The notes beneath the pieces were generated by a model, which made no database searches, was not told the DNA's origin, and worked only from the letters and a program-made list of their open reading frames with translations. Below, in pieces: positions 1 to 45,865 of a stretch of 45,865 nucleotides of DNA. The stretch covers positions 1-45,865 of IMG/VR virus record IMGVR_UViG_3300031673_000106; one strand, 5' to 3'. Each line of letters begins with the position of its first letter. Position 1 is the first letter of the stretch. The position numbers and the translations under genes were made by a program. Source of the stretch: a virus.

Positions 1-106
1 CCAGCTTCACGAGGCCCAGGCCGCTCGCCTTCTCAAATGCCTTGAGCGCCAGATCGCCGGCCTTCGTGTCCAGCAACAACCGTTCGACGATGTTCCTGCG
101 TGCCAT
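1..106 (-). CDS. Partial unknown protein, 5' part only
   Basis: The minus strand opens with ATG at 106 behind a good ribosome site (AAAGGAG at 114-120). Thirty-five residues are readable (MARRNIVERLLL...SGLGLVKL) before the window ends. The visible part is basic and helical, with no recognised domain. It lies just downstream of the repressor gene and is probably co-transcribed with it. It could be the N-terminus of the truncated gene at the other window end if the genome is circular, but a direct join leaves the frames one base out. Confidence 0.6.
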   Translation of the reverse strand, partial: MARRNIVERLLLDTKAGDLALKAFEKASGLGLVKL

Positions 107-124
107 GTTCGTTCTCCTTTGCAT

Positions 125-364
125 CTATGAGGCGGATTCAGAATTGCCATTGTCACGTACCACGCGCAGAGCCCGCGCCTTGCCTTTTGCCCTCGTGATG
201 TAGCCTTTGCGCTCCAAAGCCCTCACGTAGTATTCGCCGTGAGAGGATGATGAGCCGCCCATCATTCTGGCAATCTCTCGCACCGTGGGCGCGTAGCCCT
301 CGTCTTTGATGTACCTTTTGATGCGCCCAAGCGCCCTTCGTTGCAGTTGCGTCAATTCGTCCAT
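125..364 (-). CDS. LexA-like winged-helix repressor (DNA-binding domain only)
   Basis: A 79-residue protein starting MDELTQLQRRALGRIKRYI and continuing with GYAPTVREIARMMG. This matches the N-terminal winged helix of LexA (LTxxQxxxLxxIxxY, then PTxREIA). The C-terminal Ser-Lys autoprotease half of LexA is absent, so it would not self-cleave. ATG at 364 follows GAGGAGGG. The frame stays open far upstream, but that extension is low-quality sequence and the strong ribosome site marks this start. A consensus promoter with a palindrome at its start site lies directly upstream, which suggests autoregulation. I infer a phage repressor or switch protein; its targets are unknown. Confidence 0.8.
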   Translation of the reverse strand: MDELTQLQRRALGRIKRYIKDEGYAPTVREIARMMGGSSSSHGEYYVRALERKGYITRAKGKARALRVVRDNGNSESAS

Positions 365-376
365 TGGCCCTCCTCT

Positions 377-394
377 ACTGTCGATAGACACAGT
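377..394 (-). promoter_or_regulatory. Operator-like palindrome at the repressor start site
   Basis: ACTGT and ACAGT arms flank an 8-bp centre that itself contains TGTC-GATA-GACA. The element lies between the -10 box and the ribosome site of the LexA-like gene, where a bound repressor would block its own transcription. No binding data can be read from sequence. Confidence 0.5.
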
Positions 395-420
395 ATAGCA
401 CGAACGGCAAGCCTTGTCAA
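392..420 (-). promoter_or_regulatory. Sigma-70 promoter of the repressor gene
   Basis: On the minus strand TTGACA (420-415) and TATACT (397-392) are separated by exactly 17 bp. It reads into the LexA-like gene 28 bp away and is the only clear promoter for that gene. Confidence 0.75.
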
Positions 421-435
421 GTCCAGCTGTTGATG

Positions 436-673
436 TGTCCACGAACCATACATCTCTCCGAGATATGTCCATAAAGCCGCTGTCGAGGCCCAGCTCGAAG
501 CGGTGCCATCGGTGGAGCAGCAGGTGCTGACTATGACCCGCCTCGTAGAAGCGCTTGATAGCCTGTGGCAGCGCCCGGTGCGGGAGGCGGCGTCGCTGCT
601 GCAGGCGGTGCGGATCAAGGTGCTGTGCGAAGACGGGCAGGTGGTGCGCGCGGCGTTCGGGGTAGCGTTGTAG
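436..673 (+). pseudogene. 3' tail of a probable serine recombinase
   Basis: A plus-strand frame is open from just after the TGA at 433-435 to the TAG at 671-673, but it has no credible start. It reads ...VEAQLEAVPSVEQQVL...LVEALDSLWQRPVREAASLLQ and ends VLCEDGQVVRAAFGVAL. The pattern of a coiled coil, 'LDxLW', then a short beta segment with a 'DG' turn resembles the far C-terminus of large serine recombinases. No catalytic domain is present anywhere in the window. It may be an integrase remnant left by deletion or recombination. The family call is inference from a short, weakly conserved segment. Confidence 0.4.
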
Positions 674-722
674 TTGTGTGGCTCCGATGCTGATTGGAGT
701 CACGAGGGTATAGCGCCGTTTT

Positions 723-740
723 CTATAATCGAGATTATAG
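723..740. repeat. Perfect 8-bp inverted repeat, operator candidate
   Basis: CTATAATC and GATTATAG are separated by two bases. The element is AT-rich in a GC-rich region and sits between the divergent repressor and plus-strand operons. That position suits a regulator-binding site. It includes a TATAAT-like stretch on each strand, so it could also be part of a weak promoter. Confidence 0.5.
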
Positions 741-748
741 TGCACCTT

Positions 749-771
749 AACGCCGCCTAATGAGCGGCGTT
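749..771. terminator. Hairpin, possible bidirectional terminator
   Basis: AACGCCGC and GCGGCGTT pair around a 7-nt loop, followed on the plus strand by TTTCATTT. It separates the recombinase tail from the plus-strand promoter. The U-tract is imperfect, so termination is uncertain. The same AACGCCGC/GCGGCGTT arms recur at 23446-23495. Confidence 0.5.
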
Positions 772-781
772 TCATTTGGGC

Positions 782-818
782 TTGACAGGGCATGCCGATT
801 CGTGGTACAATGGTACAA
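782..818 (+). promoter_or_regulatory. Sigma-70 promoter of the plus-strand operon with a tandem operator-like octamer
   Basis: TTGACA (782-787) and TACAAT (806-811) are 18 bp apart. The octamer TGGTACAA occurs twice in tandem (803-810 and 811-818) across the -10 box and start site. The first gene downstream is a ribbon-helix-helix protein. Such proteins often bind tandem short repeats at their own promoters, so autoregulation is a reasonable inference. Confidence 0.65.
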
Positions 819-831
819 ATGGAGGTGTGCG

Positions 832-1089
832 ATGGCACAGATACACTTTGAGATAGATGATGAGCTGCATCGACTAGTGAAAGTAACGGCGGCGCATCGG
901 GGAGAGAGCATCCGCGACGCACTCACTCGGTTCTGTTGGTGGTACGTGGATGGCACCGATGGACTGTTGCTAGATGCCTGTGAAGAGACACTGGACGCCG
1001 ACGAGATGACGTCGGACTTGCGGACGCTGGTCGGCATCGCGCTGGGCCGTGCCGAGATGCATCAACAGCAGGGCGGGGAGGAGGAGTGA
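832..1089 (+). CDS. Ribbon-helix-helix (CopG-like) DNA-binding protein
   Basis: An 85-residue protein. Residues 1-35 (AQIHFEIDDELHRLVKVTAA then GESIRDALTRF) show one beta strand followed by two helices, as in CopG/Arc-type regulators. The C-terminal half is acidic and may bind a partner. ATG at 832 follows GGAGGTG; an upstream in-frame ATG at 760 lies before the promoter and is rejected. Its stop overlaps the ATG of the XRE gene, so the two are coupled. It could be an antitoxin or a phage regulator; no toxin is recognisable beside it. Confidence 0.75.
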   Translation: MAQIHFEIDDELHRLVKVTAAHRGESIRDALTRFCWWYVDGTDGLLLDACEETLDADEMTSDLRTLVGIALGRAEMHQQQGGEEE

Positions 1090-1093
1090 TGGC
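1067..1093 (+). repeat. 27-bp direct repeat, copy 1 (gene junction)
   Basis: This copy encodes the end of the RHH protein (QGGEEE, stop), the ribosome site and the start of the next gene. It is identical to 1363-1389. Confidence 0.85.
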
Positions 1094-1385
1094 AGAAACT
1101 ACACGCCTTGAGGACTGGGTAGCAGAGGAGATGAAAGATCCAGAGTTCCGAGCTGCCTGGGAGAGACTGGAGCCAGCATATCAGGTTGCGCGTCTTCGTA
1201 TGCTGCGGGGCTGGACCCAAAAGGACTTGGCCCGGCGAGTCGGCACGCGGCGACTAGCCATAACACGCTTAGAGGATGGCAGAAGGGAACCCGGCCTACC
1301 ATTCCTGCGCCGTGTTGCGGAGGCACTTGATGCTCGCGTTGTGGTGCGGCTGGAAGCCCGCGAGCAGGGCGGGGAGGAGGAGTGA
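1089..1385 (+). CDS. XRE-family helix-turn-helix regulator (HigA-like)
   Basis: A 98-residue protein starting at the ATG that overlaps the previous TGA. Residues about 35-75 (LRMLRGWTQKDLARRVGTRR, then LEDGRREP and LRRVAEALDARVVV) form a typical Cro/C1-type helix-turn-helix followed by the short beta segment seen in HigA antitoxins. It ends in QGGEEE exactly like the gene before it. A regulator of the divergent switch or an antitoxin-type protein; the RHH partner upstream is not a HigB toxin. Confidence 0.8.
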   Translation: MAETTRLEDWVAEEMKDPEFRAAWERLEPAYQVARLRMLRGWTQKDLARRVGTRRLAITRLEDGRREPGLPFLRRVAEALDARVVVRLEAREQGGEEE

Positions 1386-1389
1386 TGGC
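1363..1389 (+). repeat. 27-bp direct repeat, copy 2 (gene junction)
   Basis: Identical to 1067-1093. It again spans the last codons of one gene, the ribosome site and the start of the next, which suggests that gene cassettes were joined through this junction. Confidence 0.85.
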
Positions 1390-1618
1390 GAAACCTATAC
1401 CGATAACTGAGGTTCTGGACGATGTGACAGCCGAACGCGATGCGCTATTGGCGGTGTGTGAGGCCGTAGTCGATGCTGGCTATAAGCAGATCTATGATGC
1501 TGTGGAATGTAAGTTCTGCGGCAGGGGTGTGTGGGGCTGCATTCCAGTTGGCATCCGACATGACTCTGACTGTCCTGTGGGCATGGCCGAGGTTGCCATT
1601 GCTAAGGTCGCCCCGTGA
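1385..1618 (+). CDS. Small Cys-containing phage protein, unknown function
   Basis: A 77-residue protein with 'LLAVCEAVV', then CKFCGRG, a histidine, a 'DCP' motif and an ending 'EVAIAKVAP'. The same order (LLAACK..., C-x2-C, H, 'GCP', 'EAAIAKAE') is found in the gene at 44156-44497, so the two are probably distant members of one small phage family. A metal site of C-x2-C plus His/Cys is plausible. Its stop overlaps the GTG start of the next gene. Confidence 0.65.
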   Translation: MAKPIPITEVLDDVTAERDALLAVCEAVVDAGYKQIYDAVECKFCGRGVWGCIPVGIRHDSDCPVGMAEVAIAKVAP

Positions 1619-2241
1619 CCCGCCGCCGCTACGACGCCGAGGCCGAGGTTGCCGCGCCGTCCGTGGTCGACCTGGACGTGCGCGTGCCTTGCGGGTTGGC
1701 GATCCGGCTGGGCGTGGGATTCGGGCTACTCGTGGCACTGTTGTGGGCTGCGCTGATGCCCAAGGAGAACGTGGCGTGGTGGGTCGTCTTGGTGCGCCCC
1801 GGCATTATCGGTGCAGCCGTCGGCGTGGCTGTGTATCTGTTGCTATTCGGCCTATGGGCACGGGACGAACGCCGGGACCGGAAGCAGCAACGAGCCCCGC
1901 AGACAACCGACTGGCACGTGGAAGGCGAGACAGAGCCGCGCCAGTGGGCCGTGACCGGCGTGGTCACGTCACCCGATGGTCGCCGCCAAGTGTGGGCCCG
2001 CTATGAGATGGTACGCCCGCGCCAGTGGTACGCCTTCTGCAAGGCGGTGGAGGCCGGGCGCAACTTCTCTGAGAACGAGGCGATGCGGCACGAGGTCGCG
2101 CCGGTAGACTGGCAGACGGTCAAGGCTGACTTTGAGAGCAAACAGTGGTACAAGCTCGGCAAGCGCCGGGGTACGCCCGAGCTGCACGGCCCGGGCAAGG
2201 CGCTGGTCAAGGCGTGGGCCACCACCCCGCCGCCCGCGTGA
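1615..2241 (+). CDS. Membrane protein with two transmembrane segments and a basic C-terminal domain
   Basis: A 208-residue protein starting at GTG 1615, which overlaps the preceding stop (GTGA). Residues about 26-48 and 57-81 are strongly hydrophobic, with a short loop holding PKENVAWW. A positively charged 'RDERRDRKQQR' follows, which puts the C-terminal domain in the cytoplasm. Residues 105-200 form a soluble, Trp/Lys-rich domain ending 'WYKLGKRRGTPELHGPGKAL', possibly a small helical nucleic-acid-binding module. No family recognised. Confidence 0.7.
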   Translation: MTRRRYDAEAEVAAPSVVDLDVRVPCGLAIRLGVGFGLLVALLWAALMPKENVAWWVVLVRPGIIGAAVGVAVYLLLFGLWARDERRDRKQQRAPQTTDWHVEGETEPRQWAVTGVVTSPDGRRQVWARYEMVRPRQWYAFCKAVEAGRNFSENEAMRHEVAPVDWQTVKADFESKQWYKLGKRRGTPELHGPGKALVKAWATTPPPA

Positions 2242-2284
2242 GGGCTATGGGACTACAGTACATAGGTAGAGTAGGGGTAGGTAG

Positions 2285-2461
2285 GTGTCGCTAGATGTGT
2301 ATTTCAAGGAGGACATCGCCGCCATGCTCACCGCGCCCATCGCCGCTGCGTGGCCGAGGCTGACGCCGGCGGAACGGGCGCTGGTCGAGTGGCTGGTGCG
2401 CTGCCAGCTTGCGGCGTTCGGGGTGAAGGTGGGGGAGAAGGTGGAGGTGAGACATGGTTGA
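2285..2461 (+). CDS. Small unknown protein
   Basis: A 58-residue frame from GTG 2285 (MSLDVYFKEDIAAMLTAPIA...) to a TGA overlapping the next gene by 8 bp. It is helical, with the segment 'LTPAERALVEWLVRCQLAAFG'. The ribosome site (GGTAGGT) is modest, and an in-frame GTG at 2297 or ATG at 2324 could be used instead. Position and coupling to the next gene support it. Confidence 0.5.
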   Translation: MSLDVYFKEDIAAMLTAPIAAAWPRLTPAERALVEWLVRCQLAAFGVKVGEKVEVRHG

Positions 2462-2828
2462 ACGTATCAGCTATCGCGTAGAGGAGCACTACAGCATGGA
2501 TGCGGAGCACCCGCGACTTGGTGCTCGTTATCGGGTGGATGAGATGGACAAAGAGCTATTCTTGTTTGTCTATCTGCCCGATGAATACAATGAGGATCAT
2601 GTGATGTTGCGCCTGGCGGAGATAGACCGCCTAGCGGATACAGCAGCGCGGCTTGCTGTTCAGGCCGTCGCCGCCGAGCGGGAGGCGTGCGTCGCACGGC
2701 TTGAGGGGCTTGTGGAAAAGTTTAAGTCTTACGAATACACGGTGGAACGCGTGTCATATATTGCTGATCTGCTTGAAGCTGAAGTTGCTGCCATCCGCGC
2801 CGGGACAGGGGAGGGCGAACAAGGCTAG
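2454..2828 (+). CDS. Unknown phage protein with a C-terminal coiled coil
   Basis: A 124-residue protein with ATG 2454 behind GGTGGAGGTGAG. Residues 1-50 are an acidic alpha/beta segment (LFLFVYLPDEYNEDHVMLRL). From about residue 55 it is a long helix (DTAARLAVQAVAAEREACVA) that probably forms a coiled coil. No family recognised. Confidence 0.65.
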   Translation: MVERISYRVEEHYSMDAEHPRLGARYRVDEMDKELFLFVYLPDEYNEDHVMLRLAEIDRLADTAARLAVQAVAAEREACVARLEGLVEKFKSYEYTVERVSYIADLLEAEVAAIRAGTGEGEQG

Positions 2829-2905
2829 GGCCGCCCCGCGTTCGTCCAGGACGGCCCCGTTACTGTCCCTACGCATGGTAGGGCAGCTAGAGAGAAGACA
2901 ACAGA

Positions 2906-3202
2906 ATGACAGAAGGCCCGACGTGTGTTTACCAGGACGGTAAGCTACTGGTGAATGGCAGAGAATACACGGAAAATCTGACTGCGAGGCCAAAACCAGG
3001 GGCCCGTTGGTACATCTCGTTTTATCATGACGCCTATCGCCACTGGGCGAATTGGGTGACGGAAGGCATACCGTTCACGGCCCGCCGCACCAGGGACTAT
3101 CAGTATCCTGTTCGGTCGAGTCGTGCCCAAGAAATTCGTATGGAACGCGGACGCCGGGCTTCAAGCAGGTGGGCACGGCAACATGGGAAGTCCATGTACT
3201 AG
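2906..3202 (+). CDS. Unknown small basic protein
   Basis: A 98-residue protein with ATG 2906 after GAGAGAAGA. The first half is beta-rich (CVYQDGKLLVNGREYTENL, then WYISFYHDAYRHWANW); the second half is Arg-rich. Its TAG (3200-3202) is the complement of the stop of the convergent hydrolase gene; both share CTAG. It is the last gene of the plus-strand operon. No family recognised. Confidence 0.55.
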   Translation: MTEGPTCVYQDGKLLVNGREYTENLTARPKPGARWYISFYHDAYRHWANWVTEGIPFTARRTRDYQYPVRSSRAQEIRMERGRRASSRWARQHGKSMY

Positions 3203-4806
3203 CGAAACAGTGCCCTGACCCGCTCCACCAATGACGGCATCTCCAGCCGCACCGTTCCGCTGAGCTCCACGCGCAGCACTCCCGACGGTGGCGGCTCGGG
3301 CGGCTCGGGCTCCTCTCCCTCGACCTCCAGCGTCGCCCCGTCCAGGTAGCAGTCGTCGTGTTTCAGCGCCCATTTGTTCCAGGCGTGGACCCACACCGTC
3401 ACGTCGTCCGTCTCTGAGACGGTGCTGATCGACGTACCGGCATACTCGGCCATCCCGCGCACCCAGTTGCCCCACACGATGCCCGGCGCTTCCCAGTCGG
3501 TCCCGCCACGCGGGTCGATGCCCGCGCGCAGGTACAGCTCCCCGTCGCTGACGCGCGGGTTGTCGCTCTGGCTGCACCAGGCATGGAAGGGCTGGCTGTA
3601 GGTCACGCGCTTGCCCGCGCCGACCTGGACCTGCTGGTACACGCCCGCGTTCATCAGCTTGCTGAACACGAAGAAACACTGGCAACTCGTGCCCTCAAGG
3701 ATGCGCGCCGCGTCGTCCAGGAGCGTGATCGCCTTGTATTCCGGTGCAGCCAGTGGGCGTTCTGGGTTCTGGTCCTGGTCGGGCCATTTCTTGTCCGACC
3801 ACCACGCATGCCATCCAGGCGCGACCAGGATGTTATCATGCCAAGGGTGCGCCACGTATGTCCCCTCAAAGCTGCCATTGGTGAACCCCATCGGTTCCTC
3901 CTCATCTCCATTATCCCAAGTTTCCCAAGTATATCCCACGTCGGCAGCGCGCTGGTAGTCCGTCACCACGCCGGCCTTGTCCCCGATCGTCCACCCTGGC
4001 CGCGACGGGTCGTGCCACCGGAATGCACAGCACGCCCGAATGATCTGGCGCGGGTTGGCCTGATTCCAGGCGTCGATCTCACACAGCGCTTCCCCGATGT
4101 AGCCATTGTCGACGTTCTGCCAGCCGTTTGTCGGGTTGAACTCTGTGAGAAAGATCGGCACGTCATGCTGCACATCTGGCACGGCTTCAAGCAACTGCCG
4201 ATAGTGACGAAACTCATAGAGCCACATCTGGTTGGGCGCATCCATTGTTGTGCTAGCAGTAATGAGGCGCGGATCATGTCCATGCGTATAGCTATGGATG
4301 GCGATGCCATCAGGTAGCCCCATCGGAAGTGTCTGTAGCATACATTGCCAGTAGTCTATCCAATGGCCTGTCTCAGTATTCCATGGTCCGATAGCGGCAG
4401 GAATTACTAGATCACTGGGATGCTGCTGCTTGATAGCAGCATAGCAACGAATGAAACAAGCCGCATATTGCTCTGGCTGAATCGGGATGCCATCGGATCG
4501 TTCAATCGACAAGTTTGGTTCGTTGCCAACGATCCAGATATAGCAGCCTTGACTATGCGCCACAAAAGCTCCACATCTAGTCGCAAACGCATCGTATCTG
4601 TCTGAGGTTGGGATAGTTCCTCCCGGTGCATAACTATGATTTAGCCGCGCGATGATACCATATCCGGCATTGGCCCAGCGCCGATAGTCACCGCCTTCGG
4701 ACCCCGCGATCTCGGTGAAGGTCAGCCAGCCCGGGAACTTGGTTGACGGTGGCGTGATCCCGTCTATCCATGAACTCGCATGGATGCCGTGAAGATAGTG
4801 GGTCAC
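3199..4806 (-). CDS. Tail-associated glycoside hydrolase (clan A-like) with C-terminal carbohydrate-binding region
   Basis: A 535-residue protein. Residues 1-300 look like a (beta/alpha)8 hydrolase: 'WIVGNEPN' places a candidate acid/base Glu at 96 after Asn, 'IAIHSYTHG' gives the conserved His-x-Tyr at 171-173, and 'IFLTEFNPT' places a candidate nucleophile Glu at 222. Residues about 306-480 are a beta-rich, Trp-rich region resembling a carbohydrate-binding module. A Pro/Glu linker and a short amphipathic tail follow. The GTG start lies 9 bases after GGAGG in the end of the S74 fibre gene. As the last tail gene it is probably virion-borne and cuts host surface polysaccharide. It could also serve as the lysin, since none is seen elsewhere. 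Substrate unknown. Confidence 0.75.
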   Translation of the reverse strand: MTHYLHGIHASSWIDGITPPSTKFPGWLTFTEIAGSEGGDYRRWANAGYGIIARLNHSYAPGGTIPTSDRYDAFATRCGAFVAHSQGCYIWIVGNEPNLSIERSDGIPIQPEQYAACFIRCYAAIKQQHPSDLVIPAAIGPWNTETGHWIDYWQCMLQTLPMGLPDGIAIHSYTHGHDPRLITASTTMDAPNQMWLYEFRHYRQLLEAVPDVQHDVPIFLTEFNPTNGWQNVDNGYIGEALCEIDAWNQANPRQIIRACCAFRWHDPSRPGWTIGDKAGVVTDYQRAADVGYTWETWDNGDEEEPMGFTNGSFEGTYVAHPWHDNILVAPGWHAWWSDKKWPDQDQNPERPLAAPEYKAITLLDDAARILEGTSCQCFFVFSKLMNAGVYQQVQVGAGKRVTYSQPFHAWCSQSDNPRVSDGELYLRAGIDPRGGTDWEAPGIVWGNWVRGMAEYAGTSISTVSETDDVTVWVHAWNKWALKHDDCYLDGATLEVEGEEPEPPEPPPSGVLRVELSGTVRLEMPSLVERVRALFR

Positions 4807-4807
4807 C

Positions 4808-5671
4808 TCACTTGGCCTCCAGCGCCGCCACCCGGGCCTTCAGCGCCTCGATATCCTTTTGCTGCTGTTGGATGACCGAGATCATGGTGGCCATCATCTG
4901 CTTATCGTCCCAGCCTGACAGCCTTAGATCGCCTATGTCGGGCTTGCCATCCGGCCCCCTTTGGGCGAGATAGTTGGCCAGGTGCGGCATCGTCTTCTCG
5001 ACATCTTCAGCGATCAGGCCGACGATCGGCGGCCCATCCGGTTTCGTGACCGACTTGTACGAAGACGGCTTGAGCTCCATAAACTTCGCTCGGTCAGCTT
5101 GCCAGGGTGCGATGTCCGTCTTGGCAGCCCGGATAGACGTGTCATAGGTCACTTCCCAGTCGGCTTGTAGCCGTACATCATTACCAGCCGTTGCCGATCC
5201 TCGGAGCCCAGCGCTGATCTCCGTGGCACCTATTGTCGCCCGCCACACATCATCGATGGCCCACTGAACGGATGACGCAGCCGACACGTCACACAGCATC
5301 GTGGCACTACGCGCGTAGGCAGAGTTCAGCTTGGCCTCAATATTTGTCTGCGCAATCTCTCCGGTCGGGGCGTCGGCCACTACCCAGGCAACTGAGGCGA
5401 GCCCTGCATGGGGCAGCGTTCGCATGTCCACGCTTCGATAGTCGCTCACGGTGTCATCGTGGACGGCCCCGAGACGCGCCACTATATCACCGCTCGCGTC
5501 CACGAACTTGTACGAACGCGAATTAGCAAACGTGGTGCCCGCAATGATCTCAATCCCGTTTGCGTCCAGCTTCACAAGCCCGCCGGCAGCGTATAGTGTG
5601 CCGAACATGGCTTGCAGGCGTCTTGCATCTGCTGTTATCTCCTGTCGCCCCAAGAATCGTCTTTCGGTCAT
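4808..5671 (-). CDS. Tail fibre/spike with C-terminal Peptidase_S74 chaperone
   Basis: Residues about 190-287 are an intramolecular chaperone of the S74 type: 'TSIRAAKTDI' holds the candidate Ser-Lys pair for self-cleavage, followed by 'KFMELKPSSYK', 'IVGLIAEDVEKTMPHL' and a C-terminal coiled coil 'IQQQQKDIEALKARVAALEAK'. This module trimerises fibres and is usually cut off. The ATG at 5671 has a perfect GGAGG six bases upstream. A GTG at 5725, overlapping the previous stop as TAGTG and also preceded by GGAGGG, would add 18 residues with a Tat-like motif (MDRRQFLRGALLALIGG). Which start is used is open; the S74 assignment is firm. Confidence 0.85.
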   Translation of the reverse strand: MTERRFLGRQEITADARRLQAMFGTLYAAGGLVKLDANGIEIIAGTTFANSRSYKFVDASGDIVARLGAVHDDTVSDYRSVDMRTLPHAGLASVAWVVADAPTGEIAQTNIEAKLNSAYARSATMLCDVSAASSVQWAIDDVWRATIGATEISAGLRGSATAGNDVRLQADWEVTYDTSIRAAKTDIAPWQADRAKFMELKPSSYKSVTKPDGPPIVGLIAEDVEKTMPHLANYLAQRGPDGKPDIGDLRLSGWDDKQMMATMISVIQQQQKDIEALKARVAALEAK

Positions 5672-5724
5672 TCTGCCTCCTATTAGTGCGAGCAGTGCTC
5701 CTCTGAGGAACTGCCGCCTATCCA

Positions 5725-6792
5725 CTACGCTCTTCCCTCCAGCACGGGGCCATAGCGTGGCGTCAGTCGGTAGGCGTCTGGCGCAATAAACTCTACCTGT
5801 TCGATATACACCCGGTTCGGCTTCTCTTTCACGCCCCCGCCGGGAACGGCCTGCGATCGCGGTGCCTTGACCAACTCGACGATGGTGTTGGGCTGGATGT
5901 GTGTTGGCAGCTTCGGGTTGCCCGCCACATCGTACAGCACGCCATTGCGCCAGTAGTAAGTGACGGTTGTCGCCGCCGCTGCACAGTTGAACACGCGCCC
6001 AGCATACACCCCGCCCACATATTCCGCGCCGGTGTCATCGCCCATGCCAATGAGTTCTTCGATCAAATCCCATAGGCACGTCGGGACGCCCTCGGTGGAG
6101 ATGGGCACCTGCAGCGGGTTGGTGGCAATCGTGCCCGCCGTGACAAACTCCGATTCTCCCACCAAGACGCCGACCTGCGTGCTCAGGTTCGCCGGTGCCG
6201 TATCTGTCAGGCGGTAGCGCTGATTGATCGTAAAGGCATACCCGGCACACAACACGTCAAGCCGGACGCCCTTTGCCTCTTTTGCGCTTGCCAGTCCGCC
6301 TGTGGCCCTACTGCGCGGATATGCGTTCTCCGCCAGCCGCCGATCCCGCCGGGCTATCGCCGCCGTGCTGTTGTAGGCACCGCCCACGGAATCCACATAG
6401 CAGCTCTCGCCATAGAGATCAGAGCTGTCGGTGTTCTCAGTCCAGGCCGTTATCGTCGGCGGGTAGCGCACCTTGACCTTGTTATGCCAATGCTCGGGGT
6501 CCAGTGAGCGCGTATACTCGGCGCCATCCAGAGTCAACTTGAGCTGCGATATTCTGCCCTCCCAAGTGACGAAGCCATAGGACATCTCAACCACGCGCCA
6601 GCCGACAGCATTGTTGTAAAGGTCCACGATCTCGCCGCGCGTGAGTTGGTCCTGCCCAATGCTGAAATCACCGAGCCAGTAGCCACCCACGGCCTTGATG
6701 CTGCGGTGCCAGTCCTGGGCCAGCCGCGTGATGTTCTGGCGGAAGTTGGTGGTGCTGATTGCCAAGCGATCGTAGAGTAGCAGGTTATGCAT
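5725..6792 (-). CDS. Tail tip/baseplate protein, unassigned
   Basis: A 355-residue protein with ATG 6792 overlapping the previous TGA (TGATG). The N-terminus (MHNLLLYDRLAISTTNFRQN) and beta-rich repeats such as 'GWRVVEMSYGFVTWEGRISQ' and 'VTYYWRNGVLYDVAGN' fit a siphovirus tail-tip protein. Its place between the distal tail protein and the S74 fibre supports a hub or adaptor role. No motif allows a specific name. Confidence 0.65.
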   Translation of the reverse strand: MHNLLLYDRLAISTTNFRQNITRLAQDWHRSIKAVGGYWLGDFSIGQDQLTRGEIVDLYNNAVGWRVVEMSYGFVTWEGRISQLKLTLDGAEYTRSLDPEHWHNKVKVRYPPTITAWTENTDSSDLYGESCYVDSVGGAYNSTAAIARRDRRLAENAYPRSRATGGLASAKEAKGVRLDVLCAGYAFTINQRYRLTDTAPANLSTQVGVLVGESEFVTAGTIATNPLQVPISTEGVPTCLWDLIEELIGMGDDTGAEYVGGVYAGRVFNCAAAATTVTYYWRNGVLYDVAGNPKLPTHIQPNTIVELVKAPRSQAVPGGGVKEKPNRVYIEQVEFIAPDAYRLTPRYGPVLEGRA

Positions 6793-8741
6793 CACTCAGC
6801 CCCGCGCAATCCCGCCCAGCGCTCGGTGTAGGCCGATGTCATGATCGACGCATCGGCAAACTCTGCTTGATCGGTGAACACACTGCTCGCGCTACGCGCA
6901 TAGACACACACGATCCTACCATCCCCCGGCGGAAGCCGGAAGTGCTCGAACTCGAATGCCTCATTGCGGTAGATGGCGAACGCGCCCCCACCTACATCGT
7001 CCACCTGCAATACCTGAGTATCGCCCTTTGGTCCTTCTGCGATGACAGCCAGGCGCGATGTGTCGGTGATGGTGTCTATGATCTTGAGGAATCCCTCATC
7101 AATCGGGACAAAGCACACGCAATCCAGGTACAGGTCGCCGCTTCCTGTGATCTGCTTGGCCTCCAGGAAGATAGAATCATATTCTCCCGCGCTCGATAGA
7201 AACGCGGTCTCTAGGGCCTGCTTGTTTCGTCCCGGCATGGTGATTGTGCCGACCTGATAATAGTTCCATGAAGTGCTGGCGACGGAGATGGGATCGTGAT
7301 AGCTCTGTAGATAGCCACCGAAGCCACTGCGAATGCGCACGCGCCATTCATTGCCCGCCGTCTGCATCTTTGTGCGCAGCAAAAGGAGGAAGCGGCCCGC
7401 CGCATCCACCTTCGTATTGTCGTTATAGCCTGCACCAGTAAGGGTTTGCCCGTACACCTGATGGAAATCCCCATCGCTCCAGTCAATCGCCGTGCCGCCC
7501 GCACCAGGATTGATGATCACGTAATCACCTGAGCCACCGCCAGGACTCGCCGTATTGGGCTCGCTTCCACCACCATCATCGGAAACGGATGCATCGCCGA
7601 TGTTCGTGCCGTCCTCGCATTCCCACACGGGGATAAAGCTCGTGACGCCTGTCGCCCCATGTAGCGTAGCGCTGCGGATGCCCATCCAGTATTTTGTCAG
7701 CGTCGCGCCTGCCGTCCCGGACTGTATGGCCAGCGCATTCACCCGCGCCGCCACGTCGCCCACGATGTCGTGGGCGGGCAGCCACGAGAAAACATTGTCA
7801 AAGTAGCATACGCCGCCATTCACAGGAGTACAATAGAGATAGATGCCCACGCTCGTGCAGCCTGCCGGTACGGTGAACAACAGGGCTACTTCTGCATAAG
7901 CTGCTGCCGTGACTCCCGTACTTGTCATGGGCAGAATATTGGCAGCGTGTGTGTTGTCCCGGACGAAATAGCGCCCGGCATTCGTCCCATCCCCTCGCGC
8001 ATGAAAATCGAGATAATAGATCCCGCCCGGGACCACGGTGATGTCCTGATAGACACACGTGTCAGCCGGGTTGCCGCTGGTCATCTTGCATGCGTGGCTG
8101 CCCGCAAAGACGATGACGCCCTCATCTGCCAGGGTGCCTGCACCTGCATTCTCCATCCAGTTCAGCCAGAAGTCTGGATCGCCGCCGCCCGCCGTCTCGA
8201 AGCCGGCATTGGACATCTTCTCGGTCTCATCCGCCGTGTAATCGTAGGCCACCGCCGCCGCCGCCGTGGGCGTGTTGTTGGGGAAGACGCGCGCCACCGT
8301 CCGCTCCCAGTAGGGGTGGCGCTCGATCAGCACCGTGCCGACGAGGTAGTCCTGCACGCCGGCGCAATCGCGGTAGACGGCCTCGACGTCGGGGCGGAAC
8401 TCATAGTGGATGGCCTTGACCAGAGCACGGCGCGCGCCCGTCTCGCTGTAGAGCTTGCAGTTGAGCCACACGGGCGTGGCTTGCTGCTGATCGACCCAAT
8501 ACTCTGCCGCCCGCTTTTGCAGCGCCGCAAGCTCCTGCATCGAGGTCGCCATATCGTCGTGCGACGTGCCGCGCAGGATGACGGGCAGCGTCTCGGTCAC
8601 GTAGGGCGGGATCGAGCCATCGCCAGTCGGGGACGCCACGACGGGCACATAGTCCACATCAGCAAAGATAAAGTCGAACGTGGCGTCGGTGAAATCGACC
8701 GTCGTCAGGCCGGTGCTGGTCAGAGTAAAGGTAACTGCCAT
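6792..8741 (-). CDS. Distal tail-like protein with carbohydrate-binding-like domains
   Basis: A 649-residue protein. Residues 1-150 resemble the core of a distal tail (Dit-like) protein. From about 178, 'NAGFETAGGGDPDFWLNW' to 'CYFDNVFSW' is typical of a CBM4/9-like jelly roll; a second such beta domain covers about 430-560. The C-terminal part (VVIAEGPKGDTQVL-like beta strands) returns to a tail-ring fold. It follows the tape measure directly, the classical position of Dit. Extended Dit proteins with inserted sugar-binding modules are known in siphoviruses; here that is inferred from sequence pattern alone. Confidence 0.7.
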   Translation of the reverse strand: MAVTFTLTSTGLTTVDFTDATFDFIFADVDYVPVVASPTGDGSIPPYVTETLPVILRGTSHDDMATSMQELAALQKRAAEYWVDQQQATPVWLNCKLYSETGARRALVKAIHYEFRPDVEAVYRDCAGVQDYLVGTVLIERHPYWERTVARVFPNNTPTAAAAVAYDYTADETEKMSNAGFETAGGGDPDFWLNWMENAGAGTLADEGVIVFAGSHACKMTSGNPADTCVYQDITVVPGGIYYLDFHARGDGTNAGRYFVRDNTHAANILPMTSTGVTAAAYAEVALLFTVPAGCTSVGIYLYCTPVNGGVCYFDNVFSWLPAHDIVGDVAARVNALAIQSGTAGATLTKYWMGIRSATLHGATGVTSFIPVWECEDGTNIGDASVSDDGGGSEPNTASPGGGSGDYVIINPGAGGTAIDWSDGDFHQVYGQTLTGAGYNDNTKVDAAGRFLLLLRTKMQTAGNEWRVRIRSGFGGYLQSYHDPISVASTSWNYYQVGTITMPGRNKQALETAFLSSAGEYDSIFLEAKQITGSGDLYLDCVCFVPIDEGFLKIIDTITDTSRLAVIAEGPKGDTQVLQVDDVGGGAFAIYRNEAFEFEHFRLPPGDGRIVCVYARSASSVFTDQAEFADASIMTSAYTERWAGLRGAE

Positions 8742-8748
8742 CTATCCC

Positions 8749-11112
8749 TCACATTCCGCTGGCTGCGGCGAAGCCCTGCCGCGCCCGCGTCCGCTCTTGC
8801 ATTCCCAAGTAAGCCATTGCGCGCGCGTCGGGGAAGTTGTAGGTCTGCTGGTTGTTGCTGTTGATGATGCGCTGTGTCTCGGCGTGGGGAATGATGTAGC
8901 CGCTCATCTGCGGAACGAACAGTTCCCCATTGGGTTCGCCGACGATATAGGGCATCCCCGCCTTGACCGGGCCGCCGTGCTGCTTCTTGGTGATCTCGGG
9001 GACAGTGATACCGGGCGACTCTTCCTTGATGATCTCCGTGATGATCTTGATGCGCCTCTCGGCGGGGATCTCAAGCAGCTTGTCGATCACCTTCTGTATC
9101 TCGCTTACGGCCGCCTTCGCGCCGGTAGTCACAGCCAGGAACATGCTGTCGAATCCTTCCTGCCACTTGATCGTCTCGGCCAACAGTGCTGGCGTCAGCA
9201 GCCCGTACTCGGTCATGATGTTCAGCCGCATCTTCTCCACCGCATCCCATTGGGCCTGCGTCCAGGCGTCCGTGTCCTCCTGCATAGACAGCCAGTTGTC
9301 GAACGCCGCCAGCTTGATGCGTCCGAGCGATTGCTGATTCGCCAGCTCTTCACGTGCCTGCGACTTTTCGAGCGCCGCGATCTGCGCGTCCCGTCGCGTC
9401 GCTGCCTCTTCCAGCAGCGCCGTCGTGTCGCGCTGGTAGGCGCCGATGCGAAGCTGACTCTGGTCCCAATGGCCTTGTTTAAGGATGCGCTCCGTCTCGG
9501 CGATCTCGCCCTTCAGATCCTCGATCCGGTCATCCATCTGTGCCTTTTCGAGTTCGGTCGCCTCGTCGGTGGTTTTCTCCCGTTTGAGGGCCAGGTCGTC
9601 CAAGGACTTACCCGACTCCATCAGCCACTTGCGATCCTGGCGGGACAGCTCATACCAAAAGACCGGCTCGGTTTCCTCCGCCACCTTGCCGAACTCGCCG
9701 CGCTGCTTCTCGTACTCCTCAAGCTGTAGCTTCTGGATGTTCAGCCCGCGTTCGATGTCGGCCTTGTCGAACTCGCGCGCCGCCGCTGCTGCACCGCCAC
9801 CGGCACCGCCACCACCGCCAGACGTGATGCCCTCTATCGTCTTCTGGTACTGTGCCTCGATCTCGGCCATGCTGCCGGCATAGTCGACACTTGACATGGC
9901 GACTTGGCCGAGATAGGAGCTATAGGACGCCGCCAGATCCATCATGGCAATGCTGGCATTGTAAGCCGCCGCCATCTCGGCCTGTAGCGCCTGCGCATGT
10001 TCCCGGGCAGCCACCGTCGCGTCCCTTGCCTGTTGTCCCTCGCGCTGTAAGAGCCATATCCGCTGCTCAAATGTCTCGTTGGATCTGCGCTGATTCTCGT
10101 CCACCAGCTTTTGCGCGGCGGCTAGTTCTTCCTCAGTGGCGATATGCCTCCATGTAGTGTCAACGGTGATCGTCACCGCTGCATTCTGCCGCTCCGCCGC
10201 CGCAGTCGCCCGCTGCGTCGCCGCCTCTACCGAGTTTTGTGCTGCCGCATATTGATCCAGGATGGAGACGGCGGGCATACCAAAGAGACCAGCCTGCGGT
10301 TGTGCGTATGTCGCCCTCTGCGCTTTCTCAAAGCGTTCCGTGGCCTCCGCTGCCCAGCGGCCCATTCCCTCAATTCCACCGACGGGATCGAGTGTGCCTT
10401 CGGCTACCGCCAGGGCCACTTGATCGCGCAGATTCTTCCAGGCCGACGTGAGGATGTCAATCTTTTCCGCAGCGCCAAGCACGGGCGGCCCCAGCTTCTC
10501 AACTTTGTCCTTGCCCTGCTCCAGCATCTCGTTGAGGAATGCCTGAGCTTGCTGCGCTCCGGTCAGGCTTTCCGCAACCAGATCGTTCGCCTTGGCATAC
10601 TTCTCATTCGCTATGGATGCATCGATGGTCAGGCCCAGATCGTCCGCGACCTTGATCGACTTGCGTGCAGCCGCCACCGTGAAACGGTCGATGGCGGTCG
10701 CTGCATCCAGGCCCATAGCACGCCCCAGGCGCACGGCAACTGTTGCCAATTCCTCGAATTGCGCGGGCGTCTGTGCCACCTCCATGATCAGCGCCTTGTT
10801 CGCGGCACTCATCGCCATCATGTTGTCGATGGTATAGTTGCTGGCAACTTGGATCGACTTGAGGATTGCGTCGCCGGACGTGCCCGCGCTCTTGGCAAGC
10901 GACTCGAATGCCTGTCCCGCGCGCGCTACTTGACCGCCCAGCTTGACAAAGTCGATGAGCTTCTGTGCTGTGCGCAGCGCCGCCCAGGCAGCGGCAACCA
11001 TACGGATGCCCTGCTTCAACTGGCCCAAGCTACTCGTGGCCGTCTTCGCCGCCGCGCTTGTCTTGTCTTTTGTCGTGATGGTGATGTTGACGTTGTATTC
11101 AGATGATGGCAC
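8749..11112 (-). CDS. Tape measure protein
   Basis: A 787-residue protein, largely helical and Ala-rich, with long charged coiled coils, a Gly-rich break (GGGGGAGGGAAAAA, about residue 440) and the common C-terminal tape-measure signature 'QHGGPVKAGMPYIVGEPNGE'. It sets tail length and is ejected with the DNA. At about 1.5 angstrom per residue it predicts a tail near 120 nm (family rule of thumb). The GTG start overlaps the stop of the chaperone extension (TAGTG) and follows GGAGAGG. Confidence 0.92.
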   Translation of the reverse strand: MPSSEYNVNITITTKDKTSAAAKTATSSLGQLKQGIRMVAAAWAALRTAQKLIDFVKLGGQVARAGQAFESLAKSAGTSGDAILKSIQVASNYTIDNMMAMSAANKALIMEVAQTPAQFEELATVAVRLGRAMGLDAATAIDRFTVAAARKSIKVADDLGLTIDASIANEKYAKANDLVAESLTGAQQAQAFLNEMLEQGKDKVEKLGPPVLGAAEKIDILTSAWKNLRDQVALAVAEGTLDPVGGIEGMGRWAAEATERFEKAQRATYAQPQAGLFGMPAVSILDQYAAAQNSVEAATQRATAAAERQNAAVTITVDTTWRHIATEEELAAAQKLVDENQRRSNETFEQRIWLLQREGQQARDATVAAREHAQALQAEMAAAYNASIAMMDLAASYSSYLGQVAMSSVDYAGSMAEIEAQYQKTIEGITSGGGGGAGGGAAAAAREFDKADIERGLNIQKLQLEEYEKQRGEFGKVAEETEPVFWYELSRQDRKWLMESGKSLDDLALKREKTTDEATELEKAQMDDRIEDLKGEIAETERILKQGHWDQSQLRIGAYQRDTTALLEEAATRRDAQIAALEKSQAREELANQQSLGRIKLAAFDNWLSMQEDTDAWTQAQWDAVEKMRLNIMTEYGLLTPALLAETIKWQEGFDSMFLAVTTGAKAAVSEIQKVIDKLLEIPAERRIKIITEIIKEESPGITVPEITKKQHGGPVKAGMPYIVGEPNGELFVPQMSGYIIPHAETQRIINSNNQQTYNFPDARAMAYLGMQERTRARQGFAAASGM

Positions 11113-11339
11113 TAGCGCCGTCCTCTCCGCGCCCGCGACTCGCTCTCGGCCCGCAGGTACTTGGCCTCCGCCGCCGCGATGGCCCTGTGGCGCGCGATCA
11201 CATGCCAGTCTTCCTCGTCCAGTTGCGACGGGAGACAGCCATAACGCTCACAATCGCGCAGCGTTTGCACATCGTCCACGATCCGGTCAGGGTACACGCC
11301 CCCGTGGAGCCAGAGATACTCAACGAGGCGCTGGGTCAG
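11112..11339 (-). CDS. Tail assembly chaperone, T extension made by -1 frameshift
   Basis: Seventy-five codons in the -1 frame relative to the upstream G protein, read from the slippery site as KLTQRLVEYLWLHGGVYPDR... and ending RARRGRR. It is helical and basic, as expected for gpT-type extensions that bind the tape measure. It has no good start of its own; an in-frame GTG at 11294 lacks a ribosome site. The fused G-T product would be 174 residues (11635 to 11112 with slippage at 11339-11345). Confidence 0.85.
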   Translation of the reverse strand: MTQRLVEYLWLHGGVYPDRIVDDVQTLRDCERYGCLPSQLDEEDWHVIARHRAIAAAEAKYLRAESESRARRGRR

Positions 11340-11635
11340 TTTTTTGCGTTCTCGCCGTCCGGCCCCTGAAAGAGCAACCGCGCGAGCTCCTGCTGCTCGT
11401 GGATGTACAACTCGCCCAGGATCTCCGGCTCATCCGCCGGGGATGGCAAGGCGTGACCCTCGTCATCCACGATGCCCTTCCACGACAAGAGGTGCTCATG
11501 CAGTAGGTCGCGATCAGTCATCCCGGTGCTGCGGTATTCTCCGACCTCCCGCACCTTCAGCGCCTTGAACGTGACCTCGGCCCCGGCGTTCCCCTGAACG
11601 GACTCAGCGTCTACGGTAAACTGGTTCCTTCGCAT
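11336..11635 (-). CDS. Tail assembly chaperone, G protein
   Basis: A 99-residue protein with ATG 11635 behind AGGAGG. It begins MRRNQFTVDAESV and has 'VTFKALKVREVGEY', 'TDRDLLHEHLLSWKGIVDDE' and an acidic C-terminal helix, matching lambda gpG-like proteins in size and place between tail tube and tape measure. It ends ...GENAKN at the slippery heptamer, where a fraction of ribosomes should shift into the T frame. Confidence 0.85.
   Translation of the reverse strand: MRRNQFTVDAESVQGNAGAEVTFKALKVREVGEYRSTGMTDRDLLHEHLLSWKGIVDDEGHALPSPADEPEILGELYIHEQQELARLLFQGPDGENAKN
11339..11345 (-). other. -1 programmed ribosomal frameshift site A AAA AAC
   Basis: In the G frame the heptamer reads GC-A-AAA-AAC followed by TGA, a canonical X-XXY-YYZ slippery sequence placed right before the stop. 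A -1 slip gives AAA-AAA-CTG and a 75-codon extension. The same arrangement is conserved in nearly all siphoviruses between tail tube and tape measure. Confidence 0.9.
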
Positions 11636-11644
11636 CGCGTCCTC

Positions 11645-12121
11645 CTATGCGTATGTGGCGAGATACAGGCTGGGCGACTTGACGATCGCCTCCCACATGA
11701 TCGGGTCCACGGTGTCGGCGTTACTGGCCGGCGGCGTCTGGCTGATCAGCCGTGAGTAGTGACCCGTCGCCGTCGCCGTGCTGAACACCTGATTGGTCGT
11801 AGTACACCCGGCAGGCGCCCAACGTACCGCCAGCGCGCCGCCGCAGACAGTCGTCCACTGCGCCCACACATAGCGAAACGGGTTGGTGGTCGCCGTCGCG
11901 TCCACGTAGACGCCCCGGATCGTGACCTCGATGGGGTTCTTCCGCCCGACGCCCATCGCCATGTCTTCCTCGCCGAACACTGCCGTCTGCCCACTATCGC
12001 GGGTGACGGGCGTCGGCTCGAGGACGGTCAGGTAGTCGCTGAAGTCCGTCCAGGTCGTGCCATCTGTGCTGAGTTCCACACACATCGTGCAGCTTGACAA
12101 AATTCCGGTCGGTAGAGCCAC
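11645..12121 (-). CDS. Major tail tube protein
   Basis: A 158-residue beta-rich protein (CVELSTDGTTWTDFSDYLTV, then 'NPIEVTIRGVYVD' and 'WEAIVKSPSLYLATYA'). Size, composition and position just before the G/GT chaperones fit a siphovirus tail tube subunit. GTG 12121 follows AAAGGAG with 8-base spacing. It has four cysteines, unusual for a tail tube. The endonuclease gene lies head-to-head immediately upstream. Confidence 0.8.
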   Translation of the reverse strand: MALPTGILSSCTMCVELSTDGTTWTDFSDYLTVLEPTPVTRDSGQTAVFGEEDMAMGVGRKNPIEVTIRGVYVDATATTNPFRYVWAQWTTVCGGALAVRWAPAGCTTTNQVFSTATATGHYSRLISQTPPASNADTVDPIMWEAIVKSPSLYLATYA

Positions 12122-12134
12122 TTCGCTTACTCCT

Positions 12135-12154
12135 TTGTCAACTCAAGTTGACAA
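12135..12154. repeat. 20-bp inverted repeat overlapping the endonuclease promoter
   Basis: TTGTCAACT and AGTTGACAA flank a 2-bp centre. The right arm covers the -35 box of the plus-strand promoter and the left arm borders the ribosome site of the tail tube gene. A dimeric regulator bound here would shut off the endonuclease. It is not followed by a T-tract, so it is unlikely to be a terminator. Confidence 0.6.
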
Positions 12155-12176
12155 CACACCTACTTTGGCTTATAAT
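12148..12176 (+). promoter_or_regulatory. Consensus sigma-70 promoter of the LAGLIDADG gene
   Basis: TTGACA (12148-12153) and TATAAT (12171-12176) are separated by 17 bp, a perfect match to consensus. The promoter gives the inserted gene expression independent of the late operon on the other strand. Confidence 0.85.
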
Positions 12177-12208
12177 GTCCCTATTGGTAGAGCATAGGGA
12201 GAACACAC

Positions 12209-12991
12209 ATGGCCAAGCATCTTACACGCGAACAGGTACAACAGATGATTTCCGAATACCGCCAAGGTGATTCATCCGGCATTTTGGCTGCCCGTTATGG
12301 TGTTACGCACAAGGCCATATTGGGCCTGCTCAAACGCCGCGATATTCCCAGGCGTCCGCAGGGACCAGCTCGCACAATGCCGCTCGATGAGTCAGTCTTT
12401 GACAACATCACTGAAGAGTCCGCTTACTGGGCCGGATTTCTTATGGCCGATGGTTGCATTAGCTATCAAGATGGCCATTCTCCATGCATTTCTGTGGAAC
12501 TTTCGTCGGAAGACCAAGCACACCTTGAACGATTCCGTGTATTCCTCAAGTCGGGCCATAAGATAACGAGCTGTTCTAGAACTGATTCATTCAGTACCAA
12601 GCCGAAGGCTCGCTATCAGGTTCGCTCCAAGCATCTTGTCTCCGCGCTTTCACAGTTTGGAATAACCGCTAGTAAATCCGCATCCGGATATGTGCGCCAA
12701 CTGGACGCTAATCGCCACTTCTGGCGAGGCCTCGTAGACGGAGACGGATGTCTGTTCATGGCCAAGGGAAAATATCCCTCCCTGAGGCTTTGCGGAACAG
12801 AGCCCCTGCTCATGCAATTCCGCTCTTTTGTCCTTGCCCTTAGGCCCAGTGCGGCTGTCTCTATAGGGCGCGGGCCTGGTATATTCCGTCTGTGGTGTGA
12901 CACCAGAACCTCTCGCAATGTTGCCCGATGTCTTTATCAAAACTGCTCCGTATACTTGCCCCGCAAGAAGACTATTGCGGACGATTGGTGA
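12209..12991 (+). CDS. Free-standing LAGLIDADG homing endonuclease
   Basis: A 260-residue protein. Residues 1-50 are a resolvase-like helix-turn-helix (LTREQVQQMISEYRQG, then 'LAARYGVTHKAILGLLKRRDI'). Two LAGLIDADG motifs follow: 'YWAGFLMADGC' (Asp81) and 'FWRGLVDGDGC' (Asp179), the metal-binding residues of a single-chain enzyme. ATG 12209 follows AGGGAGA. It stands alone on the plus strand inside the minus-strand tail module with a private promoter, typical of a homing gene between phage genes. Its target is probably the intergenic site in phages lacking it. Confidence 0.88.
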   Translation: MAKHLTREQVQQMISEYRQGDSSGILAARYGVTHKAILGLLKRRDIPRRPQGPARTMPLDESVFDNITEESAYWAGFLMADGCISYQDGHSPCISVELSSEDQAHLERFRVFLKSGHKITSCSRTDSFSTKPKARYQVRSKHLVSALSQFGITASKSASGYVRQLDANRHFWRGLVDGDGCLFMAKGKYPSLRLCGTEPLLMQFRSFVLALRPSAAVSIGRGPGIFRLWCDTRTSRNVARCLYQNCSVYLPRKKTIADDW

Positions 12992-13249
12992 TCAGTTCCC
13001 ACACGGGCACGGTTTGCGTTTGACCGCGCCCACAGCTTGATTGAACAGCGGCTCCTCATCCGTGGGGTCCGCCGTCTCGATCAACCCGCCCTTGAGCGCC
13101 CAGGTGATGAACGCGTCCTCGCAGTCGGATAGGTCGGCGATGACGCCCGCCGGTATCCAGGCTCCCGAGGCGCGAATGCACAGGGCGCCGTTGATCCGAT
13201 AGGTGCAGCTCTTACGCATCTTCTGTGGTTCGGTTTGCGATTCCGACAT
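12992..13249 (-). CDS. Unknown 85-residue protein
   Basis: ATG 13249 lies behind GGAGGG and inside the 3' end of the glycosyltransferase gene (38-bp overlap). The sequence has a 'CTYRINGALCIRASGAWIPA' beta segment, an acidic helix and a Cys-rich end KRKPCPCGN. No family recognised. Its stop (TCA) abuts the TGA of the endonuclease gene, so the homing gene sits exactly between this gene and the tail tube gene. Confidence 0.65.
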   Translation of the reverse strand: MSESQTEPQKMRKSCTYRINGALCIRASGAWIPAGVIADLSDCEDAFITWALKGGLIETADPTDEEPLFNQAVGAVKRKPCPCGN

Positions 13250-13973
13250 CTATTCCCTCCAGCAAGGACTGGAAAATGTAGTGTGCCATAAAGTCGTACA
13301 CGCCGATGATGCGCTCGCCTGTGGCGTGGCCGGCGATGGTGCTGAAATCCACGTAAATCGGGAAGCCCGCCGCCGACGCCTTGCGGCAAAAGTACATATC
13401 CTCCTGGCCCGGCAGGCCGCTAAACCACGGCGGCTCCAGCGCCTCAAGCACTTCCCGCTTGATGAGTAGGCAGTGGCACCCGGTGATGTCCACGTCCCAC
13501 AGGCTGCCCTCCGGTATCGGGCTGATGGCCTGCGGGTCGTTCGTCTCGACGTTGGCATGCTCGCGCAAGTAGTTATATGGCTCGTCCACCAGGACGAGGT
13601 ACTTCCCCGGCTCGTCTTCCTTCTCGCCTTTGAAGGCCATCGGCATGCACCATGTCGAGGCGCGGATCATGCATAGCACCCCGACGATAGGCACGTCCCA
13701 GGCCAGCAGGCGCTCCAGCGTGTCCGGCGTGTACGCCGCGTCCTGGTCGGTGAACCACACATGGCTACAGTCGCCCTCCAAGGCCCGCTGCACGAGGTAG
13801 GTGCGTGCCACGTCCACCGGCAGCGAGCGCGGCGGGCGAATGACCGTTACCGGAACGTCGGGATGGGTCGCGTAGTGGTAGCTCTGCCACAGGCCGAAGC
13901 TGTCGAACAGGCTCCACGTTGGCGGCCCCATCGTCGGAATGCACAAGGCGATGCTCACCCGTTGCTCTGTCAA
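13212..13973 (-). CDS. Family 2-like glycosyltransferase (GT-A fold)
   Basis: A 253-residue protein. 'VSIALCIPTMGPPTW' is the first GT-A strand, 'HVWFTDQDAAYTPDTLERLL' carries a DxD metal/nucleotide-sugar motif (Asp76-Gln-Asp78), and 'WDVDITGCHCLLIKREV' with 'GQEDMYFCRKASAAGF' resembles the acceptor and ExD region. TTG 13973 has AGAGAGGA at proper spacing; TTG 13979 and GTG 13952 are alternatives. It lies next to a methyltransferase in an island between tail genes. It may glycosylate a virion or host surface component; substrate unknown. Confidence 0.75.
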   Translation of the reverse strand: MTEQRVSIALCIPTMGPPTWSLFDSFGLWQSYHYATHPDVPVTVIRPPRSLPVDVARTYLVQRALEGDCSHVWFTDQDAAYTPDTLERLLAWDVPIVGVLCMIRASTWCMPMAFKGEKEDEPGKYLVLVDEPYNYLREHANVETNDPQAISPIPEGSLWDVDITGCHCLLIKREVLEALEPPWFSGLPGQEDMYFCRKASAAGFPIYVDFSTIAGHATGERIIGVYDFMAHYIFQSLLEGIDVGIANRTTEDA

Positions 13974-14556
13974 GGCCAATCCTCTCTTTCATGTCATCGT
14001 CCAGGTCCGTCTTGCAGCCGATAGCGCCCATCTCCCACTCGTTGCGGGCGATGTACACCCGCCCGAAGCCGAACGCCTGTAGCGTCCCGGTAAGCGTCTG
14101 CTGGCTGAAACCATTGTGGTGCGCCATCGCCGGCCCCATCACCTGCTGATAGTGCAAGTAGCCATAGAGCATGTCCCAGGCCGTGACCGTCCCCACCGCC
14201 ACGGTGTAGCAGGGTGCGTCCAGGGTGCCGTCCTCTGTCGCCCTCCTGCACGCCGCCAGGGCGTCGGGCACGCGAAAGTCCACGAAGCCGTCGGCCACCA
14301 GGACGTGATGCACACCGCGCATGAAGCGCTCCAGGCCCTGCGGGTAGATATGTTCCAGCAGGTGCGACGCATAGGCCGCATCGAACTGGCTCGCCTCCAG
14401 CGTGTCCAGGTCCATTGCGTCCATCAGCAGATCGGGCTCGTTGCGCGGCTCGATGTCCAGCCGCACCGCGTCCCAGTCCTCGTAGTAGGCGGGGATGGTG
14501 AGGCTCGCCGGGCCGGAGCCGATGTTTAGTAGTCTTGGTGTGCCCACCGCACCCAT
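13765..14556 (-). CDS. Class I SAM-dependent methyltransferase, 3' end overlapping the glycosyltransferase
   Basis: 'RLLNIGSGPASLTIP' is the SAM-binding motif I, 'AVRLDIEP' gives the acidic ribose-binding residue, 'DAAYASHLLEHIYPQGLERF' is motif IV of this fold and 'VHHVLVADGFVDFRVP' follows. Convincing sequence ends near '...DDDMKERIGL' (about 13980). The last about 68 residues are Arg/Gly/Ala-rich and read antiphase to the glycosyltransferase. Either the overlap is real or a one-base frameshift hides a stop such as the TGA at 13991-13989. The methyl acceptor is unknown; sugar methylation would fit the neighbour. Confidence 0.75.
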   Translation of the reverse strand: MGAVGTPRLLNIGSGPASLTIPAYYEDWDAVRLDIEPRNEPDLLMDAMDLDTLEASQFDAAYASHLLEHIYPQGLERFMRGVHHVLVADGFVDFRVPDALAACRRATEDGTLDAPCYTVAVGTVTAWDMLYGYLHYQQVMGPAMAHHNGFSQQTLTGTLQAFGFGRVYIARNEWEMGAIGCKTDLDDDMKERIGLDRATGEHRLVHSDDGAANVEPVRQLRPVAELPLRDPSRRSGNGHSPAALAAGGRGTHLPRAAGLGGRL

Positions 14557-14873
14557 CCATAGCGCCGACGCACTAGGGGCTTGTGATCTGGTCCCGCGAT
14601 GATGCCGCCTTGGTCACTGCGTACAACAACCTCGGCCCAGCCCCATATCACCTTACCTGGTTCACAATAAACACGACAGCCCGTAGCATCTATGGAGATA
14701 TCTTTTCCATTGAGCCATAGGGTGACGAATGGATTGTCGGCGGCGTATATCTCGATCATGTTCTGTTCGCGGCGGTCACTTGCCAATGCGGCACCCAGTG
14801 TCCCACCAGATGCAATAAGCCCACCCAGAGCACCCAGCGTGCCCTCCATAAACTTGCGCCTACTCATTCCCAT
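14526..14873 (-). CDS. Exported protein with a Tat-type signal peptide, unknown function
   Basis: A 115-residue protein beginning MGMSRRKFMEGTLGALGGLI and ending the leader with AALA-S. The twin arginine motif SRRKFM, the Gly/Ala hydrophobic stretch and an A-x-A-like site match a twin-arginine signal. The mature part of about 80 residues is beta-rich (VTLWLNGKDISIDATGCRVY, then WGWAEVVVRSDQGG) with two cysteines. ATG is preceded by AAAGGAGAGCGAA within a 29-bp repeat. It overlaps the methyltransferase start by 31 bp. No family recognised. Confidence 0.7.
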   Translation of the reverse strand: MGMSRRKFMEGTLGALGGLIASGGTLGAALASDRREQNMIEIYAADNPFVTLWLNGKDISIDATGCRVYCEPGKVIWGWAEVVVRSDQGGIIAGPDHKPLVRRRYGWVRWAHQDY

Positions 14874-14899
14874 TTCGCTCTCCTTTCGGGATGCGTTAT
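14871..14899 (-). repeat. 29-bp direct repeat, copy 1 (gene leader)
   Basis: On the minus strand it is ATAACGCATCCCG, AAAGGAGAGCG, AAATG: a complete ribosome site and start codon for the Tat-leader gene. It is identical to 15108-15136. Confidence 0.85.
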
Positions 14900-14930
14900 A
14901 CGTTGCCTTCTACGCCGATGTTAAGGAGTC

Positions 14931-15110
14931 TCATCCGATTCTCTGGATGATGCCGAGCTTGACCAGAAGGTCGGCCACCGATACTGATGTCCCGGCGATA
15001 AGGCGCTTCCAACATACGCCACCCGGTATCGTGCAATTGCTGCACTGTAGCCATCCGCAACCCATACAGGCATCAGACGGCCATTCTCGGAACCCTTCAT
15101 TGTCCTTCAT
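14931..15110 (-). CDS. 59-residue Cys-rich peptide
   Basis: ATG 15110 lies behind AAAGGAGAGCGA. The protein (MKDNEGFREWPSDACMGCGW, then LQCSNCTIPGGVCWKRLIAG) holds five cysteines in C-x2-C, C-x2-C and single-C spacing within residues 15-33, followed by a hydrophobic helix ending LVKLGIIQRIG. A small zinc or iron-sulphur knuckle is plausible. Its leader is shared exactly with the next gene, the Tat-signal protein. Function unknown. Confidence 0.65.
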   Translation of the reverse strand: MKDNEGFREWPSDACMGCGWLQCSNCTIPGGVCWKRLIAGTSVSVADLLVKLGIIQRIG

Positions 15111-15136
15111 TTCGCTCTCCTTTCGGGATGCGTTAT
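15108..15136 (-). repeat. 29-bp direct repeat, copy 2 (gene leader)
   Basis: Identical to 14871-14899 and again supplying ribosome site and start codon, here for the Cys-rich peptide. The two copies bracket that gene like a duplicated cassette joint. Confidence 0.85.
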
Positions 15137-15540
15137 CAGTGCCCCTCTACCGAAGCCAAGACGGCCCAGTAGTCAGTGCCTGCCACGGTGTCGATGATTT
15201 GGCGCAGCGACCAGCTCAGCTTGCCCCCAATTGTACATGGAGCCCCGCGCAGCGCCGCCGCCAGGTTGTCCATCATATCCACCGTCAAGTCGAAGTTGCG
15301 GCCCTGCATGCTCTGCGCCACCGGCTCGACCAGGAGCACCATCTCGGCACGGAGCGTGGTAAACCCGCCTCCCTCACCGAATACCAGCACCCGCTCGTCG
15401 CCGCCTGGATAGCGCACGTACTGCGCGGGCGTATCGCCCACACCGGGTGCTCCTGCAGGCGGTCCGCTCGTGTAGCGCCGCACCACGCCGGTGATGACCA
15501 GCGCCTCCAGTGCATCCACAAAGCTGCGGTAGGTGGTCAT
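15136..15540 (-). CDS. Tail terminator / minor tail protein (gpU-like)
   Basis: A 134-residue alpha/beta protein: MTTYRSFVDALEALVITGVV, 'RVLVFGEGGGFTTLRAEMVL', 'SMQGRNFDLTVDMMDNLAAA' and 'LSWSLRQIIDTVAGTDYWAVL'. Length, fold pattern and position after the head-tail connector fit a tail terminator. The start overlaps the connector's stop (TGATG). The name rests mainly on synteny. Confidence 0.6.
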   Translation of the reverse strand: MTTYRSFVDALEALVITGVVRRYTSGPPAGAPGVGDTPAQYVRYPGGDERVLVFGEGGGFTTLRAEMVLLVEPVAQSMQGRNFDLTVDMMDNLAAALRGAPCTIGGKLSWSLRQIIDTVAGTDYWAVLASVEGH

Positions 15541-16649
15541 CAGTGCCTCTTGTAGTATGTCAGAACGTCGGTTATGCCCGCCGGTATGCCCTGTGGGATC
15601 GTGATCACGCCCGCACCAGGGATCGCTGTGACCTCGAACACCTGACTGTCTTTCCTTCTATAAGCGAACGCGGCCAGCACTTTGCATGCCTCCTTGATAT
15701 CCCCCGGCACTGCCGCGCTGTAGGCCCAATCGCCGTTGACGCTCACGAAACAGTCGGTGTCAAACGTCCACGAGTAGGTGCTGTCCGTCTTCAGCCGGAT
15801 GCCGAAGTAGGGCGGCCCCAGGTTGCGCGGGTGCAGCCAGTATTCCGTGTTCGGGATCGGGGTTCCTTCAGGCACGACCGTGTGCGTGCCCGTCCCGTTG
15901 TCGGTCAGGGTGATCGCCGTGCCTGCCAGGGCCAGTGCAGCGGTTGCAGCCACTTGGATGCCCGGCGAAACGAGCAGGATGGCATAGTACACCGTCCCCT
16001 CCACCAACGGCGCGGGCGGGTCGTGGGTGGTCGAGGTCACCGTCAGCGGCGTGGCCGCTATCAGCGCATCCCAGACCGCAGTGCTGGCCAGCGTCAGCCT
16101 ATCGGCAGCAAATGCCGGCACATAGGTTGTGCCCGCCTGAAAGTCGCCGTTGGTCAGCGTGTTCCCCGTCACCAGATCGCCATCCACCAGCAGCAGGCGG
16201 CGGTCCTCGTCGCTCAGCGCGTCGCGCCCGTAGTAGCGGATGTCCTCCGCTGCCTCAAAGGTGCGGTTGGTCTGCGACTCGATATAGGTCTGTGCTGCGC
16301 TGATGGCGTCGGTGAGCAGCGCCGTGTCCGCGTCCTCCCGGGTGATGGTGTGCGTGCCCGTCCCGTCGTCGGTCAGGACGATAGGCGTGGGCACGGCAGC
16401 GAGTGCGCTGGTGGCGGCAAGCTGGATCACCTGGTCAGCGCCCAGGATCACATAGTAGACCGTGCCCTCCACCAGCGGTGCAGGCGGGTCGGCCAGCGTC
16501 GATGCCACCGTGACCTCTGTCCCCGTCTTGAGCGTGTTGCGAAACGGGACGCTCGCCAGGGTCAGCGTGTCGGCCCCGAAGGCCGGCGTATAGGTGTCGG
16601 TGTCCTCCAGGTCCAGGTAGTCTCTAAGTTCGCTCAGGCTGATGTACAT
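15540..16649 (-). CDS. Head-tail connector (gp6-like) with two copies of an inserted beta domain
   Basis: The N-terminus 'YISLSELRDYLDLED' and helix 'DAISAAQTYIESQTNRTFEA' (115-133) are hallmarks of the phage connector family; the C-terminal half 'PGDIKEACKVLAAFAYRRKD' continues it. Two related inserts of about 86 residues interrupt it: residues 17-104 and 174-260. They share 'DPPAPLVEGTVYY', 'LTDxGTGTHT' and 'PAFxADxLTLAS'. Such modules resemble Ig-like beta repeats of phage surface proteins. They would project from the neck and may bind host or glycans. ATG 16649 follows AGGAGCAGG. Confidence 0.78.
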   Translation of the reverse strand: MYISLSELRDYLDLEDTDTYTPAFGADTLTLASVPFRNTLKTGTEVTVASTLADPPAPLVEGTVYYVILGADQVIQLAATSALAAVPTPIVLTDDGTGTHTITREDADTALLTDAISAAQTYIESQTNRTFEAAEDIRYYGRDALSDEDRRLLLVDGDLVTGNTLTNGDFQAGTTYVPAFAADRLTLASTAVWDALIAATPLTVTSTTHDPPAPLVEGTVYYAILLVSPGIQVAATAALALAGTAITLTDNGTGTHTVVPEGTPIPNTEYWLHPRNLGPPYFGIRLKTDSTYSWTFDTDCFVSVNGDWAYSAAVPGDIKEACKVLAAFAYRRKDSQVFEVTAIPGAGVITIPQGIPAGITDVLTYYKRH

Positions 16650-17695
16650 GCCCTGCTCCTATGTGCCCATGTCTGATTAGGTGAATAGACCGTCAAGTCC
16701 GGCCAGCCGCCCACGTCTGCTGGATCGTCGATGATGCCGCCCGTCCCATTCTGCACATCTGCCACAATCCGCGCATCTACCATATCCCGCTGTGGCAGCG
16801 TGGCCCCAGCATTGGCGAGAACGTCAGCCAACGCATCCATCGCGCTCAGTGGTTCGCCACCATACAATGGAGGGAATGGTACATCCTCCAGGTGGTCTTC
16901 AACTGTGCCCGGATAACCGTCAAGCAAGCGCAGCGGTGGCCCATCGTATCCATCGATCTCCGTGTCGTGCTCGTAGACCTGCACCACGCCGTCCTCATAC
17001 CACCAGATGTAGTTCTGGAGGCGGTCTGTTTCCGCTGCCGGGAATCCCTGATAGTTGCCGATGAAATTGACGCGGGTATCTGGCCAACGCGGATCGCCAC
17101 TACAGTGAAACAGGATGCCCTCGCCGTACATCACGCAGTTCACCACGTCAGCCCGCCCAGAGGCCACCAGCGGGTTGCGCTGGTTGTTGTGGCCAAACAG
17201 GCAGCGCTCGAACAACACGCGATCCGCGCCGCCGCCCACTAGGGCACCCATGCTGTGCGGCCCCTTGCTGTGTCCAGCATCGTTCAATCCCTCGCTGATA
17301 ATGCAGTGGCGGATCACTATGTCGTGGATATTGCCGTACAAATCCAGGTTTTCGTCCACGGCCCACGACAGGCTGCAGTGATCGATCAACACGCGCCGCG
17401 CCGGGGCGTTGATCTGTAGTGCATCCACCTCATCCGTGGCTCCTGGCCTCAGTCGCAGGTACCGCAACGTCACATCTGCCGCCTCAATCGCAATGTAGCC
17501 GCCCTTCACGCAGATCCCGCCACCAGGTGCAGTCTGCCCACGTACTTCGATGTTCGGATTGCGGATCATGATTTGGGACACCAGCTCAACTGTCCCCGCC
17601 ACATCGAATACCACTACTCGAAATCCGCTCGCTTCCAGTGCTGCTCGGAGACTGCCCGCGCCACTATCGTTCAGGTTAGTGACACGGTAAATCAA
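16634..17695 (-). CDS. Pectate lyase-like right-handed beta-helix protein
   Basis: From TTG 17695 (overlapping the preceding TGA) the protein has 353 residues: 'YRVTNLNDSGAGSLRAALEA', 'NIEVRGQTAPGGGICVKGGY', then the motif 'IDHCSLSWAVDENLDLYG' (His106, Asp114, Glu115) typical of PL1-type pectate lyases, and 'HSKGPHSMGALVGG' and 'FERCLFGHNNQRNPLV'. The upstream in-frame extension to 17815 reads antiphase to the LamG gene and is unlikely. The start is uncertain because no clear ribosome site is seen. No signal peptide, so it is probably virion-attached, cutting polyuronate-type surface polysaccharide. Substrate is inferred only. Confidence 0.8.
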   Translation of the reverse strand: MIYRVTNLNDSGAGSLRAALEASGFRVVVFDVAGTVELVSQIMIRNPNIEVRGQTAPGGGICVKGGYIAIEAADVTLRYLRLRPGATDEVDALQINAPARRVLIDHCSLSWAVDENLDLYGNIHDIVIRHCIISEGLNDAGHSKGPHSMGALVGGGADRVLFERCLFGHNNQRNPLVASGRADVVNCVMYGEGILFHCSGDPRWPDTRVNFIGNYQGFPAAETDRLQNYIWWYEDGVVQVYEHDTEIDGYDGPPLRLLDGYPGTVEDHLEDVPFPPLYGGEPLSAMDALADVLANAGATLPQRDMVDARIVADVQNGTGGIIDDPADVGGWPDLTVYSPNQTWAHRSRACTSA

Positions 17696-18474
17696 TTTGG
17701 GATGTCGGTCCAGCTCTGAGCATAGAGTTTCGCTAGCCAGCGCCCCATCGTGTTCATGTTCGCCACGGATAGTGCGCTGCCGTGCATCGTCATCTCTGCC
17801 AGATCCATGCCACAATACGCTTCGGCCCCGATGCGCAGTAGGGCAGCAATGGCGAATCGGTTGAGCGTGATGGTATTCGCGTCAAAGGCCAGGTCGGTGC
17901 CCTGCTGGACGCCATCCTTGTAGATGCGGATGGTCGTCCCATTGAACCACCACGCTAGAATGTGCAGATTTGTGTCTATTGTCCCGCGACCCTCGCTGGG
18001 TCCAGTGCCGCCATCATCCCGGCGCGTGCTCCATAGTGTTGAGGGCGTGCCGGTCATTATCATCTCCTGCCATATCGGCGTGTTGTTGCCAGAATTGCCG
18101 GCACCCCACAGCACCTGCGTCGTTGCCACCGAGGCGACCTTGGCGACGAGGAACACCGTCGCAGGCTGATCGTCACCGGTCAGCGAGAGCGCCACCCCGT
18201 TGGCCGTCAGATATTGGCTGCTGGCAATCACCGTGCGGATAACTGGATGGCCATTGATTAGATCGCCCGCGCCACTCTGAAAAGTGGGGCTGTTGACCGG
18301 CGTGATGTCGTTTCCTGCTGGCGACAGATCCGCGATGGTGGCCGTCAGCGCATCGCCATCGCTTTTGCCCGCGATTCTCCGCGCCGCGAGCCAGAGCACG
18401 AGGCCGGGAATGTCGCTCGGCCTGAAGCCCCCGCGCGGGCAGAGCAGCAGCAGATTGCGAATCGTCTGATTCAT
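17692..18474 (-). CDS. LamG/concanavalin-like lectin domain protein
   Basis: A 260-residue protein with 'PSDIPGLVLWLAARRIAG', 'ATIADLSPAGNDITPVNSPT', 'INGHPVIRT' and 'LNRFAIAALLRIGAEAYCGM', a jelly-roll pattern (LamG type) common in virion-attached sugar-binding proteins. The short hydrophobic N-terminus (MNQTIRNLLLLCPRGG) is not a clear signal peptide. ATG 18474 follows AGGGGAA. Coupled to the lyase downstream, it may deliver or anchor the enzyme to glycans. Confidence 0.75.
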   Translation of the reverse strand: MNQTIRNLLLLCPRGGFRPSDIPGLVLWLAARRIAGKSDGDALTATIADLSPAGNDITPVNSPTFQSGAGDLINGHPVIRTVIASSQYLTANGVALSLTGDDQPATVFLVAKVASVATTQVLWGAGNSGNNTPIWQEMIMTGTPSTLWSTRRDDGGTGPSEGRGTIDTNLHILAWWFNGTTIRIYKDGVQQGTDLAFDANTITLNRFAIAALLRIGAEAYCGMDLAEMTMHGSALSVANMNTMGRWLAKLYAQSWTDIPN

Positions 18475-18498
18475 CCCAGTTCCCCTAATAGTCCTTGC

Positions 18499-18966
18499 CT
18501 ACTCTACCTTAACCACGCCCACCTTGAGCAGCAGTCGCCCGCTGGCATAGGCCGTCTGGCTGGTGCGCGCCACGGCAGCCACCCAGATCGAGGTCTGCCC
18601 GTCCGTCGGGCGTACCTTGCGCGGGTAGAACTCCGGCTGTGCGATCTGGCGTGCGCCCAGGTCGGTGTAGTCACCAGCGACGATGTGAACCACTGCCTGG
18701 ATCATCTCCGCCTGAACGGCCGAGAGCGCCACCGCCGCGTTGACCGCGCCCAGGATGCCCGGGTAGGCGCGGAAGAACAGCAGATCCAACGCCGCGCCGT
18801 TGTCGTCGTAGTCCAGCAGCGTCACCGACTCGATAAAGCTGGGGTAGTTGGGAACGCACGCATACTCCAGCTCCACCGCCTGGCACATCAGGTCGCCAGC
18901 GGTATAGGCTGCCGTGTCGAGGCTGAGCACACACTCGGCCACGATGTCGATCTTCGTATCGCCCAT
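18499..18966 (-). CDS. Virion structural protein, unassigned
   Basis: A 155-residue beta-rich protein (GDTKIDIVAECVLSLDTAAY, 'YPSFIESVTLLDYDDNGAAL', 'YASGRLLLKVGVVKVE'). ATG 18966 has GGAGG seven bases upstream; an in-frame start nine residues earlier has none. Its position among structural genes suggests a decoration or minor structural role. No family recognised. Confidence 0.6.
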   Translation of the reverse strand: MGDTKIDIVAECVLSLDTAAYTAGDLMCQAVELEYACVPNYPSFIESVTLLDYDDNGAALDLLFFRAYPGILGAVNAAVALSAVQAEMIQAVVHIVAGDYTDLGARQIAQPEFYPRKVRPTDGQTSIWVAAVARTSQTAYASGRLLLKVGVVKVE

Positions 18967-19013
18967 GTTGTCCTCCAAGGTGGGGCGGGCCACGAGACCC
19001 GCCCCAGTACTTG

Positions 19014-19730
19014 CTATCTCACCTGGATCAACTTGACGTCGGTAACCGTACAGGTGATAGCCGCGTTGTCGCCCGTCAGGAACTCCATCGTTAGGCGCAT
19101 CAGCTCATCATTCGGGAACGTTGCGTCCGTCGCTGCTACGCTGCATACCTGCGCGCCGTTGATGTAGGCGTAGACGGTCGAACCGTCAAAGTACCACTCA
19201 CAGATGATCGGTGTAGCAGCAGCCAACGTCGCTACTGCCGTCGCGCTCTCTACGCTGTCCTTCTCGGTCACGAAGTAGAGCAGCGCCGATCCGTCCACGC
19301 AACGGAAGTACATGCCGTCCGTCACGGCGTCAAGGCACGCGGTGTCGGTCACGCAGACCCCGAACAGGCAGTCCGCTTGCGTGACCACGCTGGCCTGGAA
19401 GCTGACCCCGAAGTAGCAGGGGTACTGCCCCGCAAAGCCGACGCTCTCGCCCGCCGTGCTGCCCAACTGCAGCTTCACGCCGTCGTTGTCCGCGCCCGCC
19501 GTGGTGATCAGCATCGCCCCGCCTGCCGCGTCCGTGGGCACGCAGGTCGATGCATTGACCAGCGTCGTCACGAACTCGGTCGGCAGGAAGGTGGTGTTAT
19601 CCACCGGGTAGCCCTGGAAGTCCTGGATGTACTTGGTCACGCCCTCGCCGAAGGCATCGTACCAGCGATGCGGGTACTCGTGGGAGCGATAGACGATAGC
19701 CTGTCTGACCTCAGTCGTTTCTGTAGACAT
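19014..19730 (-). CDS. Cys-rich jelly-roll-type structural protein
   Basis: A 238-residue protein whose second half (FAGQYPCYFGVSFQASVVTQ, then 'IICEWYFDGSTVYAYINGAQ') alternates beta strands like a LamG/concanavalin fold. Nine cysteines in 238 residues is high for a phage protein. ATG 19730 follows TAGGAGCGATGA. Position between capsid and connector suggests a capsid-surface or neck-decoration role. Function inferred only. Confidence 0.6.
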   Translation of the reverse strand: MSTETTEVRQAIVYRSHEYPHRWYDAFGEGVTKYIQDFQGYPVDNTTFLPTEFVTTLVNASTCVPTDAAGGAMLITTAGADNDGVKLQLGSTAGESVGFAGQYPCYFGVSFQASVVTQADCLFGVCVTDTACLDAVTDGMYFRCVDGSALLYFVTEKDSVESATAVATLAAATPIICEWYFDGSTVYAYINGAQVCSVAATDATFPNDELMRLTMEFLTGDNAAITCTVTDVKLIQVR

Positions 19731-19742
19731 TTGTCATCGCTC

Positions 19743-20651
19743 CTATGTCACCACGGGTTCGAGCAAGGCCGACACGTCGCCGCCCAGGTCGCCGTAGTAG
19801 TTCTCAGCCAGGGCACATGCCGTCGCCCCGATGCCTGTTGCCTGTGCCGCCGTACCGCCCGCCATGTTGCCCATGACGATGCCGGTCGCCGTGTCGGCCA
19901 GGTGGATCGCCGCCTCCGCCGTCGCCGCGATGTTGTAGATGCGGTTGTCGAGGACGCAGCAGTTGGTGACCACGCCCGCCCCGCCGATGCACACCGTCCC
20001 AAAGTCGCCGATCAGGATGTTGCGCCGGATGATGTGCCCCTCGCCGGTGCCGGAGAGGTTGATAAAGTGCGTGTTACTGGCATTCAGATCGCAGCAGTAG
20101 CAGTCCTCGATCGTGATGTAGTCGATGCCGGCGGCAGGCTGTACCCAGATGGTCGCACAGAACGTGCCGTCTCCGGTGAATCGACAGTCGCGCAGGGTGA
20201 AGCCGCACGCATTCACGTCGATGGCTGCCGTCACGTCGGCGATTCCGGCCACGAAATGCATGTGCTGCACGGTGATGTCCGCCGCATCCACGTCCATGTC
20301 GGCGAGCACGTCCGTGTCAAAGGTGACGGTCGGCATCAGCGAGTTCTCGCCCACACCGATGATGGTAATGCCCTGGCAGTCCAGGTCCAGACCGGCTGCC
20401 GCGCTCACGACTTCGGCGTGCCCCGGCAGGCAGATGATCACGTCGCCCGCCGCCGCCGCACATGCGCTCACCGCATAGTCCAGCGTGGCGAACGGGCTGT
20501 CCGGGTTCTGCCCGTAGCCCGCCGCATCACTGGATGCCGTGTTGGTGCTGTCCACGAACCAGATGTCCGCCGGGTAGTCGTCGATGCTCACGTAGCCAAA
20601 GACGCCGCCCGGTTGGTGCTGCATGAAAAGTGGTGAACGTCTCTTCACCAT
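19743..20651 (-). CDS. Right-handed beta-helix (pectin lyase-like fold) structural protein
   Basis: A 302-residue protein. After 'IWFVDSTNTASSDAAGYGQN' and 'PFATLDYAVSACAAAAGDVI', regular coils follow: 'ITIIGVGENSLMP', 'ITVQHMHFVAGIADV', 'FTLRDCRFTGDGTFC', 'ITIEDCYCCDL', 'HIIRRNILIGDF' and 'VTNCCVLDNRIYNI', about one per 20-24 residues. This is the ladder of a parallel beta-helix. Thirteen cysteines are present, several as CC. No catalytic set is evident. ATG 20651 follows AAAGGAG. Likely a trimeric surface fibre or glycan-binding/degrading protein. Confidence 0.75.
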   Translation of the reverse strand: MVKRRSPLFMQHQPGGVFGYVSIDDYPADIWFVDSTNTASSDAAGYGQNPDSPFATLDYAVSACAAAAGDVIICLPGHAEVVSAAAGLDLDCQGITIIGVGENSLMPTVTFDTDVLADMDVDAADITVQHMHFVAGIADVTAAIDVNACGFTLRDCRFTGDGTFCATIWVQPAAGIDYITIEDCYCCDLNASNTHFINLSGTGEGHIIRRNILIGDFGTVCIGGAGVVTNCCVLDNRIYNIAATAEAAIHLADTATGIVMGNMAGGTAAQATGIGATACALAENYYGDLGGDVSALLEPVVT

Positions 20652-20700
20652 TGCCTAGTCTCCTTTGCCTGTCCTGGGTTGTCCATTGTCAGGCCATAGA

Positions 20701-20734
20701 GGGGGCGGGCGTAATCGTAATGCCGCCCGCCCCC
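20701..20734 (-). terminator. Strong 11-bp hairpin after the gene at 20747
   Basis: GGGGGCGGGCG pairs with CGCCCGCCCCC around a 12-nt loop, beginning 13 bases after the TAA of the upstream minus-strand gene. No U-run follows, so it may act as a partial terminator or an mRNA-stabilising 3' end that raises capsid-region mRNA over downstream genes. Confidence 0.55.
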
Positions 20735-20746
20735 CGGCGAATCCAG

Positions 20747-21229
20747 TTACACGATTGCCGTCGCGGGCGTCGCTTGCTTATAGGCCGTCTGGATGTAGTA
20801 GACGGCGCTCATATAGTTGGCTTGGCCCGAGGTTGCGACAGTTCCACCCAGGCAGTGGTAAGTGCTCAACTGCGCCGCGATATCTGCCGGGTCGATCTCG
20901 ATCACGACCAACTGATCGGTGGCCCCTGCCGTGCAGGCCATCGTGGTCGCTGCCGTCTGTGCCACCAGCGTATCCGTGGCACTGATGTCGGCATTCTTCC
21001 ACCACCGTGCGGTGAAAGTGATCGCCGTCGCACAAGCGGCGATGCTAATGCCCGTCACCGGGACGATGGTCGTGGCATGCGTGACCGCCTGCTGATAGTG
21101 CGCGACGATCCATACCTTGATCGCGTCCGTCAGGTCGATCACGTCGAACGTTACGCCACCATTGGTCGTGACAGCCCCAGCGGTCGCGCTTACGATCTTA
21201 AAGTTCTCGGGAAGTGTGATGTTGCTCAT
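20747..21229 (-). CDS. Head decoration-like structural protein
   Basis: A 160-residue beta-rich, Ala/Thr-rich protein (LPENFKIVSATAGAVTTNGG, then 'VVIEIDPADIAAQLSTYHC'). It immediately follows the capsid gene and precedes a strong hairpin, the usual place of a highly expressed decoration protein. ATG 21229 follows AGGAGTGACATAAA. A capsid stabiliser is inferred by position; no family signature. Confidence 0.6.
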   Translation of the reverse strand: MSNITLPENFKIVSATAGAVTTNGGVTFDVIDLTDAIKVWIVAHYQQAVTHATTIVPVTGISIAACATAITFTARWWKNADISATDTLVAQTAATTMACTAGATDQLVVIEIDPADIAAQLSTYHCLGGTVATSGQANYMSAVYYIQTAYKQATPATAIV

Positions 21230-21241
21230 TTTATGTCACTC

Positions 21242-22615
21242 CTATCTTGCCGCCAGGGCCACAAAGGGGCTCTGGTCCAGCACGGACTGGAACGGGGTCA
21301 GCGTGGCATTCCACTTGCTGCGCCCATCGACCCGGTAGACGAACCGGAACACCGTCTCGTCGGTGAGGAAGTTCAGGTGGATCGAGCTGGCGCTCTGCAT
21401 GCCGCCTTTCTCGATCATCTGGTATTCGCTCAGGTCAACGAGCAGGATGTCGCCCACGTCGCCGACCGTATCGGCGTATTCGGACGCGATGACGGGCCGG
21501 TTGAAGATGGTAGCATACGGTGCTGCGCTCACTCCGCCTGGGGGAGTATAGACCGGCACGCCGCCCGTACCCGAGGCCCGCTGTAGGTTCATCAGCTCTG
21601 GCTCACAGTCCTGATTGATAAGCCAGATCGCGTTCCTGCGACTCGGCGCCCACATCCGGCTCCACATCTTGTCGATGTTTGCGGTCACGATGGTATCGGC
21701 TGCTTGCGCGGGCTCCGCCGCCTGCGTCACCAGCGCGCCTGAGAGCAGGATGCCCTGCGGCATACCTACGCCCGTGCCCCTGATGATTGCATCCTCGACC
21801 ACGAAGCGCAGCTCCTCAGGGAGATTGCCCATGATCCAGCTTTCGAGTGCGTTGGCATCCTGCAGCAGTTCGTCAGTGGCGTAACACAACCCAACCACCT
21901 TGCGCAAGCGCAGCTCCAGCTCGCGGAACTCCGGATGGGTCGGCAACTTGGTGCCCGCCTCTGCCGTCCAGTAGGCACGGATACCGCCGCGCCGGTGACC
22001 GTCCGCGCGCGCCGTCTCATTGACGGCGTTGAAGGTCATGCCGTTGCTGTTGGCGCTGACGCCCACCATATCCACCCGTCGCAGCAGTTCGCCCACGTCA
22101 TACACGCGCTGCAACAGGGCACCGCCCTCGTCGGTGCCGACCAGGAACCCACCGTGCGCATTGTCCCCTTCGTACAGGCCCGTCTGCTTACGGAAGGCGC
22201 TCTTGGTCAGCCCGCCGACGAACTCGTCACCCATCGCGCCGTTGACCGAGTAGCCACCCTCATTCACCGCGTCGTTCGAGCGCAGCGGCAAGAGGCGCTT
22301 ATCGACCTGGCCCAGCGCCGCGTTCTTGACATCCATCAGGAACTCGCCCAGCCCCTTGTAGGGTCGGGCCTTGATGGCCTTGTCTGCCTCGTCCTCGACG
22401 ACCACAATGCCGCCTGGTTCTGGCTTGTCTTCTGCTTCCGCTGCCGCTGTCTTGATGGTCAGCAGCGCCTTCATGCGCTCCAGGCGTTCGCCGAGCTTCA
22501 CAGCCTCGGCATCAAGCACCTTGGCCGCTGCCTCGTCGAGAGGATCTGCGCTCCAAGCGTCGAGAGCCTCCTGTGCCTTGGCATCGGCCAGCGCCTTCAT
22601 CTGTTCGATCTTCAT
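21242..22615 (-). CDS. Major capsid protein, HK97 fold
   Basis: A 457-residue protein. Residues 1-100 are a charged coiled-coil delta domain (KALADAKAQEALDAW...LERMKALL) normally removed by the prohead protease. The shell part shows 'NEGGYSVNGAMGDEFVGGL', 'ELELRLRKVVGLCYATDELL', 'IIRGTGVGMPQGIL', 'NAIWLINQDCEPELMNLQ' and 'RPVIASEYADTVGDVGDILL', the standard HK97 landmarks. It follows the protease and precedes decoration-type genes. Confidence 0.93.
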   Translation of the reverse strand: MKIEQMKALADAKAQEALDAWSADPLDEAAAKVLDAEAVKLGERLERMKALLTIKTAAAEAEDKPEPGGIVVVEDEADKAIKARPYKGLGEFLMDVKNAALGQVDKRLLPLRSNDAVNEGGYSVNGAMGDEFVGGLTKSAFRKQTGLYEGDNAHGGFLVGTDEGGALLQRVYDVGELLRRVDMVGVSANSNGMTFNAVNETARADGHRRGGIRAYWTAEAGTKLPTHPEFRELELRLRKVVGLCYATDELLQDANALESWIMGNLPEELRFVVEDAIIRGTGVGMPQGILLSGALVTQAAEPAQAADTIVTANIDKMWSRMWAPSRRNAIWLINQDCEPELMNLQRASGTGGVPVYTPPGGVSAAPYATIFNRPVIASEYADTVGDVGDILLVDLSEYQMIEKGGMQSASSIHLNFLTDETVFRFVYRVDGRSKWNATLTPFQSVLDQSPFVALAAR

Positions 22616-22616
22616 G

Positions 22617-23426
22617 TCATGCCTCCATAGTCAGTCTGTTTTTGAGAAGTTGCATGCGCATCCGTCCCTTGCCTGCCGCAGACGCCGCCGACGTGTCGGC
22701 CTCTGGCTCTGCCTCTGGAGGTATCGAGTCGTTTGCTGTATCGTCCTGCGCGGGCATGGGAATGCCCAGCGCCTTGAACGCTCGTATATGGTTCTCGGTT
22801 AGATTTCGTGGCTCCATCGGCTGAACCGTGATCGTGTCACGGAACAAGGGCCACCGCATGATCTCGCCATCTGCCCGCTTTACTACACCCTTGGGGTCCG
22901 CGTGTGAGCTGGTGCCAAGCGTGCCGTCATCAAACCAGCCCAACTCCTCCAGCCATTGGACATATTGATTGCGCCTGTTGAGCACCCGCTCGACAAAGAC
23001 GCCCTTGTCATCTACGCGGGCCGTCTTCCAGTCCACAACGCCAAGCAGTTCATCGCCTAGCTCGCCCTGCCCATGCTCCCAATCCTCATACAGCATGCCG
23101 GCCTTGGTGTAAGCGCTCTCCAGGTCTGTCTCTGCCGTGAAGAACTCGCCAAGCGAGCCGTCTTGGTTCTTGTTCTCGCTGGCGATGCCCTCCAGGTCGC
23201 GCCCGCCGAATAGGACGATGTAGTTGCCCACGCGCAGCTCGTCATCAGTGCGCGAGATGGCCTTGAGGGCGTTCGCCGCCTTCGACTCTGGCTCCCCGGC
23301 GTGCTTGCGCCAGGTGGACAGGCATGTGGCGACTGCCTCATCCTGTTTGTCGCCCTCTTCCTTGCGAACGGGCACGCAGGCTGCCATCCACTTGTCCTTG
23401 TCATCATAGTCGCTAGGGTTTGGCAT
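22617..23426 (-). CDS. Prohead maturation protease (S78-type)
   Basis: A 269-residue protein. Residues 1-45 (ACVPVRKEEGDKQDEAVATC, 'LSTWRKHAGE') form a small scaffold-like domain. The protease core has 'NYIVLFGGRDLEG', 'LYEDWEHGQG' with the candidate catalytic His118, and 'GTLGTSSHADPKGV' with Ser173/174, then 'MRWPLFRDTITVQPMEPRNL'. The C-terminus is acidic then basic (GKGRMRMQLLKNRL) and may be self-cleaved. ATG 23426 follows GGGAGGG. It cuts the capsid delta domain during maturation. Confidence 0.85.
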   Translation of the reverse strand: MPNPSDYDDKDKWMAACVPVRKEEGDKQDEAVATCLSTWRKHAGEPESKAANALKAISRTDDELRVGNYIVLFGGRDLEGIASENKNQDGSLGEFFTAETDLESAYTKAGMLYEDWEHGQGELGDELLGVVDWKTARVDDKGVFVERVLNRRNQYVQWLEELGWFDDGTLGTSSHADPKGVVKRADGEIMRWPLFRDTITVQPMEPRNLTENHIRAFKALGIPMPAQDDTANDSIPPEAEPEADTSAASAAGKGRMRMQLLKNRLTMEA

Positions 23427-23445
23427 GTTGCCCTCCCAAAACGCA

Positions 23446-23495
23446 AACGCCGCCTATGCCTGGGGATGTTGCCATTCCCCGGCGTAAGCGGCGTT
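23446..23495 (-). terminator. Nested hairpin upstream of the protease gene
   Basis: Outer arms AACGCCGC (23446-23453) and GCGGCGTT (23488-23495) enclose an inner imperfect stem (GGGGATG / CATTCCCC). On the minus strand it is followed by TGCGTTTT and then the ribosome site of the protease. It may be an attenuator or RNase-processing structure between the accessory genes and the capsid block. The outer arms match the hairpin at 749-771. Confidence 0.55.
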
Positions 23496-23525
23496 CTACA
23501 GTGTAGACTGCCAGTTAGGTTGTTG

Positions 23526-23762
23526 TTAGCCCTCTGTCTTACATTGCACTGCTTCAGGCAAGGGCCACCAGCCGGTCACTCTGCTCTTGACAGGCCCTAT
23601 AGCCTCTTTCCAGCGGTATGCATTCTCTTCGCCGTCATATTGTAGCAAAGCTTCCTTCGTGCCTATCAGGCCCCACGCGCATTCAGTACGCACCCAGACC
23701 AACTGCCCGACTGGCGGTAGCGCCTCCTCCGGGTCAATCCACCTTGCTTCTGGTACTTCCAT
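23526..23762 (-). CDS. Small DUF551-like phage protein
   Basis: A 78-residue protein with 'ARWIDPEEALPPVGQLVWVR' and an ending 'VTGWWPLPEAVQCKTEG'. The W...LPP...V and GWxPLPE elements resemble DUF551 proteins of phages, whose function is unknown. ATG 23762 follows GGAGTGCTGAG, a leader repeated before 25079. Confidence 0.65.
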   Translation of the reverse strand: MEVPEARWIDPEEALPPVGQLVWVRTECAWGLIGTKEALLQYDGEENAYRWKEAIGPVKSRVTGWWPLPEAVQCKTEG

Positions 23763-23776
23763 CTCAGCACTCCTCT

Positions 23777-23905
23777 CTAGGGTTGCCTCTTCGCCTCTTT
23801 CCTCAGCTCGCTCGTTCTCGGCAGCTCCGGCAGCTTGAACCGTTCGATGATGTCCACCATCATCAGCAGCGCTTGGCGAAACTGTAGCCAGAACTCGCGG
23901 TCCAT
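23777..23905 (-). CDS. 42-residue phage protein, unknown
   Basis: The frame from ATG 23905 (MDREFWLQFRQALLMMVDII...ELRKEAKRQP) is an amphipathic helix with a basic tail, a type common beside phage neck genes. It begins two bases after the stop of the gene upstream. An in-frame GTG at 23971 would lengthen it but has no ribosome site and overlaps that gene. Confidence 0.6.
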   Translation of the reverse strand: MDREFWLQFRQALLMMVDIIERFKLPELPRTSELRKEAKRQP

Positions 23906-23906
23906 G

Positions 23907-24182
23907 TCAGCCGTCCATCCAGCCGGTAGGCCGGTCATAATCCGCAAGACGATGCTGCCAGCATTCGACACGAAGCTGCTCGATGGTCATAAGGTGGGGT
24001 GCCGCAACTTTGAGCGGCCACGTCAGCCGCTCATCCAGGGGCGTATCCAACAACTCGGCCCACCACTGGCGCGTCTTCTCAAGTCGTGCGGCCATGTCTT
24101 CGCCCTCAAGCAGCGGCCCGCAAGGGACAAAGGTGGTGTCCTCGATCATGGTATCGGTCCAGTACATAGGTTCGAGTGTCAT
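23907..24182 (-). CDS. Unknown 91-residue phage protein
   Basis: ATG 24182 overlaps the stop of the neck protein gene (TGATG). The sequence is acidic and helical: 'GPLLEGEDMAARLEKTRQWW', 'TPLDERLTWPLKVAAPHLMT' and a Trp-rich end. No family recognised; position suggests a minor head-tail or packaging-associated role. Confidence 0.6.
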   Translation of the reverse strand: MTLEPMYWTDTMIEDTTFVPCGPLLEGEDMAARLEKTRQWWAELLDTPLDERLTWPLKVAAPHLMTIEQLRVECWQHRLADYDRPTGWMDG

Positions 24183-24679
24183 CACAACCCCCTGAACGCC
24201 TCACGCACGATGGTGGCAATGTTGGCGTCCACGATGCGCTTCACCGTGCCATCGCTCAGCGCCCTATCTGCAATCTGTTGGTCCGTCTGCCATCCCGTCG
24301 CCTTGTGCTGTTCGGTCTGGTACTGGCTGCTCACCACGTAGGGCGAATAGGTCGCCCGGTTGCCCAGCGTGGCGCTCTCCGCCTGGCGCGAGATGGCCCA
24401 GCTTGCGCCCGAGCGCTGGCTCATCGGGTCGCTACCCCGCGTGTACTTGAGCGGCAGGCCGGCCTTGCGCCGCATCCAGTGGTAGAATGCCTGCTGCTTG
24501 CGACTGGCCCACTTGACGGGCGAGTGTGACCCGGCAGGCCTGCGCTTGAACATGTCCTTGAGCGCGACGGCGACAAAGTAGGTCGCCCGCCCCTTGAAGC
24601 GCAGCAGCGCAGGGCCGTGCAGCTCGTTGATGGCCCGCTGTAGCTTGTCCAGGCCGCTGATGTCGATGTCGTCAGGCAT
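24182..24679 (-). CDS. HK97 gp10-like neck / tail-completion protein
   Basis: A 165-residue protein: 'DISGLDKLQRAINELHGPAL', a basic stretch 'FKRRPAGSHSPVKWASRKQQ', 'SQRSGASWAISRQ', 'RATYSPYVVSSQYQTEQHKA' and 'VKRIVDANIATIVREAFRGL'. The pattern of a helix pair, basic loop and 'Y..Y...Q...Q' matches gp10-like/virion-morphogenesis proteins that complete tail attachment. It lies unusually upstream of the capsid, near the minor head protein. The stop of the next upstream gene overlaps by 8 bp. Confidence 0.72.
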   Translation of the reverse strand: MPDDIDISGLDKLQRAINELHGPALLRFKGRATYFVAVALKDMFKRRPAGSHSPVKWASRKQQAFYHWMRRKAGLPLKYTRGSDPMSQRSGASWAISRQAESATLGNRATYSPYVVSSQYQTEQHKATGWQTDQQIADRALSDGTVKRIVDANIATIVREAFRGL

Positions 24680-25079
24680 TGTCCTCTATCCGCTCAAACT
24701 CGAAGCTGCAATGCTCATACTTTGCGATGTCCTTCGGGTTGAAGGGCCAGTATCGGCAAATGGGCCGGAACGTTTCCATGTTCTGCCAGATCGTGCATAG
24801 GTGCGTCTCTGAATCATAGGCGGGACAGGGGCGCGGCTCATCGGCAATCTCTGTGACCTTGAGCCACCACCAAATGCCCTGCGCTTGCAGCGCCGACCAT
24901 CCCTCACTGTTCGACCAATCACCATCTTCCACCTCATCTGCCGATGGCCTCTGACTCTTAAAGGACGCCGACATCTGGTACTCTATAGTATGGGTGCAAC
25001 AGCACTCCCCGCACTGGTTGCACTCCCCGCTGCGCTTGTAAAGAACGAGTTGCCCATTCTCCACAATCCACACGTCCAT
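24672..25079 (-). CDS. YkgJ-like CxxCxxCC zinc/iron-chelating protein
   Basis: A 135-residue protein with 'CNQCGECCCTH' at residues 20-30, then 'CPAYDSETHLC' and 'FRPICRYWPFNP', the cluster typical of the UPF0153/YkgJ family that binds iron-sulphur or zinc. The biochemical role of the family is unclear. ATG 25079 has GGAGTGCTGAG upstream; the longer in-frame start at 25109 lies before that site. A metalloprotein between neck and minor-head genes is unusual and probably an accessory gene. Confidence 0.78.
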   Translation of the reverse strand: MDVWIVENGQLVLYKRSGECNQCGECCCTHTIEYQMSASFKSQRPSADEVEDGDWSNSEGWSALQAQGIWWWLKVTEIADEPRPCPAYDSETHLCTIWQNMETFRPICRYWPFNPKDIAKYEHCSFEFERIEDNA

Positions 25080-25109
25080 CTCAGCACTCCTCTCGGGGTT
25101 GCCTCTCAC

Positions 25110-26030
25110 TCACTGAATCAATCCCTGCTCCCTCAGCCACGCCTCGCGCTCAGCCTGGCGCTCGGCGAACTCGGCCTCGAGCTGCTCGGGCGTCAGGAAT
25201 GAGATGCTCGATTCGCACCGACAGTTGACGTGCGCCGGCGGACCGTCCATCGGTAGGCTCAACCGTGTCCATTCATTCTCAAACGCACCCTCTGCTGGCC
25301 CGCAGATGGCGCACACCAGCTCATCGTTCATCGTGTTCCAGACCCGCGTTATGGCCAGTTCTGGCGTCTCTCGCTGCAACAGCCCCTGCATCTTATTGGT
25401 CGCTTCCGAGTAGGCCCGTGTCGTCTCAGTGACCGCAATCATCTCCGCGCGCACCGGGCCAAAGGCGGGCTCGATCAGCGATTCGATGTCCCCTATGGTC
25501 ATCCCCGGCGTCTGCACGAAGGCTTGCATTGCCTCGCTAATGACTTCGCGCGTCGTGTCGGTCAGCCCCGTCACCAGCTTGTAGCTGTACTCTCTCGCCC
25601 AGCGCAGCGCCTCGGTGTTGATGATCGCCGGGTCGAAGCCTATCCCCACCTCGACGCTCAGCCGCAGGGCGTTGTCCACCATCAGCGCCGATAGCTCGGG
25701 CTGCACAGCGGCGCGCAGCTCCTCAGCCAACCCCTCGTAATCGAACTGCTCGCCCTGTTCGATCGCCCGCGCTGCCTGCGCCTGGCGCTCCTTTAGAATG
25801 GCCTGCACCTTGCGCTTGATGCGCCGCTCCGCTGCCATTCGCACGTCGAGCGGCGTCTGCTTGAGGAACGAGAATGCGCCTTCGACGCCCACAGCCTCCT
25901 GTGCTGCCACGACCTCGGCGTTGAGCCAGTCCGGAATGATGTCGCTGTTAAAGTGCGTTACCTTGCCGCGCTGGATGGCCTTTGCCTTCCACCGGCTCAG
26001 CTCGGCGAAGAGATCCGGTGGTGGCCCCAT
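25110..26030 (-). CDS. Minor head protein (Mu gpF / SPP1 gp7-like)
   Basis: A 306-residue protein. The C-terminal half carries the family signature 'TRVWNTMNDELVCAICGPAE' then 'PPAHVNCRCESSISFL', with the conserved Cys/His set, and 'TETTRAYSEATNK' before it. The N-terminal half is helical. It overlaps the portal gene by 34 bp. Such proteins sit at the portal and help head assembly and DNA ejection. Confidence 0.87.
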   Translation of the reverse strand: MGPPPDLFAELSRWKAKAIQRGKVTHFNSDIIPDWLNAEVVAAQEAVGVEGAFSFLKQTPLDVRMAAERRIKRKVQAILKERQAQAARAIEQGEQFDYEGLAEELRAAVQPELSALMVDNALRLSVEVGIGFDPAIINTEALRWAREYSYKLVTGLTDTTREVISEAMQAFVQTPGMTIGDIESLIEPAFGPVRAEMIAVTETTRAYSEATNKMQGLLQRETPELAITRVWNTMNDELVCAICGPAEGAFENEWTRLSLPMDGPPAHVNCRCESSISFLTPEQLEAEFAERQAEREAWLREQGLIQ

Positions 26031-27331
26031 TCCGGGGCCACTGCTTTTGGGCGGGTACGTGCATCCACTCGCTCGCCTGCTGGCTGCTGTGTCCCTGGTC
26101 CCTCTTGCGGTTGCGGCCCACCGAACGGCTGCGGGGCAAGGCGCTCCTCTGGCTCGAACTTCTTATCCAGCGATGGTAGGTTGGCGGCCTGGCCCACGCT
26201 ATCGATCCACGAGCGGACTTCATCGACTGACATCACGTTCGCCGTGTAGGCGGGCAATGCCACCCCATTGATGGTAAAGGCCATACTCTCAGCCTTGGCG
26301 ATCTCCTCTTTCTGGACCACCTCAATCTCGTTGGTCTTGAACAGCACCCGCAGGCCCAGCTCGTTGAACAACTGGTCGTTGAGCACCGGCTGTATGCGCG
26401 TGCGAACCCAAGGGATAAGCGATTGCGTCCACAGCTCATACTGCAAGGCATCCCGTTCGGCCCTGTTCGTCTTGGCTTCGGCCAATCCAGGCGGAATGTT
26501 GTGCGCGGCCAGGATCTGTTCGCGCTTGGTGCTCTCCAGTTGTGGCATGGCCAGGTCTTTGACTGGCTGGCCGATGACGGTGGGCACCAGACCGCGTTCG
26601 AGCACCGTCGTCTTGAAGGCCCGTCCCACGCCCTTGAGGATCTTTTCCCATCGCGACTGGATGCGCTCCTTTTCGACTGGCGGGACCGAGCCCTCTGTGG
26701 TCAGGAATACCGCCGGTATGGCCCCGTTCTCAAAGAATGCAGCCGCCCACGCATTGGCGTTCTTGATCAGAGTCGCCGCCACCTGCCCCACTTCGCCCGC
26801 GCCGATGCCGGGGCCAATGTCGGTGGTCGGGCTGAACGCGCGGAAGTACACGATCTGCTCGGCGGGGTAGTCCCTCTGCCTAGCACCCACCTTCTGCCGG
26901 AAGACGGTCGGTCCGTCGTCGTCATACTTGAGCACCCGCATCGTGTTGGCGTTGAGCACCTGCAGCTTCGCCAACTGCTGCGATCGACGCCCGAGCCGCT
27001 TGAGCACATACGCCGCTGCCTTGAGCGACAGCCACGCCTCTACATCCCAGAGCAGCGGCGCCAGGTCGAGCGGCCACTCCTCTTCATTGTCCTCGTCCTC
27101 GTCGCCTTCGGGCAGGGCCAAGCTGTACACGCCATAGGGGATTTGGCTGATGTTGTTGGCGCGCAGGTTCACGCACCAGAACGTCCAGGCGACAGCGGCG
27201 TACAAGTCTTGCGGCTTGGTCCCGTCGCCCGCGTCGATGGCCCAGTCCATGAACTCGTCCATGTCGCCGAGCGTCAGTGCCTTGGCCCCGTACACCCCAC
27301 CCGTGATTGCCGCTTTGTACGTCTGTCTCAT
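25997..27331 (-). CDS. Portal protein (HK97 family)
   Basis: A 444-residue protein with 'TFWCVNLRANNISQIPYGVY', 'WLSLKAAAYVLKRLGR', 'VLNANTMRVLKYDDDGPTVF', 'EQIVYFRAFSPTTDIGPGIG' and 'HNIPPGLAEAKTNRAERDAL', the core portal landmarks. ATG 27331 overlaps the terminase stop (ATGA). An in-frame TTG at 27346 is less likely. The C-terminus is Pro/Gln-rich. It forms the dodecameric DNA channel of the head. Confidence 0.93.
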   Translation of the reverse strand: MRQTYKAAITGGVYGAKALTLGDMDEFMDWAIDAGDGTKPQDLYAAVAWTFWCVNLRANNISQIPYGVYSLALPEGDEDEDNEEEWPLDLAPLLWDVEAWLSLKAAAYVLKRLGRRSQQLAKLQVLNANTMRVLKYDDDGPTVFRQKVGARQRDYPAEQIVYFRAFSPTTDIGPGIGAGEVGQVAATLIKNANAWAAAFFENGAIPAVFLTTEGSVPPVEKERIQSRWEKILKGVGRAFKTTVLERGLVPTVIGQPVKDLAMPQLESTKREQILAAHNIPPGLAEAKTNRAERDALQYELWTQSLIPWVRTRIQPVLNDQLFNELGLRVLFKTNEIEVVQKEEIAKAESMAFTINGVALPAYTANVMSVDEVRSWIDSVGQAANLPSLDKKFEPEERLAPQPFGGPQPQEGPGTQQPAGERVDARTRPKAVAPEWGHHRISSPS

Positions 27332-28764
27332 AAGAGTGTCATCCAAGCGCCGTATGAGCCATAGTGAGCCAGAACCACAGCATCGCCACAGTCAGGCGAG
27401 CGGCCCAGGCGTGCCTTGATTTCGTCTTTGCTTTCGATCTGAATGCCGCTCGCGCTCAGCTTCCAATGTGGGGCCACCAGATCGGCCAATAACTCAGGAT
27501 CGTCGGGAAGCACCAGGTTGTCGCCCTTCACCGGGTCCAACGCCTCGCGCAGCCCCCAGTACGCCTCAGCGCGCACGTTGCGCATGGACAGCATCCCCGA
27601 TCGGTCGCGCGTATGCGTTGCTGCCGCAAAGTTCACGCCCACGACGTTGAGATGCTCCCCATCTTCCGACTCATAGTAGGCCAGCGAGTCATAGGCCGAA
27701 GATCCCACTCCGATCACGTCAACGTTGATCATTGCCTGCCACTCACCCCCAAGGGCCACAAGAACCTGCATCTTGACTGATTCCCCGTCCGGTGTCTGCC
27801 GGCCATCGACCTTGATCAGTGGCGCGAACCAGGTATCATATCGCTTGGCAATGGCCGTCTGGTCATCACCGCCCCTTGCCACATCCACGCCGACTGCTGA
27901 CAGCGGCGTGTCCGGTTGCTCTGTTTGCTTCCCGCGCCGCTGTGCCTGCCGTACCCACTCGGTCGGTATCACCTGCCACGGGTCATCCTGCACGCCGATG
28001 GTAAAGTCGCCATAGAGAAGCTGCGTTCGTAGCGGCTCCGGTAGGTTGTTCAGGACTGTGCCGTATTCCGTCTCGCTCAGGTACGGGTTGTCACCCAGCT
28101 TTGCCGGAATGAAGGTGCGCGACCTCGGCGTGATTGCCTGCCCGTTGTGCTCGAATGGTTCTGGCCCTTCGACCTCGATGTTCTTGCTGTCCACGATGGC
28201 GAACCACCGCAGCTCCCCCGGTTGCGCCGGGTTGGGATGGTGCTCGCTCAGCCACGGCGCCCAATACTCAATCACCCACTGCCCATCCGCGTGCATCGGC
28301 GGGTTGCCTGCACAGATGACCCGGCACCGCTGATCCTCGTCAACCGTTCGCAGCCACCCAATCAGGAAACGGTACTGCGACTCCAAGAACTCGGGCAGCT
28401 CGTCAAAGCCGATAAAGTCGTGTGGCCTCCCTTGGTACTTGTGCTTGTCCCGGTCATACTGACAGGCCCCGAACTCCAGCGCCCGCTTGCCAGGCAGGTC
28501 ACGCCATGCATGCTCGATCCCGTTGTACCGCCCCTTCGTGCCGATGATCTCCCGACTTCGCTCGATCAAGCCCGCCGGCCCTGATAGCTGGGTCAGTTCG
28601 CGCCGGAAGATGATGGAATGCCGGTGCGCTGTAGCGGCCAGGCCGAGCAGCAGGTCACTCTTGCCTCCCCCCGCTGCCCCGCCATAGTAGACCTCATCCG
28701 CCTGACTCAGCGCTGCCATCCACTGCGGTGTGCTCTGTGGCATCCACAGGGCCTCGCTGTCCAT
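27328..28764 (-). CDS. terL: Terminase large subunit
   Basis: With ATG 28764 the protein has 478 residues. The ATPase has Walker A 'YYGGAAGGGKSDLL' (about 26-39) and Walker B 'DFIGFDE'. The RNase H-like nuclease starts 'SAVGVDVARGGDDQTAI', with a later 'VIGVGSSAYDSL' and 'SPDCGDAVVLAHY' giving the other acidic residues. The frame is open to a TTG at 28848, which would add 28 residues overlapping the small-terminase gene. It cuts and pumps DNA into the prohead. Confidence 0.93.
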   Translation of the reverse strand: MDSEALWMPQSTPQWMAALSQADEVYYGGAAGGGKSDLLLGLAATAHRHSIIFRRELTQLSGPAGLIERSREIIGTKGRYNGIEHAWRDLPGKRALEFGACQYDRDKHKYQGRPHDFIGFDELPEFLESQYRFLIGWLRTVDEDQRCRVICAGNPPMHADGQWVIEYWAPWLSEHHPNPAQPGELRWFAIVDSKNIEVEGPEPFEHNGQAITPRSRTFIPAKLGDNPYLSETEYGTVLNNLPEPLRTQLLYGDFTIGVQDDPWQVIPTEWVRQAQRRGKQTEQPDTPLSAVGVDVARGGDDQTAIAKRYDTWFAPLIKVDGRQTPDGESVKMQVLVALGGEWQAMINVDVIGVGSSAYDSLAYYESEDGEHLNVVGVNFAAATHTRDRSGMLSMRNVRAEAYWGLREALDPVKGDNLVLPDDPELLADLVAPHWKLSASGIQIESKDEIKARLGRSPDCGDAVVLAHYGSYGAWMTLL

Positions 28765-29113
28765 CACTTCGCTCAGCCAGGAGACCTCCGAGGGCTTGAG
28801 CGAGTGTGTCCAGGGCTCGACTATGGTACTCAGCTCGAGTGTCGTCAACTTCTATTGCCTTCCCACCTGGGCCGCTGATCTCGCTGCGCTGCACCGGCTT
28901 CCCCATCAGGTAGTCGCTCAGCCACTGCCGGGCGGTAGAGTCGCCGGCCTTGGCGCGGGCCACTGCCGTGTTGACGATGGTGGCCCAGTCCTTCAGCGTG
29001 ACGTGGCGAGAGAGCGCGGCAAGATACTTCTCTTCCGTGCTGCGCTTGGGACGACCGTTCGGGTTGCCCGAGTGTCCCTTGGCGAATTGTCCGTTGTCCT
29101 TCCTTGGAGTCAC
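28694..29113 (-). CDS. Small terminase-like DUF5681 protein
   Basis: From GTG 29113 (AGGA eight bases upstream) the protein has 139 residues. 'DNGQFAKGHSGNPNGRPKRS' is the DUF5681 signature, a basic DNA-contacting N-terminus often found directly before large terminase genes. A helical part 'LAALSRHVTLKDWATIVNTA' and an acidic tail follow. A GTG at 29164 is an alternative without ribosome site. It probably recognises the packaging site. Confidence 0.75.
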   Translation of the reverse strand: MTPRKDNGQFAKGHSGNPNGRPKRSTEEKYLAALSRHVTLKDWATIVNTAVARAKAGDSTARQWLSDYLMGKPVQRSEISGPGGKAIEVDDTRAEYHSRALDTLAQALGGLLAERSDGQRGPVDATEHTAVDGSAESGG

Positions 29114-29118
29114 TGATC

Positions 29119-29337
29119 CTATCCTGCTATCAGGGCTTCTCTCTCTCCCGCCCAGTTGTGACACACGAAGTTGTCACACCCGTCCCCGTCCTCAGGCCAG
29201 CGGTTCGTGCCGTCTATCTTGCAGAATCCATCGCCCACGAACACCTCTGCTGGAATCTCCGCTCCATCACCGCCGTTGTAGGCGTAATGAATGCAGAAGT
29301 CGCATACTTCAGACCGACAGGTTGAGCATCTCTTCAT
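29119..29337 (-). CDS. 72-residue Cys-rich protein
   Basis: MKRCSTCRSEVCDFCIHYAY opens with C-x2-C and C-x2-C, followed later by 'GFCKIDGTNRW', 'GDGCDNFVCHNW'. The pattern of paired cysteines suggests a zinc-ribbon or knuckle. Small proteins of this type are common in phage genomes next to terminase genes. ATG 29337 follows GAGGGGTGATG. Function unknown. Confidence 0.65.
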   Translation of the reverse strand: MKRCSTCRSEVCDFCIHYAYNGGDGAEIPAEVFVGDGFCKIDGTNRWPEDGDGCDNFVCHNWAGEREALIAG

Positions 29338-29421
29338 TCATCACCCCTCTGCGTGGGGGCGGTTCAGGAGCCCACCCGTCCCCGCCCCGCACGCATCAAA
29401 AAGGAGGAGAGATGATGACGC

Positions 29422-29748
29422 CTACCGTCTCCACGGCATTCCGTACCGCGTGATATACGGGTCTGGGCCCCAGCCCTTGCCATAGTGCGCAGGGTCTTCC
29501 TCGGGACCGAATACCTCTGTGTGCCCGAATACTTCTGTGTGCCCGAATATGGTCCCGTTGTCTTGGGGTACACCGACCGACATTGTGCCGCTATTACAGG
29601 GCGCACAACACCACTCAAAGCTGGCCAGCGCCTCATCACTCAGGCTGTCCCACGCCTCAAGCTCAGCCCTCAGTTCGCGCGGCTTGACCCACCACGCACG
29701 ATAGGCCAGCGCACCGTACATCAGCCCACACAAGAATGCTGCAATCAT
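29422..29748 (-). CDS. Small membrane-anchored protein with hexapeptide repeat
   Basis: ATG 29748 follows GGAGGGTGAG. Residues 1-18 (MIAAFLCGLMYGALAYRAWW) are a transmembrane anchor, followed by a charged cytoplasmic helix 'KPRELRAELEAWDSLSDEAL', 'CCAPC' and the repeat FGHTEV-FGHTEV-FG. A longer in-frame start at 29832 lies before the ribosome site. Function unknown. Confidence 0.6.
   Translation of the reverse strand: MIAAFLCGLMYGALAYRAWWVKPRELRAELEAWDSLSDEALASFEWCCAPCNSGTMSVGVPQDNGTIFGHTEVFGHTEVFGPEEDPAHYGKGWGPDPYITRYGMPWRR
29513..29548. repeat. Two tandem 18-bp units
   Basis: Units 29513-29530 and 29531-29548 differ at one base and encode the duplicated FGHTEV of the membrane-anchored protein. 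Likely a recent slippage duplication that keeps frame. Confidence 0.8.
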
Positions 29749-29860
29749 CTCACCCTCCATAACGGATGGCGCCCGGCCCACGCGCAGTCGCAATGCTCGC
29801 CTGCCCCGCCCTCCTACCCTGCCGGGCGACATCCGTCTCAGACCCCCTTGATTATAGAAC

Positions 29861-30109
29861 TCAGAACTTCACCGGCTCACATTCGGGCGGATTCTTCCAG
29901 CGCATCACACAACCAAAGCGGCCCACACTCGGAATGCAATGAGCAACGCCATCCGTGTCTAGTACGCGATGGGTTGAGCCGCCAGGACGCAAATAGAGCG
30001 TCTTCGGATTGGGAATGCGATAGACACGTATGTTGTCCGTATCTGGATCAATCCATTCGTACTCACGCCACAATTCGTGGCTGATGTCATATGAACTAAG
30101 GTCCGACAT
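29861..30109 (-). CDS. Unknown 82-residue phage protein
   Basis: ATG 30109 follows GGAGGA. The protein is beta-rich: 'WIDPDTDNIRVYRIPNPKTL', 'RPGGSTHRVLDTDGVAHCIP' and 'GRFGCVMRWKNPPEC'. No family recognised. It starts nine bases after the metallophosphoesterase stop, in the same operon. Confidence 0.6.
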   Translation of the reverse strand: MSDLSSYDISHELWREYEWIDPDTDNIRVYRIPNPKTLYLRPGGSTHRVLDTDGVAHCIPSVGRFGCVMRWKNPPECEPVKF

Positions 30110-30118
30110 TCCTCCTCC

Positions 30119-30985
30119 TCACAGCGTCATCTTCACCATCTGCTGGCCCTTCTGCAACCCGGGCCGCAGCTCCAGCTCAATACCGCCAATCGGCTGTGGC
30201 AGGTAGCCCGCCCACTCGGTGTACGTCGACGGTCCGCCGTCGTTCACAGTGCGCATGAAGGTGCCACAGTAGCCCCCGAGCCGTTCCTGCGTTCGAATGT
30301 GCCCGTAGCGATCCACATACTCCACCGCACGCCGGTAGGTGTCGGCGTTATGGCTGTGGCCGAACAGCACAAAGTCGGCGTCGTGCGTCCACAACCACCG
30401 CTCCATGTTCAGCGCCTTGGCCCCGCCGAGGCGTCCACCCGTGAAGCCGTGGTGGACGTTGCCCTTAATCACCGTTGAGCCGGCGTGCTTGTCAGGGCCA
30501 AAGCAGAAGCACAACTGCAGCCAGCCGTACACCCCGAAGGCCAGGTCGTGGTCATTCGGGAAGCCGCCCCACCCCTTGATCGTGACCACGATCTCGCGGT
30601 AAATGTCGCGCTCGAACTTGCGAAGGATCGTGCCCTCGTGGTTGCCGGCGACCAGCCCCAGGCATTTGCCCGCGATCGGCTTGACGATGGACAGGAAGTG
30701 GTCACGCTGGGCCTCTGCCAGATCCACGAGGTCGGCCACGCCAATCCACTTCGCCAAGACGCCCGGGTCGAAACGCTTGTCGTGAATGTTAACGAACTCG
30801 CAGTAATCTCCCATGCCGATCCAGTAGCACATCGGGTCGGCCTCGATACGGGCCACGACCTGGCGCAGCAGCTTCTCATCACATGCTGCCGTGCCGATAT
30901 GGACGTCCCCGATGGGCACGATGCGGTACACCGTATCCGCGTTTCGCGGTACGTTGTACCACTCTCGCCTTAGTGTACGTGCCAT
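30119..30985 (-). CDS. Calcineurin-like metallophosphoesterase
   Basis: A 288-residue protein carrying the complete dinuclear metal set: 'IGDVHIG' (Asp27, His29), 'MGDYCEF' (Asp60), 'VAGNHEG' (Asn115, His116), 'GNVHHGF' and 'FGHSHN' (His210, His212). It is unlike SbcD in lacking a partner nuclease gene. It could hydrolyse nucleotides, nucleic acids or another phosphoester; substrate unknown. It ends the lysis-adjacent block and is followed by the small XhlA-like gene upstream with adjacent start and stop. Confidence 0.85.
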   Translation of the reverse strand: MARTLRREWYNVPRNADTVYRIVPIGDVHIGTAACDEKLLRQVVARIEADPMCYWIGMGDYCEFVNIHDKRFDPGVLAKWIGVADLVDLAEAQRDHFLSIVKPIAGKCLGLVAGNHEGTILRKFERDIYREIVVTIKGWGGFPNDHDLAFGVYGWLQLCFCFGPDKHAGSTVIKGNVHHGFTGGRLGGAKALNMERWLWTHDADFVLFGHSHNADTYRRAVEYVDRYGHIRTQERLGGYCGTFMRTVNDGGPSTYTEWAGYLPQPIGGIELELRPGLQKGQQMVKMTL

Positions 30986-31222
30986 CTACAGGCCCAACGC
31001 CTGCTTCGCCCACGCGGTGCCTAGTGCCAAGGTAATCGCGCCGAGAGCACCGCCCCCCCATTTCAAGATACGGATGGTTTGCTTTACTTCTGACAGGTCG
31101 GCATGGTCGTCACCAACCATCGTCTCTATCTTGTCCACCTTGTCGATAAGATAGTCGAGCTTGACGCCCAAGATAGCTATGGTTGTGCGCCCATTGTTGG
31201 TGGCCTGGTCTGGTGGTGTCAT
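30986..31222 (-). CDS. XhlA-like membrane-associated lysis protein
   Basis: A 78-residue protein: an N-terminal coiled coil 'VKLDYLIDKVDKIETMVGDD' with further heptads 'LSEVKQTIRILK', then one C-terminal transmembrane segment 'GGGALGAITLALGTAWAKQA'. This architecture matches XhlA/haemolysin-type phage proteins that assist holins. It is next to a holin-like gene, which supports the call. Confidence 0.7.
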   Translation of the reverse strand: MTPPDQATNNGRTTIAILGVKLDYLIDKVDKIETMVGDDHADLSEVKQTIRILKWGGGALGAITLALGTAWAKQALGL

Positions 31223-31250
31223 GATTCCGTGCGCCCCTCACGGCTGATAG

Positions 31251-31547
31251 CTACGCCTTGAATTTCTCTTTTAGTTCGTACTCGCCAATGGCCCCACATG
31301 CAGCGACTGCCCCGGCCAGCGCAATCATCCCGACGCGGATGTATAGCATCGCGGCCTCGGGCACCAGCCCCTCAGAGATGGCCGCCGCCAGGCCGGAAAA
31401 GGAAAGGCCCAGACAGAACACGACGATCCAGATGTTGCGGGTTCCGTTCAGGCCGAAGGCAGTCTTGAGGAATTGAACGACGCGGGGAATGAGCCATACG
31501 AGCGCAACGCCGCCGATGGCAAGCTGCGCAAAATCAAACTGTGGCAT
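31251..31547 (-). CDS. Holin-like membrane protein
   Basis: A 98-residue protein with three hydrophobic segments: about 9-28 (LAIGGVALVWLIPRVVQF), 38-58 (IWIVVFCLGLSFSGLAAAIS) and 67-90 (MLYIRVGMIALAGAVAACGA), ending in a charged tail ELKEKFKA. ATG 31547 follows AGGAGGAGCG. Size and topology fit a class I-like holin that permeabilises the membrane at lysis. No endolysin lies beside it. Confidence 0.7.
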   Translation of the reverse strand: MPQFDFAQLAIGGVALVWLIPRVVQFLKTAFGLNGTRNIWIVVFCLGLSFSGLAAAISEGLVPEAAMLYIRVGMIALAGAVAACGAIGEYELKEKFKA

Positions 31548-31608
31548 AGTACGCTCCTCCTAGAACCGAGGCTGATACGGTGGTCCTAGCGTAAGCATAC
31601 CACAGAGG

Positions 31609-31629
31609 ATACCCCACTCTCTGGGGTAT
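31609..31629 (-). terminator. Hairpin after the gene at 31629
   Basis: ATACCCC and GGGGTAT pair around a 7-nt loop that starts at the stop codon of the upstream gene. No U-run follows. It separates the early small-gene operon from the lysis and late genes and may be an attenuation or processing point. Confidence 0.5.
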
Positions 31630-31904
31630 TAGACGCTCATTTGTTCAAAGTCGAGATACCAGAAGCCATCCCCGTCCTGCTTGAGTGCGGGGTCCGCAGC
31701 AGCCAGTAACTCCATTGCGCGGTAGGCCGTGTCCCACTTGACGACGCCCATCAGGTCCACCACGTCGCAGGTGCGCATGGCCTCCCCGTCGCGTAGGTGG
31801 CCGCAGATGAGATAGCCCTTTTGCAGTGCTACCCATTCGCGCTGTTCGGCTGTCTCGCGGACCCGTTCACGCCAAGCCGCTCGCCCCGGCTCAGTCATGC
31901 TCAT
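31629..31904 (-). CDS. Small winged-helix-like protein
   Basis: A 91-residue protein from ATG 31904, which overlaps the previous TGA (ATGA) and follows GGGAGGA. 'RTCDVVDLMGVVKWDTAYRA' and 'DGDGFWYLDFEQ' suggest a helix-turn-helix with a beta wing, but no family is recognised. It is the last gene before a hairpin and so ends this operon. Confidence 0.55.
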   Translation of the reverse strand: MSMTEPGRAAWRERVRETAEQREWVALQKGYLICGHLRDGEAMRTCDVVDLMGVVKWDTAYRAMELLAAADPALKQDGDGFWYLDFEQMSV

Positions 31905-32224
31905 GATTCCTCCCTCTCCGCCACTATCCGCTCGACCGCCTGGTCCAGTTCCCGCTGCCACTTGTTGCGTAGGCGGTAGCTGGTCTTGGCCATCGCCTGC
32001 TGCTTATGGTGCGTGCGGTAAAAAGGACATCGTTCGTCCTTTTGGTTACATTCGGCACCATCCTCCAGGTAGAGCGGGCACCGGTCCTCACACGTCGCCA
32101 CTTCTGCCGCGTCCGGGTTGGGCAACCAATGCTCGCACCCGTTGCCAGGGAGGTGGCCCCACGGCAGTTCACCGCGAATGTCGCCCCAGGTCAGGTCGTT
32201 GGGGCTGTGGCTGTAGATGGTCAT
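31901..32224 (-). CDS. Cys-rich 107-residue protein
   Basis: From ATG 32224 (GGGAAGCAGC upstream; ATGA overlap). A central cluster 'GCEHW', 'ATCEDRCPLYLEDGAECNQ' and 'DERCPFYRTHH' gives five cysteines plus histidines, consistent with zinc binding. The C-terminal half is a basic then acidic helix. No family recognised. The in-frame extension upstream to 32386 is antiphase to the membrane protein gene and rejected. Confidence 0.6.
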   Translation of the reverse strand: MTIYSHSPNDLTWGDIRGELPWGHLPGNGCEHWLPNPDAAEVATCEDRCPLYLEDGAECNQKDERCPFYRTHHKQQAMAKTSYRLRNKWQRELDQAVERIVAEREES

Positions 32225-32439
32225 GCTGCTTCCCACCGGATCAGATTGCGAATGTGGATCGCGGTGTAGAGTAGGACGCCGGGCAGCAAGCCCCACTGTT
32301 GCGTCCAGATAGCATAGATGATCCACAACACTTGATTGGCAATGCCGACGCGCGGCCCCCACTTGGTTTTGTTGCCCATCAGCCAAAGCATCACGGCGCT
32401 TGTGCCACTCAGCACCCAGGACAAGGCTTCCGGTGTCAT
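32221..32439 (-). CDS. Small membrane protein with two or three helices
   Basis: A 72-residue protein: 'LSWVLSGTSAVMLWLMGN', 'RVGIANQVLWIIYAIWTQQW' and 'GLLPGVLLYTAIHIRNLIRW'. The GNKTKWGP loop and Trp spacing occur in many phage membrane proteins of unknown role. Start and stop overlap both neighbours, so it is fully coupled to the radical SAM gene. Confidence 0.65.
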   Translation of the reverse strand: MTPEALSWVLSGTSAVMLWLMGNKTKWGPRVGIANQVLWIIYAIWTQQWGLLPGVLLYTAIHIRNLIRWEAA

Positions 32440-33266
32440 CCTACATACTCCTCAAATGGAATCTTGAATCGCACGCTGAACCAGAACAGGCGGGACCAGT
32501 AGCGCGTATAGCGGCGCAGTTCACGCTCTGTCCAATGCTCGCCCACAAAGCTATTCTTGTGCAGTGCGTCGAGCGGCTGATAGCGCATAGGATCAGGGAA
32601 TGATCCTGTTTTCCATATCTCGCTCAATCGGTATAGCGCATCCTCTGGCGTGTCATTGTAGCCAATCAGGACATAGACGAAGACGCGATCAGCGGGGAAC
32701 CCGGCATGCCGTAGCATTTCATAGGCACGCCGAAATGGGCGCTCATAGGTCATGTCGTCCCATGCCAATCGCGCAATGCAGTCTAGCTCAGCCAGTCGTT
32801 CCGCATGGTGCTTGGTCAACAGCCGCGCATCCAGCCCTTGATTGAAATCGATGCCTTCGAGCAGCTTGAGCCTGTCCACTACATTGTCGAAGTGTGCGCG
32901 GCTGCATGCGAGCAGGTTGTTGTCGCATATGATGGGACGCACGGGCCAGTCGTCCAGCTCTACCAAGTCGCCCTCTATCTTCGGGATCGCGCAAAATCCA
33001 CACCGCCGGATGCAACCCCGGCTGGTGAACGTCGCCGCTGGGTTGTGCCAGGGTAGCGCATCCACCGCCATCCCGTTGCATTCGGCCACGTCTGCCAGGT
33101 AGTCGGGCATCAGCTTCACCGCTGGCCCACCTGCCCTGACACGGTAGCCCATCTCGCGCAACCACACGGCACGGCTGTAGGCCTGGGGCAAGTCCCACGT
33201 GAACACGACGGACAGCAGCGCCGTGTTGCCGTCAATGTGCTCGATGGGGCGCTTACTCCACGTCAT
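32436..33266 (-). CDS. Radical SAM protein
   Basis: A 276-residue protein. 'FTSRGCIRRCGFCAIPKIEG' contains the C-x3-C-x2-C iron-sulphur motif (Cys85, Cys89, Cys92). Residues 1-70 (SVVFTWDLPQAYSRAVWLRE, 'GPAVKLMPDYL') resemble a degenerate B12-binding-type domain. 'IICDNNLLACSRAHF' and 'FVYVLIGYNDTPEDALYRL' are barrel strands of the family. Phage radical SAM proteins of this type lack known substrates; modification of nucleotides, tRNA or a peptide is possible. It is coupled to a tiny membrane peptide upstream by ATGA. Confidence 0.85.
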   Translation of the reverse strand: MTWSKRPIEHIDGNTALLSVVFTWDLPQAYSRAVWLREMGYRVRAGGPAVKLMPDYLADVAECNGMAVDALPWHNPAATFTSRGCIRRCGFCAIPKIEGDLVELDDWPVRPIICDNNLLACSRAHFDNVVDRLKLLEGIDFNQGLDARLLTKHHAERLAELDCIARLAWDDMTYERPFRRAYEMLRHAGFPADRVFVYVLIGYNDTPEDALYRLSEIWKTGSFPDPMRYQPLDALHKNSFVGEHWTERELRRYTRYWSRLFWFSVRFKIPFEEYVG

Positions 33267-33358
33267 GCCATTCTCTCAATTGCGTGACCCAGCCAGGTGA
33301 GCAGCAAGGCCAGGATAAACACAAGAATGGGCAACAGACACAATTCATCAACGATCAC
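33263..33358 (-). CDS. 31-residue membrane peptide
   Basis: GTG 33358 has GGAGG five bases upstream. The peptide (MIVDELCLLPILVFILALLL, then TWLGHAIERMA) is a single hydrophobic helix with a cysteine near its N-terminus. Its TGA overlaps the ATG of the radical SAM gene (ATGA), so translation is coupled. Too short for ordinary gene finders; the ribosome site and overlap are the support. Confidence 0.5.
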   Translation of the reverse strand: MIVDELCLLPILVFILALLLTWLGHAIERMA

Positions 33359-33440
33359 CGTATCCTCCCAAGCGCGCAATATGTCCTCTGTCCTGCGACG
33401 ACCCCCAGAACTGGGTGGTGGCGCGGATGGGGGTGGTCAC
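33348..33440 (-). CDS. 30-residue putative peptide
   Basis: GTG 33440 overlaps the stop of the nuclease gene (GTGA) and follows GGAGGAGCTGCC. The peptide (MTTPIRATTQFWGSSQDRGH...GGYGDR) is polar with no motif. It may be a real micropeptide or simply a translational bridge to the next small gene. Confidence 0.35.
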   Translation of the reverse strand: MTTPIRATTQFWGSSQDRGHIARLGGYGDR

Positions 33441-33748
33441 GGCAGCTCCTCCATCCCCTTCACCCACTCGAGCGCATCGTCGAAGCGGCGCCAGATGCAC
33501 CCGTCGACGTATGGCGAATTGAAGTACGGCCGGTGCGTGTCCCACCAGTCCTCTTCGGCCACGGTGAGGGTGTTGGTATGCGCCTTCAGTTCCACATACA
33601 GCAGGCGCCCATGCCCCAGGTATACGCGGTCTGGATGCCCTGCGAGCTGCCCGCGCGTCTTGCGGTTCTGGGAGAACTTGTCAACGTGGAACCCGGCAGC
33701 CTCCATGAAGCCGTCGATGTCGTGCGCCAGCTCGCTCTCGTCAGGCAT
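33437..33748 (-). CDS. VRR-NUC domain nuclease
   Basis: A 103-residue protein from ATG 33748, which overlaps the previous TGA and follows GGAGAGG. 'QNRKTRGQLAGHPDRVYLGH' with Asp40 and 'LLYVELKAHTNTLT' with Glu53-x-Lys55 form the PD-(D/E)xK active site of the virus-type replication-repair nuclease family; 'EDWWDTHRPYF' follows. These act on branched or structured DNA in phage replication and recombination. Confidence 0.82.
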   Translation of the reverse strand: MPDESELAHDIDGFMEAAGFHVDKFSQNRKTRGQLAGHPDRVYLGHGRLLYVELKAHTNTLTVAEEDWWDTHRPYFNSPYVDGCIWRRFDDALEWVKGMEELP

Positions 33749-33924
33749 CAGCCTCTCCCCCACCAGCGGTCAACGATAGGCCCAAACGTCACGCAGAACA
33801 GCATCAGGGCCAGCCACGCCAGGACCGCATAGACGTTGCGGAAGTACGCCAATGCCACAGAACTCAGCACGAATACCACAAGCGTGATCACGCCGCCTGG
33901 CGCACAATGCCATAGGTTAGGCAT
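33748..33924 (-). CDS. 58-residue membrane protein
   Basis: ATG 33924 follows GAGGAGGCCGAC inside the end of the previous gene. Two transmembrane helices are visible: 'GGVITLVVFVLSSVALAYF' and 'VYAVLAWLALMLFCVTFGPI', ending in a short basic tail. The stop is shared with the VRR-NUC start (TGATG). Function unknown. Confidence 0.6.
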   Translation of the reverse strand: MPNLWHCAPGGVITLVVFVLSSVALAYFRNVYAVLAWLALMLFCVTFGPIVDRWWGRG

Positions 33925-34069
33925 CGTCGGCCTCCTCTTCAGGCACCTTTACCGCCAGCCACCGATTCGCCATCTCTATCCGCTCTTCATGTGTCAGGGT
34001 AGCGTCTTTGACTAGTCCCTCAAGCGCATAGGCCAACGCCCCGATGGTCGCTTGGCGGGTGTCTCTCAT
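33917..34069 (-). CDS. 50-residue unknown protein
   Basis: ATG 34069 follows the recurrent leader GGAGGCGTGAG. The protein (MRDTRQATIGALAYALEGLV...HEERIEMANRWLAVK) is a helical, acidic-ended peptide with no known family. It begins MRD like the small protein at 34440, whose leader is similar. Confidence 0.6.
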   Translation of the reverse strand: MRDTRQATIGALAYALEGLVKDATLTHEERIEMANRWLAVKVPEEEADDA

Positions 34070-34070
34070 C

Positions 34071-34283
34071 TCACGCCTCCTCCTGCCACTTGTGATACAC
34101 CTCCACGCCCAGGGCGTTTAGCTGGATGTTCACGACATCATCATCGAACCAGAACACGCCCACATCGTCACCTGGCGGCTGAGGACCAATGAAGCTCCGC
34201 CCCATGACAACCGTTGTCGCTGGCTCCCAGGGGCACCAGCACGACGGGTCGGCGTCGCGTTCGCGTAACCACAGCTTTTTCAT
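34071..34283 (-). CDS. 70-residue unknown protein
   Basis: ATG 34283 follows GGAGGCGTGAG. 'KKLWLRERDADPSCWCPWEP' and 'DDVGVFWFDDDVVNIQLNAL' make a basic N-terminus, a CWC pair and an acidic beta segment. No family recognised. Flanked by other small genes with the same leader. Confidence 0.6.
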   Translation of the reverse strand: MKKLWLRERDADPSCWCPWEPATTVVMGRSFIGPQPPGDDVGVFWFDDDVVNIQLNALGVEVYHKWQEEA

Positions 34284-34284
34284 C

Positions 34285-34440
34285 TCACGCCTCCGGGTAC
34301 AGCCAGAAGTATAGCCGCCGCTCGACCTGCCACGTCAGCCAGCACCGCCGGTCGCTGCATGCCTCGAAGGCGGCATTGTGTAGGTCTCTGCAGTGGCGCA
34401 CAAATGCACGCCAGATCCAGCGCTGTATTAGGTCTCTCAT
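34285..34440 (-). CDS. 51-residue Trp/Arg-rich protein
   Basis: ATG 34440 follows GGAGAGGTGAG. MRDLIQRWIWRAFVRHCRDL opens an amphipathic, strongly basic sequence with three cysteines and many aromatic residues, ending LYFWLYPEA. It could bind membranes or nucleic acid. Its stop overlaps the ribosome site of the next gene. Confidence 0.55.
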   Translation of the reverse strand: MRDLIQRWIWRAFVRHCRDLHNAAFEACSDRRCWLTWQVERRLYFWLYPEA

Positions 34441-34441
34441 C

Positions 34442-34645
34442 TCACCTCTCCTCCCCGCCGAGCACGTACCGGCACCCGCTGGCGCACCAGTCGAAGTTCA
34501 ACAGGATCGAGGCAGCGCACCGGCTGTAGCACCGGCCCAGCGGCAGCTCGTTCATCAGCGTCGGGGTGGACGGCGACGCCACCCGGGTCGTCACAAGCAG
34601 GCCGACGAGTAGCACCATCACGGTCAGCCATCTTGCTGTTCTCAT
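34442..34645 (-). CDS. Small exported Cys-containing protein
   Basis: From ATG 34645 (ATGA overlap with the DUF5131 gene, GGAGGCGAC upstream) the 67-residue protein has an N-terminal signal MRTARWLTVMVLLVGLLVTT followed by a Ser/Pro-rich stretch and four cysteines ('GRCYSRCAASILL', 'DWCASGCRY'). Secretion and two disulfides are inferred. Superinfection exclusion or lysis roles are possible but unsupported. Confidence 0.6.
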   Translation of the reverse strand: MRTARWLTVMVLLVGLLVTTRVASPSTPTLMNELPLGRCYSRCAASILLNFDWCASGCRYVLGGEER

Positions 34646-35466
34646 GTCGCCTCCCCGGGCCACTCACGCACCATCAGGTCGGGTGGCGTCTCCTGGCCAG
34701 GCCCCGCGCGCTTGAAGAAATAGGGCACGCCTGCCGCCTTGCACTGGTCGCGCAGGTCGCGTGCCCAGGCCAGGTTCATCGGGCGAGCACCAGGCCCTGT
34801 TTCGGCGCCGCATATCACCCAGTCAAGTAATGGCGGCTTGTCAATGTATGCCGTGCCCAAGCAGGCGGGGCAGTCTGTCCCGGCGATTCCCTCTCCGGTG
34901 CTTCCGCAGACGTAGCATTCTTCGCTGCCGCCTAGCCAACGGGACAAGTCAATGGCTGACAGCATCGGCTCCACGCTCACCCCACGCACCATGAAGGCCG
35001 TCTTGACTAGCCACGGTATCCGTTCATCGGCACGCGCCTGGTTCTCAGCAGTGACCATGCCGATGATGTGGGGCGGCATGTCCATTTCGTTGTCCACGAT
35101 CCAGTCGTGCATTGCCTTCGCCCGCTTGGTGAGCACGATATATGTGTTCTGCGGCGTGCCACACATCACGGCCCACAGGTCGGCGCGGAAATACTCGTCG
35201 ACGTCCTCGTGGAACAGGTCGGACATACTGCACATGAAGACGGTACGCGGCTTGCTCCACTTCAGCGGGTCACGCCACTTGTCCCGGTGCAGCGTGACGT
35301 CGAACTCATGGGGTGCTACTGGATACCCGAACCGCCCCGCCAGCCGCTTGGCCATGCGCCGGGCGTAGCAGTTGGCACACCCTTCGCTGATGGGGGTGCA
35401 GCCGGTAATGGGTGACCAAGTTTCCCCAGTTGTCCCTGGACGATTGAGCCATTCTATTCCGTGCAT
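34642..35466 (-). CDS. DUF5131 (Gp37/Gp68) radical SAM-like phage protein
   Basis: A 274-residue protein with 'TGCTPISEGCANCYARRMAK' (Cys23, Cys30, Cys33), 'FMCSMSDLFHEDV', 'GVSVEPMLSAIDL' and 'DWVICGAETGPGARP', the hallmark blocks of DUF5131. The family is common in phages and resembles radical SAM enzymes with a C-x6-C-x2-C motif. A zinc knuckle 'ECYVCGS...DCPACLG' is inserted at about 183-202. Biochemical role unknown. ATG 35466 follows GGAGGCGTGAG. Confidence 0.85.
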   Translation of the reverse strand: MHGIEWLNRPGTTGETWSPITGCTPISEGCANCYARRMAKRLAGRFGYPVAPHEFDVTLHRDKWRDPLKWSKPRTVFMCSMSDLFHEDVDEYFRADLWAVMCGTPQNTYIVLTKRAKAMHDWIVDNEMDMPPHIIGMVTAENQARADERIPWLVKTAFMVRGVSVEPMLSAIDLSRWLGGSEECYVCGSTGEGIAGTDCPACLGTAYIDKPPLLDWVICGAETGPGARPMNLAWARDLRDQCKAAGVPYFFKRAGPGQETPPDLMVREWPGEAT

Positions 35467-35518
35467 CTCACGCCTCCTTCGCGTTCCTCACGTCGCCGCG
35501 TAGCTCGAGCAGGGTGCC

Positions 35519-36478
35519 CTAGAAGTTGAGCTTGTCAACTCTCAGCTCCAGCTCACACAGCTTGAGGTATTGCGGCTGGAACCATAGCGGCCACGTCCAA
35601 CGTCCATTCTCAAATCGCTGCTTCTGCATGCTCATGATCAGCAGGCCCTCAGTCACGGGAAGTTGGCGCCCGTCAATGTCCACAATCCCCTCACGGGGCT
35701 CGGTGAGCCAAGGACGCCACAGGCTGAAATACTTGTCGGCCGTCTGTTCGATGCTGCTGGCCCATTGTGCATCCCACAGGCCGGGCGTCTTGTTCTCGCG
35801 GCTGTCTACCTCTCGCCGCGCCTGGACCGCCACGGCAGCCGGGCATCCAACACGCTTCGCAAGTTCTTTGCAGCGGTGCGCGGCCTCTGTTACCTGCTTC
35901 ATCCGGTCGGCCTGCGTAGGGATGGGGATAAGCTGAATGTAGTCAAAGCACATCAGCGTCGGGCGCACACCGTAATCGTCAGCCATGCTTTCAATGGCGG
36001 CGAACACCGCATCTGGATACATGCGCGGCGACTTGGCATTGGTGCGGGCCAAGCTATCGCCGATAATCCAGATCGGCATGCCCGCCCGCTTCATCGCTTG
36101 GCGCTCTACCATATCGAGGTCCACCTTACCCCAGGCGAGATCGCTCACTGTGTAGTTCTCGCTCACGTCAAGGACAGCATTGATTTCCTCCGTGACCTGT
36201 TCCCACGTCACATACACCACCGCCTCGGTATCTACCGTACCCCGCATCTGGATGCGCCTGGCCTCCGCCCGTGCAAGGTAGGCCAGCATCGATGTTTTTC
36301 CATGCCCTGGTCGTGCCACGAACACCACCATGTCGCCCGGGTGAAAGGGGATCACCTTGGCATCCACCGCCGGGATGCCGAATGGCACGCCGGGTGCATC
36401 CTTCAGGTGCTTGGCCCAGGCCACTTGTTCCGCTGCCAGTTCTGCGGGTGAGTGTACGAGCTGGCTGTAGTCGATCAT
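35519..36478 (-). CDS. Replicative DNA helicase (DnaB/RecA fold)
   Basis: A 319-residue protein from ATG 36478, sharing TGATG with the initiator gene. 'VVFVARPGHGKTSMLAYLAR' is Walker A (55-63), 'VVYVTWEQVTEE' carries the catalytic Glu region, 'LMCFDYIQLIPIP' is Walker B (Asp179) and 'AVAVQARREVDSRE' is motif H3/H4. The DnaB N-terminal collar domain is missing, so it is a short phage-type helicase, probably loaded by the neighbouring initiator. Confidence 0.85.
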   Translation of the reverse strand: MIDYSQLVHSPAELAAEQVAWAKHLKDAPGVPFGIPAVDAKVIPFHPGDMVVFVARPGHGKTSMLAYLARAEARRIQMRGTVDTEAVVYVTWEQVTEEINAVLDVSENYTVSDLAWGKVDLDMVERQAMKRAGMPIWIIGDSLARTNAKSPRMYPDAVFAAIESMADDYGVRPTLMCFDYIQLIPIPTQADRMKQVTEAAHRCKELAKRVGCPAAVAVQARREVDSRENKTPGLWDAQWASSIEQTADKYFSLWRPWLTEPREGIVDIDGRQLPVTEGLLIMSMQKQRFENGRWTWPLWFQPQYLKLCELELRVDKLNF

Positions 36479-37425
36479 CAATTGCGTATCCTTATCACCT
36501 TGCTGCCTGTCTCTAGTGTCCCGTCGCGTATCTGTCGCGCCGCGTAAGTAAGCATGTCCACATAGCTGTCTTGGAAGGGCGTATTCCACTTGTGGTGTTG
36601 TAGGTGCCATTCGCCCCACTCTTTGTCCGGCAGCACTTCGTGTGCCTGCAGAAGCTGCTTGACAGACACGCTATGCTCCCCCCCCAGTTTCTCGAATTGC
36701 TTCAGCCACCCTTGCCCTTGCGTTTTCTTCAGCGACATTGCGTCTTGCCCCGTCAACTCACAAAACGCCTTCACCACCGGGAAGACGGGGTGCAATCCCT
36801 CAGCGCCAAGCATGGCCCAGTCTGGTATGCCACGTTTCTTGTGCAGGTCACTGGCGGCCACGATATCCAACACGATGTCGCCCGTCTGCTTGAACTTCTC
36901 CGCGTCACCGTTATCGGGTATCCCCTCACTCCCATCGTGCCAGTCTATCTCATCAAGATCGCCAGGAGGAACCGACGCGGAAGCGTCGTCTTCTTCTCTC
37001 TTACCTTCTCTCTTCTTTCTCTCTTCATGTGACTTTCTGTTACAGTGAGAGTCACTTTCTGTTACAGCACTGCTACTTTCTGTTACAGTGGAATCGGGGG
37101 TGTCACTCTCTGTTACAGCATCCAGACGTACCTGGATCTGCACCTTGCCGGTGTCACGGTAAGTATGTGGTCGGTTGCGCAATCCTGGTGTGGTGTCTTC
37201 CAGATAGCCGACATCACATAGCTTCCCGAGCCACCGCACTACCGTCTGCCGGCTCATGCCCAGTTCGTTCGCTATCGTGTCCATCGACGCTTGGCACACG
37301 CCGCGCTCGCCCTGGCAATAGCGCCATACGCGCCCATAGACGCTAGCGCCTACCACGCCCACAGTTTGGATCACCACGTCGAATAGGGGAGTAAAGTTCC
37401 CCATCTCGGTCGTAAAGTTAGCCAC
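36478..37425 (-). CDS. Replication initiator (O-like, winged helix) containing the probable origin
   Basis: A 315-residue protein from GTG 37425. Residues 28-75 (VYGRVWRYCQGERGVCQASM, 'IANELGMSRQTVVRWLGKL') form a winged helix that would bind DNA. Residues 100-150 are low complexity, with VTES repeats and 'HEERKKREGKREEDD', encoded by the iterons and purine tract. The C-terminal half (LKKTQGQGWLKQFEKLGGEH, 'SYVDMLTYAARQI') is likely the helicase-loading part. Organisation parallels lambda O: initiator gene with internal origin, followed directly by the helicase gene. Confidence 0.78.
   Translation of the reverse strand: MANFTTEMGNFTPLFDVVIQTVGVVGASVYGRVWRYCQGERGVCQASMDTIANELGMSRQTVVRWLGKLCDVGYLEDTTPGLRNRPHTYRDTGKVQIQVRLDAVTESDTPDSTVTESSSAVTESDSHCNRKSHEERKKREGKREEDDASASVPPGDLDEIDWHDGSEGIPDNGDAEKFKQTGDIVLDIVAASDLHKKRGIPDWAMLGAEGLHPVFPVVKAFCELTGQDAMSLKKTQGQGWLKQFEKLGGEHSVSVKQLLQAHEVLPDKEWGEWHLQHHKWNTPFQDSYVDMLTYAARQIRDGTLETGSKVIRIRN
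36989..37118. other. Probable replication origin: four iterons plus a purine/pyrimidine tract
   Basis: ACTTTCTGTTACAG occurs at 37032-37045, 37054-37067 and 37075-37088, and as ACTCTCTGTTACAG at 37105-37118; starts are 22, 21 and 30 bp apart, near whole helical turns. Beside them, 36989-37026 is a pyrimidine tract with one interruption (purine on the minus strand), and CGACGC-GGAA-GCGTCG (36973-36988) is a hairpin. Three copies encode VTES; the first lies in a different frame (CNRKS), so DNA rather than protein is conserved. This mirrors the lambda origin. Confidence 0.75.
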
Positions 37426-37558
37426 TGTCTCGCCCCTGTTCCTTACGTCTTCGTATCATAAGCTGAAGCGCATAGCCCCGCATCTGAGCATCTGTGATGC
37501 CCAGCACGCAGCGTCTGAACAAATCCCATACGTTTTTTGGCGGCAACTTCGGGGGCAT
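37418..37558 (-). CDS. 46-residue basic protein
   Basis: ATG 37558 shares TGATG with the primase stop; the TAA overlaps the initiator's GTG region. MPPKLPPKNVWDLFRRCVLG...QLMIRRRKEQGRDSG is a short helical, strongly basic protein. Position between primase and initiator suggests a replication accessory factor. No family recognised. Confidence 0.55.
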   Translation of the reverse strand: MPPKLPPKNVWDLFRRCVLGITDAQMRGYALQLMIRRRKEQGRDSG

Positions 37559-38490
37559 CAGTTCACCACCTTGGCCCACTTGACAAAATCCGCGAACTCC
37601 TTGGGCTTGCCTCCCTTGAGAAAGAAGTCGTCTGGCTTTACCGGGAATGTACAGACACGCACGTCCATCTTGCTCTTGGTAGCAATCTCTTTGCCCAATG
37701 CCATGGCCTTATCCTGCACATCTGGATCAAGTGCCACGTATAGCCGCTTGACATTCTCAAAGTGGGGTAGCCAGCGCATGTCAAAGCCAGATGCGCCAAG
37801 AATGCCCACCGCCGGCATAACATGCGAACTTACGACGATACTCTTTTTCTCTCCCTCCACCACCAGGAGCGTGTCATGTTCTTTGGTCCACCGGGCATTG
37901 AAAAGCAGCTTCCCGGGCAGCCCCGCCATGTGTGGTCGGTAGCGATCACCATTGGTAGCGTCTATCAGTCGATGGCGGATATTGAGCAGCTTGGTCCATG
38001 TGCTGTCAAAAACGGGGATAGTATAAGACGCTTGGCGGGGAGCGGTCGGGCAGTTGTAGCACACGCCGAGTTTGTACTCGTCTATCGCCGAATCATAGAT
38101 GCCTTGCGAATGCCACCATTCCCGGTCGGAGTCGTCGAGCAGTTTGTGATACTTGATGTGGTCCGTGCATTCCAGCATCCGTTCGAGTGCGGTAAGCTGG
38201 CGCTGCATCTGTTCGCGCTCCCGTCTGGCGCGGCGCGCCTCTGCTTCTATCCACAGTAGGCGCCGCTCCTCTGCCGAGAGCCTGTTATCTTCCTCGTCAA
38301 GCCATCCCGTATGGTCGCCTGGTCGACAGAAATAGCCTCCGTCTTCGAACAACACGAACCCGTCTGTTTCTGCTTTGTGGCAGATAGGACAAGGGCCATT
38401 CGCCTCATGGTGATTCTTGATTCTGAGTTCAAGCCCCGGCCAGCGTCGTTGCGCCAGCGCGACGGCTTCCTCAATTGATGCTAATTCCAT
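37558..38490 (-). CDS. DNA primase (zinc finger plus TOPRIM)
   Basis: A 310-residue protein. 'GPCPICHKAETDGFVLFEDG' and 'YFCRPGDH' give a zinc site (Cys34, Cys37, Cys55, His60) as in CHC2 primases. A coiled-coil linker (RRARREREQMQRQLTALERM) leads to the catalytic part. 'TLLVVEGEKKSIVV' (TOPRIM Glu) and 'RLYVALDPDVQDKAM' (DxD) bind the metal ions. It is compact compared with DnaG and lacks a helicase domain; the helicase is a separate gene nearby. Confidence 0.88.
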   Translation of the reverse strand: MELASIEEAVALAQRRWPGLELRIKNHHEANGPCPICHKAETDGFVLFEDGGYFCRPGDHTGWLDEEDNRLSAEERRLLWIEAEARRARREREQMQRQLTALERMLECTDHIKYHKLLDDSDREWWHSQGIYDSAIDEYKLGVCYNCPTAPRQASYTIPVFDSTWTKLLNIRHRLIDATNGDRYRPHMAGLPGKLLFNARWTKEHDTLLVVEGEKKSIVVSSHVMPAVGILGASGFDMRWLPHFENVKRLYVALDPDVQDKAMALGKEIATKSKMDVRVCTFPVKPDDFFLKGGKPKEFADFVKWAKVVN

Positions 38491-38521
38491 AGCTCGCCCC
38501 TATGGTATCGCTGTTGGTTGG

Positions 38522-39328
38522 TTAAGCTAGTGCATGTTCCTCTTGCATATGGCACGGTTGGCAGAACGATACAAGGTTGTCCAGTCTATTTGCTTCCCGA
38601 TAGTTTTCGTTCTCTCCAGGCACATAGCCGAACTCACAGAATGGCTTGATGTGGTGAACAGATAGGGCTTGGTCACAATCTTGTTGGTGGATACCGCATC
38701 TCTGACAAGTGAACTTGTCGCGGCGCCGTGCCTTTGCCCGCTGCTTGTACCAGTTTGGACCATAATACTCTGCACGTCCGCCCTTCCACTGATTGCTGTT
38801 TTCCCCGCATAACTCTTGGGAGCGCCAACGCCCATAGCACTCTCGACTACAAAAACGGGATAGACCATTGTCGGCTTTCCACTTGCCGACAAGATATATC
38901 TTGCCGCACCATGCGCATTCCTGCTCTCTGCCGCCCCAGTGCGGGGAGTTTGATCCTGTCCAGTTCTCAGATTGCCATGTTGCCTGGCATTCCCGGCTAC
39001 AGAACCTGGTCGCGTCTTGCTTGCTCTCTATGATGATATAGGTGTGATGGCACTGAATGCATTTTGCCTCTATACGTTTGCGAGACGCCTTTCCAAAGCA
39101 CTCGGAGGAGCAATAGTGCCCGACATCCTTTTCTATCTTCCAGCGGGGAACGTAAAAGGATGTGCCACAAATGAGACATGCCCTCGTTTCGCCGAGGCTA
39201 GCGGCATTGTCTTGGCATTCCTTGGAGCAATACTTGCTATGGTGTTGGCGGCTGGCAACGACATTATATGTCTTGCCGCAATGCTGGCAGAGAAGGTTCA
39301 CTCTACCTCGCCTTGGTGCACGCGCCAT
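38522..39328 (-). CDS. HNH endonuclease with four tandem zinc knuckles
   Basis: A 268-residue protein from ATG 39328 behind GGGAGGA. Four repeats of C-x2-C-x15-18-C-x3-C (Cys14/17/34/38, 51/54/73/77, 90/93/110/114, 138/141/160/164) share 'RFCSRECxxxW'-type ends. The C-terminal HNH has 'FTCQRCG', 'LSVHHIKPFCEFGY', 'ANRLDNLVSFCQPCH' (His225/226, Asn251, His260). No RuvC motif is seen, so it is not IscB. It is expressed from its own promoter through a structured leader RNA. A homing-type or RNA-associated nuclease is possible. Confidence 0.85.
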   Translation of the reverse strand: MARAPRRGRVNLLCQHCGKTYNVVASRQHHSKYCSKECQDNAASLGETRACLICGTSFYVPRWKIEKDVGHYCSSECFGKASRKRIEAKCIQCHHTYIIIESKQDATRFCSRECQATWQSENWTGSNSPHWGGREQECAWCGKIYLVGKWKADNGLSRFCSRECYGRWRSQELCGENSNQWKGGRAEYYGPNWYKQRAKARRRDKFTCQRCGIHQQDCDQALSVHHIKPFCEFGYVPGENENYREANRLDNLVSFCQPCHMQEEHALA

Positions 39329-39344
39329 AATTCCTCCCAAACGC

Positions 39345-39496
39345 AAAAGACCCCATACCGCGACACGTGTCTCCGGTTGCCTAGACCAAGAGACGGGGAC
39401 TTGCGTCCACGTGTGCGATATGGGGACCTTTGCCCACATGCGTATGGGATTGTGACCGGAGACGGAAAAGTCCCCGCACACTCTTGGTCTAGGCTT
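39345..39496 (-). ncRNA. Structured RNA upstream of the HNH gene (attenuator or knotted ncRNA)
   Basis: The predicted transcript starts near 39496. P1 pairs GCCTAGACCAAGAG (39494-39481) with 39392-39379, 14 bp perfect; P2 pairs GGGGACTT (39475-39468) with 39402-39395; a hairpin lies at 39448-39433; GTCTCCGGT (39463-39455) pairs with 39377-39369 outside P1, making a pseudoknot. A 17-bp stem with one G-U and one bulge pairs 39425-39409 with 39368-39351 and is followed by UCUUUU, an intrinsic terminator just before the HNH ribosome site. P1/P2 and the terminator cross, so they may be alternatives. Confidence 0.65.
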
Positions 39497-39502
39497 GTCC
39501 AG

Positions 39503-39531
39503 ATCATATCACGATTCCTCTGCCGTGTCAA
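39503..39531 (-). promoter_or_regulatory. Consensus sigma-70 promoter of the RNA-HNH module
   Basis: On the minus strand TTGACA (39531-39526) and TATGAT (39508-39503) are 17 bp apart. It begins 7 bp before... the stop of the upstream gene ends at 39539, so the promoter fills the intergenic edge exactly. Transcription would start two or three bases before helix P1. Confidence 0.82.
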
Positions 39532-39538
39532 CTCGCGC

Positions 39539-39985
39539 CTACCGCCCGCCCCCCGCGGCCTTCACCAGCACGCCAATCTTGCGGGTGGCCGTCTCCGTTC
39601 GCCGGGTCGCCTCGCCGAACTTGGCGGCCACGTCCTTATCGGGGGCGTCTGCCATGAACAGCATGAAGCCGTCGATACTCGCATCCATCGCGTAGACAGT
39701 CGCCGCCTTTAGTTGGGTCGCCTCCTGGCACACATCGTCGAGGTCGTCCACTTCCCGCTTGATGCTCTGCAACTCGCCGATCACCGGCGACAGGGCGATA
39801 CGTGACGTGCTCGCTGCACGGTTGAAAGTGTCGCTGAACTGCACCACCAGCGAGTTGTAATCGTCAAGGAACCGTGCCGTCGCTTTGCGCGGGCAAGCCG
39901 TGCCATAGTTCACGAAGCTATATATGGCCCCGGCTGCCAATGCCAATACCAGGATCCCGATCAGTACATAGTGTCTCGTCTTCAT
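39539..39985 (-). CDS. Membrane-anchored protein with periplasmic/extracytoplasmic helical domain
   Basis: A 148-residue protein from ATG 39985 (GAGGAGACAAC upstream). MKTRHYVLIGILVLALAAGA is a signal anchor. The rest is helical (RFLDDYNSLVVQFSDTFNRA, 'LQSIKREVDDLDDVCQEATQ', 'KFGEATRRTETATRKIGVLV') with two cysteines. Rz-like or exclusion functions are possible; nothing specific is seen. Confidence 0.65.
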   Translation of the reverse strand: MKTRHYVLIGILVLALAAGAIYSFVNYGTACPRKATARFLDDYNSLVVQFSDTFNRAASTSRIALSPVIGELQSIKREVDDLDDVCQEATQLKAATVYAMDASIDGFMLFMADAPDKDVAAKFGEATRRTETATRKIGVLVKAAGGGR

Positions 39986-40023
39986 GTTGTCTCCTCTCTG
40001 TGATTCGGCACGGTTGCCCGGTG

Positions 40024-40260
40024 TCAACTCGCGGCCTCCCACAGCGCCGCCTGCTCTAATCTAGGCACCTGCATTGCCACTGTGTACACGCGCTTGTGGG
40101 CATCTACCGCCGACACAATACCTTCTTCTTCCCACTTCGTCAGCGCGTTGTGAATGAGCACCCTTTCGCCGACTTTGGGAAGCGAATCAATTTGTCCCAC
40201 ATAGACGCAGGCATCCTGTGTGTTATTCTGTTCCCTATAAAGCATGGCCCTTCTCATCAT
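40024..40260 (-). CDS. 78-residue unknown protein
   Basis: ATG 40260 overlaps the previous stop (ATGA). The core 'GQIDSLPKVGERVLIHNALT' and 'EEEGIVSAVDAHKRVYTVAM' looks like a small beta barrel. An internal ATG at 40245 with AGAAGGG upstream is another possible start. No family recognised. Confidence 0.55.
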   Translation of the reverse strand: MMRRAMLYREQNNTQDACVYVGQIDSLPKVGERVLIHNALTKWEEEGIVSAVDAHKRVYTVAMQVPRLEQAALWEAAS

Positions 40261-40499
40261 CCCTCTACCGTCCATCCATAGTCGTCAACCACCCACCTTA
40301 GCTGGGGAAGCCGTCCTCGCTCATGGGAGAACGAAAGTCGTTCCAATGTGGCGGCGGGATACCGCCAGAACACGCCATCTCCCAATTCGACCGCGACAGA
40401 TTCCAGCTGTTTCGTGCCTGGCAGGATAGATACAGGGCCACCAGCCACAAAGAGGCCGTCCCCCTCGAACGTGATTGTCACATGCTTGATATATGGCAT
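40257..40499 (-). CDS. 80-residue unknown protein
   Basis: ATG 40499 shares TGATG with the DUF4406 stop. The sequence is beta-rich (IKHVTITFEGDGLFVAGGPV, 'LESVAVELGDGVFWRYPAAT') with a polar end 'VVDDYGWTVEG'. No family recognised. Confidence 0.55.
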   Translation of the reverse strand: MPYIKHVTITFEGDGLFVAGGPVSILPGTKQLESVAVELGDGVFWRYPAATLERLSFSHERGRLPQLRWVVDDYGWTVEG

Positions 40500-40837
40500 C
40501 ACCCCTCCACCTCGGCGCCGGGGGCCAGTGGCACAAATCCCTCATACACAGGGATACCCCGGGCTTGCGCTGCCGCGACTTCGATGTCAGCCCCGCTTGA
40601 TTCGCCGCCCAGGCGATAGAGGGCGTCGGCCAGCTCCAGCCACTCCAGGTCCATGTCGGTCCAGTACGTGTAGTGGTGCGGGTCCACCATATGCCACAGG
40701 TGGAACAGGTGCGGGCAGAATGGAAGCCAGCCGCGCCTTCGTGCCACGCTTGCGATGGAGATGGCCTTGCGCACATTTACCACCACGTCGCCCTTGGTGT
40801 AGGGCCCGGCGATATAGAGGATCGGCGTGTGTGTCAT
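40499..40837 (-). CDS. DUF4406 protein (nucleoside deoxyribosyltransferase-like fold)
   Basis: A 112-residue protein from ATG 40837 (ATGA overlap). 'ILYIAGPYTKGDVVVNVRKA' is the nucleotide-binding start of this fold, 'GWLPFCPHLFHLWHMVDPHH' and 'DLEWLELADALYRLGGESSG' follow, and 'EVAAAQARGIPVYEGF' closes it. The family is frequent in phages and may act on nucleosides or nucleotides. Exact reaction unknown. Confidence 0.82.
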   Translation of the reverse strand: MTHTPILYIAGPYTKGDVVVNVRKAISIASVARRRGWLPFCPHLFHLWHMVDPHHYTYWTDMDLEWLELADALYRLGGESSGADIEVAAAQARGIPVYEGFVPLAPGAEVEG

Positions 40838-40977
40838 CGCGTCCCGGCCAGATCGTCGCCGTGTGCGGCGATGGCACATAGGCACCACACCGTCAGCAGT
40901 AGCACGCAGATGGCAGCCGATATGACGATGCCGCCGAGCAACTGGCCAATGCTGACGTACTGTAGCAAGAGGGCCAT
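40834..40977 (-). CDS. 47-residue membrane protein
   Basis: ATG 40977 follows GGGGAAGGCGTGAC. MALLLQYVSIGQLLGGIVIS continues into 'AAICVLLLTVWCLCAIAAHG', one long or two short transmembrane helices, then an acidic tail. Overlaps the DUF4406 start. Function unknown. Confidence 0.55.
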   Translation of the reverse strand: MALLLQYVSIGQLLGGIVISAAICVLLLTVWCLCAIAAHGDDLAGTR

Positions 40978-40978
40978 G

Positions 40979-41092
40979 TCACGCCTTCCCCGCGTCTCGC
41001 CACCCGCGCCACGCCGAGTACGCCAGCGAGGCGACGAACAGGGCCAGGGCGAACCAAAGCCCATAGCTGTCCATGAACGCATAGAGGTCCAT
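40979..41092 (-). CDS. 37-residue membrane protein
   Basis: ATG 41092 shares TGATG with the previous gene and has GGAGG upstream. MDLYAFMDSYGLWFALALFV, then ASLAYSAWRGWRDAGKA: one transmembrane helix and a basic tail. A second ATG at 41095 is in frame. Confidence 0.5.
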   Translation of the reverse strand: MDLYAFMDSYGLWFALALFVASLAYSAWRGWRDAGKA

Positions 41093-41322
41093 CATGCCTC
41101 CTCTGCTTGCTGTGCCCGCAACTCCATCTCGGCGGCGTGGGTGTAGAGCGCCAGCAATGCCTTGTCGCACCGCGACTGCGCATCTGCCCACGCCTGCGTG
41201 CCCGACTCAGTCATACCGATGGTTGCGCATAGCGCGCCATACGCAAGGATGTCACTTCGCCACTTGTTCTGCAGCGCCCACAGCGCCGTCTTGCCGGGGC
41301 CGAAGTCAGCCGCTCGTACCAT
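41092..41322 (-). CDS. 76-residue helical protein
   Basis: ATG 41322 (or 41325) follows GGAGACGG. The protein is Ala-rich and helical ('GKTALWALQNKWRSDILAYG', 'QSRCDKALLALYTHAAEMEL'). The 'GPGKT' near the start is too isolated to be a P-loop. No family recognised. Confidence 0.55.
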   Translation of the reverse strand: MVRAADFGPGKTALWALQNKWRSDILAYGALCATIGMTESGTQAWADAQSRCDKALLALYTHAAEMELRAQQAEEA

Positions 41323-41470
41323 CATCCGTCTCCTTCCCCCTCAGCTTCCGGCGGCACCGGGCGCATGTCGGGACCACGATGCCGCCGTCTTGCTTGGGGG
41401 CGTGATAGGGTCGTTGACACCATGAGCAGATGCCAGCCGCCCGTGCCTCGTGCGCGGGGATGAAGGTCAT
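41306..41470 (-). CDS. 54-residue zinc-ribbon protein
   Basis: ATG 41470 overlaps the previous TGA (ATGA). 'GICSWCQRPYHAPKQDGG' and 'PTCARCRRKLRGKE' give two C-x2-C pairs 19 residues apart with a basic end, a minimal zinc ribbon. Possibly nucleic-acid binding. Confidence 0.6.
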   Translation of the reverse strand: MTFIPAHEARAAGICSWCQRPYHAPKQDGGIVVPTCARCRRKLRGKETDDGTSG

Positions 41471-41583
41471 GGCCAAACCCCTACCCCACACTGTGTCGCC
41501 GCGATCATGATCCCCACCGCCAGCAGGGTGAGGATCACGATCGCGATGCCGGTGTTGAGCGCGGACTGGTAGCGGCTAAGCAT
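41467..41583 (-). CDS. 38-residue membrane peptide
   Basis: ATG 41583 follows AAAGGAGG. MLSRYQSALNTGIAIVILTL continues LAVGIMIAATQCGVGVWP: one transmembrane helix. It overlaps both neighbours. Function unknown. Confidence 0.5.
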   Translation of the reverse strand: MLSRYQSALNTGIAIVILTLLAVGIMIAATQCGVGVWP

Positions 41584-41773
41584 TGGGGGCCTCCTTTGCC
41601 AGCTCCAGCAGCCACTCCAGCTCTGGAATGCTGAGATCCCACTGAGGCGCGGTCGGATACGGCGCATCTGGATTATCGGATCCACCGTGGGTAATCAAGA
41701 CACCCCAGGGCAATGGGCGGGCAAGTACGCCAGAGGTCACAGTCGTGTCGGGGCAGCGCTGCCATTCACTCAC
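41576..41773 (-). CDS. 65-residue unknown protein
   Basis: GTG 41773 follows AAGGAGG with seven-base spacing inside the end of the ERF gene. 'GVLARPLPWGVLITHGGSDN' and an acidic helix 'SIPELEWLLELAKEAP' are visible. No family recognised. Confidence 0.55.
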   Translation of the reverse strand: MSEWQRCPDTTVTSGVLARPLPWGVLITHGGSDNPDAPYPTAPQWDLSIPELEWLLELAKEAPNA

Positions 41774-42506
41774 TGGAGGCCTCCTTGCTCTTGGCGTAGT
41801 CGATCAATGCTTGCCACGCCCGGTCGACGTGGATCTCGTCGTCGCCTGTACCCAACTTCTCACCAGGGTACACGTCGGCGATGGCGTTCTTGGCGTCTTG
41901 CATGGTCTCGTAGTCAAGCTCCGCAAAGCGGTGCGCACCCCAGAGCTCAGTAAAGTCGGCGGGGGGTGTCAGGGCGTCCCACTGGTCGGCGGGCGCCTGT
42001 TCGGGAGCAGGCGCCGTGGGCGTGGCACTTGGTTGCTTGGGTGCGGGCTTCTTCTGTTGTGGCTTTGCCGCCTGCTTGGCCGTGGACTTGTACCCATTGC
42101 CAGAGGCCCCGTTCCCATCCACGTCTTCCTCGCTGGTCACGCCGAGCATTGCGGTCAGCGTGTAGCGGCGCATGTAGGTCAGCGCGCTGCCGAACGCCTG
42201 CAACTCGTTGACGGCCCTGTTGCCCGACAGGCTGGGCACGGCAACCTCGCTGCCCACCCACTCGCCGCTTTGGTGCATCAAGATGGTTTCCAGCACCAGC
42301 GCCCCATCTTCCAGCGACACGAGCGGCTGGAGGAATGACAGTCCGTTCGCTGCCAGCGGCTTGCGCACCGCTGCAATGATGTCGTCCAGGGTACAATACT
42401 GGTTGCCAAGGTGCTTGTTCTCGCCCGACTTCTGCACTGCAGGGAATGCGCCCTGCGCTTTGGCCAGCGCCTCGGTGAGCGCCGATATGGTTTCGCTGCG
42501 TTTCAT
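41766..42506 (-). CDS. ERF-family single-strand annealing protein
   Basis: A 246-residue protein. 'ISALTEALAKAQGAFPAVQK', 'NQYCTLDDIIAAVRKPLAAN', 'GLSFLQPLV' and 'ELQAFGSALTYMRRYTLTAM' are the ERF core. Residues about 135-175 form an Ala/Pro/Lys linker, and a C-terminal acidic segment may bind partner proteins such as SSB. It anneals ssDNA in phage recombination and may work with the VRR-NUC nuclease. ATG 42506 follows AAGGAGAAC. Confidence 0.88.
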   Translation of the reverse strand: MKRSETISALTEALAKAQGAFPAVQKSGENKHLGNQYCTLDDIIAAVRKPLAANGLSFLQPLVSLEDGALVLETILMHQSGEWVGSEVAVPSLSGNRAVNELQAFGSALTYMRRYTLTAMLGVTSEEDVDGNGASGNGYKSTAKQAAKPQQKKPAPKQPSATPTAPAPEQAPADQWDALTPPADFTELWGAHRFAELDYETMQDAKNAIADVYPGEKLGTGDDEIHVDRAWQALIDYAKSKEASSE

Positions 42507-42529
42507 CTCAGTTCTCCTTTTTGGTCCAG

Positions 42530-42838
42530 CTACCTACAACCGGCATTTCGTGCGCCGAGCGCCGTCTCGCACTCATCGCGTGCAAGCACCGCATTCCAGC
42601 GCTGATACCACGCCCATCTGTTGAGGCGCAGAGGCTCGGGTATGTGGATGCCTGCCATCTCCATCCGGTCGATACCGCGTTCCACATCCTCACGGAAGAG
42701 ATCGCGGGACGGGCCGTAGATGGCCACGGCATCGCAATATTCGGCGAAGGTCATGCGCCCGTTGTGCTGATCCATCGCCGCCAGCTCGATATTGCTGGGG
42801 GCGGGCAGCGTCGCCAAGTCGTCCGTGTAGATGGTCAT
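42530..42838 (-). CDS. 102-residue unknown protein
   Basis: ATG 42838 follows AAGGAGG. 'PAPSNIELAAMDQHNGRMTF', 'YGPSRDLFREDVERGIDRME' and 'RLNRWAWYQRWNAVLARDEC' are mostly helical. It precedes the ERF gene closely and could be a recombination accessory factor, but no family is recognised. Confidence 0.6.
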   Translation of the reverse strand: MTIYTDDLATLPAPSNIELAAMDQHNGRMTFAEYCDAVAIYGPSRDLFREDVERGIDRMEMAGIHIPEPLRLNRWAWYQRWNAVLARDECETALGARNAGCR

Positions 42839-42879
42839 GTCGCCTCCTTGCTGAATTGGCGGATCGCCTACTGGTCTAG

Positions 42880-43338
42880 CTAGGGCCAAACTTCCCGGCG
42901 CACAATGCGGCCCACGTGGGACTCTATCACACCAAACCGCTCACCCAATTCTCTCTGCGAATGCCTGCCGGTGGTGTAAAGCCTGCGGATCTCGCGGACT
43001 TTCTCTTCCGTTAGTTTGGCACGGCCGTTCTTTTCGCCACGCCGATTCGCGCGTCGTCCCTTTTCCACCGCATCTGCGATATTCTCAAGCTGGCTCGCCG
43101 CAAACAAGTGGGCTGGATTGACACATCGCGGATTGTCGCATGTATGGCAAACGCACATGCCTTCAGGTATCGGCCCATGCTCTAGCTCCCATGCGATCCG
43201 GTGAGCCAAAACCATGCGCCTGCCCAGCCTGAATCGCCCATAGCCCTGCCTGTGCTGCACGGCTTTCCAGGGCCAGCATTCATCTTCTCCGCGTATATCT
43301 ATCTTGGACCAGTACCGCCCTTCCCAGTCTCTTGCCAT
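42880..43338 (-). CDS. HNH homing endonuclease with helix-turn-helix tail
   Basis: A 152-residue protein from ATG 43338 (AAAGGAACATC upstream). 'DECWPWKAVQHRQGYGRF', 'VLAHRIAWELEHGPIPEG' and 'VCHTCDNPRCVNPAHLFAAS' form the HNH core (His65, Asn74, His77) with structural cysteines 64/67/72. 'NGRAKLTEEKVREIRRLY' and 'SQRELGERFGVIESHVGRIV' are a DNA-binding helix-turn-helix. Typical free-standing phage homing enzyme, likely mobile. Confidence 0.85.
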   Translation of the reverse strand: MARDWEGRYWSKIDIRGEDECWPWKAVQHRQGYGRFRLGRRMVLAHRIAWELEHGPIPEGMCVCHTCDNPRCVNPAHLFAASQLENIADAVEKGRRANRRGEKNGRAKLTEEKVREIRRLYTTGRHSQRELGERFGVIESHVGRIVRREVWP

Positions 43339-43556
43339 GTGATGTTCCTTTCCCAAAAGTCGTTGGTGCAGATTCCGAAAAATGTGGTATGATCTCTGTA
43401 AGGTTGAAGGCCACGAACCCGCAAACTCACCGTTGACTGGGTTGTCTGGGCCTCACCTGCGGCGCTGGGGCCGCTGACTTTCCAAGAGGGCCGGCCCAGC
43501 ACGGCCCCACATCGCCCTGGTCCTGGTAGCCCACGCTCGCCCCGTGGGCTACTGTG
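43339..43556. other. 218-bp gene-free region with hairpins and a plus-strand promoter-like site
   Basis: No convincing frame lies here. On the plus strand TTGGTG (43374-43379) and the extended -10 element TGG-TATGAT (ending 43394) could start an antisense transcript; the 19-bp spacer is long. GC-rich stems follow (GCGGC-loop-GCCGC near 43460; the strong hairpin at 43526-43552). It may hold a short RNA or the landing zone of the HNH gene. The tRNA T-loop consensus is not met. Confidence 0.4.
43526..43552 (-). terminator. 10-bp hairpin after the gene at 43557
   Basis: GTAGCCCACG and CGTGGGCTAC pair around a 7-nt loop starting four bases after the TAG. No U-run follows on either strand, so it may be an mRNA 3' end stabiliser or weak terminator. 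Confidence 0.5.
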
Positions 43557-43772
43557 CTAGTGGAGCCAATCCTTGGGTATCGCGTCCTGTGTGGGCCAGA
43601 ATCGGACGGCGTTACTGGGGATTTCGTAGATGTAGCCATCTGTGCCCTCAATGATTGCGAAAGGATGTTCCGATGTACCGCCCCAGCAATGGAAGTGTCC
43701 ACACCGGGAGAATCGAAAGTCTGGAGAATCTTGATTAGTGTGATACAATACTTTGCGCAGTCGCTCCATCAT
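43557..43772 (-). CDS. 71-residue unknown protein
   Basis: ATG 43772 overlaps the previous stop (ATGA) and follows AGGAGATGA. 'SPDFRFSRCGHFHCWGGTSE' and 'AIIEGTDGYIYEIPSNAVRF' form a small beta protein with a Cys-His cluster. Proteins with 'AIIEDxxGxVxxVxPxxIRF' occur in many phages; function unknown. Confidence 0.65.
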   Translation of the reverse strand: MMERLRKVLYHTNQDSPDFRFSRCGHFHCWGGTSEHPFAIIEGTDGYIYEIPSNAVRFWPTQDAIPKDWLH

Positions 43773-43966
43773 TCATCTCCTATCGGAGATTCGCGCCGTC
43801 CACATCGCGGGCAATACCACCAGCCGCGATACTGCACATACTCGACGCTGCCACAACGACACTGATAGTGTGTGCCCCGGTTGTGGCGCGGGCGAGGCCA
43901 TAAGTACTTCTTGATGAGGGGGAGGCGTTGTTCCCATGAGATGTCGCCGCCAATCCAGCGCCGCAT
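43769..43966 (-). CDS. 65-residue zinc-ribbon protein
   Basis: ATG 43966 follows AAAGGAGCGCG. A basic N-terminus (RRWIGGDISWEQRLPLIKKY) precedes 'YQCRCGSVEYVQYRGWWYCP' and 'RCGRRE', a C-x-C / C-x2-C ribbon. Likely nucleic-acid or protein binding. Confidence 0.6.
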   Translation of the reverse strand: MRRWIGGDISWEQRLPLIKKYLWPRPRHNRGTHYQCRCGSVEYVQYRGWWYCPRCGRRESPIGDE

Positions 43967-44163
43967 CACGCGCTCCTTTCCACGGTCGCATACCACAGCG
44001 CCCACGAGAGGTCGTCCACCAGGCGCTGTAGCGCCCCTGGTCGGAAGGTGTCCCGAAACGGGACCAATTCGCCACGGTCGAGGTGGAAGCGGGCAGCGCA
44101 GCCCGGGCAGATGATGTGACCGCGGTCGGGCAATGCGGTACCACAGTGGGGGCAGTTAAGCAT
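43966..44163 (-). CDS. 65-residue zinc-ribbon protein
   Basis: ATG 44163 follows AAGGAGTCC. MLNCPHCGTALPDRGHIICP continues GCAARFHL: two C-x2-C knuckles 16 residues apart, the classical ribbon. An acidic/aromatic helix (LQRLVDDLSWALWYATVE) follows. Stop overlaps the next start (TGATG). Confidence 0.65.
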   Translation of the reverse strand: MLNCPHCGTALPDRGHIICPGCAARFHLDRGELVPFRDTFRPGALQRLVDDLSWALWYATVERSA

Positions 44164-44497
44164 CGGGGGACTCCTTGGGCTCGGCCTTGGCGATGGCGGC
44201 CTCCACTTGCGGAACGGGACAGCCCTTAGCGTGGATGATTGTCTCTGGTCCACCCGAATCGGGACTCAGCCCGTCGCAGAGGGTGCATTGCCATGCTATG
44301 ACGCTTATTCCGTGATAGCGCCTATCTGACCAGTTCAGCAGATTCTTGCACGCCGCCAGCAGGTCGGATACGGATCGGTGCAGCGCACAACGCAGCAGTC
44401 CAGGTGTTATGTCACTACCGGGATACCAGATGATCTTGCAGCCACAGGTCAGTCTCTCAACAGTCGGATTCTCTGTGCGCCACCGTTGCCGGCCCAT
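44156..44497 (-). CDS. Cys-containing small phage protein related to the one at 1385
   Basis: A 113-residue protein from ATG 44497 (AAGGAG seven bases upstream; an ATG at 44500 is in frame). 'LTCGCKIIWYPGSD', 'SVSDLLAACKNLLNWSDRRY', 'QCTLCDGLS', 'IIHAKGCPVPQVEAAIAKAE'. The last three blocks match the small plus-strand protein at 1385-1618. A metal-binding C-x2-C...H...C site is plausible. Confidence 0.62.
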   Translation of the reverse strand: MGRQRWRTENPTVERLTCGCKIIWYPGSDITPGLLRCALHRSVSDLLAACKNLLNWSDRRYHGISVIAWQCTLCDGLSPDSGGPETIIHAKGCPVPQVEAAIAKAEPKESPDA

Positions 44498-44694
44498 CAT
44501 CCATCTCCTTGCTTCGGCGGGCTGCGGTGGATGCCGAGCTCGCGCTCGAGGGCGTGGCCGATGCCGTCGATGCACGCACGCGTACCGTCAGGGAACTGGA
44601 CGGTCGGCTTCTTGCACTCGGGGCAGGGCGGGCCGAGCTTGGCACGCACTCGGGCAACGTGGTTGAGGTCGTAGGGATTGATGGCGTTAGGCAT
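44497..44694 (-). CDS. 65-residue Cys-containing protein
   Basis: ATG 44694 follows GGAGAGCCCTGAG. 'GPPCPECKKPTVQFPDGTRA' and 'CIDGIGHALERELGIH' hold a C-x2-C pair and a third Cys. No family recognised. It is the first gene after a hairpin. Confidence 0.6.
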   Translation of the reverse strand: MPNAINPYDLNHVARVRAKLGPPCPECKKPTVQFPDGTRACIDGIGHALERELGIHRSPPKQGDG

Positions 44695-44714
44695 CTCAGG
44701 GCTCTCCTTGTGGT

Positions 44715-44759
44715 GGCTTGAGCGCCTTAGAAGACGGGTGGCCAGCCCGCGCTCAAGCC
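44715..44759 (-). terminator. 11-bp inverted repeat between small genes
   Basis: GGCTTGAGCGC (44715-44725) and GCGCTCAAGCC (44749-44759) pair perfectly around a 23-nt loop that contains the palindrome GGCCAGCC-like stem. It lies between the genes at 44788 and 44694. No U-tract; it may attenuate or stabilise the early transcript. Confidence 0.5.
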
Positions 44760-44787
44760 GGTGTGGCCACCATGCGTGCAGGCTGTG

Positions 44788-44970
44788 TTAGTCATCCTGA
44801 ATCGAGACTTTCCAACCGGCGGGTACAAGGTTCACGGCTTGAGCAAACAATGCCTCAAGGCTATCGCGGAAGTCTATAAACTCTGCGTGCCGTTCCTCTA
44901 GTTCCGCGTCGGTTTCGGCAGGCAAGTCGGTGCATACTATGAGCGTGATGGTCCCAAAGTCTTCCATCAT
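44788..44970 (-). CDS. 60-residue acidic protein
   Basis: ATG 44970 overlaps the previous TGA; ATG 44967 is also in frame. 'FGTITLIVCTDLPAETDAEL', 'EFIDFRDSLEALFAQAVNLV' and 'AGWKVSIQDD' show an alpha/beta fold. Small and acidic, it may be a protein inhibitor, but this is speculation. No family recognised. Confidence 0.55.
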   Translation of the reverse strand: MMEDFGTITLIVCTDLPAETDAELEERHAEFIDFRDSLEALFAQAVNLVPAGWKVSIQDD

Positions 44971-45428
44971 CGCCCCCCGTCGGGGACCCGGGCGGCGTCA
45001 TCGGGGGAGTCCTCAAATGTGCGGTGGTAGTAGTCTTCCAAGTAGCCCCAGATGCCAGCACTGCCACGTTCGACCAGTACGGCAAAGGCATCATTGGCGG
45101 CAAGGCCGGATCCGTCATAGTAGCACGACTTACCATCCAGGTAGTCGCAGTTCTCGGCTTGCACTTCTTGGCCTTCCCATAGGGGCTCGGGACTGTGATA
45201 GCCCACATCAGCGGGGAGGGGCTGTGTAAGGGAGCGCGGCTTGTTCTCCCACTCCTTGGCGATGTGTGGCAGTTGCCAGTTGGTAAATAGCACGAACTGG
45301 ACTGCGCCCCGTGGCCCCTTGAGCACAAGGCGCATATTGACGCCATGCGCGCCGTAGTTCTTGGTGGGGTCGGGGTTGCGCTTGTCATAGGCGGCCGTGA
45401 ACTCGACGATGCGTTGAAGTTCTGCCAT
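44967..45428 (-). CDS. 153-residue unknown phage protein
   Basis: ATG 45428 follows AGGAGAGTGAAC. 'VNMRLVLKGPRGAVQFVLFT', 'LPADVGYHSPEPLWEGQEVQ', 'CDYLDGKSCYYDGSGLAAND' and 'GIWGYLEDYYHRTF' form one domain that occurs in many siphoviruses as an uncharacterised early protein. Two cysteines flank a DGK motif. Confidence 0.65.
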   Translation of the reverse strand: MAELQRIVEFTAAYDKRNPDPTKNYGAHGVNMRLVLKGPRGAVQFVLFTNWQLPHIAKEWENKPRSLTQPLPADVGYHSPEPLWEGQEVQAENCDYLDGKSCYYDGSGLAANDAFAVLVERGSAGIWGYLEDYYHRTFEDSPDDAARVPDGGR

Positions 45429-45431
45429 CGT

Positions 45432-45629
45432 TCACTCTCCTATCGTGGCGGTGACATAGTCTGCCGGAGTATCCACCATACGCCGCTGCCGCCAGTCGTC
45501 CCACTCGCGGATGATGCGGCGCAAGGTGGCCGAGCGGCCCGCGTCGTTGGTGTCGGCGTCGTCGATGATGGCGATGTCTTCAGCGTAGAGCGTGAATGCG
45601 AGTGCCTGTGCCTTCTCTGATTCGTTCAT
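45432..45629 (-). CDS. Ribbon-helix-helix regulator, first gene of the early operon
   Basis: A 65-residue protein. 'LAFTLYAEDIAIIDDADTND' and 'GRSATLRRIIREWDDWRQRR' give the beta strand, helix A and helix B of an RHH dimer. ATG 45629 follows AGGAGGACAG. The promoter directly upstream carries a palindrome in its spacer, so it probably represses its own operon. It resembles the plus-strand RHH gene at 832 only in fold. Confidence 0.72.
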   Translation of the reverse strand: MNESEKAQALAFTLYAEDIAIIDDADTNDAGRSATLRRIIREWDDWRQRRMVDTPADYVTATIGE

Positions 45630-45660
45630 CTGTCCTCCTGTGTGTTCTCAGTCTGATAGC

Positions 45661-45689
45661 ATTATATCACATCTCGTGCCAGATGTCAA
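45661..45689 (-). promoter_or_regulatory. Consensus early promoter with internal operator
   Basis: On the minus strand TTGACA (45689-45684) and TATAAT (45666-45661) are 17 bp apart, a perfect promoter. The spacer holds ACATCT-GGCACG-AGATGT-type arms (45669-45674 and 45681-45686), placing a likely repressor dimer exactly under RNA polymerase. Confidence 0.85.
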
Positions 45690-45697
45690 TACCCAAT

Positions 45698-45865
45698 TTA
45701 ACGGAATTGATAGGGCGGGATGTGGTTCAGAATATCCAGATCGAAGCTCGTGAATTTGAGAAACTCGTCCCGCTCCATAGAGACGCCGTTCACCCAGAAG
45801 GATGACAGATCCCAGTCTTCATTGTCATACTGGATCAGAAAGTAGCCGGCGTAGCGCCTCTTGTC
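45698..45865 (-). CDS. Partial unknown protein, 3' part only
   Basis: The frame enters from the window edge and ends at TAA 45700-45698: DKRRYAGYFLIQYDNEDWDL, then 'SSFWVNGVSMERDEFLKFTS' and 'FDLDILNHIPPYQFR'. A small alpha/beta protein; no family recognised. It ends just before the early promoter. Confidence 0.6.
   Translation of the reverse strand, partial: DKRRYAGYFLIQYDNEDWDLSSFWVNGVSMERDEFLKFTSFDLDILNHIPPYQFR

Follow-up and report, generated by a model that had tools for sequence, protein, structure and literature searches.

Several described systems place a structured RNA at the start of a transcript or directly ahead of a gene. Attenuators and terminator-type riboswitch leaders are promoter-proximal, and combine helices that form early with a terminator-like stem and a U-run just upstream of the regulated gene's ribosome site. 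Among phage leaders, the C4 RNA of phages P1/P7 and the CI leader RNA of P4 control termination ahead of an operon through mutually exclusive complementary segments, and the put RNAs of phage HK022 are leader RNAs at the transcript start. Type III toxin–antitoxin loci, which encode the RNAs ToxI, CptI and TenpI, are laid out as promoter, pseudoknot RNA, terminator and gene, all read from one promoter, and in HEARO/IscB loci a structured omega-RNA lies directly 5′ of an HNH-encoding gene. Phage morons are single-gene units that carry their own sigma-70 promoter and reside between phage genes. The leader described here resembles each of these in the respect just named, and differs from each in others.

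The leader lies in the IMG/VR record IMGVR_UViG_3300031673_000106, the whole 45,865-base stretch of which is referred to as the window; it is a tailed phage, with recognised portal, major head protein and large terminase. On its minus strand the window also encodes a phage protein with a Radical-SAM domain (32436–33266) and a pectate-lyase-like protein that is probably a tail-spike (16634–17815). A second IMG/VR contig, IMGVR_UViG_3300031565_000136, matches the window exactly wherever the two were compared; it holds the sole other copy of the HNH module in IMG/VR, and thus provides no comparative information. The same contig was the only one returned when close phage relatives were sought via the primase. 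A nucleotide search of isolate phages with the 1-kb module gave no match, and searches of phages and plasmids with single leader elements gave chance matches only.

Promoter and leader RNA of the window

A promoter, a structured leader and an HNH gene follow one another on the minus strand of the window. Their features are given below in order of transcription, and double-sided changes are counted against L200 (IMGVR_UViG_3300031274_000006), a direct relative of the window leader.

39503–39531, minus strand: sigma-70 type promoter TTGACA-17-TATGAT, score 11/12, with TG before the −10 box (TTGACA at 39531–39526, 17-nt spacer, TATGAT at 39508–39503)
39345–39496, minus strand: structured 5′ leader RNA, with an inferred start at about 39496, 7 nt after the −10 box
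39481–39494, minus strand: P1a, GCCTAGACCAAGAG, forming a perfect 14-bp helix with P1b; three double-sided changes
39468–39476, minus strand: P2a, CGGGGACTT, forming a 9-bp helix with P2b; four double-sided changes
39455–39463, minus strand: PKa, GTCTCCGGT, forming the 9-bp crossing helix with the 3′ strand PKb; seven double-sided changes among its nine pairs
39415–39431, minus strand: Ta, pairing with the 3′ strand Tb at 16 of 17 positions to form the terminator-like stem; in L200 18 of 18 positions pair, with five double-sided changes
39394–39402, minus strand: P2b, AAGTCCCCG, pairing with P2a
39379–39392, minus strand: P1b, CTCTTGGTCTAGGC, pairing with P1a
39369–39377, minus strand: PKb, ACCGGAGAC, one nucleotide after P1b, pairing with PKa
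39345–39361, minus strand: Tb, 3′ strand of the terminator-like stem, pairing with Ta and ending in UCUUUU
39332–39342, minus strand: ribosome binding site GGGAGGA with its preceding spacer, read directly
38522–39328, minus strand: payload gene for a 268-aa HNH endonuclease of putative free-standing homing type (PF01844, phrog_1271, homologues)

A first-pass annotation of the window had proposed a consensus promoter, a perfect 14-bp P1, an 8-bp P2, a 9-bp crossing helix and a terminator stem of about 17 bp that ends in UCUUUU before the ribosome site of the HNH gene. The promoter, P1, the crossing helix and the terminator stem were all recovered at the positions listed above; the P2 helix is likewise present, but extends over 9 bp rather than 8.

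P1 begins at +3 relative to the inferred start, and its 14 bp constitute the sole perfect inverted repeat of at least 14 nt within 160 nt in the 45.9-kb window. The minimum free energy (MFE) of the window leader has a z-score of −4.95. Summed over P1, PK and T, 34 pairs are observed, compared with a maximum of 24 across 1000 dinucleotide shuffles, none of which reached the observed value, and a scan of both strands of the window found the P1+PK+T arrangement once. Strong folding (z −5 to −6.8) is also seen in intergenic stretches on the minus strand at 29265–29425, 20625–20785 and 23385–23545, and the one at 20.7 kb has a terminator-like look.

The segments that make up P1, P2, PK and T are disjoint, and the four helices are therefore not alternative pairings of the same bases. 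The MFE structure of the full window leader contains the terminator stem and not P1; in nested energies, which take no account of pseudoknots, the P1/P2 form, at −70.1 kcal/mol, comes close to the T form, at −73.2 kcal/mol, and in growing-chain folding P1/P2 dominates until T is made. An imperfect 24-nt direct repeat (71%), the only such repeat in the leader, lies at 39390–39440, which gives P2a a second possible partner in the earlier copy (39422–39431).

Conservation and subfamilies of the leader

The search for relatives of the leader began with the upstream DNA of 77 HNH relatives, for which nine diverse HNH proteins were too divergent as an alignment query and a C-terminal alignment worked. 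Upstream of one relative, L028, a 13-bp inverted repeat was found, and the parts follow one another as TATAAT, P1a TGTCTAGGCGGAT, PKa, Ta, P1b ATCCGCCTAGACA, PKb, Tb, a U-rich tract and the start codon, which is the part order of the window in unrelated sequence. A descriptor of this order, run on all loci, led to L036, where the element precedes a different small HNH gene, and the P1 base TGTCTAGG/CCTAGACA is common to L028 and L036. A scan for this octamer pair returned 95 viral stretches, many of them by chance, about 25 of which have a promoter, PK and T; the layout common to these contigs, besides the window and L200, is promoter–P1a–PKa–Ta–P1b–PKb–Tb–(U-run)–start codon. A covariance model, R1, added L047, which has an imperfect P1 octamer and an HNH relative of the window protein downstream. 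R1, whose E-values are rough, detects L028, L036 and L047, and all three were first found without the exact octamer pair being required. As the member count rests on exact octamers, the family is under-sampled and the conservation of the octamer is overstated.

All leader relatives outside the window are metagenomic contigs, and each genome carries one element, including contigs of 82 and 124 kb. The leader pattern was absent from 301 genomes in the phylum of a Chloroflexi MAG, and R1, in a run that had no positive control, found nothing in 54 genomes in the phylum of a Caldisericia MAG. The L028 protein had two weak relatives in a search of genome contigs, and tblastn with the payload gave distant relatives only. 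A long hairpin upstream of an HNH relative (L052, 1785–1960; 13-bp perfect base, z −4.3) has a different layout and was not counted, and a tandem array of the palindrome TGTCTAGGCCTAGACA in a GC-rich viral contig (L154, 1–200) is neither a member nor a leader. An Rfam int-alpA RNA in a leader-bearing contig (L106, 3240–3305) points to a temperate element.

For statistics, 28 non-redundant members were picked by the promoter motif and the two P1-base octamers, with PK and T not used as a criterion. L113, L133, L144 and L162 (minus strand), which match promoter and octamers and have weak PK and T, were left out of the structural table and kept in the statistics; the descriptor missed PK in L118, L187 and L149. 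Across the 28 members, duplex energies compared with those of shuffled partners give z −7.4 for PK and −17.4 for T (0 of 200 shuffles as good), and P1 extends past the octamers by 2.42 bp versus 0.51 (sd 0.13) with shuffled partners. In alignment A5, a plain MAFFT alignment of 23 members, 78.7% of cells are paired versus 39–45% for slid partners, a control that leans in favour of the structure because this was drawn from one alignment row, and 121 cells carry double changes versus 57 (sd 6) for shuffled and 45–54 for slid partners. Compensatory changes, with which the first-pass annotation had proposed to check the RNA, are thus abundant in its relatives, in L200 as in the 28-member set and A5. 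Judged from these comparisons of sequence, the leader RNA is a conserved structured family with compensatory changes.

The placement of the element is also regular. In 21 of the 26 main-subfamily members the distance from the end of the −10 box to P1 is 5 nt, and the open reading frame starts 29–52 nt after P1b in 25/28 members (50 nt in the window), a short distance that argues for a cis-acting leader and not a free small RNA. A TTTT run is present after T in 17 of 26 family members, compared with 10% in controls; the U-run is absent in L107, L115, L122, L129, L162 and L167. The Shine–Dalgarno sequence lies inside Tb in L117, L134 and L145. No strongly conserved unpaired motif was found in the leader except a U-rich linker in many members.

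The window and L200 stand somewhat apart from the other members. L200 keeps P1, P2, PK and T, with 3+4+7+5 = 19 double-sided changes relative to the window, and the two have equal promoter spacing and a common ACAAGCCTAGACC start. Both carry GCCTAGAC at P1a and GTCTAGGC at P1b, while the main subfamily has GTCTAGG at P1a and CCTAGAC at P1b, which is the window/L200 octamer with its strands exchanged around a CUAG core. R1, built on the main subfamily, gave no match to the window up to E 10, which indicates two subfamilies tied by architecture and the strand-exchanged octamer rather than by model score; their common descent is likely. An anchored search of 82 stretches for more window-type leaders found the twin of the window and L200 only.

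Another reading takes the P1 base GTCTAGG/CCTAGAC chiefly as a DNA operator, or as another DNA site at the start site, and the RNA structure as secondary. The octamer is the only strongly conserved sequence and lies at a fixed distance from the −10 box, and its strand exchange between subfamilies is more readily understood for a DNA site than for an RNA. However, P1, PK and T show covariation in pairs beyond the octamers, each genome has one pair of sites rather than an operator set, and the octamer was itself the search motif, which makes a predominantly DNA-level role improbable.

Genes behind the leader

The protein encoded behind the window leader, P0001 (268 aa), has repeated Cys zinc-knuckle motifs and a PF01844 HNH domain, and no RuvC or IscB family was matched in Pfam, in agreement with the zinc knuckles and HNH without RuvC noted at first pass. 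Its relatives (25–43% identity) are encoded by haloviruses, an Enterococcus phage and plasmids, frequently by genes that stand free between phage genes; this placement, together with an HNH domain joined to a zinc-knuckle array, is that of homing endonucleases, and we read the family from its sequences as putative free-standing homing-type HNH endonucleases. No allele without the HNH gene was found, and the one similarity that PADLOC reported, to ZorE, is weak and lies in the HNH domain. The window also contains a second HNH gene, at 42880–43356 (minus strand), which is of another type (PF13392 HNH_3) and has no leader. Behind the payload gene, at 35519–38490 (minus strand), follows a replication block with a primase-like protein, a replication-initiation/HTH protein and a DnaB-like helicase (PHROGs), and the leader may therefore also head an early operon.

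The first-pass annotation had treated the RNA and the HNH protein as one module, recalling HEARO/IscB loci in layout only; in a dedicated system of that kind the RNA would be a guide or cofactor of the protein. The RNA does lie directly before an HNH gene in the window, L028, L047 and L117. However, the L200 leader precedes a ParB/Dam-type methyltransferase gene and no HNH gene, and family matches assign to the genes behind the wider-family leaders four TnpB-like proteins, several HNH types including HNH_3, LAGLIDADG, T5orf172/GIY-YIG, two methyltransferases, LPD29, DUF6876 and unknowns. Conversely, in a survey of roughly 56 HNH zinc-knuckle loci, an element was detectable before the homologous gene only in L028 and L047, apart from the window. 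With the leader before unrelated genes and most HNH homologues lacking a detectable element, the comparison with HEARO/IscB fails functionally; the 5′ end of the RNA moreover coincides with P1, leaving no room for a 5′ guide, and RuvC is unmatched. Of all the readings considered, a dedicated RNA–HNH system is given the least credence, and the idea of such a module did not survive.

We also give very little credence to a type III toxin–antitoxin-like locus, in which the pseudoknot RNA would be a trans-acting antitoxin or small RNA, ahead of an attenuating terminator and a toxic gene. The order of promoter, pseudoknot RNA, terminator and gene matches the type III layout, and many payloads are nucleases; against this, the leader has no tandem RNA repeats apart from the single 24-nt, 71% repeat of the window, no payload resembles ToxN, CptN, TenpN or AbiF in Pfam or PADLOC, and the payload families are unrelated and include methylases and transposon nucleases.

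In related phages the leader is retained and the gene behind it differs. In L106, L129 and L130 the leader lies at the same place, on the opposite strand, beside a head-morphogenesis gene (its other neighbour in L106 and L130 is Neck1 by PHROGs), and the three payload products have no mutual resemblance. The pairs L134/L145 and L109/L142 have their DNA in common from the upstream flank to +118–120 and part at the U-run or start codon, and the pairs L106/L130 and L106/L137 have little in common besides promoter and leader. In at least eight members, the unit lies on the strand opposite to both flanking genes, some of which are head or neck genes. As far as sequence allows, the leader unit resembles a moron whose cargo can be exchanged behind a standard, regulated leader, and since the leader is kept while the payload changes, a signal acting on it would not come from the payload protein.

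A putative conditional terminator among known RNAs

Taken together, the leader is probably a payload-independent conditional attenuator of a moron-type single-gene cassette, in which P1/PK and T compete; we infer transcription, termination, this competition and the existence of a signal. The strong promoter would start transcription at P1 or no more than 3 nt away from it, and P1, with P2, would be the first helix to close in the emerging RNA. PKb, directly after P1b, would then pair back into the P1 loop to form PK, and Tb, made last, would pair with Ta in the P1 loop to give a long hairpin, which in about two thirds of members has a U-run behind it, immediately ahead of the ribosome site. 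T would act as an intrinsic terminator, in some members also burying the Shine–Dalgarno sequence, and P1/PK folding would delay or block T, so that the leader would conditionally attenuate the following gene.

A terminator-like stem with a U-run (UCUUUU in the window) directly before the ribosome site and start codon is the mark of an intrinsic terminator, and both strands of P1 and PK have been transcribed before Tb. In nested folding, P1 is part of the MFE structure in 28/28 nascent RNAs, a result partly built in by the use of the P1-base octamers as search motif, versus 7/28 full-length RNAs (lost in 21/28), a comparison that ignores pseudoknot energy. Kinetic competition, with P1/PK yielding to T, would be a simple explanation of this difference.

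Alternatively, the leader could be a compact pseudoknot in which P1, PK and T coexist in the order ABCABC, serving as an mRNA stabiliser, insulator or protein-binding platform and not as a switch. The segments of P1, PK and T are disjoint in every aligned member, Ta often abuts P1b, which would permit stacking of P1 on T, and P1, at or near +1, would shield the 5′ end. Against coexistence speak the U-runs after T in 17/26 members and the geometry inferred for two leaders: in L115, no nucleotides separate PKa from Ta or PKb from Tb, such that a 9-bp PK would bridge an 18-bp T without linkers and all pairs presumably could not form at once, and in the window a 4-nt linker would need to span the 23 bp of P1/P2. 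A coexisting knot is thus unlikely, though worth serious consideration, and we lean towards a switch.

If the leader is a conditional attenuator, uncultured phages would share an undescribed RNA control before cargo genes, including TnpB and homing nucleases that need limited expression, and the leader would offer a handle on the timing of cargo-gene expression. It would also serve as a search motif for new cargo, detectable even before genes of no known kind, and as a natural example of three crossing helices in one RNA, which could act as a co-transcriptional switch. Tentatively, and with more doubt than confidence, the leader might represent a new phage RNA class, a portable, payload-independent "expression lock" of three crossing helices that allows single-cargo exchange, RNA-guided and homing nucleases included, behind one regulated promoter; it may itself be the recombination joint for this exchange.

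The first-pass view that the RNA is undescribed is upheld by Rfam 15, which gave no family match at the elements of the window and sixteen other member loci, and full-text searches of open-licence papers turned up no account of such a leader. HEARO/IscB loci differ in their RuvC+HNH protein, Rfam HEARO match and obligate RNA–protein pairing, whereas the payload here is unspecific, without RuvC, and the RNA has no 5′ guide and no Rfam match. Type III toxin–antitoxin RNAs are set apart by tandem antitoxin repeats and a ToxN-like toxin, in contrast to the unrelated payload families, without repeats or such a toxin, found here. The C4 and P4 CI leaders differ in that each segment here pairs with a single partner and nothing points to a trans-acting processed RNA, and C4 antisense RNA gave no Rfam match. 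By their description, put RNAs act on RNA polymerase over long distances, whereas here a terminator-like stem ends the element. Compared with attenuators and riboswitch leaders, no conserved unpaired pocket is seen, the gene behind the leader is exchangeable and not of one pathway, and P1 and T share no strand, the three helices crossing one another mutually. What sets the unit apart from phage morons, for which no such leader is known to us, is the conserved structured RNA between promoter and gene, which stays in place when the gene is swapped.
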